A DNA stretch of 38,674 nucleotides, from NCBI GenBank assembly GCA_021778315.1, contig JAJYCQ010000016.1, positions 1-38,674 on the forward strand, in the 5' to 3' direction. This document shows, piece by piece, positions 1-38,674 of the stretch. The notes beneath the pieces are model-generated. The model searched no databases, was not told where the DNA came from, and saw only the letters and a list, made by a program, of their open reading frames with translations. Origin of the DNA: Acidobacteriota bacterium (GTDB lineage Bacteria; Acidobacteriota; Terriglobia; Terriglobales; Acidobacteriaceae). The first letter of the stretch is position 1, and the number at the start of each line of letters is the position of its first letter. Made by a program: the position numbers and the translations under genes.

Positions 1-791
1 GTGACCTGCAGGGAGGCGGCGAGATTGACGGCGGTGGAGAGGATTCCTGCGGTGTCGCAGGTTTCGAGGTTGCCGGAGGGGGCGGAGGGGAAGATGCAGG
101 CGAGGCAAGCGGAGGGCACAGAGGGCGGGGGAGCGTCGGCCCACATCTCAGAAGCGAGATGTGGGGCACCCGGCTCAGGGTAGGGATTAGGGATTAGGGA
201 ACAGGGATTAGAAAAGCCCGCAGGGAGGATGTTCATGGTGGCGGCGTAGGCACCTACGGCGGCGGCGTAGATCCAGGGGCGGTGGTCGCGGACGCAGAGG
301 TCGTTGAGGAGGTAGCGGGTTTCGAAGTTGTCGGTGCAGTCGAGGATGATGTCGGCGGAGGCGAGGAGGTCGGCGGCGTTCTGGGGGACGAGGTCGGCGA
401 TGTGGGCGGTGACGCGGACGGAGGAGTTGATGCGGGCGAGGTGGAGGCGGGCGGCTTCGGCTTTGGGGAGGGAGGAGCGGGCGTCGTCTTCGTCGAAGAG
501 CATCTGGCGCTGGAGGTTGGAGGGCTCGACGAAGTCGCGGTCGATGAGGGTGAGGTGGCCGACACCGGCGCGGGCGAGGAGGCTGGCGGTGGCGGCTCCG
601 GTGGCGCCGACTCCGACGACGGCGACGTGGGCTCGGGCGAGGAGTTGCTGGCCGGCTTCGCCGATGCCGGGGAAGAGGACCTGGCGGGAGTAGCGGTCGC
701 GGTCGGAGATGGGGATGGGGATGGGTGCGGCGGCGTTGGGTTCGTCGTTGGTGTTGGGGGTGGAGGCGTTGTTGGGTGCAAACGCGGGCAT
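1..791 (-). CDS. MoeB/ThiF/HesA-family E1-like adenylyltransferase, C-terminus beyond the window edge
   Basis: This family adenylates the C-terminal Gly-Gly of a small sulfur-carrier protein (MoaD or ThiS) in molybdopterin or thiamine synthesis. The reading frame is open from ATG 791 to the left edge (263 residues visible). It shows the start motif RYSRQVLFPGIG (about residues 33-44), a GxGxxG nucleotide loop (GVGATGA, 60-66), LIDRD (82-86), SNLQRQ (91-96) and DCTDNFETRYLLND (151-164), all typical of the family. A CLAC pair at 229-232 is the first half of the usual zinc site, and TCDTAGIL (244-251) matches the crossover region. The second CxxC lies outside the window. Residues about 192-226 are a proline-rich insert encoded by repeat DNA (see the two repeats). 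A TATACT hexamer 8 bases before the ATG, with no Shine-Dalgarno sequence, would fit a leaderless transcript. MoeB and ThiF cannot be separated here. Confidence 0.85.
   Translation of the reverse strand, partial: MPAFAPNNASTPNTNDEPNAAAPIPIPISDRDRYSRQVLFPGIGEAGQQLLARAHVAVVGVGATGAATASLLARAGVGHLTLIDRDFVEPSNLQRQMLFDEDDARSSLPKAEAARLHLARINSSVRVTAHIADLVPQNAADLLASADIILDCTDNFETRYLLNDLCVRDHRPWIYAAAVGAYAATMNILPAGFSNPCSLIPNPYPEPGAPHLASEMWADAPPPSVPSACLACIFPSAPSGNLETCDTAGILSTAVNLAASLQV
140..165. repeat. REP-like palindrome inside the moeB/thiF-like gene
   Basis: A perfect 10-base inverted repeat, CCCACATCTC (140-149) and GAGATGTGGG (156-165), is separated by AGAAGC. Short palindromes like this are normally intergenic, but here the element is read through in frame by the minus-strand adenylyltransferase gene as part of a proline-rich insert. 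No second copy was found in this window. Confidence 0.6.
181..211. repeat. Tandem TAGGGAT heptamers next to the palindrome
   Basis: Two exact TAGGGAT units (181-194) are followed by TAGGGA and by a further AGGGATTAG after two bases. They lie 15 bases from the palindrome at 140-165 and are translated on the minus strand as a Leu-Ile-Pro-Asn-Pro type stretch. The two repeats together look like one inserted intergenic element. Confidence 0.5.
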
Positions 792-878
792 GAGTGGAAG
801 TATACGGGGGAGGGCGGGGAATCTGGAGGGGGTCGGGAAGGAGCGGCGAACCCGCGAGTGGAGGAGTGCATCTGTAAA

Positions 879-3800
879 ATGAGACGTGGACGCGATAGAG
901 CAGAGGGCTTGGCTGAATGGCGCTGCGAGGATGCCCGCGATGCGGGGAGATCGATTGAAGAGAGATTGCGGCTTTCGAATTTGAAGCTTGAGAGGAAAGC
1001 GGCGTTGGCGCGGAGCGAGAGGCTGAGCGAGCGCGAGAAGAATCGTCTCCCCGCGCGCTTGCTGGAGGCTGGCGGAGTTGCGCGCGGGTGGGGGCGGGGA
1101 GTTGCTCTGCTGGTGGGGTTGTGGTGCGCGGTGGGGACGGCGTGCGCGCAGAATGCGACAGGGGCGGAGTTGCTGCGAGGAGGGACGGCGGCGATGGGGC
1201 CGAAGGCGCAGGTGGCCCAGACGTTGGTGACGAATGCTCTGCCGGCGCTGGGGGATACGGTGTGGTCGAAGGCGGGGACGCTGGTGGTGGCGGTGAAGTT
1301 TGCGGGGGTGTCGTTTGGGGCGCATGACGCGATCTTTTCGGAGCTGGAGCAGAAGGCGGGAGAGCCGCTGGATCCTCACAAGGTGAGGGCGGATGTGCGG
1401 CGGCTGTTTGCTACGGGGAGGTACCGGAATATCAGCGTGGAAGCGCAGGCTGCGGCGGGTGGGATGACGCTAGTGTTTGCGGGCGAGCCAAGGTACTTTG
1501 TGGGGCGGGTGACGGTGCTTGGGGTGAAGCAGGAGTGGCTGACGTCGCTGCTGGAGTTTGCTACGCGGATGGACCCGGGGGTGGCGTATACGGATGGGGC
1601 GATATCGACGGCGGTGGAGGCGGTGAAGGAGTCGCTGGCGGAGAATGGATATTTTGTTCCGACGGTGGCGGAGACGACGAGCATCGATGCGGTGGGGCAC
1701 CAGGTGAATGCGACGTTCACGGTGAGCGTGGGGCCGCAGGCGAGGATTGGCAAGGTGGTGGTGGGAGGGCCTGATCCGGGGATCAATGTGGAGACGTTCC
1801 GGGATAAGGCACGGATGGATTGCGGATGGCTGACGACGGGATTTCATTCTCTGGTGGGGAAGACGTGCATTGAGAAAGTGACGCGGGAGACGACCAGCAA
1901 TGCTTTGTCGGGGGTGAGGTCTTACTACCAGAAGGAAGACCGGCTGGAGGGAACGATCAGTCTGCAGCAGTCGACGTATGCCGTGCCCCGGAAGCAGGTG
2001 GATTATGACTTTTCGGCGAACCAGGGGCCGGTGGTGCAGGTGGTGGTGAATGGGACGAAGCTGTCGAAGAGCCGCACGAAACTGCTGGTTCCGGTGTATG
2101 AAGAGGGAGCGGTGGACAACGACCTGCTGAATGAAGGGGCGTTCAATATCAAGGATTATCTGCAGCAGAAGGGGTACTTCGACGTAACGGACAAGGTGGA
2201 GTTGAAGGGGCAGGGGACGGGCCATGTGGAGGTCCTGTACACGGTGGTGACGGGAATGCCGCATAGAGTGACGGCGGTGAATCTGGTGGGGAACAAGTAC
2301 TTTGACCGGAGCACGCTGGAGGACCTGCTGCGGGTGAAGAAGGCGGACGCGTACCAGCGGAGTGGACGGTATAGCGCGCAACTGGTGGAGGCGGATGTGA
2401 ACTCGATTGAGTCGATCTACCGGTCGAATGGGTTCAGCCAGGTGAAGGTGACTCCGACGGTGACGGACACGGACAACTCGCCGAGCGGGTCGCGGCTGAA
2501 GCGGGCGCGGATCCAGGTGACGTTCACGATCGATGAAGGGAGGCAGCAGAAGTTTGGCAACGTGCAGTTGGTGGGCGTGGCGGCTGACAGGGAAAAGGCG
2601 GTACGGGCGCTGCTGAGCTCGCAGACGGGACAACCGTTTTCGTTGATTACGCTGTCGAGCGATCGCGATGCGATTCTGAGTTATTACCTGGCGCATGGAT
2701 TCGATCATGCGCGGATTGAGATTGGGCAGGGCGTGTCGGAGGAAGATGCGACGCGGACGGACGTGGCGCTACGGGTGACGGAAGGGCAGCAGGTGTTTAT
2801 CGATCAAGTGCTGCTGTCAGGGATTGTGCATACGAGGCCGAAGGTGGTGGATAGCCAGATCATGGTGCATGCGGGCGATCCGCTGGACCAGTCGGCGCTG
2901 CTGCAGACGCAGAGGAACCTGTACAACCTGGCGCTGTTCAGCGAGGTGAATGCGGCGGTGCAGGACCCGATGGGCAATGCTCCGGACAAGAATGTGCTGG
3001 TGCAGTTGACGGAGGCGAAGCGGTGGGATGTGACGTATGGGTTTGGGTTCGAAGCGCAGACGGGGACTCCGGGCATTACGACGGGGCAGTCGAGGGGAAC
3101 GACGGCGGCGCAGAATGGGCAGGCGGGCGTGAGCCCGAGAGTGTCGCTGGATGTGGCGAGGATTAATCTTCGCGGGACGCAGGACTCGCTGACGCTGCAC
3201 TCGTCGTATGGCTTGCTGGAAGAGGTGGCGACGCTGAGCTTCAATGTTCCGCAGTTGTTTGGGAATCGGAATTTTACGGGGGCGATTTCGGGGGGGTATT
3301 CGAATGTGCAGGACATTACGACGTTTGCGTCGTCGACGCTACAGGGGGATGTGCGGATCACGCAGAAGGTGAAGCGCGCGGACACATTTATTTATGACTT
3401 TGAGTACCGGAGGGTGTCGGTAAATCCGGCGTCGGTGGAGATTACGCCGAACCTGATTCCGCAGTTGTCGGAGCCGGTGATTGTGGGAGGGCCGCAGATT
3501 ACGTACTTCCATGACACGCGCGATCCGAGCCCGCTGAATGCGGGGAAGGGGCAGTATTTTTCGCTGCAGGAGTTTGTGGCGACGTCGAAGTTTGGATCGG
3601 GGACGGACTTCAACAAGGTGGATATTTCGCAGTCGACGTACTACACGTTTGGGAAGCGGAAGTATGTGTTTGCGAGGAACCTTCGGGTGGGATTTGAGAA
3701 GGCGTGGGGGCCGAATCCGAATGCGTATAACGCGGGGAATCAGATTGGGGTGGCGTCGACGGCGTGCTCGGGGACGCTGCTGGAGACGAACCCGACGTGT

Positions 3801-4379
3801 AACGCGGTGCCGCTGCCGGAGCGGTTGTATGCGGGTGGTGCGGAGTCGCATCGAGGGTTCGGGATTAACAATGCGGGGCCGCGGGATTTGACGACGGGGT
3901 TCCCGGTGGGAGGGTCGGCGGTGGTGGTGAATACGCTGGAGCTGCGGATGCCTCCGCCGACGCTGCCGCTGGTGGGAGACAGTGTTTCGTTTGTGCTGTT
4001 TCATGACATGGGGAACGCGTTTGAGTATCCGGGAGACATGTTCAAGAGCATTAAGAATTTTCAGCAGCCGAATATCTCTGCGTGCCAGAACCTGAAGATT
4101 CCGGCGGGGACTCCGGGGACGACTCCGGCGCAGCAGCAATCGAATGCGGTGGGGACGTGCAGCTTCAATTACTATTCGCATGCGCTGGGGATCGGGATAC
4201 GGTATGGAACTCCGGTGGGGCCGATACGGCTGGACTTCAGCTACAACCTGAATCCTCCGATTTATCCGGTGTTCAATGACTATAGTGGGCAGGCGTCGAA
4301 CTTCTATGTGGGCGGGCCTCCGTATGTAGGCGTGTCGAACCACTTCAATTTCTTTTTCAGTATTGGGCAGAGCTTCTAG
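879..4379 (+). CDS. Omp85-superfamily outer-membrane assembly protein (BamA/TamA-like) with about seven POTRA domains
   Basis: This protein should insert or export beta-barrel proteins at the outer membrane. A hydrophobic segment ending VGTACAQ marks a signal peptide. I can divide the periplasmic part into seven POTRA-like units, starting near residues 132 (LVVAVKFAGVSF), 205 (YFVGRVTVLGV), 285 (ARIGKVVVGGP), 386 (VVQVVVNG), 461 (HRVTAVNLVGNKYFD), 556 (KFGNVQLVGV) and 637 (VFIDQVLLSGI). The barrel starts near residue 720 and contains YFHDTRDPSPLNAGKG and the lid motif region AGGAESHRGFG. The protein ends in Phe, as Omp85 barrels do. BamA usually has five POTRAs and TamA three. The frame is open far upstream, but that part overlaps the antisense gene. 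ATG 879 is the first plausible start, and TTG 1005 behind AGAGGAAAG is an alternative that puts the signal peptide nearer the N-terminus. It is followed after 3 bases by the SurA-like gene and then by tamB. Confidence 0.88.
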   Translation: MRRGRDRAEGLAEWRCEDARDAGRSIEERLRLSNLKLERKAALARSERLSEREKNRLPARLLEAGGVARGWGRGVALLVGLWCAVGTACAQNATGAELLRGGTAAMGPKAQVAQTLVTNALPALGDTVWSKAGTLVVAVKFAGVSFGAHDAIFSELEQKAGEPLDPHKVRADVRRLFATGRYRNISVEAQAAAGGMTLVFAGEPRYFVGRVTVLGVKQEWLTSLLEFATRMDPGVAYTDGAISTAVEAVKESLAENGYFVPTVAETTSIDAVGHQVNATFTVSVGPQARIGKVVVGGPDPGINVETFRDKARMDCGWLTTGFHSLVGKTCIEKVTRETTSNALSGVRSYYQKEDRLEGTISLQQSTYAVPRKQVDYDFSANQGPVVQVVVNGTKLSKSRTKLLVPVYEEGAVDNDLLNEGAFNIKDYLQQKGYFDVTDKVELKGQGTGHVEVLYTVVTGMPHRVTAVNLVGNKYFDRSTLEDLLRVKKADAYQRSGRYSAQLVEADVNSIESIYRSNGFSQVKVTPTVTDTDNSPSGSRLKRARIQVTFTIDEGRQQKFGNVQLVGVAADREKAVRALLSSQTGQPFSLITLSSDRDAILSYYLAHGFDHARIEIGQGVSEEDATRTDVALRVTEGQQVFIDQVLLSGIVHTRPKVVDSQIMVHAGDPLDQSALLQTQRNLYNLALFSEVNAAVQDPMGNAPDKNVLVQLTEAKRWDVTYGFGFEAQTGTPGITTGQSRGTTAAQNGQAGVSPRVSLDVARINLRGTQDSLTLHSSYGLLEEVATLSFNVPQLFGNRNFTGAISGGYSNVQDITTFASSTLQGDVRITQKVKRADTFIYDFEYRRVSVNPASVEITPNLIPQLSEPVIVGGPQITYFHDTRDPSPLNAGKGQYFSLQEFVATSKFGSGTDFNKVDISQSTYYTFGKRKYVFARNLRVGFEKAWGPNPNAYNAGNQIGVASTACSGTLLETNPTCNAVPLPERLYAGGAESHRGFGINNAGPRDLTTGFPVGGSAVVVNTLELRMPPPTLPLVGDSVSFVLFHDMGNAFEYPGDMFKSIKNFQQPNISACQNLKIPAGTPGTTPAQQQSNAVGTCSFNYYSHALGIGIRYGTPVGPIRLDFSYNLNPPIYPVFNDYSGQASNFYVGGPPYVGVSNHFNFFFSIGQSF

Positions 4380-4382
4380 GCG

Positions 4383-5261
4383 ATGATGGGACTCGAGAGA
4401 CAACACGGAGCGATGCGGAGAGTGAGCGACTCGGGGCCGTTGCTGCTGGTGTTGTCGCTGGGCGTGTTGATGGTGGGAATGGCGGGGGCGCAGAGTACGA
4501 CACCGAAGCCGGTGGCACCTTCGACGGCGGCGGCTCCTCCGGTTCCTGCGATGACGTCTGCGTCGCCATCGTCGTCGGCGAAGTCGGCTGCGGCGGCAAC
4601 GACGATTGTGCCACCTTCGCTGCCGGGGATGCCGAAGGTGGAGGGAACGCAGATCGATCGCGTGGTGGCGATTGTGAATGGAGAGTTGATCCTGGATAGC
4701 GATGTGGACCAGGAGCGGAGGTTCGCGGCGCTGCTTCCGTATGGAGAAGCGAGCGGGGTGTATGACCGCGATGCGGCGGTGACGAGGCTGATTAATCGCA
4801 CGCTGATTCTGCAGCAGTCGCGGCTGCAGCCGGGCGATGAGGTGAGCATGGAGTCGGCAGCGAAGGATCTGGATTCGGTGCGGAAGTCGCTGCCGAAGTG
4901 CAAGGAATATCACTGCGAGACGAAGGCGGGGTGGGATCGGTTTCTGGCGACGGAGGGGTTCACTGAAGAGAGCCTGACGAAGTTGTGGCGGGAGCGGATG
5001 GAGGTGCTGGGGTTCATCGAGCTTCGCTTTCGGATGGGCGTGAAGATTTCGCAGCAGGAGATTGCGACGTACTACGAGAAGACGATGCTTCCGCAGTACA
5101 CGGCGCAGCATGTGGCGGCTCCTCCGATGCAGGCGATTGCGAGCCGGATCCAGGAGGTGCTGCTGCAACAACAGGTGTCGAGCCTGCTGGGCGACTGGCT
5201 GGAGAGTTTGCGCGCACAGGGAAGCGTGGTGGTGCTGCACCCGGAAGAGGGGGCGCCATGA
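4383..5261 (+). CDS. SurA-like periplasmic chaperone lacking a PPIase domain
   Basis: The 292-residue product has a signal peptide (hydrophobic run ending VGMAGAQ) and a long Ala/Pro/Ser-rich linker. A SurA N-terminal type domain follows, beginning VDRVVAIVNGE-like (IDRVVAIVNGELILDSDVD), with the helices AVTRLINRTLILQQ and TEESLTKLWRERMEVLGFIE. In SurA a parvulin domain comes after this, but here a short loop leads directly to a closing helix and strand (QQQVSSLLGDWLESLRAQG, then SVVVL). No rotamase motif is visible, so it probably acts as a chaperone only. Delivering unfolded outer-membrane proteins to the Omp85 protein encoded just upstream is inference from the operon. ATG 4383 and ATG 4413 are both possible; the second has GGAG only two bases away. 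Its stop overlaps the tamB start as ATGA. Confidence 0.75.
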   Translation: MMGLERQHGAMRRVSDSGPLLLVLSLGVLMVGMAGAQSTTPKPVAPSTAAAPPVPAMTSASPSSSAKSAAAATTIVPPSLPGMPKVEGTQIDRVVAIVNGELILDSDVDQERRFAALLPYGEASGVYDRDAAVTRLINRTLILQQSRLQPGDEVSMESAAKDLDSVRKSLPKCKEYHCETKAGWDRFLATEGFTEESLTKLWRERMEVLGFIELRFRMGVKISQQEIATYYEKTMLPQYTAQHVAAPPMQAIASRIQEVLLQQQVSSLLGDWLESLRAQGSVVVLHPEEGAP

Positions 5262-8200
5262 GCGAGGAGAGGAAGACGCCGGGCTCGCCGGAGGTGGTGA
5301 AGACGCGGGAGGATGCGAAGGGTCCGGGGGCGACAAAGCCGTCGCGGAGTGGATGGCGCGTGGTGGCGTGGATGGTTGCGGCGGCTGTGGTGGGGATGCT
5401 GCTGCTGACGGTGGGGGCTTCGTGGTATGCGACGACGGCGGACTTTCAGCGGCGGGTGGGAGGCGAGGTGGTGAGCGTGCTGGAGAACGCTACGGGTGGA
5501 CGCGTGGAGTTGCGACACCTGACGTTCAACCCGTGGCGCCTGGCGATTGAGGTGGATGGACTGGTGATCCATGGGACCGAGGCGAAGGGAGAGATGCCGT
5601 ATCTGTCGGCGACGAAGATTCTGCTTCGGCTGCATTTGAATATGGTGCTGACGCATATACGGGGGCTGGGGCCGCAGTCGCGGATCAGCCTGCGTTGGCT
5701 GCGGGTGGAGCAGCCGCGGATTCATCTGATTGTGGACAAGGATGGGAAGACGAACCAGCCGACTCCGAAGCATCCGAGCACGAGTAGCACTCCGCTTCAA
5801 GACACGCTGCTGGATCTGCAGGCGCGGAGAGTGGAGATGGTGGATGGGCTGGCGGTGCTGAATGAGAGGGCGATCCCGTTTAATTTGACGGCGAGTGAGC
5901 TGAATGTGCAGGTGGGGTATCTGAAGAAGACGGACCGGTATGGAGCGACGGTGGACCTGGCGAATCTTCGCACGAAGATTAATGCGCAGCCAGAGGTTCA
6001 GTCGAAGCTGCACCTGACGGCGGAGTTGGGACGGGATGTGCTGACGCTGCAGCGGCTGGATTTCTGGAGTGGGTCGCAGGGAGCTACGGGCGGGGCAGTG
6101 ACACATCTGGTGATGACGGCGGAGATGCAACATTTTGCGCGGCCGGAGTGGCAGACAGTGGTGTCGGGTAATGTGGAGCTGAGGCAGCTGGGGTACCTGA
6201 CGGATACGGATGGGCTGGATGCGGGGACGATGGATTTGAGTCTGCGTGGGCACAACTGCAACGCGACGCAGCCCGTGGCTCCGAAGCATCCTCACTTCTG
6301 GCAGAGGCATGGCAATGCGGGCGCGGCTCCGGCGACGAAGGTGGTGCTTCCTGATCCGGAGTGCACGGACGGGTATCTGTTTGTGGGATCAATGAAGGTT
6401 CATAAGGGGGCGTATCACAACCCGTTTGTACGGGTGGAGGGTGTGGACGGCGCAGCGCAGTTGCATGTGACTCCGATGGTGGTGCTGCTGACCGAGATGA
6501 GCGGGTATGTTCCGGGCGGTGGAGGGGCGAAGGGCGAGCTGAGGATCGTGAATGGGCTGCCGGGGTCGGGGAGCGTGGTGAGTGCTGCGGGCGCTGCTAC
6601 AGCGAAGCCGGAGACGGCGCCGAAGACGAAGCCAGCGGGGAAGGCGTTGCCGGCGGAGTTTCCTCATTCGTATCTGACGGTGATGATCGATCATCTACCG
6701 CTGCGATCGATTCTGGATAGTACGACGGCTCCGAGTTTTGGGGACCTGGGGTTCGATACGGCACTGACGGGACCGACGACGGTGGAGTGGAATGGGCCGC
6801 TGGAGACGGTGGCGGATACGGTGCAGGTGGAGTCGTCGCTGACGCTGACTCCGACGGGAGTGCAACGGCGGGGAGCGCTGGGGAATGTTCCGGTGACGGG
6901 GGAGATTACGGCGCACTATGACGGGCGGGCAGAGGTGGTGCATGTGGCGCACATGCTGTTCCAGTCGCCGCAGAGTTCGTTGACGGGGAGTGGATTGCTG
7001 GGCGTGAACATTGGCGATCCTCTGACGGTGTTGCAGATCAATCTGCAGACGCGGGACCTGGGCGAGTTTAATCAGCTGTTGACGACGCTGGACTTTGAGG
7101 CGTTCGGGAAAAAGGGGAGAGCGGCGATTCCGCTGTCGCTGCATGGGTCGATGGACTTTGCGGGAACGGCGAGCGGGCCGATCCTGGACCTGGATGCGAA
7201 GGGGCGGCTGGTGGCGAATGATCTGGGGCTGCAGCTGGGAACGCTGGCGGATGCGCAGATCGATTCGGTGGTGGGAGAGGGAGAGTATTCGCCGAACGAG
7301 GGGCTGCTGATGGCGTCGTCGACGATCAAGCGAGGGACGGCGGTGATGCATGTGACGGGGACGTTCCGGCCCCGGCGCGCGATGGTGCATGGGGTGGTGC
7401 AGTATCCGTGGGATGGACACCTGGCGGTGGACGCGTCGGTGAAGTTGGAGAATGCGCAGGCGGCGGACCTGATGGAGATTGCGGGGCAGCAGCAGAAGAT
7501 TCCGGTGACGGGAACGGTGAACCTGGACGCGCATGCAACTGGGACGGTGGACAACCTGGATGGCACGGGGACGGTGACTCTGACCGATGGGGTGGCGTAT
7601 GGAGAGAAGTATCAGAAGATTGCGGTGGATGTTGCGGCGCAGGGACAGCAGTTGAATGCGACGCGGATGGAGGTGGTGGCGCATGGGCTTTCGGTTGCGG
7701 GCAGCGGGGGATACAACCTCAGCAGCAAGCAGTTGAGTGGAGAGATCAGCGGGAATAATCTGCTGCTATCGAAGTTCGATACGATTCATGCGGCGCGGCC
7801 GGATGTGGATGGATTGCTCTCGTTTACGGCGAAGGCGAATGGGACGCTGGAGAAGCCGGATCTGCATGCGAAGGCTTCGCTGACGAAGATTATGCTGCAG
7901 GGCAAGCCGCTGGGTGAGTTGAATGCGACGGCGAATAGCGCGGGCAGCGAGCTGTCGTACGAGGTGCGCTCGCAGCTGGTGGGAGCGCAGGTGGAGGCGA
8001 GTGGGCGGACGTCGCTGACGGGCGACTTTGAGACGCAGGCGAAGCTGACGGTGGGAGGGCTGGATGTTGCAAACGTGATTGCGCTGATGGCTCCGGATAC
8101 GTTGAAGGGGAGCTCGACGATTGCGGGAACGATCAACGTGACGGGGCCGGCGGCGAAGCCGAAGATGCTATCGGGGACGGCGACGTTTAATGAGTTTGAT

Positions 8201-9634
8201 GTGACGCTACAGGGCGTGGAGCTGAAGGCGGTGCAGCCGCTGCGGGCGAGCCTGCGGAATGGAACGGTGACGCTGGACCAGGTCCATGTGACGGGAGCGG
8301 ATACGGACATTCATGCGTCGGGAACAGCGGTGGTGTTTGGGGATACGAACCCGCTGGGAGGGAGGCTGAACCTGGGGGCGAATGGCAGCGTGAGCATGAG
8401 GCTGGCGCACACGTTTGATGCGGACCTGATTGCGTCGGGCAAGGTGACGTTCAAGATGGCGGCGGAGGGACGGATGAAGAAGCCGGCGCTGACGGGGAAC
8501 GTGCTGTTCGAGAATGTGAATGTTTCGGTGGAGGGAATTGCAAACGGTCTGAGCAATATGAACGGGACGCTGGTGTTCAACGAAGACCGCCTGGATGTGA
8601 AGGACCTGACGGCGCAGACGGGCGGAGGACAGGTGAAGATGGGAGGCTACCTGGCCTATCAGAACGGGCTGTTTGCGGACCTGACGGCGACGGGGGATGT
8701 GGTGCGGGTTCGGTACAACGACCTGAGCGCGACGGCGAATGCGAGCTTCAGGCTGCAGGGCGGATTGCAGTCGCTGCTGCTCTCGGGCAATGTGCTGGTG
8801 ACGCGATTCGGGGTTGGCCCGAATATGGATTTCGCCGCATTTGCAGCGGCCGGAGGCGTGCAGGCGCCGCCTGATCCGAACTCTGCGCTGAATAAGATTC
8901 GGTTGGATGTGCATGTGATCAGTGCGCCGCAGTTGGACTTTCAGAACTCGTTTGCGAAGCTGGCGGGGACGGTGAACCTGACGGTGCGAGGGACGCTGGC
9001 GGCTCCGAGTGTGCTGGGTCGGATTTTGATTACCGATGGCAGCGCGACGTATGCGGGGACGAAGTATCAGCTGCAGCGCGGGAGTATTTATTTCACGAAT
9101 CCGGTGCGGATCGATCCGACGATTGACCTGGATGCGACGGCTCGGGTGGAGAACTATGATCTGACGATCGGGGTGCATGGAACGGTTGAAAATCTGAAGC
9201 CGACGTATCGTTCGGAGCCACCGCTGACGGAGGCCGATATCTTCAACCTGCTGGCGCTGGGGAGGACGCAGGAAGAGGCTCAGCTTTATCAGGAGCAGCA
9301 GGTGGGCGCGGGTACGGACCCGATGACGAGCGCGTTGCTGGGAGGGGCACTGAATGCGACGGTGTCGAGCAGAGTGGGCAAGCTGTTTGGGGCGGGGTCG
9401 GTGAAGATTGACCCGGCGTTTATTGGGACGCTGGGGAATTCGTCGGCACGGATCACGGTGCAGGAGCCGCTGTCGAAACAGCTGACGCTGGTGTTTGCGA
9501 CGAATGTAAATGAGACGGCGGAGCAGTTGATCCAGGTGCAGTATCAGCTGAATGAGAATAATGCGATTGTGGCGACGCGCGATGAGTCGGGCGTGTTCTC
9601 GATTGTGTACAAGATTCGGAAGAGGTATCACTAG
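5258..9634 (+). CDS. tamB: Translocation and assembly module TamB (DUF490, AsmA-like)
   Basis: The 1458-residue protein has one N-terminal membrane helix (about residues 33-56) and a long repetitive beta-rich periplasmic body. Its C-terminal TamB domain includes GTKYQLQRGSIYFTNP, IDPTIDLDATARVENYDL and EPPLTEADIFNLLALGRT, which are family hallmarks. It ends in an IVYKIRKRYH-type tail. TamB proteins span the periplasm between the inner membrane and an Omp85 partner and are implicated in outer-membrane protein insertion and phospholipid transport. The start at ATG 5258 overlaps the upstream stop (ATGA), so translation is probably coupled. An open frame continues upstream of this ATG but only shadows the SurA-like gene. 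The length is in the usual range for tamB. Confidence 0.9.
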   Translation: MSEERKTPGSPEVVKTREDAKGPGATKPSRSGWRVVAWMVAAAVVGMLLLTVGASWYATTADFQRRVGGEVVSVLENATGGRVELRHLTFNPWRLAIEVDGLVIHGTEAKGEMPYLSATKILLRLHLNMVLTHIRGLGPQSRISLRWLRVEQPRIHLIVDKDGKTNQPTPKHPSTSSTPLQDTLLDLQARRVEMVDGLAVLNERAIPFNLTASELNVQVGYLKKTDRYGATVDLANLRTKINAQPEVQSKLHLTAELGRDVLTLQRLDFWSGSQGATGGAVTHLVMTAEMQHFARPEWQTVVSGNVELRQLGYLTDTDGLDAGTMDLSLRGHNCNATQPVAPKHPHFWQRHGNAGAAPATKVVLPDPECTDGYLFVGSMKVHKGAYHNPFVRVEGVDGAAQLHVTPMVVLLTEMSGYVPGGGGAKGELRIVNGLPGSGSVVSAAGAATAKPETAPKTKPAGKALPAEFPHSYLTVMIDHLPLRSILDSTTAPSFGDLGFDTALTGPTTVEWNGPLETVADTVQVESSLTLTPTGVQRRGALGNVPVTGEITAHYDGRAEVVHVAHMLFQSPQSSLTGSGLLGVNIGDPLTVLQINLQTRDLGEFNQLLTTLDFEAFGKKGRAAIPLSLHGSMDFAGTASGPILDLDAKGRLVANDLGLQLGTLADAQIDSVVGEGEYSPNEGLLMASSTIKRGTAVMHVTGTFRPRRAMVHGVVQYPWDGHLAVDASVKLENAQAADLMEIAGQQQKIPVTGTVNLDAHATGTVDNLDGTGTVTLTDGVAYGEKYQKIAVDVAAQGQQLNATRMEVVAHGLSVAGSGGYNLSSKQLSGEISGNNLLLSKFDTIHAARPDVDGLLSFTAKANGTLEKPDLHAKASLTKIMLQGKPLGELNATANSAGSELSYEVRSQLVGAQVEASGRTSLTGDFETQAKLTVGGLDVANVIALMAPDTLKGSSTIAGTINVTGPAAKPKMLSGTATFNEFDVTLQGVELKAVQPLRASLRNGTVTLDQVHVTGADTDIHASGTAVVFGDTNPLGGRLNLGANGSVSMRLAHTFDADLIASGKVTFKMAAEGRMKKPALTGNVLFENVNVSVEGIANGLSNMNGTLVFNEDRLDVKDLTAQTGGGQVKMGGYLAYQNGLFADLTATGDVVRVRYNDLSATANASFRLQGGLQSLLLSGNVLVTRFGVGPNMDFAAFAAAGGVQAPPDPNSALNKIRLDVHVISAPQLDFQNSFAKLAGTVNLTVRGTLAAPSVLGRILITDGSATYAGTKYQLQRGSIYFTNPVRIDPTIDLDATARVENYDLTIGVHGTVENLKPTYRSEPPLTEADIFNLLALGRTQEEAQLYQEQQVGAGTDPMTSALLGGALNATVSSRVGKLFGAGSVKIDPAFIGTLGNSSARITVQEPLSKQLTLVFATNVNETAEQLIQVQYQLNENNAIVATRDESGVFSIVYKIRKRYH

Positions 9635-9710
9635 GCGGCGGTGTGGCGGGATGAAAATGGCGGGCGGGTGGGGCGAGGCAGAGGGGCTGGGCAATTTACG
9701 ATAGAAGCAG

Positions 9711-10577
9711 ATGGAAAACGTTCTTCGTAATACGCGCGTTACGCTCGAGATGATCAAGTGGGAGCACTCGATCTTTGCCCTTCCGTTTGCATTGACGGGG
9801 GCGATGCTGGCTGCGAATGGGTGGCCGACGCTGCGGGTGCTGGGGCTGATTATTCTTTGCATGGTGTCGGCGCGGTCGGCGGCGATGGCGTTCAACCGGC
9901 TGGCGGATGCGAAGCTGGACGCGGCGAATCCGAGGACGGCGATGCGGGCGTTGCCGGCGGGGCAGCTGTCTGAGGGGTTTGTGCTGGCGTTCACAATTGT
10001 GGCGTCCTGCGTGTTTCTGATGGGAGCGGCGCTGCTGAACCGGTTGACGCTGGAGTGTGCTCCGTTCGCGCTGGCGGTGGTGCTGGCGTACAGCTACATG
10101 AAGCGGGTGACGCGGTGGTCGCACCTGGTGCTGGGGCTAGCGCTGGGGATTGCTCCGGCGGCAGCGTGGATTGCGGTGCGGGGAACATTCGCTCCGAGGG
10201 CTGCGCTGCTGACGGGGATTGTGATTCTGTGGGTGGGAGGGTTCGATGTGTTGTATGCGTGCCAGGACTATGAGCACGACCGGAAGGTGGGGCTATTCAG
10301 CGTACCGGCGATGTTTGGCCTGGAGAGAGCGTTCTGGATTGCGCGGGCGATGCATGTGGCGATGATCGCGCTACTGTTTGTGATGGTGCACGTGTTTGGG
10401 CTGGGGCTGATTGCGCTGGTGGGGATGTGCTTGGTGGTGGTGCTGCTGGGGTATGAGCACTTGATTATCAGCCCACGGGATTTGACTCGTATGAATGCGG
10501 CGTTCTTCACGCTGAATGGAATTATTTCGGTGGTGTTCTTTGTGTCGGTAGCGGTGGACGTCCTGCGCCGAAGGTAG
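9711..10577 (+). CDS. ubiA: UbiA-family prenyltransferase (4-hydroxybenzoate polyprenyltransferase / MqnP-like)
   Basis: This integral membrane enzyme attaches a polyprenyl chain to an aromatic acceptor in quinone synthesis. The first aspartate-rich motif is N62-RLAD-AKLD-AANPRT (62-75) and the second is D186-YEHD-RKVGLFSVP (186-199). Together they bind Mg-prenyl diphosphate. The NPRT and GLxSVP versions are those of the subgroup used in the futalosine menaquinone pathway (MqnP), which is also annotated ubiA. Several hydrophobic helices are evident and the length (288) is normal. It starts 76 bases after tamB and ends before a bidirectional hairpin. I cannot tell the substrate from sequence, and no other quinone genes are in the window. 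Confidence 0.88.
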   Translation: MENVLRNTRVTLEMIKWEHSIFALPFALTGAMLAANGWPTLRVLGLIILCMVSARSAAMAFNRLADAKLDAANPRTAMRALPAGQLSEGFVLAFTIVASCVFLMGAALLNRLTLECAPFALAVVLAYSYMKRVTRWSHLVLGLALGIAPAAAWIAVRGTFAPRAALLTGIVILWVGGFDVLYACQDYEHDRKVGLFSVPAMFGLERAFWIARAMHVAMIALLFVMVHVFGLGLIALVGMCLVVVLLGYEHLIISPRDLTRMNAAFFTLNGIISVVFFVSVAVDVLRRR

Positions 10578-10603
10578 AAGGTAGTCGTTGGTGGCACATA
10601 GAA

Positions 10604-10628
10604 AAGGGCTCGCACGAGGCGGGCCCTT
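10604..10628. terminator. Bidirectional hairpin terminator between ubiA and csbD
   Basis: Arms AAGGGCTCGC (10604-10613) and GCGGGCCCTT (10619-10628) pair with one G-U around a five-base loop. It sits between the converging ubiA-like and CsbD genes. Confidence 0.65.
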
Positions 10629-10643
10629 GTTGCGCGCGGAAGG

Positions 10644-10967
10644 TTACTTTTTGTGATCGGCGCGGTAGTTGGCGATGGTTTGCTGGATCTGTTCCTTGAC
10701 GTTCTGAGCGGTCGAGGTGATGGACTCGCGGACGTCGTGGGCGGTGTGATCGCCGTCGTTCTGGTGGCGAGCACGCTGCTCGGCGGCGGTCTCAGTGGCG
10801 GCGGCTTTGACAGATCCCCAGGCTTGTTGGGTGTGCCCCTTAACCTGCTGGGCGGCACCTTCGTTGGCGATCTTCTGGTTGTGGGTGACCTCGCCGAAGG
10901 ATTGCTTGGCCTTGCCGGCGACTTCGTTCAATTTTCCCTTGATGGTGCTTTCTGTGGCTGTGCTCAT
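10644..10967 (-). CDS. CsbD-family stress protein
   Basis: The 107-residue hydrophilic, helical protein carries the CsbD signature near the start: STIKGKLNEVAGKAKQSFGE (7-26). The repeat-like QVKGHTQQAWGSVK follows at about 41-54. The C-terminal half is charged and coiled-coil like. CsbD proteins belong to general-stress regulons in other bacteria, and their molecular function is not settled. This one is longer than the minimal domain of about 60 residues. A GAAAGGAAT ribosome-binding site lies upstream, directly preceded by a strong stem-loop in the leader. The neighbouring minus-strand gene encodes an lmo0937-like peptide, another small stress-associated protein, so joint stress expression is plausible. 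Confidence 0.88.
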   Translation of the reverse strand: MSTATESTIKGKLNEVAGKAKQSFGEVTHNQKIANEGAAQQVKGHTQQAWGSVKAAATETAAEQRARHQNDGDHTAHDVRESITSTAQNVKEQIQQTIANYRADHKK

Positions 10968-10986
10968 GGGTAGATTCCTTTCATCT

Positions 10987-11015
10987 AGCGATGGCTTCTT
11001 TCGGAAGCCATCGCT
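10987..11015 (-). promoter_or_regulatory. Stem-loop in the csbD leader
   Basis: A perfect 12-base stem, AGCGATGGCTTC (10987-10998) and GAAGCCATCGCT (11004-11015), has a five-base loop. It ends 19 bases before the csbD start, just upstream of the ribosome-binding site. There is no T-run after it on the minus strand. It could end transcripts from the upstream small gene, or it could be an mRNA stability or translation-control element. Confidence 0.5.
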
Positions 11016-11070
11016 GATGGTTTATGGGGTGGTGCGTTGTACTGGGAGAGAGTGCTGGGAGAGAGCGAGT

Positions 11071-11217
11071 CTACAGGCCGCGTCGTCCGGAGAGCAGGTT
11101 GAAGACGAGGACGATTACGGCGAGGACAAGGAGGATGTGGATGAGGCCTCCGCCGATGTGAAGGCTGAAGCCAAGCAGCCAGAGGATGATGAGGATGACC
11201 ATAATCGTCCAAAGCAT
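11071..11217 (-). CDS. lmo0937-family small membrane protein (48 aa)
   Basis: The short frame encodes 48 residues beginning MLWTIMVILIILWLLGFS. A GGGLIHILLVLAVIVLVFNLLSG segment and the ending RRGL follow. This two-helix pattern with Trp near the start and HIGGGLIHILLVLA in the centre is the recognised lmo0937-type membrane peptide. GGAG stands upstream of the ATG (11217). The stop TAG is at 11071-11073. It probably sits in the inner membrane; function is unknown. Homologues are often found near CsbD or other stress genes, as here. Confidence 0.82.
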   Translation of the reverse strand: MLWTIMVILIILWLLGFSLHIGGGLIHILLVLAVIVLVFNLLSGRRGL

Positions 11218-11356
11218 AATGAGGTGTTCTCCGATCAAAGTGGGATTACGGTAAAAGAGCGCCGAGGCTGCATGGCGTTATGTATGGTAAGGTGCCGGGT
11301 AGAGAGTCGAGGTTGTCCTGAGGGTAGGAGAATCTTGATACGAGAGCGGGAGATCG

Positions 11357-12253
11357 ATGCAACGAGAGACATTTAATTCTGAAGGCCGGGCAACTTATTC
11401 TGAGGGAGTTGCAACGTCAGAGACGCGGCGGCTGCGGCGGATTGCGATCCAGGGAGAGCGCGGATCGAACAGCCATATGGCGGCGCTGGAGATGCTGGGA
11501 GAGATCGAGGTGGTGGCGTGCGGGGTGTCGGCTGAGGTGGTGGAGGCGGTGCTGTCGCAACGTGTGGATGCGGCGGTGCTGCCGATTGAGAATAGCCTGC
11601 ATGGATCGGTTGCGGAGCACTACGATCTGCTGCTGGAACATGCGGTTCGGATTGATGGCGAGAGCCTGCTTCGCATTCGGCATAATTTGATTGCGGCTCC
11701 GGGAGTGAACGTGGAGGAGATTCGGAGTGTGCTGTCGCATCCGGTGGCGCTGTCGCAGTGCCGGAGATTTCTGGGGGGATTTACGCAGGCGAAGTCGGTG
11801 CCATTTTACGACACGGCGGGCAGCGTGAAGCATGTGATGGCGGAGGGTCTGCGGGATACGGCGGGCGTGGCTCCGGAGTTGGCTGCGAAGGAGTATGGCG
11901 CAGAGGTGCTGGTGGCGGGCATTGAAGACCATGCGCAGAATTACACGCGGTTTCATCTGCTGCGGAGAAGTGCGGATGCTCGGGGCGAGGGAGCTGGCAC
12001 AGCGAATAAGCTGAGCCTGGCGTTTGCGGTGGAGCACAGGCCGGGGACGCTGGTGGCGGCGCTGGAAAGGCTGCGGGAGGCGGGCGTCGATCTGACGAAG
12101 ATCGAGTCGCGGCCGGTGCCAGGGAGGCCTTGGGAGTATGTGTTTTATGTGGATTTGAGATTTGGGGATGAGGCGATGGCGGATCGCGCGGTGGCGTCGC
12201 TGGCTCCGCATTGCGGCATGGTGAAGGAACTGGGGAGGTATGCCGCGGCGTGA
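11357..12253 (+). CDS. pheA: Prephenate dehydratase with C-terminal ACT domain
   Basis: It converts prephenate to phenylpyruvate in phenylalanine synthesis. After a poorly conserved 25-residue N-terminus, the catalytic domain has RIAIQGERGSNSHMAA, the VLPIENSLHGSV motif, a SHPVALSQCRRF segment and the active-site NYTRFHLL region. The ACT domain follows (LSLAFAVEHRPGTLVAALE), with the ESRPVPGRPWEYVFYVDL phenylalanine-binding motif. There is no fused chorismate mutase. The length (298) is normal for the monofunctional enzyme. ATG 11357 is the first in the frame, but the true start may be a little further in because the N-terminus is unlike the family. Feedback control by phenylalanine through the ACT domain is known for the family. 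Confidence 0.93.
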   Translation: MQRETFNSEGRATYSEGVATSETRRLRRIAIQGERGSNSHMAALEMLGEIEVVACGVSAEVVEAVLSQRVDAAVLPIENSLHGSVAEHYDLLLEHAVRIDGESLLRIRHNLIAAPGVNVEEIRSVLSHPVALSQCRRFLGGFTQAKSVPFYDTAGSVKHVMAEGLRDTAGVAPELAAKEYGAEVLVAGIEDHAQNYTRFHLLRRSADARGEGAGTANKLSLAFAVEHRPGTLVAALERLREAGVDLTKIESRPVPGRPWEYVFYVDLRFGDEAMADRAVASLAPHCGMVKELGRYAAA

Positions 12254-12346
12254 GATGGGACACTCTGGGTGCTTGTGTCCGGTCGTACCTTGTGTGGAGA
12301 AACCTCGGAGTCTAGAGTTCCGGGACTACTCAAACAAGGAGATTTA

Positions 12347-12817
12347 ATGAAACGAACGATCGCGCTAGTCCTATGTCTGCTGTTCCCTATTGCTGCATTT
12401 GCGGCCGATAACAATAGTTACAAGGTGGGTTACGATGGTGGTTCGCTGCAGGGAATCAAGGCTGGAACTACGGCAGAACTATTTATCGATCCGGCGCAGA
12501 TCCGGATTGTTCATGACAAAGATACGTTGACAACGATTCCGGCAGCGAGCATTACGGAGATATCGTATGGGCAGGATGTACACCGTCGTGTGGGGGCAGC
12601 GATTGGGCTGGCGGTTTTGTCGTTGGGGCTGGGCGCGCTGCTGGCTTTCAGCAAATCGAAGAAGCACTTTGTGGGGCTGACCTGGGTAAATGGCGAGCAG
12701 AAGGGTGGATTCGCCATGCAGTGCAGTAAGAATGACTACCGCGGAGTGCTTGCCGCGCTGGAAGGGATTACGGGAAAGAAAGCCGTTGATTCTGACGCGA
12801 TGAATGTGAAGAACTAA
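12347..12817 (+). CDS. Small exported or membrane protein of unknown function
   Basis: The 156-residue product starts MKRTIALVLCLLFPIAAFAA, a clear signal peptide. ATG 12347 has a strong AAGGAGATTTA ribosome-binding site, which rules out the longer upstream frame. The mature part has a beta-rich segment (YKVGYDGGSLQGIKAGTTAELFI, then IRIVHDKDTLTTIPAASITEISYG). A transmembrane helix follows (AAIGLAVLSLGLGALLAF), and then a KSKKHFVGLTWVNGEQKGGFAMQC segment. The first half resembles a small PH-like or Sm-like sheet, but I do not recognise the family. Its codon usage is less G-biased than that of its neighbours. It stands alone, with a hairpin terminator behind it. Confidence 0.75.
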   Translation: MKRTIALVLCLLFPIAAFAADNNSYKVGYDGGSLQGIKAGTTAELFIDPAQIRIVHDKDTLTTIPAASITEISYGQDVHRRVGAAIGLAVLSLGLGALLAFSKSKKHFVGLTWVNGEQKGGFAMQCSKNDYRGVLAALEGITGKKAVDSDAMNVKN

Positions 12818-12841
12818 GCCAATCGAACGAAGGTCAAAAGT

Positions 12842-12890
12842 AAGGCCCTTGTCCACCGCCTTGTCACGAGTGTGGGCAACGGCCTTTTCT
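12842..12890. terminator. Hairpin terminator between convergent genes
   Basis: Arms AAGGCCCTTG (12842-12851) and CAACGGCCTT (12877-12886) pair with one mismatch, and a T-rich tail follows on the plus strand (TTTTCTTGTT). It lies between the exported protein and the convergent aminotransferase. Confidence 0.6.
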
Positions 12891-12900
12891 TGTTGAGGCT

Positions 12901-14070
12901 TTAGGCGGAGAGGGGGGCGGACATTACTTTGTGGAAGGCGGTCTGGAAGGTGGCCATCTCTTTGGGAGTTCCTACGGTGATGCGGACGTAGTTGGGCCAG
13001 ATGGGCCAGCTGCGACCGATGTAGACGTCCTGCTTCTGCATGGCGGCCATGACCTGACGGCCGGGGTGGCCGGTGTCGATCATGAAGCAGTTGGAGACCG
13101 AGGGGATGTATTTGTAGCCGTTGGCATCGAGCCATTTGAAGGTGGCGTTGCGGGTGTCGGCGATGATTTTGCGGCGGGTGGGGACGAGGTCGGGCTGCTT
13201 GAGGCTGGCGCAGGCGGCGGCGACTCCGGTGACGGGGAGGGGGTTCATGCCGTAGACCATCATCTTGCCGAGGAGGTCGGGGCGGCCGATGGCGACTCCG
13301 CAGCGGATGCCGGCCATGCCGTAGATTTTGGAGAAGGTGCGGAGGACGATGACGTCCTTGCCGGCGATGACCTGATCGAGGACGGAGGGGTTGTCGGCGA
13401 TGTGGATGTAGGCCTCATCGACCATGACGGTGGCACCCTTGGGCTTGTTGTCGATGGCCCAGACGATGTCTTCCTTGGGGGTGAGGGTGCCGGTGGGGTT
13501 GTTGGGGTTGCAGATGTAGAGGAGGCCGGGGCTGGGGTGGGCGGCGAGCATGGCCTTGACGTCGTGGGCGTAGGTGGAGGTGAGGGGGAGCTTGATGACC
13601 TTGGCTCCGTTGCCCTCGGCGGCGCGCCAGCCGGACTCGTAGGTGGGGTCGGCGGCGATGTAGGGGCTGGAGGGTGAGGTGAAGGCGAGGGCGGCGAACT
13701 GGAGGGGCTCACTTGAGCCGGCGTAGATCCAGATGTGGTCGGCGGGGACTCCGTACTCCTTGACGAGGAGGTCGGTGAGCTCGTCCTGACAGCCGGTGGC
13801 GTCGTAACGGCCTCCGGTTTTGGCGATGGCTGTGATGGCTTCGAGGGCGGCGGCGGAGGGGCCGAGCGGATTCTCGTTGGCGTTGATCATGACGGCGTTG
13901 GGGTTCGAGGGGTGAGGGAGCTTGGGGAAGGTGCTCTTAACGGCGGCTTGCTGGGCAGCCCAGGCGAGGTGGCCTTCGGTCATGATGGGGAGAGTGGCAG
14001 CGAGACCCGCCATCCTGAGGAAGGAGCGGCGGGAAGTTCCGGGAGAGGAGAACAGAGGGGACGACGGCAT
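12901..14070 (-). CDS. Tat-signal PLP-dependent aminotransferase, histidinol-phosphate aminotransferase-like
   Basis: A class I/II fold aminotransferase preceded by a twin-arginine signal: TSRRSFLRMAGLAATLP (residues 12-28), then a hydrophobic stretch ending at about AWAAQ. The enzyme part has MINANENPLGPS, CNPNNPTG (187-194), VDEAY (D218, Y221), the lysine motif TFSKIYGMAGIRCG (K248 for the PLP Schiff base) and a C-terminal YVRITVG arginine. Its closest look is HisC, but the Tat signal predicts export of the folded, PLP-loaded enzyme to the periplasm, where histidine synthesis does not occur. The substrate is unknown. GTG 14079 is possible, but ATG 14070 has AGGTGA at proper spacing. No histidine genes lie nearby. 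Confidence 0.88.
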   Translation of the reverse strand: MPSSPLFSSPGTSRRSFLRMAGLAATLPIMTEGHLAWAAQQAAVKSTFPKLPHPSNPNAVMINANENPLGPSAAALEAITAIAKTGGRYDATGCQDELTDLLVKEYGVPADHIWIYAGSSEPLQFAALAFTSPSSPYIAADPTYESGWRAAEGNGAKVIKLPLTSTYAHDVKAMLAAHPSPGLLYICNPNNPTGTLTPKEDIVWAIDNKPKGATVMVDEAYIHIADNPSVLDQVIAGKDVIVLRTFSKIYGMAGIRCGVAIGRPDLLGKMMVYGMNPLPVTGVAAACASLKQPDLVPTRRKIIADTRNATFKWLDANGYKYIPSVSNCFMIDTGHPGRQVMAAMQKQDVYIGRSWPIWPNYVRITVGTPKEMATFQTAFHKVMSAPLSA

Positions 14071-14186
14071 GGCGGTCACCTGCGACTTAAATTTTGGTGG
14101 GGCGGGGCTGCTAGGTTCAATCTAACGCATTTTTTGTGGTTTTGGAGAAATTTTGGAGGGCAGGGGGAAGGGGTTGGGGGGAAAGA

Positions 14187-14218
14187 GAAAGAGCCTGCTC
14201 TTGGGAGCAGGCTCTTTC
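14187..14218 (-). terminator. Strong hairpin terminator
   Basis: A perfect 14-base stem, GAAAGAGCCTGCTC (14187-14200) and GAGCAGGCTCTTTC (14205-14218), has a TTGG loop. On the minus strand a TCTTTCCCC tail follows. It terminates the small membrane-protein gene that ends at 14294. Confidence 0.75.
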
Positions 14219-14293
14219 ATGATTGGGGACGGTATCGACATCGGCCCATCTGTGCTTGATGTGGGTCGTGAGTTGTATCGATAGGGTGGAAAG

Positions 14294-14572
14294 CTAGGAT
14301 CGTGACTTAGCGACGATCTGGGCTACCCATACGCCGAAGACGAGAATGCTGATCAGGGCAGCGGCTCCACCAACCCCGGTGCAGATGGGCTGGATGAAGT
14401 TGACGCGGCGAATGATCTCGTCATTTTCTTCTTTTGCGGTGGGTAGAGCGCTTTCGCTGAGGAAGAGTTGATCGGTTTCATGTTGGGTGAGGTGCCCGCG
14501 ATAAACCATGAGACCGACAAAGGCTGAGACGAAGATGCCCCAGATGATTGCCATTACGGAAAGTGTATTCAT
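14294..14572 (-). CDS. Small two-helix membrane protein, unknown function
   Basis: The 92-residue protein has an N-terminal helix (MAIIWGIFVSAFVGLMVY, about 7-24) and a charged middle (TAKEENDEIIRR). A C-terminal helix follows (GVGGAAALISILVFGVWVAQI, about 67-87). A GGGGA sequence stands nine bases before the ATG. The upstream 150 bases are AT-rich compared with the rest of the window. No family is recognised. It is followed by a perfect hairpin terminator, which supports it as an independently transcribed gene. Confidence 0.65.
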   Translation of the reverse strand: MNTLSVMAIIWGIFVSAFVGLMVYRGHLTQHETDQLFLSESALPTAKEENDEIIRRVNFIQPICTGVGGAAALISILVFGVWVAQIVAKSRS

Positions 14573-14729
14573 GACAGTATTCCCCAGAAAATAGAAGTGA
14601 TGTACGGGATTGAAGTATTACAGCAATGCATACAACTTTTACGCTTCATTAAATAGGGAGCGCAAAACTACAGAAAGCATACGCCGTGAAGTGCTCTGGT
14701 GAGAAGGAGTTTGGCGTGCTTTATTTGAT

Positions 14730-14894
14730 TCACAGGATGTGGAAAAGGATGGCTCCGGCGGTGAGAAAGACGGCCAGTATGAGGGCGATCATTCCCAGAA
14801 CGAACCATGCGGCGCGGCGGCGGTTCTGTGGGGTGGGTTCGGTGATGCCGAAGGTTCTGAAAAAGGCATCGGCGAGAGCTTCGAGAAGTCGCAT
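14730..14894 (-). CDS. Small single-helix membrane protein (54 aa), unknown function
   Basis: The short minus-strand frame encodes MRLLEALADAFFRTFGITEP, then a basic TPQNRRRAAW stretch and one membrane helix (FVLGMIALILAVFLTAGAIL) before FHIL and a TGA stop. The amphipathic start, positive-inside charge and single hydrophobic helix look like a real tail-anchored or type II small protein. The frame is free of stops and uses the C-ending codons typical of minus-strand genes here. No good Shine-Dalgarno sequence is seen. It diverges from erpA. Confidence 0.6.
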   Translation of the reverse strand: MRLLEALADAFFRTFGITEPTPQNRRRAAWFVLGMIALILAVFLTAGAILFHIL

Positions 14895-15040
14895 AGGTCG
14901 AGGATACGCCGGGTGTTAGGCGGATGGGGCGTGCGGCAGGAAACGCAAAAGAGACTGGCAGGAAGAAGAATCCGGAGCAGGCGGAGCGCATCGAATAAGG
15001 GTGCAAGTGTGGTCGCCTGATGGAGCCTGCCGGATGAGGC

Positions 15041-15069
15041 TTGCTGAGGGCGACTGCGAAGCATAGACT
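15041..15069 (+). promoter_or_regulatory. Candidate sigma-70 promoter for erpA
   Basis: TTGCTG (15041-15046) and TAGACT (15064-15069) are 17 bases apart and 63 bases upstream of the erpA-like start, in the divergent intergenic region. The matches are 4/6 and 4/6 to consensus, so this is only a candidate. Confidence 0.35.
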
Positions 15070-15132
15070 AGAGAAGAGCTGTCTGGACGAGTGTCCGGGC
15101 GATTCTGAACTTCCCAAGGAGAACCGAGACCC

Positions 15133-15519
15133 ATGGCTACTGCTGCCGTCAACCCCACTGTCGAAGTTGTGAATGCGCCTGAGGTGCCCTCGGCACCGGT
15201 TGTACTGACTCCGGCTGCGATTGCGAAGGTGAAGGAGATTATGGCGACGCAGGACCCGGTTCCGGCTGGTTTGCGCATTGGCGTGGTGGGAGGCGGATGC
15301 TCGGGGTTCCAGTACTCGATGTCGTTTGAGAATGCTGCCGGCATGATGGACAAGGTTGTGAGGATCGAGGACCTGAAGGTGTTTGTGGACGCAACGAGCG
15401 CGATGTACCTTAATGGTTGCACGGTGGACTACGTGGAGACGCTGGAGGCGGCCGGGTTCAAGTTTGAGAATCCCCAGGTGAAGTCGACGTGCGGCTGCGG
15501 ATCTAGCTTCAGCGTTTAG
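15133..15519 (+). CDS. erpA: HesB/IscA/ErpA-family iron-sulfur cluster insertion protein
   Basis: An A-type Fe-S carrier that transfers clusters to apoproteins. The core runs VLTPAAIAKVKEIM through GLRIGVVGGGCSGFQYSMSFE and ends KSTCGCGSSFSV. The three invariant cysteines are C56, C120 and C122. The N-terminal extension of about 22 residues (Ala/Pro/Val-rich) is longer than in IscA. AAGGAGA precedes the ATG at good spacing. There is no isc or suf operon nearby; it is a single gene closed by a hairpin terminator, which fits the stand-alone ErpA type more than IscA or SufA. The exact subfamily is not certain. Confidence 0.9.
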   Translation: MATAAVNPTVEVVNAPEVPSAPVVLTPAAIAKVKEIMATQDPVPAGLRIGVVGGGCSGFQYSMSFENAAGMMDKVVRIEDLKVFVDATSAMYLNGCTVDYVETLEAAGFKFENPQVKSTCGCGSSFSV

Positions 15520-15559
15520 TTCGTGCGACAGGTTTGGATAGAGGAATTTTGGATAGAGC

Positions 15560-15587
15560 AACGCCTCGCTGAGGTCAGCGGGGCGTT
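15560..15587. terminator. Hairpin terminator between erpA and the CBS gene
   Basis: AACGCCTCGCT (15560-15570) pairs with AGCGGGGCGTT (15577-15587), with one T-G pair, around GAGGTC. TTGCGTTTT follows. It separates convergent genes. Confidence 0.7.
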
Positions 15588-15613
15588 TGCGTTTTGGGTG
15601 GAGGAGGGCGGGG

Positions 15614-16066
15614 TTAGCCGGGGTAGGTGCTGTTGATGTAGCCCTCGAGTTCCTGGATGGTCTTGGCCTGGCCGGAGATGACCCATTTGACGAGGTCTCC
15701 GATGGAGACCATTCCGACGACGGCGTCGTTCTGGAGGACGGGGAGGTGGCGGATGCGGTGCTCGGTCATGATGGCCATGCAGGCGTCGACGGTGTGCTGG
15801 AGGCTGACGGAGATGACGGGGCTGGTCATCATTTGGTGGACCTTGGTTTCTTTGGAGGGATGGCCGATGAGGATGCCTTTGCGGGCGTAGTCTCGCTCGG
15901 AGAGGATGCCGACGAGGCGGTTGTTGGAGAGGACGAGCAGGGCCCCGACGTCGTACTCGGCCATCTGCTCGATGGCTTCGAAGACGGACTGCTCGGGTGC
16001 GATGGAGAGGAGCCTGTTCTTCTCTTTGCTGTTGAGGAGCAGGCCAATCGTGTCAGAGCTCTTCAT
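15614..16066 (-). CDS. CBS-domain pair protein
   Basis: The 150-residue protein consists almost only of two CBS motifs. The first is [28 protein letters not shown] with [12 protein letters not shown]. The second is [17 protein letters not shown] with [23 protein letters not shown]. Such pairs dimerise and bind adenosyl nucleotides (AMP, ATP, SAM or NADH), acting as energy or redox sensors. The SERDYARK loop with Asp and Arg is typical of ligand-binding copies. The ribosome-binding site is strong (AGGAGGACATC before the ATG). No partner enzyme is adjacent, so the target is unknown. Confidence 0.9.
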
Positions 16067-16300
16067 GATGTCCTCCTGAACGTTGCCGGTGCGGTGGAAT
16101 GGATTGGAATCGGCACGTGGAGACTATAGTCCATTGAGATTGTGCGAGGACAGAGCTTGTAGCGGGTGCTGGCTGGAGAAGAGGGGGTTTTGTGGCGGAG
16201 AGGCGAAATGGCGATTGGAGCGTCTAAGATGACATCAGGGAGATGACTAAGAGACCTACGGGATGACTGAGCGCGCTCAGAGGTGAGCTGAACTGGCTGT

Positions 16301-17494
16301 ATGAACGAATTTATTGTCAAACTCGCAGATGAACGTGGCCGCGTACAGGAGCAGACGCACGCGGCGGCGACGGCGGAGGAGCTGCGGGCGAGGTTCACGC
16401 AGGCGGGGTTCCTGGTGTACTCGGTGAAGGCTCGCTCGACGCTGGGGAGGGCGGCGAAGAAGAAGATCAAGCTGGATACGTTTCTGATCTTCAACCAGCA
16501 GTTTTTGACGCTGATTCGGGCGGGGTTGCCGATTCTGAGCTCGCTGGATCTGCTGGCGAAGCGGCAGAAGGATGTGGGCTTCCGGGCGCAACTGGAGGAT
16601 GTGGGAGCGAGGGTGAAGACGGGGCAGTCGATCTCTGAGGCGTTTGAGGCGCAGGGGACGGTGCCGCTGGTGTATACGACAACGCTGCTGGCGGGCGAGC
16701 GGTCGGGCAATCTGGAAGAGGTGCTGCAGCGGTATCTTGACTTCCAGAGGGTGTCGCTGACGTTCCGGAAGAAGTTGAAGGCGTCGCTGATCTACCCGGC
16801 GTTCCTGGTGGTGATGGTGATTGGGCTGTTCACGTTTCTGATTACGTTTGTGGTGCCTCGGTTTGCGTCGCTGTATGACCAGCTGGGAACGAAGCTTCCG
16901 GAGTTGACGCTGCTGCTGCTGGCGCTGGGACAGAATGTGCAGCACTATGGCCTGTTTATTTTGCCGGTGCTGGTGCTGCTGGGATACCTGGTGGTGCGGT
17001 GGGGTAAGAGCGAGTCGGGTGCGGATTTTATCGATCGCGTTCGGATCAAGACACCGGTGGTGGGGACGGTATGGCTGAAGTACCAGGTGGGACTGTTTTC
17101 GCGGACGCTGGCGACGCTGCTGACGGGCGGATTGCCGCTGGTACCGAGCCTGGAGACGGCGGCGCGGTCGATTGAATCGCGGCAGATTGCGAAGGCGGTG
17201 TATGTGTCGGTCGAGACGGTTCGCGAGGGCAAAGGGTTGTCGCTGAGCCTGGCCAAGACGGGGGTGTTTCCGGAGTTGTCGATTGAGATGATTGAGGTGG
17301 GCGAGAGTACGGGCGCGCTGCCGCAGATGCTGAACTCGGTGGCGGAGTTTTTTGAGGAAGATGTGCAGACGTCGCTGGCGGCGATTATGAGCTTGATTGA
17401 GCCGGTGATTTTGATTGTGATGGGCGTGGTTGTGGTGATTGTGTTGATTGCGCTGTATCTGCCGATATTCAGCTTGAACGGCGTTGGCGGGTAA
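16301..17494 (+). CDS. GspF/PilC-family inner-membrane platform protein
   Basis: The polytopic platform of type IV pilus and type II secretion systems, which contacts the assembly ATPase. Two T2SSF domains are visible. The first contains FLIFNQQFLTLIRAGLPIL, ARVKTGQSISEAF and LLAGERSGNLEEVLQRY. The second contains LFSRTLATLLTGGLPLVPSLE, VREGKGLSLSLAKTGVFP and MIEVGESTGALPQML. Hydrophobic segments lie near 165-190, 210-230 and 365-392. The N-terminal domain (MNEFIVKLADERGRVQEQ) is the small cap typical of the family. Length (397) is normal. It is the first gene of a seven-gene pilus/secretion run, 25 bases before the ATPase gene. Confidence 0.92.
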   Translation: MNEFIVKLADERGRVQEQTHAAATAEELRARFTQAGFLVYSVKARSTLGRAAKKKIKLDTFLIFNQQFLTLIRAGLPILSSLDLLAKRQKDVGFRAQLEDVGARVKTGQSISEAFEAQGTVPLVYTTTLLAGERSGNLEEVLQRYLDFQRVSLTFRKKLKASLIYPAFLVVMVIGLFTFLITFVVPRFASLYDQLGTKLPELTLLLLALGQNVQHYGLFILPVLVLLGYLVVRWGKSESGADFIDRVRIKTPVVGTVWLKYQVGLFSRTLATLLTGGLPLVPSLETAARSIESRQIAKAVYVSVETVREGKGLSLSLAKTGVFPELSIEMIEVGESTGALPQMLNSVAEFFEEDVQTSLAAIMSLIEPVILIVMGVVVVIVLIALYLPIFSLNGVGG

Positions 17495-17519
17495 CCGCTG
17501 CGCCCCAATCCTGTAGTTT

Positions 17520-19169
17520 GTGAGTCAAACCATTATGGCTACTATTCCGGTTGCGGTTCCTTACGGTAACGAGGCTCTGTCTGAGGTGGAGCGGGCGCAG
17601 ATGCTGGCGCGGCGGTATCACGCTGAGTTTGTGGATCTGAGGAACTTCAAGATCCAGGTGGAGCTGTTCAAGTCGGTGCCTGTGGACATGATGTTCCGCT
17701 ACAACTTTGTTCCGCTGGAGCAGAGTGAGGGGCGGCTGGCGATTGCGGTGGCGGACCCTTCGAAGCTGATGGTGATTGATGAGATTGCGGGGCTGCTGGG
17801 TGCTCGGATTGTGACGCGCGTGGCGACGCTGAGCCAGATTACGGACCTGCTGAAGAAGAATGAGCAGTCGCAGCGGGTGCTGGATGAGGCGAGCGAGGGG
17901 CTGGCGTTCGACGTGCTCTCGAATGAGGAGAACGCGGACGAGAATATTTCGATTGAGAAGCTGACGGCGGATGATGATATTTCGCCGATTATCCGGCTGG
18001 TGGATACGACGATTTTTACGGCGCTGGAGCGGCGGGCTTCGGATATTCACCTGGAGACGTTCGACGATTGTCTGCTGGTGAAGTACCGCATTGACGGGGT
18101 GCTGCAGCAGGCGATGGCACCGATTGCGCGGGAGCATCACCAGACGATTCTGTCTCGCATCAAGATCATGAGCGAGCTGGATATTGCGGAGCGACGGGTG
18201 CCACAGGATGGACGCTTCCGGGTGCGGTACAAGGGGCGGCTGATTGATTTTCGCGTGAGCATCATGCCTACGGTGCATGGCGAAAATGCGGTGCTGCGCG
18301 TGCTGGATAAAGAGTCGATGTCGGAGAAGTTCAAGAAGCTGTCGCTGGATGTGGTGGGGTTTGCGGAGAAGGACCTGACGCGGTTTCGGCGGTACATCAA
18401 AGAGCCGTACGGGATGGTGCTGGTGACGGGGCCGACGGGTTCGGGAAAGACGACGACGCTGTATGCGGCGCTGAACGAGATCAAGAGTGAAGAAGACAAG
18501 ATCATCACGATTGAAGACCCGGTGGAGTATCAGATTCGGGGGATCACGCAGATTCCGGTGAATGAGAAGAAGGGGCTGACGTTTGCGCGCGGGCTGCGGT
18601 CGATTCTGCGGCATGATCCGGACAAGATTCTGGTGGGTGAGATTCGCGATGCGGAGACGGCGCAGATTGCGATCAACTCGGCGCTGACGGGGCATCTGGT
18701 GTTTACGACGGTGCATGCGAACAATGTGGTCGACGTGCTGGGGCGGTTTTTGAATATGGGGGTGGAGCCTTACAACTTTGTGAGCGCGCTGAACTGCATT
18801 CTGGCGCAGCGGCTGGTGCGGCAGGTGTGCGAGTTTTGCGTGCGCGAGGTCCACTATACGGACGCGGAGCTGGAGCTGAATGGGCTGATTCCCGAGCAGT
18901 GGCGCGGGGTTGCGTTCAAGGAGGGGCCGGGGTGCATTGAGTGCGGAGGGACGGGGTATCGCGGTCGGTCGGCGATCCACGAGCTGTTGGAGCTGGACGA
19001 TGAGATTCGCGAGATGCTGCTGGAGAAGCGGCCGGGATCGGAGATTCGGAAGAAGGCGAAGGACAAAGGAATGTCGTTTCTGCGCGACTCTGCGCTGGAG
19101 AGAGTGCGGGCGGGGATTACGACGCTGCGTGAGATCAACAAGGTGACGTTTATTGAACAGGGACGATAG
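17520..19169 (+). CDS. GspE/PilB-family assembly ATPase
   Basis: The hexameric ATPase that drives pilus or pseudopilus extension. An N-terminal GspE_N domain is followed by the catalytic core with Walker A GPTGSGKTTTLY (about 304-315), the Asp box ITIEDPVEYQ, Walker B ILVGEIRDAETA (about 370) and the His box TGHLVFTTVHANN. A tetracysteine zinc motif is present (CEFC near 437 and CIECGGTGY near 471), as in extension ATPases but not in PilT. The length of 549 fits PilB/GspE. GTG 17520 is the first start; ATG 17535 is equally possible, and neither has a clear ribosome-binding site. PilB versus GspE cannot be settled, though the PilMNO genes downstream favour a type IV pilus-like machine. Confidence 0.93.
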   Translation: MSQTIMATIPVAVPYGNEALSEVERAQMLARRYHAEFVDLRNFKIQVELFKSVPVDMMFRYNFVPLEQSEGRLAIAVADPSKLMVIDEIAGLLGARIVTRVATLSQITDLLKKNEQSQRVLDEASEGLAFDVLSNEENADENISIEKLTADDDISPIIRLVDTTIFTALERRASDIHLETFDDCLLVKYRIDGVLQQAMAPIAREHHQTILSRIKIMSELDIAERRVPQDGRFRVRYKGRLIDFRVSIMPTVHGENAVLRVLDKESMSEKFKKLSLDVVGFAEKDLTRFRRYIKEPYGMVLVTGPTGSGKTTTLYAALNEIKSEEDKIITIEDPVEYQIRGITQIPVNEKKGLTFARGLRSILRHDPDKILVGEIRDAETAQIAINSALTGHLVFTTVHANNVVDVLGRFLNMGVEPYNFVSALNCILAQRLVRQVCEFCVREVHYTDAELELNGLIPEQWRGVAFKEGPGCIECGGTGYRGRSAIHELLELDDEIREMLLEKRPGSEIRKKAKDKGMSFLRDSALERVRAGITTLREINKVTFIEQGR

Positions 19170-19273
19170 CGAAATCGCTGTGACGAATTAACTAAACGGT
19201 TGTGTGGTGGCGAGCGTCCAAGAGATAAGCACTGTCCCACACCAGCATCGCAAGGTACTCTAGTTAGAGCTCC

Positions 19274-20449
19274 ATGAATTTACTTCCCCAAGCGTCCGGA
19301 ACCCGCCCACGTGTGGCCTGCGAGATCATGCCGCAGGGCGTGGTCGCAGCTCGTTCTGCGGCTGCAGGAGCTCCGCTGGCGGCGGTGGCTCGCGTGAGCC
19401 TTGCGGAGGGAGCAGTGACGCCGAGCCTGAAGGCGGGAAATATTGTGGACCGGGTGGCGGTGACGGCGGCGATCCGGGGGGCGATGGAGGAGATTGGCGA
19501 GCGGCGCAATGCGCGGGACGGGAATTTGACGCTGGTGATTCCGGACTCGGCTGTGCGGGTGCTGCTGCTGGAGTTCGAGTCGTTGCCGGGGCGCGCTACG
19601 GAGGCGTTGCCGCTGGTGCGGTTTCGGCTGAAGAAGCTGCTGCCGTTTGACGCGGATGATGCGATGGTCACGTACCAGGTGATGAGCTCGAATAAGAGTA
19701 TTGTGCGGGTGCTGGCGGTGGCGATTCCTCGCGATGTGTTGAGTGAGTATGAGACGGCTGCCCGCGAGGCGGGGTATGAGCCGGGAGCGGTGCTGCCGAG
19801 TACGCTGGCTTGTCTGGCAGCGGTGGAGGATGTTGAGCCGGTGCTGCTGGTGAATGCGAACCTGGTGGGCGTGACGGTGGCGATTGCTCGCGGGAGCATC
19901 CTGTTGCTGCATCGCAGTGTAGATCTGCAGGAGCGAGCGGTGACGCATTCGGTACCGGTGGCGGGGATGACGCAGCCAGCGCTGCCGCTGGTCGATGTAC
20001 ACGATACGGCGGGCGAGTGGGCGGCGCAGGAGCCGCTGCCTGAACATGGGCGTAATCCTTATGCCGATCAGCTGGGCGATGAGGCGGCGGTGCAGGGATT
20101 TGACGGCATGACGGCGCTTCCGGTGCATGGAGTGTATGCGGCGGGCGATGCGAATGTGGGGGCTTCGGATTTGCAGCCGGTGGCGTTCTCGGCTGAGATT
20201 GCGCAGGCGGTGAGCGTGGCGGCGGCGTACTTTGAGGACACGCTGGCGACGGCTCCGAGGAGGGTGCTGAGTGCGGGGTCGCTGGGTGCGGAGCGGCTGG
20301 GACAGATCTTGAGGGTGTCGGGTATTGGGGATGAGGAGGGATTGCGGGTGCGGGAGCTGGTGGAGAGCTCGGCGCTGCTGGCGGATGCGGTGAGCACGTT
20401 GGTGCCGCGGCCGTGGCTGTCGGGCGTGGTGGGGGCGCTGCAAGGCTGA
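19274..20449 (+). CDS. pilM: PilM-like actin-fold pilus assembly protein (divergent)
   Basis: PilM is a cytoplasmic actin-like protein that binds the PilN tail and links the ATPase to the periplasmic subcomplex. The order PilM-PilN-PilO and the segments RDGNLTLVIPDSAVRVLLLEFESLP, LVRFRLKKLLPFDADDAMVTYQV and VLPSTLACLAAV fit the family. The usual phosphate loops are weak: CEIMPQGVVAAR stands where DIGxxxVK is expected, and VNANLVGVTVAIARG where DIGxxxT is expected. An insertion of about 75 residues (about 215-295, Pro/Ala/Gly-rich) interrupts the fold before AEIAQAVSVAAAYFE. It could also be called a GspL cytoplasmic-domain homologue. The stop overlaps the next start (TGATG), so the two are translationally coupled. 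Confidence 0.75.
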   Translation: MNLLPQASGTRPRVACEIMPQGVVAARSAAAGAPLAAVARVSLAEGAVTPSLKAGNIVDRVAVTAAIRGAMEEIGERRNARDGNLTLVIPDSAVRVLLLEFESLPGRATEALPLVRFRLKKLLPFDADDAMVTYQVMSSNKSIVRVLAVAIPRDVLSEYETAAREAGYEPGAVLPSTLACLAAVEDVEPVLLVNANLVGVTVAIARGSILLLHRSVDLQERAVTHSVPVAGMTQPALPLVDVHDTAGEWAAQEPLPEHGRNPYADQLGDEAAVQGFDGMTALPVHGVYAAGDANVGASDLQPVAFSAEIAQAVSVAAAYFEDTLATAPRRVLSAGSLGAERLGQILRVSGIGDEEGLRVRELVESSALLADAVSTLVPRPWLSGVVGALQG

Positions 20450-21267
20450 TGCGGATTACAGTCAATCTCGCGACGAGACCGTTTGTGGAGCTGCGGCCGT
20501 TCTTTCTACGGCTGCGGATTTTTATGGCGGTGCTTGTCGTGGTGGCGGTGGTGGCGCTGATTGCGGCGCATGTGCTGCAGAGGAAGCTGGATGTAGCGAA
20601 GGCGCAGATTGACCAGGTGCATGCGAAGGTGGTGGCGGCTCGGCAGGAGAAGCAGGGCAATGAGCGGCGGATGCAGCTGCCTGCGAATGCCGCGGTGCTG
20701 GCACGCGCGCACTTTCTGAATGCGCTGTTTCTGCGCAAGAGTTTTTCGTGGACTGCGGTGATGATGGACCTGGAGACGGTGCTTCCGGTGGGAGTGCAGG
20801 TGACGTCGATTGAGCCGGCGATTGCGAGCGATGGGAATGTCATTATCCGGATGAGGGTGTCGGGGGAACGCGACCGGGCCGTGCAGCTGGTGCGCAATCT
20901 GGAGAGGTCGAAGAGGTTCCTTGCGCCACGGCTGACGGGCGAGGCGGCGCAGGCGAAGGAGGCAGGATCGCAGGGCGTGAACATGGCCGCGAATGCGAAC
21001 AGCCTGACTCCTCCGGGAGTGGAGTTTGAGATTCTGGCGGACTATAACCCACTGCCTGAGGGCGAGGCGTATGGGGCGGGGAAGAAGGCGAAGGCTGAGA
21101 AGACTGCGGGTGGACCGGGAGCGAGTAAGAAAGCTGGAAGCGGGAAGGCTGGGAGCAAGACGGCCGGGAGCAAGGGCCGCGGGGTGGTGCTGAAGCCTTC
21201 GTCGGCTAGGCATTCGGCGACGGACGGTATGACGACCGGTACGACGACGAAGGGGGGTGCGCGATGA
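20449..21267 (+). CDS. pilN: PilN-like inner-membrane pilus assembly protein
   Basis: It begins MRITVNLATRPFVELRPFF, which is the short cytoplasmic PilN motif (I-N-L-A) that docks into PilM. One membrane helix follows (IFMAVLVVVAVVALIAAHVL, about 25-44), then a coiled coil (LDVAKAQIDQVHAKVVAARQEKQ). The periplasmic ferredoxin-like domain comes next (FSWTAVMMDLETVLPVGVQVTSIEP). The C-terminal 90 residues are Lys/Gly/Ala-rich low complexity (KKAKAEKTAGGPGASKKAGS), an extension not seen in typical PilN of about 200 residues. ATG 20449 overlaps the pilM stop, and its own stop overlaps the pilO start (ATGA). Confidence 0.83.
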   Translation: MRITVNLATRPFVELRPFFLRLRIFMAVLVVVAVVALIAAHVLQRKLDVAKAQIDQVHAKVVAARQEKQGNERRMQLPANAAVLARAHFLNALFLRKSFSWTAVMMDLETVLPVGVQVTSIEPAIASDGNVIIRMRVSGERDRAVQLVRNLERSKRFLAPRLTGEAAQAKEAGSQGVNMAANANSLTPPGVEFEILADYNPLPEGEAYGAGKKAKAEKTAGGPGASKKAGSGKAGSKTAGSKGRGVVLKPSSARHSATDGMTTGTTTKGGAR

Positions 21268-21968
21268 GTATGACTTCGCTTGTGCCTCCTCCCGTGCGTT
21301 CGTCGGGATCGGGATGGGAGCGCCGGGTTCCGCAGCTGACGGCCCGGGCTCGTGCGTTGATGACGGCGCTGAATCTGCACTTCGCGGGCGTTGCGGTGCT
21401 GGTGCTGCTGGATCTTTATTTGATCGTGCACCTGATCTTTGTATGGCAGGGGCTGAGCTCGAATAATGCGGCTGCGATTGACGATCAGCGCTTGCAGTTG
21501 ACGTCGGCGCAACTGGCGGCGAAGCCTTTGCGGGGGCTGGATGCGAAGCTGGTGACGTCTACGCAGGATGCGGATGAGTTTTATGCGAAGCGGCTGCCGT
21601 ATGCGGCGTCGCAGGTGGCTGCGGAGGTTGGAACGCTGGCGCACCGCGAGGGAGTGCACTGGACTCGCGCGCAGTATGCGTATACTCCGGTGCTGTCGGG
21701 GAAAGATTCGCTGACGCAAGTGAGCATGGACGCCAGCGTGTCGGGGGATTATCGCCCGATTGTGCAGTTCATCAATGCGGTGGAGCGGGACAAACTTTTC
21801 TTCGTCATTGCCTCGATCAACCTGACCGGGCAGCAGACGGGGCAGGTGAATCTTCGGATCCGGATGACGACGTATCTGCGGCCTCCGAATCCTGATGAGC
21901 TGACGGCTGAGGTGCCGATGCCGGATGCTCCTGACGCTGCGGACAGCGGGACGGGAGGGAAGCCATGA
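21264..21968 (+). CDS. pilO: PilO-like inner-membrane pilus assembly protein
   Basis: The 234-residue bitopic protein has a cytoplasmic N-terminus of about 40 residues and one helix (AGVAVLVLLDLYLIVHLIFVW, about 47-67). A periplasmic coiled coil and a ferredoxin-like domain follow (SLTQVSMDASVSGDYRPIVQFINAVER, then FFVIASINLTG and VNLRIRMTTYL). In known systems PilO dimerises with PilN around the pilus channel. The assignment rests on topology and gene order more than on a sharp motif, and GspM is the type II secretion equivalent. It overlaps both neighbours by four bases (ATGA), showing a tightly coupled operon. Confidence 0.78.
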   Translation: MSMTSLVPPPVRSSGSGWERRVPQLTARARALMTALNLHFAGVAVLVLLDLYLIVHLIFVWQGLSSNNAAAIDDQRLQLTSAQLAAKPLRGLDAKLVTSTQDADEFYAKRLPYAASQVAAEVGTLAHREGVHWTRAQYAYTPVLSGKDSLTQVSMDASVSGDYRPIVQFINAVERDKLFFVIASINLTGQQTGQVNLRIRMTTYLRPPNPDELTAEVPMPDAPDAADSGTGGKP

Positions 21969-22645
21969 GCGCCGCTCCAGCGAAGGATAAGAAGCAGGTC
22001 ATCGTGGTGTCCATCTTCGGGGCGCTGTTGCTGCTGTTTGTGGTGTTTGCGTACAACGCGTTTTTTGGGGGAACGACGAACCCGGCGGCGGTGTCGGCTC
22101 CTGCTCCGGTGAGCCAGCCGACGGCGGCGAGGGCGAATAATTCGACGGCGGCGGGAGGATCCGGACGCGGCGCGAGCGGTGCGAGGAGCGGGCTGGGAGC
22201 GGCGGCGGGCGTGGCGGCGACGAAGATGGCGAGCACGTCGTCGAGCCTGGACCCGACGTTGGATGAGTCGGCGATGCTGCGCACCGAGAGCCTGGTGTAT
22301 TCGGGCACGGGGCGAAATATTTTCTCCGCGACGTACACGGCTCCGGTGGTGATTCCGACGAATGTTCCGAAGGCTCGGCCGAATGCGGTGCAGCAGGCGG
22401 TGGTGCCGACGGGGCCACCGGGGCCACCGCCACCTCCTCCGATCAACCTGAAGTACTTTGGGACGGCGGTTCGAGCGAATGGGCTGCGGCAGGCGTTCCT
22501 GCTGAATGGCGAGGATGTGTATCTGGCCGGGGTGGGGGACATTGTTGCTCGGCGGTACAAGATTCTGAGCGTCGGGCCGACGAGTATTCAGGTCGAGGAC
22601 CTGCAGTATTCGAACCAGCAGACGCTGCCGCTGCAGGTGAATTAG
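21965..22645 (+). CDS. PilP/GspC-like periplasmic pilus assembly protein
   Basis: The 226-residue product has an N-terminal membrane helix (VIVVSIFGALLLLFVVFAY, about 12-30) and an Ala/Ser/Gly linker. A TGRNIF motif precedes a proline-rich strand (PPGPPPPPPI). The C-terminal small beta-domain is LKYFGTAVRANGLRQAFLLN, then GEDVYLAGVGDIVARRYKILSVGPTSIQVED. This is the HR-type domain by which PilP or GspC touches the secretin. Unlike classical PilP there is no lipobox; the single helix is more like GspC. A secretin should therefore exist elsewhere in the genome, since none follows here. Confidence 0.72.
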   Translation: MSAAPAKDKKQVIVVSIFGALLLLFVVFAYNAFFGGTTNPAAVSAPAPVSQPTAARANNSTAAGGSGRGASGARSGLGAAAGVAATKMASTSSSLDPTLDESAMLRTESLVYSGTGRNIFSATYTAPVVIPTNVPKARPNAVQQAVVPTGPPGPPPPPPINLKYFGTAVRANGLRQAFLLNGEDVYLAGVGDIVARRYKILSVGPTSIQVEDLQYSNQQTLPLQVN

Positions 22646-22676
22646 GGCTGCGGGCTGCAGGGGAAACGCAGGGTGT

Positions 22677-23714
22677 ATGGCGTTCGTCCAACATATTATG
22701 AAGTCGATTGGCCAACTCGAATGTGGGGAGATGGGTGGTGGGGGGGCTGTGCGCCGGAATGTGCGCCGGAATGGGCGCGAGGGTGGGGAAGAGGGCTTCA
22801 TGCTGCTGGCGGTGATTGTGATGGTGGCGCTGCTGCTGATTGCGCTGTCGGTGGCGGCTCCGGTGGTTGCGCGGCAGCTGCGGCGCGATAAAGAGGTGGA
22901 GAGCCAGCACCGGATGGAAGAGTATGTTCGCGCGATTCAGCTGTATCAGCGGAAGTTTCCGGGGCAGTATCCGGCGTCGATCAAGGTGCTGGAGAGCTCG
23001 AACAATGTTCGCTTTCTGCGCCACCAGTATGTGGACCCTCTGACGGGCAAGGCGGACTACAAACTGATTCACCAGGGGGAGCAGAAGACGAAGATTCATG
23101 TGTTTTTTGGGCAGGAGTTGGGAGGGTTGGCGGCGAGTCTTGGATCGGCTTCGGGGATGGCGTCGAGCGGCGGGATGGGAGCTCCGGTGGGGGGTGGAAG
23201 TTCGACGTCGACGATAGGGGCGACGTCGGCGCTGGCTAGTGGATTTGGGGGCGCAAGCATCACGACGGGGACGCCGGGCAGTCCGGGTGCTCCGGGGGCG
23301 ACGGGAGCTACAGGGGCGACGGGGGCGACGGGATCGACGGGCGGACTGGGGGGGCTGGGCGATGGGACCGGCGGCGTGATTGTGGGCGTGGGGACATCGA
23401 AGAGCGGGAGCTCGATTACGGAGCCCAACGGGCAGAGCACGTACGAGACGTGGGAGTTCTGGTATGACCCGCAGATCGAGATGCTGAAGCAGGCGGTGAG
23501 CCTGACGGGCGGAGGGATGTCGGGCGGAGGGATGACCTCGCAATCGGCGGGGAGCTTTGGGCAGAACGGCGTGACGGGCCAGCCGAACTCGGGCGCTGCG
23601 GGAGCTAGTAGCCCGTTTGGATCGTTTGGGACGCCAGGGACGCCGGGGGCTGCTGGGACGCCGGCGCCGACGGGTACTAGTAACCCTAACTCTTCTGTGC
23701 CGAATCCGTTTTAG
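22677..23714 (+). CDS. Type IV pilin/pseudopilin-like protein with collagen-like Gly-X-Y segment
   Basis: After a basic, Gly-rich leader of 41 residues the sequence reads GREGGEEG then FMLLAVIVMVALLLIALSVA. This is a class III prepilin cleavage site (G before F) and the hydrophobic assembly helix. The usual Glu at mature position 5 is Ala, as in GspK-type minor pseudopilins. The globular part (SQHRMEEYVRAIQLYQRKFP, then LTGKADYKLIHQGEQKTKIHVFF) resembles GspG-like major pseudopilins. Residues about 197-225 are Gly-X-Y repeats (PGSPGAPGATGATGATGATG), and the last 70 residues are Gly/Ser/Pro-rich. A segment with SSITEPNGQSTYETWEFWYDPQ lies between them. It is the last gene of the pilus operon. 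Its role, major or minor, is not known. Confidence 0.78.
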   Translation: MAFVQHIMKSIGQLECGEMGGGGAVRRNVRRNGREGGEEGFMLLAVIVMVALLLIALSVAAPVVARQLRRDKEVESQHRMEEYVRAIQLYQRKFPGQYPASIKVLESSNNVRFLRHQYVDPLTGKADYKLIHQGEQKTKIHVFFGQELGGLAASLGSASGMASSGGMGAPVGGGSSTSTIGATSALASGFGGASITTGTPGSPGAPGATGATGATGATGSTGGLGGLGDGTGGVIVGVGTSKSGSSITEPNGQSTYETWEFWYDPQIEMLKQAVSLTGGGMSGGGMTSQSAGSFGQNGVTGQPNSGAAGASSPFGSFGTPGTPGAAGTPAPTGTSNPNSSVPNPF

Positions 23715-23740
23715 GGGATCTCTGCACTGGGCCTGGGGAT

Positions 23741-23850
23741 TGCCTCAGGGACTAAAGCCCTGTTCGTTGGCGGGAGGTATGGCGGGGCTGAAGCCGCTTC
23801 CCTTCAAAGCGAGGACTGGCTTGAAGGGGAGGACTGGCTTTGCAGCGAAG
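23741..23850. repeat. Degenerate intergenic repeat element with two palindromes and a direct repeat
   Basis: CAGGGACTAAAGCCCTG (23746-23762) and GCGGGGCTGAAGCCGC (23782-23797) are imperfect palindromes around similar CTaAAGCC / CTGAAGCC cores. GAGGACTGGCTT then occurs twice (23811-23822 and 23829-23840). Elements with GGCTAAAGCC and GGCTGAAGCC cores are common between genes in Acidobacteriaceae as I recall them. This copy separates the pilus operon from the minus-strand genes. Confidence 0.55.
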
Positions 23851-23887
23851 ACTTGGTCAGAGGTTTCTTCGAGGTTGGGGGAGGGGG

Positions 23888-24061
23888 TTAGTGCTTGATG
23901 GCCCACATCGCCCAGCTGAGGACGATGACCGCTCCGACGAAGAGGGCGAAGCAGAAGGCACCGAAGCGCACCATCATCCTGGGGTCGGCTCGTTGGGTGA
24001 TGCCGAAGACGATTGAGGTGAAGAGCGCGAAGAGCAGCATGGCGGAGAAGTGAGTCAGCAT
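23888..24061 (-). CDS. Small two-helix membrane protein (57 aa), unknown function
   Basis: The start ATG overlaps the stop of the preceding gene (TAATG at 24059-24063), indicating coupled translation. The product is MLTHFSAMLLFALFTSIVFG, then ITQRADPRMMVRFGAF and a second helix (FCFALFVGAVIVLSWAMWAI) ending in KH. The two-helix hairpin with a basic loop fits a small inner-membrane partner of the DUF6677-like protein encoded just upstream. The longer open frame that starts at 24361 is only a shadow of that gene. Confidence 0.7.
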   Translation of the reverse strand: MLTHFSAMLLFALFTSIVFGITQRADPRMMVRFGAFCFALFVGAVIVLSWAMWAIKH

Positions 24062-24486
24062 TAGAGCGAGGCCTTTCTTCCGTTGGCCAGAGAGTGCGCG
24101 TCGACTGCTGCGATGATGTTCAGCAGGCCGCCGACGACGAGGAACTTGGTGCCGTAGTCGGCGAGGGTGTTGACGACGGAGGTGGCCCCGAGGCCGAAGA
24201 CTCGAGCGATTGCGTAGAGCAGGCCGGAGCCGAGCTGGCCGAGGAAGCCGAGGATGTCGAGCATGTCGCCGGTGTTGGGGGTGTAGATTTTTCCGGCGAG
24301 GCCGAGCCCGATGAGGAACATGCCGAGTACCGAGACGAAGAGAAGGAGGGCTCTGACCCACTTGCCGAGGAGCAGGTGGCCTGCTCCGGGAACCAGCCAG
24401 CCGGCGAGGAGAACCAGAGCCGGAAACATGGAGTTCTCTCCGGGGATACGTTGTGCGATCGGTTGTTGCGGTGTCGGGCTTGCCAT
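24061..24486 (-). CDS. DUF6677-like multi-helix membrane protein
   Basis: The 141-residue hydrophobic protein has the pattern ALVLLAGWLVPGAGHLLLGKW, with a Pro-Gly-Ala-Gly-His turn, followed by VRALLLFVSVLGMFLIGLGLAG. It ends with a helix before AAVDAHSLANGRK. This P-G-x-G-x-x-x-x-G-K-W arrangement resembles TM2-like and DUF6677 membrane proteins, which I recall from Acidobacteriota. The function is unknown. It is co-directional and coupled with the following 57-residue protein, and lies 37 bases after the end of the M24 peptidase gene, so the three may be one transcript. Confidence 0.7.
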   Translation of the reverse strand: MASPTPQQPIAQRIPGENSMFPALVLLAGWLVPGAGHLLLGKWVRALLLFVSVLGMFLIGLGLAGKIYTPNTGDMLDILGFLGQLGSGLLYAIARVFGLGATSVVNTLADYGTKFLVVGGLLNIIAAVDAHSLANGRKASL

Positions 24487-24523
24487 CGGAGTCGATTCTA
24501 TCAGCGGATGCGGAGCAGGGGGC

Positions 24524-25720
24524 TCAAATCCTCAAGAGCTCCTGCTGGGAGGGGCCGGTCACTACGGCGGAGCCGGGTCGGGTGATCATGTTGATCTCGC
24601 TGCGGACGCCGAACTCGCCGGGGAAGTAGAGGCCGGGCTCAACGGAGAAGCAGGTATTGGGGAGGAGGAGGCGCTCGTCGTGGGTCTCGAGATTGTCGAG
24701 GTGGGCACCGTTGCCGTGGATGCTGATTTCGATGTTGTGGCCGGTGCGGTGGGTGAACCACTCGCCGAAGCCGGCGGAGCGGATGACGTTGCGGGCGGCG
24801 TCGTCGGCCTCCCAGCCGGCGATGGGGCGGCCCTCGGCGTAGGCTCGCTGGACGACGGCGATGGCGGCGTCGCGGGCGTCGCGGACGGTGTTGAAGATGA
24901 GTTGCTCGCGGGGGGAGGGTTCGCGGCCGAGGACTGCGGTCCAGGTGATGTCGTACCAGATGGCCCTGGGATCGGGGAGCGCGGGATTGCCGGGGGAGGC
25001 GAGCTTGGCCCAGATATCGATGAGGATGAAGTCTCCGCTGCGGATGGTCCGGGCGGTTTCGGGGGAGGGGTCGTAGTGGGAGTCGGCCGAGTTGGGGCCG
25101 GCGCTGCAGTTGGGGCCGTGGTCGGTCCAGAGGCCGGCCTTCTGGATTTCGGCGTTGAGGAACTGGACTACGTCGAATTCGGTGAGGGTAGCTCCGCTTC
25201 GAACGCTGTCGCCGATGAACCTCCAGCCGGAGGCGAGGACGGCGTCGAGGCGGCGCTGGGCTTCGAAGTGGGAGTCGATCTGCTGGTTGGTGAGGACGGC
25301 CTCGAACTGACTGACGAGATCGGCGGAGGTGACGACGTTTTTGCCCATGGAGCGGATGAGTTCGACGGTTCCGGCGTCGACCATGGAGACGTACATGATG
25401 GCGTTGCGCGGGGAGTATTGCATGGCGAGGGTGTTGGCGTCGTCGAGGAGGGTTTCGAGCTGCTGCTCGAGCTCCTGCCAGGAGGAGTACTGGGTGCGGG
25501 AGCCGGGGAGGGAGTCGAGCTTGCCGGCCTCGATGCGGTGGACGAGCTTGCGCGGCTCGCCGTCGGCGGGGATGAAGTAGAACCAGCGGCGGGAGACAAA
25601 GCTGTTCTCGTCGAGGCCGAGGATGCGGTAGGCGATGGGGTCGCGGTGGTGGTGGTCGTAGAAGAGCCAGCCGTCGAGGTGGTGTTCGCGAAGTGCCGCT
25701 TGAATTGCCTTAAGATCCAT
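24524..25720 (-). CDS. M24-family metallopeptidase (Xaa-Pro aminopeptidase-like)
   Basis: The creatinase N-terminal domain (MDLKAIQAALREHHLDGWLF, then ILGLDENSFVSRRWFYFIP) precedes a pita-bread catalytic domain. All five metal ligands are visible: D235 (FILIDIWAK), D257 (WYDITWT), H328 (RTGHNI), E361 (FSVEPG) and E375 (VRSEINM). It therefore should be an active Mn/Co-dependent peptidase that cleaves Xaa-Pro bonds or a related substrate. Length (398) is normal. ATG 25720 begins the conserved domain; the open frame runs further upstream, but that part has no homologous look and crosses the divergent promoter region of the S53 gene. No signal peptide is present, so it is cytoplasmic. Confidence 0.9.
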   Translation of the reverse strand: MDLKAIQAALREHHLDGWLFYDHHHRDPIAYRILGLDENSFVSRRWFYFIPADGEPRKLVHRIEAGKLDSLPGSRTQYSSWQELEQQLETLLDDANTLAMQYSPRNAIMYVSMVDAGTVELIRSMGKNVVTSADLVSQFEAVLTNQQIDSHFEAQRRLDAVLASGWRFIGDSVRSGATLTEFDVVQFLNAEIQKAGLWTDHGPNCSAGPNSADSHYDPSPETARTIRSGDFILIDIWAKLASPGNPALPDPRAIWYDITWTAVLGREPSPREQLIFNTVRDARDAAIAVVQRAYAEGRPIAGWEADDAARNVIRSAGFGEWFTHRTGHNIEISIHGNGAHLDNLETHDERLLLPNTCFSVEPGLYFPGEFGVRSEINMITRPGSAVVTGPSQQELLRI

Positions 25721-25836
25721 GCGTACTATCTTAGCGTTCGCGCGAGGCAAGGTTCTGTGCGAATTTTGAGAGCGTGCAGCCCTCGCAACGATGTCTCCAG
25801 GCATCCAAACGCGGAGTTGGTTTTGTGGAGGATTCC

Positions 25837-27477
25837 ATGGCAGCTTCGTCCCGTTTCGCAGCACAGCGTCGCGTTCCTTTGGCAGGTAGTGAGAAGAAGC
25901 CGTATGCCGGCGAGGCCGCTCCGGTGATGGCGGCGGCCGCGGCTGTGGCGGCTAAGACCGGATCGAAGATGGGGAGGATGCGGGTATCCGTTATCGTCCC
26001 ACCCAAGGCGCAGTTTCCGATGAAGCGGGGACGGCCGCAGGAGCGACTGAGCCGAGAGGTGTATGCGAGTCGACATGGAGCGAATCCGGCTTCGGTGAAG
26101 CTGGTGCGGGCGTTTGCGAAGGAGTTCGGGCTGACGGTAGAGCCGGTGGTCCACGCAGGGCGATGCACGATTCATTTGAGCGGCAGCGCGGCGGCGATGC
26201 AGAAGGCGTTTGGCGTCGCACTGACAATGCAGACGACGGGCGCGGGCAGCTATCGCGTGCGCGAGGCAGCGATCTGCATACCGGAGGAGTTGGAGGGACA
26301 TATTCTGGCGGTGCTGGGGCTGGATAACCGGCCGCAAGCGAGGCCTCATTTTCGTGTCGCGCAAAGTCGTGTGAGCAACGTTTCGTACACTCCGGTGCAG
26401 GTGGGAGCGCTGTACGGATTTCCGGCGGGGGCGACGGCAGGTGGGCAGACGATCGGGATTATCGAACTGGGCGGAGGGTATCGGACGGCGGACCTGACGG
26501 CGTACTTCAAGACGCTGGGGTTGGCGCCGCCTGCGGTGACGGCGGTCTCGGTGGACGGGGGAAAGAATACTCCAGGGAGCGCGAGCGGAGCGGACGGCGA
26601 GGTGATGCTGGACATCGAGGTGTGCTCGGCAGTGGCTCCGGGGGCGAAGGTGACTGTGTATTTTGCTCCGAATACGGACCAGGGATTTATAGACGCGGTG
26701 TCGATGGCGGTGCATGATTCGGTGAATAAGCCGAGCGTGGTCTCGATCAGTTGGGGAGGGCCGGAGTCGAACTGGACGTCGCAGGCGATGACGGCTCTGG
26801 ATGCGGCGTGCCAGGCGGCGGCGGCGGTGGGTGTGACGATTACGGTGGCGTGCGGAGATAACGGCTCGACCGACGGAGGGACGGGAAACAATGTTGATTT
26901 TCCGGCGTCGTCTCCTCATGTGCTGGCGTGTGGAGGAACGACGCTGACGGGGTCGGGGACGACGATTGTGAGCGAGGTGGTGTGGAACGAGCTGGCACTG
27001 GGCGAAGGAGCGACAGGCGGAGGGGTGAGTGCGGTGTTTCCTCTGCCGACGTGGCAGCAGAGTGCGGGAGTTCCTGCGGCAGCTTCGGGGGGAGGAGGAC
27101 GCGGGGTTCCGGATGTGGCGGGCGATGCGGATCCGTCGACGGGCTATGTGGTGCGGGTGGATGGGCAGACGATGGTGATTGGCGGGACGAGCGCGGTGGC
27201 TCCGCTGTGGGCGGGGCTGATTGCGCTGGCGAATCAGCAGAATGGCGTGGCGGCGGGGTTCATCAATCCGGCGATCTATGCGGCTTCGGCGAAGAAGGCA
27301 TTTCGGGATATTACGCAGGGGAATAATGGGCCGGGCGGGTACTCGGCGGGGCCGGGGTGGGACGCTTGCACGGGGCAGGGGAGCCCGGTGGGGAGCGCGG
27401 TGATTGGGGTGCTTGGAGCGGCGTCGGCTGGCCTGAAGGTAGGGGCGGTGGCGAAGAAGAAGGCTGCGAAGGGGTAG
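25837..27477 (+). CDS. Sedolisin (S53) serine-carboxyl peptidase with pro-kumamolisin domain
   Basis: An acid-active endopeptidase made as a proenzyme. The propeptide domain (about 70-185) includes RPQERLSREVYASRHGANPA and IHLSGSAAAMQKAFGV. The catalytic domain has the Glu-x3-Asp pair E255 and D259 (GEVMLDIE), the oxyanion aspartate D341 (ACGDNGS) and the nucleophile S452 in GGTSAVAPLW. The C-terminal calcium site is DITQGNNGPGGYSAGPGWDACTG. All catalytic residues are intact. There is no ordinary signal peptide, as in some kumamolisins; secretion is likely but not shown. ATG 25837 has GGAGG at good spacing, so upstream codons are excluded. A Lys/Ala-rich tail (AVAKKKAAKG) follows the fold. 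Confidence 0.93.
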   Translation: MAASSRFAAQRRVPLAGSEKKPYAGEAAPVMAAAAAVAAKTGSKMGRMRVSVIVPPKAQFPMKRGRPQERLSREVYASRHGANPASVKLVRAFAKEFGLTVEPVVHAGRCTIHLSGSAAAMQKAFGVALTMQTTGAGSYRVREAAICIPEELEGHILAVLGLDNRPQARPHFRVAQSRVSNVSYTPVQVGALYGFPAGATAGGQTIGIIELGGGYRTADLTAYFKTLGLAPPAVTAVSVDGGKNTPGSASGADGEVMLDIEVCSAVAPGAKVTVYFAPNTDQGFIDAVSMAVHDSVNKPSVVSISWGGPESNWTSQAMTALDAACQAAAAVGVTITVACGDNGSTDGGTGNNVDFPASSPHVLACGGTTLTGSGTTIVSEVVWNELALGEGATGGGVSAVFPLPTWQQSAGVPAAASGGGGRGVPDVAGDADPSTGYVVRVDGQTMVIGGTSAVAPLWAGLIALANQQNGVAAGFINPAIYAASAKKAFRDITQGNNGPGGYSAGPGWDACTGQGSPVGSAVIGVLGAASAGLKVGAVAKKKAAKG

Positions 27478-27596
27478 GAGATGGCGAGGGTGGGTTATGT
27501 CCGGTAGACAACCAAAGGCTGGGGTTAAGGATTCATAACAGGATCGAGGCTCAAGCTCGCGGAGGTCAGTGACGAGGGTGGCCGAGGGTCTGGCGG

Positions 27597-27606
27597 CAAT
27601 CGTTTG
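27597..27606. promoter_or_regulatory. Upstream LacI-type half operator
   Basis: CAATCGTTTG (27597-27606) repeats the core of the two downstream operators and sits directly before the -35 box. Its centre is 55 bases from the first and 76 from the second downstream operator, a distance at which looping is conceivable. Confidence 0.5.
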
Positions 27607-27608
27607 AC

Positions 27609-27638
27609 TTGACAGCCGTACTTTCGCGCAGCTATAAA
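27609..27638 (+). promoter_or_regulatory. Sigma-70-like promoter of the TonB receptor gene
   Basis: TTGACA (27609-27614) and TATAAA (27633-27638) are 18 bases apart. The first is a full consensus match and the second differs at one position. The predicted start of transcription near 27645 falls immediately before the operator pair. Confidence 0.7.
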
Positions 27639-27648
27639 CGCGATCGTT

Positions 27649-27685
27649 GCACAATCGTTTGCGCATTGTGAGCAAACGATTGTGC
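27649..27685. promoter_or_regulatory. Paired LacI-family operators as a perfect inverted repeat
   Basis: GCACAATCGTTTGC (27649-27662) and GCAAACGATTGTGC (27672-27685) are exact reverse complements separated by nine bases. Each has the central CG flanked by A/T typical of LacI-family sites, and the CG centres are 21 bases apart, two helical turns. They lie just downstream of the -10 box, where a bound repressor would block initiation or elongation. A LacI-family gene follows the receptor, so it is the natural candidate to bind here. Confidence 0.7.
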
Positions 27686-27731
27686 CAGCGAAACTAAAAC
27701 GGATTTTTACCGCATCATTTTTGGAGGCACC

Positions 27732-30700
27732 ATGCTGCACGCACGCCCACTTTTCTGCATCCCGAGGCTGACCATGTTTAGAGGGTTTAGAGGCTCAGCG
27801 CTATCGACGCTGGTTCTCGTGGCACTTTTGTTTACGGCGAACTTTGCTCATGCGCAGTTCCGCACCTCTGTTCAGGGTGTCGTCACCGATCCAACGGGGG
27901 CGGTGATCCCGGGAGCGAGCCTGACGCTCAAGAACAATTCCACGAACGAGACGGTGGTGCGGACCAGCGATGCGAGCGGCGTCTTCAACTTCAATGCTCT
28001 GCCGGCGGACTCGTTTACGCTGACGGTGGATCACGCGGGCTTTCAGGAGAAGGTGCTGGCGAATCTGCAGTTCATTCCGGAGCAGGCGAACTCGCTGAGC
28101 GTGCAACTGGGGCTTGCGGGAACGACGCAGGTGGTGACGGTGGATGCTTCGACGACTCCCGCGGTGGATACGGAGACGGCGAACATCGGCGGCACGATCA
28201 GCAGTAACGATATTCAACATATGCCGTCGTTCAACCGCGACGTGTTCACGTTGACGCAGTTGACTCCGGGCGTGATCAGCGATGGGTCGCAGGGCTCTGG
28301 CGGCGGCGTGTACAACTATCCGGGCAACCAGGGGCCGGGCGGGTCAGGCGCAGCCGGTGCGCCTCCGACAGAGAATGGCCCGCAGGCCAATGCCAATGGG
28401 CAGCAGTATGGGGCTAATGGGATTTCGATTGACGGCATCAGCACGGTGAGCGCGGTGTGGGGTGGAACGACGATCATCACTCCGACGGAAGATTCGATCT
28501 CGAACGTCCGCGTCGTGACGAACGACTATGACGCTGAGAATGGGCGGTTCAGCGGGGCTCAGACGATGGTCACCTCCAAGAGCGGAACGAATCATCTGCA
28601 TGGAAGTGCGTTCTTCGCGCTGCACCGGCCGGGCTTGAACGCGTACCAGCGAGGTACGGGCACGGGCCAGCCGGTGAAGGATACGCAGCGGTTCAACCAG
28701 TATGGCGGAAGCCTTGGCGGACCGATCCTCAAGGACCGGATCTTCGCATTCTTTGCGTATGAGACGACGCCCAACAGCTCAACGAACATTGGGGCGGGAT
28801 GGTATGAGACTCCGGCGTTTGATGCGCTGGCACCGGCGGGCAGCATCGCTTCGAAGTACCTCACGTTTCCTGGAGGTGCGGTCAGCACGACGGGGATTAT
28901 TACCAACAATGAGACCTGCGCCACGATTGGATTGGTGGAGGGCGTGAACTGCCGGACGATCGCTGGACAGGGCCTGAATATCGGGTCGCCACTGACGACT
29001 CCGCTGGGAACGATGGATCCGACGGCGTCGGGTACTTCGGTGAATCCGGGCGTTGGCAGCGGGCTTACGAATGTGGCGGACATTGCGGACTATGCGACGA
29101 CGTCGCCGTTCACTTCGTACTATCGGCAGTACAACGGGCGGCTGGACGCGAATGTTACCTCGAAGGACCATGTGGCGTTTGCGATCTACTGGGTTCCGCA
29201 GGGCAACACGAGCTATAACGGCGGGTCGCGGGCGTACAACCTGTTCCATCACGATCAGATTAATGAAGCAATGTCGGTGATCTACAACCATACGTTCTCG
29301 CCGACGTTCTTGAATGAGGCTCGCGCGAACGCTGCTGGCTGGCGGTGGAATGAGATCACGTCGAATCCACAGTCGCCGGTGGGACTGCCGAGCGACCAAG
29401 TGAATCAGATTGGATCGATCAACCTGAATCAATTCGGCTCGTCGCTGGGCAGCGTTCTGAACCAATGGACGTATGGATACAAGGATGTGGCCACGAAGGT
29501 TGCAGGGGGACACACGATCAAGTTTGGAGGCGAGTTCACGAACCTTCACTACCTGAGCGATCCTATCGGGCGGCCGAACTATGGCTTCTATAACATCTGG
29601 GACTTTCTGAACGATGCTCCTTCGCAGGAGTCCGGCGGCTTCAACACGGTTACTGGATTCCCGGGTGGTACTCGCCAGGATGAACGCGAGAATCTGTTTG
29701 GAGTGTTTGTTCAGGACGACTGGAAGATCAAGCCCAACCTTACGCTGCATGCAGGAGTGCGCTACTCCTACTTCGGGTCGTTGTATGCGCAGCAGAACAA
29801 TTTGCAGGTGGCACGGTTTGGACCGGGATCGCAGGCGTATACGGGTCTTAATATCCGCGTTGGCGGGAACTTGTGGACGCCGCAGAAGGGTAACTTCGGG
29901 CCGCAACTGGGCTTCAACTGGAGCCCGGATATGTTCCACGGAAACCTTACGGTTCGTGGCGGCTATGGTCTCAACTACAACCAGGAAGAGATCGCCATCT
30001 CTGCGAACACGGGGAATAATCCACCGGTTCAGGGCTACTACAACTTTCAGTATGTATCGCCGACCAACCCGGGAACGAACGGTGGCGACATCCTGTACGG
30101 GATCTCGAGCAGCCCGACGTCTCTGAACGGGTTCGCGTCGAATCCGCATACGATCACGAGCTACAACACGGCGAATCTTCCGGTGGCGGGCAATGCCAAT
30201 GTTTCGCTCTTCGGAGATGGAAGGGGCGGGCTGCCGACGACGTACGTGAATCACTACTCGCTGGACACGGAGTATCAGCTGGGCAAGCAGCTGGTGGTGT
30301 CAGTGGGATATCAGGGCAGCACGTCGCGGCATCTGATCAACCATGAAAATCCGAACGCTCCGGGAGTGGTGCAGGGTCTTGCGCTGAATCCTCTGGTGAC
30401 GGGCGGCGACTACTGGACGAACTCGGGCAGCGGCAATAACAATGCTCTGCTGGTTGAGTTGAAGCATCCGTTCGTGCACCACTTCTCGGCAGACGCGCAG
30501 TACATGTGGGCGAAGAGCATGGACACGGATGGGTCGGGACCGTACTCGGAGGATCCATACTTTCCGGAGAATCCGGCGTACTCTTATGGGCGCTCGGACT
30601 ACAACATCGGGCAGTCGCTGAAGGTGTTTGGACTGTGGCAGCCGGTGATCTTCAGCAAGGCAAATAACTGGGCTGAGAAAGTCGTCGGCGGATGGTCGCT

Positions 30701-31268
30701 GAGCGGCATTATGAACCTGCACACGGGCTTCCCGTGGTCGCCTAACTATGGGCTGCCGTCGTCGCTCTATTGCGATACGTGCGGCTACTATAACCTTCGT
30801 CCGACGTATCTTGGAGGAGGGAAGAACAACCATAGCAACGCGGCGTTCGAGGCAGACACGACGCAGCCTAACTCGAACTTCCCGAACCCGGGTGGAGCAC
30901 AGGTCGGCAACAGCTATAGCAATCGCTACTTCAGTGTTCCGGACTATACGGCTGCTATCACGGGGCCTCCGTTCCCCGGGGTGAGGAATGCTCTTCCGGG
31001 ACCTCCGGGAAGCGCGAGGAACTCGTTCACGGGACCGAACTACAGGGATATCGACGCGTCGTTGACCAAGGCGTTCGGTCTTCCCCGGATGCCGGTACTG
31101 GGGAGCAATGCCAACCTGGAGATTCGTGCGGATATCTTCAATGTGTTCAACCTTCTTAACCTCAATCCGCAGAGCATTGCGAATAACGTGAATGCTCCGA
31201 ACTTTGGACAGGATACGAGCGCGATTGGATCTCGCACGATCGACTTCCAGGCGCGATTCTCGTTCTGA
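27732..31268 (+). CDS. Oar-like TonB-dependent receptor with N-terminal carboxypeptidase-regulatory domain
   Basis: The 1178-residue outer-membrane protein has a signal peptide ending FTANFAHAQ and a CarboxypepD_reg/Cna-B-like domain (VQGVVTDPTGAVIPGASLTL to FTLTVDHAGFQEKVLANL). A plug-like region follows (IQHMPSFNRDVFTLTQLTPG, then ENGRFSGAQTMVTSKSGTN). The large beta-barrel ends IDFQARFSF with a terminal Phe. This architecture is greatly expanded in Acidobacteriota, where such receptors are linked to glycan or oligomer uptake. TTTGGAGG precedes ATG 27732. Expression is probably repressed through the LacI-type operators upstream. No TonB box was identified with confidence and the substrate is unknown. 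Codon usage is more mixed than in the genes before 27.5 kb. Confidence 0.92.
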   Translation: MLHARPLFCIPRLTMFRGFRGSALSTLVLVALLFTANFAHAQFRTSVQGVVTDPTGAVIPGASLTLKNNSTNETVVRTSDASGVFNFNALPADSFTLTVDHAGFQEKVLANLQFIPEQANSLSVQLGLAGTTQVVTVDASTTPAVDTETANIGGTISSNDIQHMPSFNRDVFTLTQLTPGVISDGSQGSGGGVYNYPGNQGPGGSGAAGAPPTENGPQANANGQQYGANGISIDGISTVSAVWGGTTIITPTEDSISNVRVVTNDYDAENGRFSGAQTMVTSKSGTNHLHGSAFFALHRPGLNAYQRGTGTGQPVKDTQRFNQYGGSLGGPILKDRIFAFFAYETTPNSSTNIGAGWYETPAFDALAPAGSIASKYLTFPGGAVSTTGIITNNETCATIGLVEGVNCRTIAGQGLNIGSPLTTPLGTMDPTASGTSVNPGVGSGLTNVADIADYATTSPFTSYYRQYNGRLDANVTSKDHVAFAIYWVPQGNTSYNGGSRAYNLFHHDQINEAMSVIYNHTFSPTFLNEARANAAGWRWNEITSNPQSPVGLPSDQVNQIGSINLNQFGSSLGSVLNQWTYGYKDVATKVAGGHTIKFGGEFTNLHYLSDPIGRPNYGFYNIWDFLNDAPSQESGGFNTVTGFPGGTRQDERENLFGVFVQDDWKIKPNLTLHAGVRYSYFGSLYAQQNNLQVARFGPGSQAYTGLNIRVGGNLWTPQKGNFGPQLGFNWSPDMFHGNLTVRGGYGLNYNQEEIAISANTGNNPPVQGYYNFQYVSPTNPGTNGGDILYGISSSPTSLNGFASNPHTITSYNTANLPVAGNANVSLFGDGRGGLPTTYVNHYSLDTEYQLGKQLVVSVGYQGSTSRHLINHENPNAPGVVQGLALNPLVTGGDYWTNSGSGNNNALLVELKHPFVHHFSADAQYMWAKSMDTDGSGPYSEDPYFPENPAYSYGRSDYNIGQSLKVFGLWQPVIFSKANNWAEKVVGGWSLSGIMNLHTGFPWSPNYGLPSSLYCDTCGYYNLRPTYLGGGKNNHSNAAFEADTTQPNSNFPNPGGAQVGNSYSNRYFSVPDYTAAITGPPFPGVRNALPGPPGSARNSFTGPNYRDIDASLTKAFGLPRMPVLGSNANLEIRADIFNVFNLLNLNPQSIANNVNAPNFGQDTSAIGSRTIDFQARFSF

Positions 31269-31289
31269 GCTGACGGTAAGGCGAACAAC

Positions 31290-31316
31290 AGAGGGCGCGC
31301 CGGGTGCGCGCCCTCT
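31290..31316 (+). terminator. Hairpin terminator after the TonB receptor gene
   Basis: AGAGGGCGCGC (31290-31300) and GCGCGCCCTCT (31306-31316) form a perfect 11-base stem with a five-base loop. GGCATTTCC follows, with only a short T-run. It lies 22 bases after the receptor stop and before lacI. Confidence 0.65.
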
Positions 31317-31361
31317 GGCATTTCCGGCTACACTCGCAAGAGCCTGTGCGTTGAGATTCCT

Positions 31362-32423
31362 ATGTCTGAAGAACACAAGATTACCGCGGTCAAGAGTATG
31401 AGTTCGGGGCGGAGCCTGAAGGAGTTGGCGAAGCACCTTGGCCTGTCGCAGACGACGGTGTCGCGCGTGATCAATCACTCGGGAGGGACGCACCGGATCT
31501 CGGCCGCGACCCAGGAGAGGGTACTGGCGGCGGCGGCGGAGATGAACTACAAGGCGAGCCCGCTGGCTCGCGGGCTTCGTAGCCGGCGGTCACAGACGAT
31601 CGGGGTGATGGTGCCGGAGATCAGCGGCGGCTACTCGGCGGCGGTGCTGAGCGGCATTGAGGATGTGCTTCTGCTGAGCGGTTTTTTTTATTTTGTGGTG
31701 AGCCATCATCATCGCGTGGAGCTGCTGAGGGATTATCCGGCGCTGCTGCTTTCGCGCGCGGTGGAGGGGATTATTGCGGTGGACTCGGCGCTGGATGCGG
31801 AGCTGCCGGTGCCGATTGTGGCGGTGTCCGGGCATCTGCGGATCCCGTCGATTCTGAACATCGAGCTCGACCATACGCTGGCGGCACGGTATGCGCTGGA
31901 GCACCTGCACAGGCTGGGTCATCGGCGGATTGCGTTCATCCAGGGGCAGAGCTTCAGCTCGGATACGCAGGTGCGGTGGCATGCGATTGTGAAGGTCGCA
32001 GCTGAGCTTGGGCTGGCGATCGATCCGAGGTTGGTGGTGGCGCTGGAAGGGGAGGATCCGACGCTGGAGCCGGGGCGCGTTGCGACGCACAAGCTGCTTG
32101 CGGCAGGAGGTGCGTTCAGCGCGATCTTTGCGTTCAACGACCTTTCGGCGATGGGAGCGATTGTGGCTCTGCGCGAGGCTGGGCTGGATGTGCCGACGCA
32201 GGTTTCGGTGGTGGGATTCGATGACGTGATGGGAGCGTCGACCAATAATCCACCGTTGACGACGGTTCGCCAGCCTCTGCAGGAGATGGGACGAGCTGCG
32301 GCGACGGCGCTTCTCCAGCGTATCCGCGATCAGAGGAGTAATCAGCCGCCGGTCCAGGCGAAGAATGCGATCCTGGTACTGCCTACTTTTGTTGAACGCA
32401 AATCCACCGCAGCCGCGCCGTAA
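31362..32423 (+). CDS. LacI/GalR-family transcriptional regulator
   Basis: The N-terminal helix-turn-helix is [21 protein letters not shown] (about 18-38), followed by [26 protein letters not shown], which includes the hinge helix. The periplasmic-binding-protein-like effector domain has [55 protein letters not shown] and VSVVGFDDV. These are the standard LacI elements, so it should bind a sugar-like effector and an operator with a central CG. It lies just after the TonB receptor gene, whose promoter carries matching operators, so local control of that receptor is the likely role (inference). Length (353) includes a short N-terminal extension of about 16 residues. The effector is unknown. Confidence 0.93.
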
Positions 32424-32430
32424 CGGAGCC

Positions 32431-32736
32431 ATGCCGATTGCTACCCTCACTCTCGAGCTTGCGATTGAACACGCACAGTCGCTGAAGGACCGGCGGCAGG
32501 TGGTGCGGTCGCTGAAGGACAAGCTGCGGCACGGATTCAATATCTCGATTGCGGAGATGGACGATGCGCTGCTGTGGAACCGGGCGACGCTGGATGTGGT
32601 TGCGATTTCGAGCTCGCGGACGTACCTGGAGGGGCAGCTTCGCGAGGTGGAGGCGGCGGCCCGCCGTCTGGCTGTTGGATTGGGCTGCGAGATTATCGAC
32701 AGCTATGTAGAGAGCGACATATCGCTAAACGACTGA
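32431..32736 (+). CDS. DUF503 family protein (YlxP-like)
   Basis: The 101-residue protein reads MPIATLTLELAIEHAQSLKD, RRQVVRSLKDKLRHGFNISI and AEMDDALLWNRATLDVVAIS. This is the DUF503 pattern of a small ferredoxin-like fold with the SLKDRRxVVRSLKDKLR helix. YlxP-type proteins lie next to rbfA in many genomes and are thought to have a role in ribosome or translation functions; no enzymatic activity is established. ATG 32431 has CGGAG before it and starts only 7 bases after lacI; an upstream in-frame ATG at 32365 lies inside lacI and is rejected. It is the first gene of the rbfA-nrnA group. Confidence 0.88.
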   Translation: MPIATLTLELAIEHAQSLKDRRQVVRSLKDKLRHGFNISIAEMDDALLWNRATLDVVAISSSRTYLEGQLREVEAAARRLAVGLGCEIIDSYVESDISLND

Positions 32737-32773
32737 ACGAATGCTGCAAAAGTGGTACCCTGAAGAGTCAGCT

Positions 32774-33193
32774 ATGCCAGAGCAACGAGCCAGAACCTAT
32801 CACCGCGGTCGAGTCGTCAACACCTTCGCCGAAGAGATTACCGCCATGCTTGAGGGCGAACTCTCCGACCCACGCATTGCTCCGTGTCACGTCACGGAGG
32901 TCGTGCTTGCGCCCGGCGGGAAGAGTTGCAGGGTGTTCATCGCGGTAACGGGAACGCCGAAGGAAGAGGATGAAACGCTGGCTGGCCTGATGGCGGCGCG
33001 AGGCTTTATTCGCACCGAGATACGGTACCGGATGAATGTGCGGCATGTCCCGGAGATCACGTTTGCGATTGATCGGTCGGAGAAGATTAATACGCGGATG
33101 GACGAGCTTCTGGGACGGATGGAGAAGCGGAAGAGCAAACTTGCCGATAAGGTAGCCAAGGAGAGCAATGCCCGGTCTGAGCCACCACGCTAG
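32774..33193 (+). CDS. rbfA: 30S ribosome-binding factor RbfA
   Basis: RbfA binds the 30S subunit for 16S rRNA 5'-end maturation and cold adaptation. The KH-like domain is visible: GRVVNTFAEEITAMLEGELS, DPRIAPCHVTEVVLAPGGKS, CRVFIAVTGTPKEEDETL and GFIRTEIRYRMNVRHVPEITF, then IDRSEKINTRMDELL. The conserved DPRI and the Arg-rich helix fit the family. Length (139) is slightly longer than the minimal 120 because of a Lys/Glu tail. ATG 32774 starts the conserved part; ATG 32741 would add 11 residues. Placement between DUF503 and nrnA is a common bacterial order. Confidence 0.93.
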   Translation: MPEQRARTYHRGRVVNTFAEEITAMLEGELSDPRIAPCHVTEVVLAPGGKSCRVFIAVTGTPKEEDETLAGLMAARGFIRTEIRYRMNVRHVPEITFAIDRSEKINTRMDELLGRMEKRKSKLADKVAKESNARSEPPR

Positions 33194-33216
33194 GACTGGC
33201 TCGAAGTCCCTTACCC

Positions 33217-34236
33217 ATGAATAATGACGCCTCCATCTTCGCTCTACTTGGGCTGCTTCGCGAGTGCAAGCGGTTTGTCATTACGTCGCATGTTCGTCCG
33301 GACGGCGATGCGATTGGGTCGTCGCTGGGGCTGATGCATGTGCTGGAGGGGATGGGCAAAGAGGCGACGGTGGTGTTCACGGATCCGATCCCTCCCAACT
33401 TTCATTTTTTGCCCGGCGTGGAACGGATCTCGAGCCGGCTTCCAGCGACGGATGCGGTGATTTTTCTTGAGTGTGACTCGATTGAGCGCAGCAGTATTGA
33501 TGCTCTTGAGTTTGAAGCAGCGAAGCCGCTCCTGACGATCAATATCGACCATCATCAGAGTGGCCGGGAGTTTGCGGAGTTCAACTGGATTGATCCGGAA
33601 GCTGCGGCGGTGGGTGCACTGGTCTACGATATTGCGGTGGCTGCCGGCGTTGCGGTGACACGGGAGATGGCGGACTGTTTGTACACGGCGATTCTGACGG
33701 ATACTGGCTCGTTTAACTACCCGAGCACGAGTGCCGAGACCTTCGCCATGGCGGAGCATCTGGTTCGGTGTGGAACGGACCCGAATCAGATTGCACGCGC
33801 GATTTATTTCTGCAATCCGCTGAGTAAAGTTCGGCTGCTGGGGATTGCCATCGCGAATCTTCAAATTGACGATGCGGTGTGCTGGAGCCATGTGACGCTG
33901 GACGAGATCGAGCGCGTCGGCGCGAGCGTTGAGGACTGCGAGGGAGTTGCGAATCATCTGATTGGTATTGCTGGAATCGAGGGGGCGGTATTCCTTCGGG
34001 AGCTTCCGGGAAGGGCACAATTTCGTCTCAGCATGCGGAGTCGAGGGACGCTGGACGTGTCGAAGATAGCCGAGCACTTTGGCGGTGGCGGCCACCATAG
34101 CGCAAGCGGATGCACGATGGAGGGCACGCTAGCGGAGGTGACCGAACGCATCGTCGACCAGCTCCGTGAGGCGTGTGCCCAGTTGCAATCGGACCGCGTC
34201 CTTGCTTCAACCCAGCCCGCGACTCTGTTAGCCTAG
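33217..34236 (+). CDS. nrnA: DHH/DHHA1 phosphoesterase, NrnA-like oligoribonuclease/pAp phosphatase
   Basis: This enzyme degrades nanoRNA and 3'-phosphoadenosine 5'-phosphate. The DHH domain has ITSHVRPDGDAIGSSLGL (H25, D29, D31), a C87-D88 pair, the DHH motif INIDHHQSG (111-113) and D162 in the ILTDTGSF motif. The DHHA1 domain ends with GGGGHHSASG (289-298), the substrate-binding glycine motif. All metal ligands are intact, so activity is likely. Length (339) is normal. The gene follows rbfA, a conserved arrangement that usually continues to truB; here it continues instead to a membrane glycosyltransferase. Confidence 0.92.
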   Translation: MNNDASIFALLGLLRECKRFVITSHVRPDGDAIGSSLGLMHVLEGMGKEATVVFTDPIPPNFHFLPGVERISSRLPATDAVIFLECDSIERSSIDALEFEAAKPLLTINIDHHQSGREFAEFNWIDPEAAAVGALVYDIAVAAGVAVTREMADCLYTAILTDTGSFNYPSTSAETFAMAEHLVRCGTDPNQIARAIYFCNPLSKVRLLGIAIANLQIDDAVCWSHVTLDEIERVGASVEDCEGVANHLIGIAGIEGAVFLRELPGRAQFRLSMRSRGTLDVSKIAEHFGGGGHHSASGCTMEGTLAEVTERIVDQLREACAQLQSDRVLASTQPATLLA

Positions 34237-34340
34237 GGTTCGCCCAGCGAATCTCAACCAAACCACTCCGAAGAAGTGGACGTGCGAGAGTCACCGTGCC
34301 AGAGCGATTTGCGAAGCGCAATATTTGTGAACCAACTTTG

Positions 34341-36188
34341 ATGGATTCTCCTCAACCCGTACCGGAGTCCCTGGCGTCAAACGCTGCGGCGTCTTTGACG
34401 ACTGCTACGCGCGCGCGCGGTGGAGCGTGGGGTTGGGTGCAGCAGCGTCTTCGCACGCAGCTTGGATGCACGATCTCGGAGTTCGCGGTCCTGCTGGTTT
34501 TCTCCTGCTACTTCCTGTTTTATGGCCTGCTGCCGATGTTTGGGGGCGACCAGTTGGGATTGGTGGGAGCGGATGAACCTCGCTATGCGCAGATCGCTCG
34601 AGAGATGCTTGCGGCGCACAATGCAGAGTGCCAGCAGGTGCATGCGAGTCTCATTCCTCACAGCTTGCGGGCGGCTGACCTGCGCGCGTCCTATGCCTGC
34701 CTGACGGGTGGCACGGTGACGCCGATCTTGTATGGCAAGCCGTGGCTGGAGAAGCCGGCGCTCTACTACTGGCGCGCGATGGGGTACTACAAGGAACTGG
34801 GGGTGTATGACTGGACGGCGCGACTGGCGTCGGCCACCGGAGCGCTTGCGCTGATCATCCTCGCGTTTCTGCACCTCAAACGGTTTCGTCCGGGAGGCCA
34901 CCTGGATGCCGCGCTCATCATGGTGTCGGCGGTTGCGATGTTCGCGTTTTCGCGTGGCGCGTCCACGGACATGCAACTCGCCGCGCCGTTCTGTATTGGC
35001 ATGCTGGGGTGGTATGCGTGGTACGAGACGGGCAAGAAGTTCTGGCTCTTCGACCTCTACTTTTTTGGTGCCGCGGCTACGCTGGCGAAGGGCCCGGTCG
35101 CACCGTTTCTGGCGTTGGCGATCATCTGTCTTTTTCTTGGTCTGCGACGCGAGTGGTCAGCGCTGCGACGCACCATCTGGATCCCGGGCGTGCTGCTCTA
35201 CCTGGTGATGGTCCTGCCCTGGTATATCGCGGTGCAGCGCCGCAATCCGAGCTTCTTCAACGAGTTTTTCTGGAAGCATAATCTGGAACGGTACACGACC
35301 AACCTGTACCAGCATCATCAGCCGTTCTACTACTATCTGCTGGTGCTGATCATCGGGCTGATGCCTTGGACAGCGCTGTCGTTTCGAGCACTGGTGGATG
35401 GCCTTGCAACGTCGATTGCAGAGTGGAAGGTTCGCCATAAGCCGCAACGGTATGTTGGCCATGTGCGAGCCGGCGATGCGTTCCCCGAGTTCCTGGTGCT
35501 GTGGACGCTGTTCCCGATTCTGTTCTTCTCGTTTTCAGGATCGAAGCTGCCCGGCTACATCCTTCCTTCGATCCCTCCGTTGGCGATCCTGACGGGCGAC
35601 TATCTCTTCCGGATCCGCAGGACGGGGATCCCGGACTGGCTGCTGAATTCGCACGCCACGCTTACGGGCATACTTACGTTTGTGCTGATCCTGAGCCCGC
35701 AGTACATGGTGTATCAACGGATCATTCCGGCGCCGAGGATCTTTGTGTGGGCGACGGTGCTGGGTATCGCGGCGGCGGTGCTGGTGCTCTACGTGGTGCG
35801 TCGCTATGGGGTGCGCCACATCCGTTTGGTGACGATGATCCCGATGGTCTTCCTGCTTTATTTTTTACTGGGAAGGAATGGCCAGCTGCTGGATTTGAAT
35901 TACTCGGCGCGTCCGCTGGCGCAGGAGATTCAGCAGGCTGATCCTGCGGCAACGGTTGTGGCTGAGTTCGATGTGCGGCGGGATCTGGTCTACGGCCTGG
36001 CGTTTTATCGCAACCAGGAGATCATGAACTACGCGGTTGATGGTATTCCCGACGGAACGCATCTGCTGGTGTTTCCGACTCGCGAACTGCCGCTGGTCGA
36101 ACCTTATCTGAAGGGGCGATTCACGCAACCGCTTCTGCTGTATCAGGCACAAGGCCTTTCGGTGTACAAGGTTTATCCTCGGAGCTAA
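34341..36188 (+). CDS. ArnT-like glycosyltransferase family 39 membrane protein
   Basis: A polyprenyl-phosphate-dependent mannosyl/arabinosyltransferase with about ten to twelve membrane helices. The first periplasmic loop holds the catalytic-type motif GADEPRYAQIAREML, and YGKPWLEKPALYYW follows. Both are typical of ArnT and PMT-like enzymes that transfer a sugar to lipid A, glycan or protein. The second half has LPWYIAVQRRNPSFFNEFFW, HNLERYTTNLYQHHQPFYYY and FSGSKLPGYILPSIPPLAIL, matching the family. ATG 34341 is chosen because upstream codons (from 34173) overlap nrnA and lack conservation; the ribosome-binding site is weak. The substrate is not predictable. The last 100 residues form a soluble tail. 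Confidence 0.87.
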   Translation: MDSPQPVPESLASNAAASLTTATRARGGAWGWVQQRLRTQLGCTISEFAVLLVFSCYFLFYGLLPMFGGDQLGLVGADEPRYAQIAREMLAAHNAECQQVHASLIPHSLRAADLRASYACLTGGTVTPILYGKPWLEKPALYYWRAMGYYKELGVYDWTARLASATGALALIILAFLHLKRFRPGGHLDAALIMVSAVAMFAFSRGASTDMQLAAPFCIGMLGWYAWYETGKKFWLFDLYFFGAAATLAKGPVAPFLALAIICLFLGLRREWSALRRTIWIPGVLLYLVMVLPWYIAVQRRNPSFFNEFFWKHNLERYTTNLYQHHQPFYYYLLVLIIGLMPWTALSFRALVDGLATSIAEWKVRHKPQRYVGHVRAGDAFPEFLVLWTLFPILFFSFSGSKLPGYILPSIPPLAILTGDYLFRIRRTGIPDWLLNSHATLTGILTFVLILSPQYMVYQRIIPAPRIFVWATVLGIAAAVLVLYVVRRYGVRHIRLVTMIPMVFLLYFLLGRNGQLLDLNYSARPLAQEIQQADPAATVVAEFDVRRDLVYGLAFYRNQEIMNYAVDGIPDGTHLLVFPTRELPLVEPYLKGRFTQPLLLYQAQGLSVYKVYPRS

Positions 36189-36203
36189 GGTCGGGCCGCG
36201 CAG

Positions 36204-37205
36204 TTGAGTCAATCACCGCAACTCGAGATACTGGATCTTCGCCACTTCTCCGCGGCGCAGTTGAGGCCGCTGCTGCGCGATGAAGCGGAGCGTTGGCAGC
36301 GCCGACTCTACTGGGACTACACTCGGGCTTCCGCGATGTTGCTGGAGTACTTGGACAGCCGCATCCTTCCTGGGTTTGTGGCGCTGCAGGCAGGGCGCAT
36401 TGTGGGCTACGCGTTCTGCGTCTCGGAGGGAGCGAAGGCCGTGATCGGCGACATCTATGCGCTGGGTGAGACGGAATCCACGATCAACCCCATCTGCGGC
36501 ACGCTTCTACATCATCTGCTCGAGTTGCTGCAGGCTACGCCGGGAGTTGATCGCGTTGAGTCGCAGTTGTTGATGTTCCCGCTGGGAGCGCTGGCCGAGC
36601 CTTATCGGGCGAACGGATTTCGCAGCTTCCCTCGACTCTTCATGATGTCCAAGCTGGGTACGCAGTCGGTGGCGGCAGCTGCTCCTCCTCCGCTACCGCC
36701 GGGAGTGAGCCTGGTGCTGCAGTCGTGGCAGCCGGAGTTTTACGAGTCAGCCGCGGCGCTAATTCACCGCTGCTATACGGGCCACATGGACTCCTTGATC
36801 AACGACCAGTACCGCACGCTGTACGGTGCACAGCGCTTTCTGCACAACATTATCCGGTTCCCGGGCTGCGGCGTGTTCGATGCGGAGAACTCCTGGGTGC
36901 TGCGCGATCCGCAGACGCTGGCTGTGGAGGCGGTTCTGCTTTGCTCGAGGGTGCGAGCCAACATCAACCACATTACGCAGTTGTGCGTTACCCCTTCGCT
37001 GCGGGGGTTTGGGCTTGGTCAGACGCTGTTGGAACACTGCGCTGCCCAGAGTATTCCACGCGGGCTACAGAGCCTGACGCTGACAGTGACCGAGGCCAAC
37101 ACCGCTGCGTTGCATCTCTACCAGCGGAACGGGTTCACAACGCTGCATCGCTTTGAAGCGATGGTGTGGGACGCGAACCCCTCCGACGCTGAGCTAGCAG
37201 GCTAG
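36204..37205 (+). CDS. GNAT-family acetyltransferase with two GNAT domains, TTG start
   Basis: The 333-residue protein looks like two tandem GNAT folds. The first (about 55-130) is degenerate: GFVALQAGRIVGYAFCV, then IGDIYALGETES. The second (about 225-330) has QLCVTPSLRGFGLGQTLLEH, with the acetyl-CoA loop R-G-F-G-L-G, and ANTAALHLYQRNGFTTLHRF. The arrangement resembles mycothiol-synthase-like and ribosomal-protein acetyltransferase-like enzymes, but the acceptor is unknown. The only start after the ArnT-like stop is TTG 36204; the next methionine would remove a conserved part. It begins 15 bases after the glycosyltransferase, so they may be co-transcribed. It is convergent with the ice-binding gene. 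Confidence 0.85.
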   Translation: MSQSPQLEILDLRHFSAAQLRPLLRDEAERWQRRLYWDYTRASAMLLEYLDSRILPGFVALQAGRIVGYAFCVSEGAKAVIGDIYALGETESTINPICGTLLHHLLELLQATPGVDRVESQLLMFPLGALAEPYRANGFRSFPRLFMMSKLGTQSVAAAAPPPLPPGVSLVLQSWQPEFYESAAALIHRCYTGHMDSLINDQYRTLYGAQRFLHNIIRFPGCGVFDAENSWVLRDPQTLAVEAVLLCSRVRANINHITQLCVTPSLRGFGLGQTLLEHCAAQSIPRGLQSLTLTVTEANTAALHLYQRNGFTTLHRFEAMVWDANPSDAELAG

Positions 37206-37211
37206 ACAGAA

Positions 37212-37246
37212 AGCGGGGCCAAAGCGATCGACGCATGGGCCCCTGC
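37212..37246. terminator. Candidate bidirectional terminator
   Basis: GGGGCC (37215-37220) and GGCCCC (37238-37243), extended by GC pairs beyond one bulge, form a weak hairpin between the convergent GNAT and ice-binding genes. Confidence 0.4.
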
Positions 37247-37260
37247 TTAGTGGCTGCTGG

Positions 37261-38649
37261 TTAGTTGCCTGTCGGACAGCTACATCCTGAAATGGTGTTG
37301 CTGTCCAGGGTGACCGCACCATTCCTCGCCAGCGCCCTCCCTTGCAAGTTTGCGCCGGTGGTAAGGGTGACGGATGTCAGCGCGAGGATGTTTCCCTCAA
37401 ATGTAGAGTTGGTTCCCAGAGTCGCAGAGCTTCCAACCTGCCAAAAGACGTTACAGGCCGAGGCACCGTTTGTGAGGACAACATGGCTGCCGCTCCCTGT
37501 TGTGAGAGTGGACCCGATCTGGAAGATAAACACGGCGCTTGTATTCCCTTGAGCGTCCAGCGTGAGATCCCCGGTGAGGGCAAGCGATGACGTCGATTTA
37601 TAGACTCCAGCGGTAAGGGTCTTTCCGGTTAAATCTCCGGCCTCCGTCGTACCTCCCGATCGCCCGGCAGCGTCGTTATACCCGGCCGTCAAAGTAGCCT
37701 GGGCCTGGCTTGCGGCAGCGTCTGCACGATGGATCGTTCCAGTCGTCAGCCCCGGAGGAAATCCCGTGACGGCTGAGCCCGGGCTGACTCCAACATCTCC
37801 TGTAACCACCGTTGCTCCGGTATTCGTAACGGTGGAACCTGCCAGTACCGAGAAAGCTCCAATGTAAGGGCAGAGAGCTATTGGCTGCGTTCCACCTGAT
37901 GTAACCGCACCGGTAGTGAATGATTGACTAAGAGTGGGAGCCACCGGCACACCGCCCTGGTCCTGAGCTCCGGCAGTCACGGAAACTGTGTAGGTGGTGT
38001 TGGGTGCCAGACTAGCCGTTGGGGTGATCGTGGCAGTCTGAGTCAGCACGTTGTAGGTCACGGTTGACGCGACACCCTTAATGAACACGGTTGTCGGGTT
38101 GATGGTGCTTGAGGACATCTGTTCATTGAAGGTGATAGAGATGGTCTGGTTCAGGGGCACGTTCGTCGCGCCGGGAACAATATTGACCGCTACGACATAG
38201 GGTGCAGAGGCGTCGGTGGTCGCGCGTGTAGTGAAGGCGAAGTCGAATGGCGCAGCAAGCGGAGTTCCGCTTGCATCTCTTGCCATCGTGTTGATCGTCG
38301 CATTGTAAGTAACATTTGCTGCGAAGTCGGGAGAAGGTTTGAAGGAAGCAATCTTATTCGCCGCGTCGTAAGCTACCGTGCCTGTGGCACCGGCAACCGT
38401 GAAGCTGCTCGTATTGATACTGGCCGGGTCCATTGCCGTGCTGAAGACTACGGCAACCTGTCGGTTCGTTCCAACGCCATTGGTCTCTGGAACCACCGTC
38501 ACTACTGTGGGAGCGACATTGGTCATCAATGGAGTAGAGGTGGAACTGCATCTAGAGCATTTCTCTATCAGGTGTACACTATAATTGCTCTGACGGACCG
38601 CGACATCGATAGGGATGGCGAAGGCATATTCGGATGATTTGAGATGCAA
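37261..38649 (-). CDS. DUF3494 ice-binding-like protein with two Ig-like domains, N-terminus uncertain
   Basis: The C-terminal domain (about 250-455) has FSVLAGSTVTNTGATVVTGD, VGVSPGSAVTGFPPG, a TLTAGYNDAAGR segment, TGKTLTAGVYKSTSSLALTG and LTLDAQGNTSAVFIFQIGS, the DUF3494 fold of bacterial ice-binding proteins. Two SbsA/Big_5-like Ig domains precede it (APTVVTVVPETNGVGTN and YVVAVNIVPGATNVPLNQT). A C-terminal SGCSCPTGN tail follows the fold. The first 40 residues (TTG start at 38649) show no signal peptide. The frame stays open to the right edge, so the true N-terminus may lie outside the window or this end may be altered. It likely acts outside the cell or on the surface in freezing tolerance (family knowledge). 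Confidence 0.85.
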   Translation of the reverse strand: MHLKSSEYAFAIPIDVAVRQSNYSVHLIEKCSRCSSTSTPLMTNVAPTVVTVVPETNGVGTNRQVAVVFSTAMDPASINTSSFTVAGATGTVAYDAANKIASFKPSPDFAANVTYNATINTMARDASGTPLAAPFDFAFTTRATTDASAPYVVAVNIVPGATNVPLNQTISITFNEQMSSSTINPTTVFIKGVASTVTYNVLTQTATITPTASLAPNTTYTVSVTAGAQDQGGVPVAPTLSQSFTTGAVTSGGTQPIALCPYIGAFSVLAGSTVTNTGATVVTGDVGVSPGSAVTGFPPGLTTGTIHRADAAASQAQATLTAGYNDAAGRSGGTTEAGDLTGKTLTAGVYKSTSSLALTGDLTLDAQGNTSAVFIFQIGSTLTTGSGSHVVLTNGASACNVFWQVGSSATLGTNSTFEGNILALTSVTLTTGANLQGRALARNGAVTLDSNTISGCSCPTGN

Positions 38650-38674
38650 GCTGCTGGCGGCATTCGACGCTGGG

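Follow-up and report, generated by a model that had tools for sequence, protein, structure and literature searches.

A putative tandem LacI-family operator at a TonB-dependent-type receptor promoter in Acidobacteriota and its predicted regulon

Distances between neighboring sites of LacI-family regulators peak at 13, 22 and 32 bp, as reported in the main text of PMC4052901. According to the same text, the RafR and the Burkholderiales ScrR regulons contain double sites only, spaced by 21-22 bp and read as cooperative binding, and GntR of the gamma-Proteobacteria has overlapping sites approximately 13 bp apart. LacI-type control of TonB-dependent receptor genes has also been described, in the passages available from both papers for sucrose: SuxR and suxA belong to a CUT locus of Xanthomonas campestris (PMC1790865), and SucR and sucA are the corresponding pair of Caulobacter (PMC11897816). 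The main text of PMC4052901 holds no mention of the term "Acidobacteria." A literature search returned no paper joining Acidobacteria, TonB-dependent, LacI and operator, and among the best-ranked papers, judged by titles and the beginnings of abstracts and thus weak evidence of absence, none dealt with a LacI operator for an acidobacterial TonB-type receptor. Acidobacteria are abundant soil bacteria with many TonB-type receptors. A testable regulon, comprising repressor, operator motif, receptor and a GH39/PF10091 operon, would predict the receptor cargo.

We analyzed a stretch of 38,674 bases from an Acidobacteriota bacterium (the window), in which a TonB-dependent-type receptor gene is followed by a lacI-type gene. 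A first-pass annotation of positions 27597-27685 had described a promoter surrounded by LacI-type operators. Indeed, the -35 box TTGACA (27609-27614) and the -10 box TATAAA (27633-27638), both on the plus strand, can be read from the sequence with a spacer of 18 bp. This promoter was absent from the output of a sigma-70 scan of the window, because the scan requires T at the final position of the -10 box. The three cores of the annotation are likewise present. The exact core CAATCGTTTG lies on the plus strand 5' of the -35 box (core A, 27597-27606, CG center at 27601.5) and again at 27652-27661, where it is part of candidate operator B (GCACAATCGTTTGC, 27649-27662, plus strand, center at 27656.5) just 3' of the -10 box. 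Its complement is found at 27673-27682, within candidate operator C (GCAAACGATTGTGC, 27672-27685, plus strand, center at 27677.5). Including their flanks, B and C form the perfect 14-bp inverted repeat that had been claimed, with a 9-bp spacer and CG centers 21 bp apart. Core A is centered 55 bp before B, and a weak site that overlaps B (GCGATCGTTGC, 27640-27650, plus strand, center at 27645.5) is centered 11 bp before it. B and C agree with the definition of LacI-family operators given in the main text of PMC4052901 (even palindrome, central CG, approximately 16-22 nt), with seven of nine symmetric pairs around the central CG in B and five of nine in C, which is an imperfect palindrome.

A, B and C are the sole exact copies of the core in the 38,674 bases. 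In first-order Markov simulations that preserved the composition, a sequence contained 0.07 exact cores on average, and two exact cores within 90 bp occurred in none of 300 simulated sequences. An additional exact core would turn up within 100 bp by chance with a probability of about 2e-4. When one mismatch is allowed, the window count of three becomes unremarkable and is reached by 33 of 100 shuffles. The significance of the cores lies in their exactness and clustering, not in the bare one-mismatch count.

The receptor gene (27732-31268, plus strand) encodes a TonB-dependent-type outer-membrane protein of 1178 aa with CarboxypepD_reg and OMP_b-brl_4 domains. Its Pfam matches comprise PF25183 (393.5 bits, E 3e-117), PF13620 and, as expected for the beta-barrel of a TonB-dependent receptor, PF00593 (29 bits, cutoff 27); a plug domain was not among the matches at E 1e-3. 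The lacI gene starts 93 bases 3' of the receptor stop codon. Within this gap folding predicts a 12-bp G+C-rich hairpin without a T run (31289-31317, plus strand), and the terminator scan listed none there. Since the hairpin lacks a T run, lacI may be partly co-transcribed with the receptor and thus autoregulated. Its product (31362-32423, plus strand), a LacI-family repressor of 353 aa that is presumed to bind B and C, combines a helix-turn-helix domain (PF00356, 45.5 bits, cutoff 27) with a periplasmic-binding-type core (Peripla_BP_3, PF13377, 103.9 bits, cutoff 26.5). In this family the hinge Leu intercalates at the central CG of the operator, and the hinge of the window LacI and its near relatives, ARGLRSRRS, contains this residue. 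The protein scores far below every listed NCBIfam equivalog cutoff, the best match being RbsR with 182 vs 382 bits.

The wider neighborhood is mixed. Just upstream of the promoter lies a gene for a Pro-kumamolisin/subtilase-type protease (25774-27477). Shortly after lacI comes a small ORF, with rbfA and a DHH-family gene next (32365-34236), a housekeeping neighborhood that is unusual for a sugar repressor. An ice-binding-like protein with a bacterial Ig-like domain is encoded at 37261-38649. No tRNA was found in the window.

For comparison we used 80 LacI loci, obtained when an alignment of the window LacI was scanned against bacterial genomes, and a family search of 398 genomes in which up to five LacI candidates were scored per genome. 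The genomes compared are related to one another, and several of them are incompletely assembled. In 37 of the 398 genomes LacI was matched at E<=1e-120, and 11 of these matches had at least 78% identity. Five orthologous loci carry the receptor gene directly before lacI (82-91% identity): L001, L002 and, from genomes G322, G217 and G292, respectively, L111, L112 and L113. The closest relatives include protein P0121, with 99% receptor identity, on a 3.6-kb contig. All five promoters consist of TTGACA, an 18-bp spacer and TACAAA, TACAAC or TAAAAA as the -10 box. The B core is found at the same place in each of them, as CAATCGTTTG in four and as CAATCGCTTG in L002. The 21-bp spacing of B and C, whose conservation in relatives the annotation had named as a check, is retained exactly between two CG-centered cores in the window and in every one of the five orthologous promoters, a constancy that fits tandem operators spaced by 21-22 bp. 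The orientation of the C core varies: it reads CAAACGATTG in the window, L112 and L113 and CAATCGTTTG in L001, L002 and L111. Such a flip is neutral for a dimeric DNA-reading protein and destructive for an RNA hairpin. Very probably, B and C constitute a tandem operator of the LacI family immediately 3' of the -10 box. The comparative evidence thus gives good support to the proposal of LacI-type operators with an adjacent cognate LacI and a pair phased by two helical turns.

Where the LacI ortholog has 82-91% identity (five genomes), the receptor promoter contains the 14-mer GCACAATCGTTTGC, exact except for one mismatch in G002. The exact 14-mer is also found at a second place, identical in all five genomes, directly after the -10 box of a glycoside hydrolase operon; for these genomes exact matches are complete and near-matches are among the matches listed. 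The operon has the order GH39-GH39-PF10091 at L139, L140 and L142 and GH39-PF10091 at L138 and L141, as assigned by Pfam for the proteins of L140, L141 and L142 and by tblastn with the L142 proteins for L138 and L139. Six more genomes encode a LacI ortholog of 78-79% identity that has no match to the window receptor beside it. The prediction that these genomes carry the operator at the GH39 promoter was correct for five of the six (four exact, one with a mismatch). The exception was G326 (2.7 Mb). Of the 11 genomes whose LacI ortholog reaches at least 78% identity, it alone yielded no operator; the other ten have it at the GH39 promoter. The pattern WTGCACAATCGTTTG is present in 12 of the 398 family genomes, that is in 10/11 with such an ortholog and in 2/387 others, a co-occurrence that includes related, non-independent genomes from which the pattern was partly derived. 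One of the two others is G231, where the match is part of a 21-bp pair before another TonB-type gene. The site in the second, G371, has no recognized receptor or GH39 neighbor, and the same holds for one more one-mismatch site each in G229 (L151) and G248 (L150). A second intact core was detected at one of the ten GH39 promoters (G217, L140; 22 bp), and the promoter of L139 has a copy at 22 bp in which CA replaces the central CG. A divergent PNP_UDP_1 gene adjoins nine of these ten GH39 operator loci (L138-L142 and L145-L149), the contig ending too early at L147. Since the site recurs at the GH39 promoter in ten of 11 genomes, we suggest that a single glycan is probably both taken up and digested under the control of this repressor. 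From these relatives we infer the GH39 operon of the window genome itself.

We then surveyed 58 TonB-type gene starts, located in 54 of the 80 loci and each at most 10 kb from LacI, for CG-centered sites matching at least five of the six outer positions of CAA..TTG within approximately 330 bp upstream. At least one site was present upstream of 36 starts. Eighteen pairs lay within 60 bp; 12 of them, from 12 loci, were spaced by 20-23 bp and the other six by 12, 13, 33, 38, 55 and 58 bp. Pairs at 20-23 bp hence occurred at 12 of 58 starts vs approximately 0.05 expected from random 330-bp windows of the same loci, receptor upstream regions excluded, 10.8% of which contained a site, with 0.00082 such pairs per window. 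With a single best receptor taken from each locus, and with the window and L111-L114 included, 59 loci fell into three groups: a pair was present at 16, a lone strict site at 16 and neither at 27. Single sites at 16 of the 32 site-bearing loci, together with nine of ten GH39 promoters without a second intact core, indicate that a second site is not obligatory. Mapping the pair onto a quick LacI tree takes seven changes, of which well-supported branches force at least five; the pair was hence repeatedly gained or lost. Mean site symmetry was 6.5/9 at twin vs 7.5/9 at single loci (Mann-Whitney 0.002, exploratory, with related rows), and the symmetry of the best site did not differ between the two groups (0.10, rows again related).

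Five of 300 family genomes contain pairs spaced by 11-41 bp, four at 21-22 bp and G230 at 29 bp. In G230 (L143/L155, contig C215, 17224-17262) the cores are exact, and no match to the receptor, LacI or GH39 references was seen in the 8.5 kb analyzed. CG-centered 21-bp pairs were also seen before other TonB-type genes in G248 (L154, contig C11) and G231 (L166, contig C263), the second core of the G231 pair carrying one mismatch. Neither genome yielded a LacI at E<=1e-120 among the up to five candidates scored, which points to a motif common to paralogous repressors. The site in L158 adjoins the 3' end of an ORF. As a tentative and rather doubtful extension, the twin operator could be a reusable design on receptors of Acidobacteriota: two less symmetric sites, bound cooperatively by a dimeric Arg-type LacI, would give a sharp receptor switch vs a graded single-site enzyme operon, and the trade of one symmetric for two asymmetric sites would have been made repeatedly in the clade.

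The motif is linked to a residue of the repressor. Position 35, which we take to be base-contacting in the lac repressor, lies in the recognition helix (...TTVSR...). Of 29 loci encoding a LacI with Arg35, 27 contain a strict CAANCGNTTG site, vs none of 25 with Leu, Ile or Met at this position (Fisher 4e-13 for 54 loci, a value inflated by relatedness); the Arg35 loci without a strict site are L013 and L035. Two separate regions of the LacI tree combine the Arg type with the motif. This points to a simple code that pairs CAANCGNTTG with Arg at a single position of the helix and could be used for operator assignment of other acidobacterial LacI proteins. The loci of Leu-type LacI proteins lack CAANCGNTTG; in L033 another palindrome-like stretch, TTACTAAAACGCTTTTGTAG, follows the promoter and is perhaps the operator of the Leu-type group.

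According to the annotation, three operators and a weaker fourth site bracket the promoter and possibly loop the DNA. A tetrameric LacI would then bridge core A with B and C. Core A is exact and, at about 2e-4, hard to attribute to chance, and its distance from B equals 5.0 turns at 11.0 bp per turn; at 10.5 bp per turn, however, it is 0.24 turn out of phase. Furthermore, a full core 5' of the -35 box and within 190 bp of B was absent from all five orthologous promoters, so neither the triple array nor the distal auxiliary operator of lac-type looping is conserved. The nearest counterpart of A is a 5/6 match, TAAGCGCTTG, which lies 50 rather than 55 bp before B in L112, and A lacks the GCA and CGC flanks seen at B and C. 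The C-terminal helix of the lac repressor mediates tetramerization. As judged indirectly from alignments, the window protein shows no sign of it: residues 18-353 align end to end with residues 2-334 of 340 of PurR, to the last residue, and the match to E. coli LacI ends at residue 312, short of the C-terminus of that protein. The weak site does have its CG roughly one turn from B as annotated, at 11 bp, but matches only three of the six outer positions (CAA..CG..TTG) in the window. A CG 11-12 bp before the center of B recurs in four of five orthologs and is missing in L001; the outer matches are 6/6 in L002, 4/6 in L111, 3/6 in L112 and 2/6 in L113. L002 is the sole ortholog with a full core at this position (CAAACGGTTG, 12 bp before B). 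Three full cores follow each other there (6224-6266) with spacings of 12 and 21 bp, and an overlapping third operator may therefore exist in that lineage. We consider bridging across the promoter unlikely and rejected looping via A on the grounds of its unconserved core, its uncertain phase and the lack of any sign of the helix. Being improbable by chance, core A may be a young auxiliary site; it is at most a recent, lineage-specific one, outside the conserved design.

The B/C repeat might instead act as RNA, in which case a 14-bp 5' hairpin would stabilize the receptor mRNA or attenuate transcription. The 5' UTRs of the window and of L112 fold strongly (-30.1 kcal/mol, z -3.8, and -34.5 kcal/mol, z -4.1, respectively). 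However, in L001 and L002, where the cores are in direct arrangement, the folds resemble shuffles (z -0.42 and +1.19), and L111 has the direct arrangement as well (folding covered the window, L112, L001 and L002). No Rfam family reached its gathering score in the window, the scan found no terminator, and the core has no partner arm at nine of ten GH39 promoters. With strong folds in two of four promoters and shuffle-like ones in the other two, an RNA role is mostly refuted by the orientation flip and very improbable in our view. Less credible still is that the sites resemble operators by chance or are a decayed repeat with no role. Three one-mismatch copies per window are not unusual, but the exact clustering was never seen in the simulations, B and C are kept in all five orthologs, and the site takes the same position relative to the -10 box in two unrelated operons; chance is effectively excluded for B and C and may account for A. 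The sites could also be bound by another LacI paralog, or be common to several, rather than belong mainly to the neighboring gene. Between 2 and 18 LacI-like matches per genome were counted in five genomes, very similar cores go with LacI proteins that are approximately 50% identical, and G231 and G248 have the pair with no close ortholog found. Yet the extended core tracks this LacI ortholog group over the 398 genomes and is present where LacI is unlinked from such a receptor, and we regard a paralog as an improbable main binder.

We propose B and C as a tandem operator for the LacI protein encoded at 31362-32423, which would repress the receptor until a sugar inducer binds and have the unlinked GH39 operon as a second target; this is the explanation that we hold with high confidence. 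From the computed sites, spacing, conservation, regulon targets predicted in relatives and motif-residue link, we infer LacI binding, repression, cooperativity, an inducer and enzyme secretion as follows. Without inducer, two repressor dimers would sit adjacent to each other on one DNA face, their CG centers two helical turns apart. They would cover approximately +5 to +41 of the receptor transcript, given a start near 27645 as estimated from the -10 box, and halt RNA polymerase at initiation or immediately afterwards. Cooperative binding to B and C on the same face is plausible by analogy to the double sites in the main text of PMC4052901. Since the protein ends like PurR and shows no lac-type tail, cooperativity would likely arise from contact between adjacent dimers or from DNA distortion, not from looping. 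Upon sugar binding both dimers would leave and the receptor would be made. The inducer is probably a product of secreted GH39 and PF10091 enzymes of the same regulon, families that are too broad to name the sugar. Their operon, GH39(-GH39)-PF10091, would be the second target elsewhere in the genome, mostly with one site right after its -10 box.

Compared with the systems described so far, the locus closely resembles RafR of Enterobacteriales and ScrR of Burkholderiales. As in the main-text account of these regulons (PMC4052901), the candidate sites are CG-centered even palindromes, the pair is spaced by 21-22 bp, and the sites lie at -140 to -30 relative to the start codon, the range usual for them. 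The organisms are different, however, and the predicted targets are an outer-membrane receptor and a GH39 operon. Moreover, RafR and ScrR have double sites only in that account, whereas here the pair is kept on the receptor promoter and nine of ten GH39 promoters have one intact site. The full core 12 bp before B in L002 and the CG 11-12 bp before B in four of five orthologs are reminiscent of the overlapping GntR sites, although the overlapping site of the window matches at only three of six outer positions. With SuxR/suxA and SucR/sucA the locus shares a LacI-type repressor over a TonB-dependent carbohydrate receptor. Those are sucrose systems of Proteobacteria, in the available passages of which no tandem operator is described (PMC1790865; PMC11897816), and the enzymes here are unlinked GH39/PF10091 genes. 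In its helix-turn-helix domain, its hinge with the conserved Leu, its periplasmic-binding-like core and its end-to-end alignment with PurR, the protein is like the dimeric PurR/RbsR/CcpA class, but differs from it in falling far below all listed NCBIfam equivalog cutoffs. Tandem LacI operators and LacI-controlled TonB receptors are both already known, and the present case therefore belongs to known kinds. It is a well-supported new example, not a new mechanism, and adds an acidobacterial repressor, its candidate operator and a predicted regulon to them.
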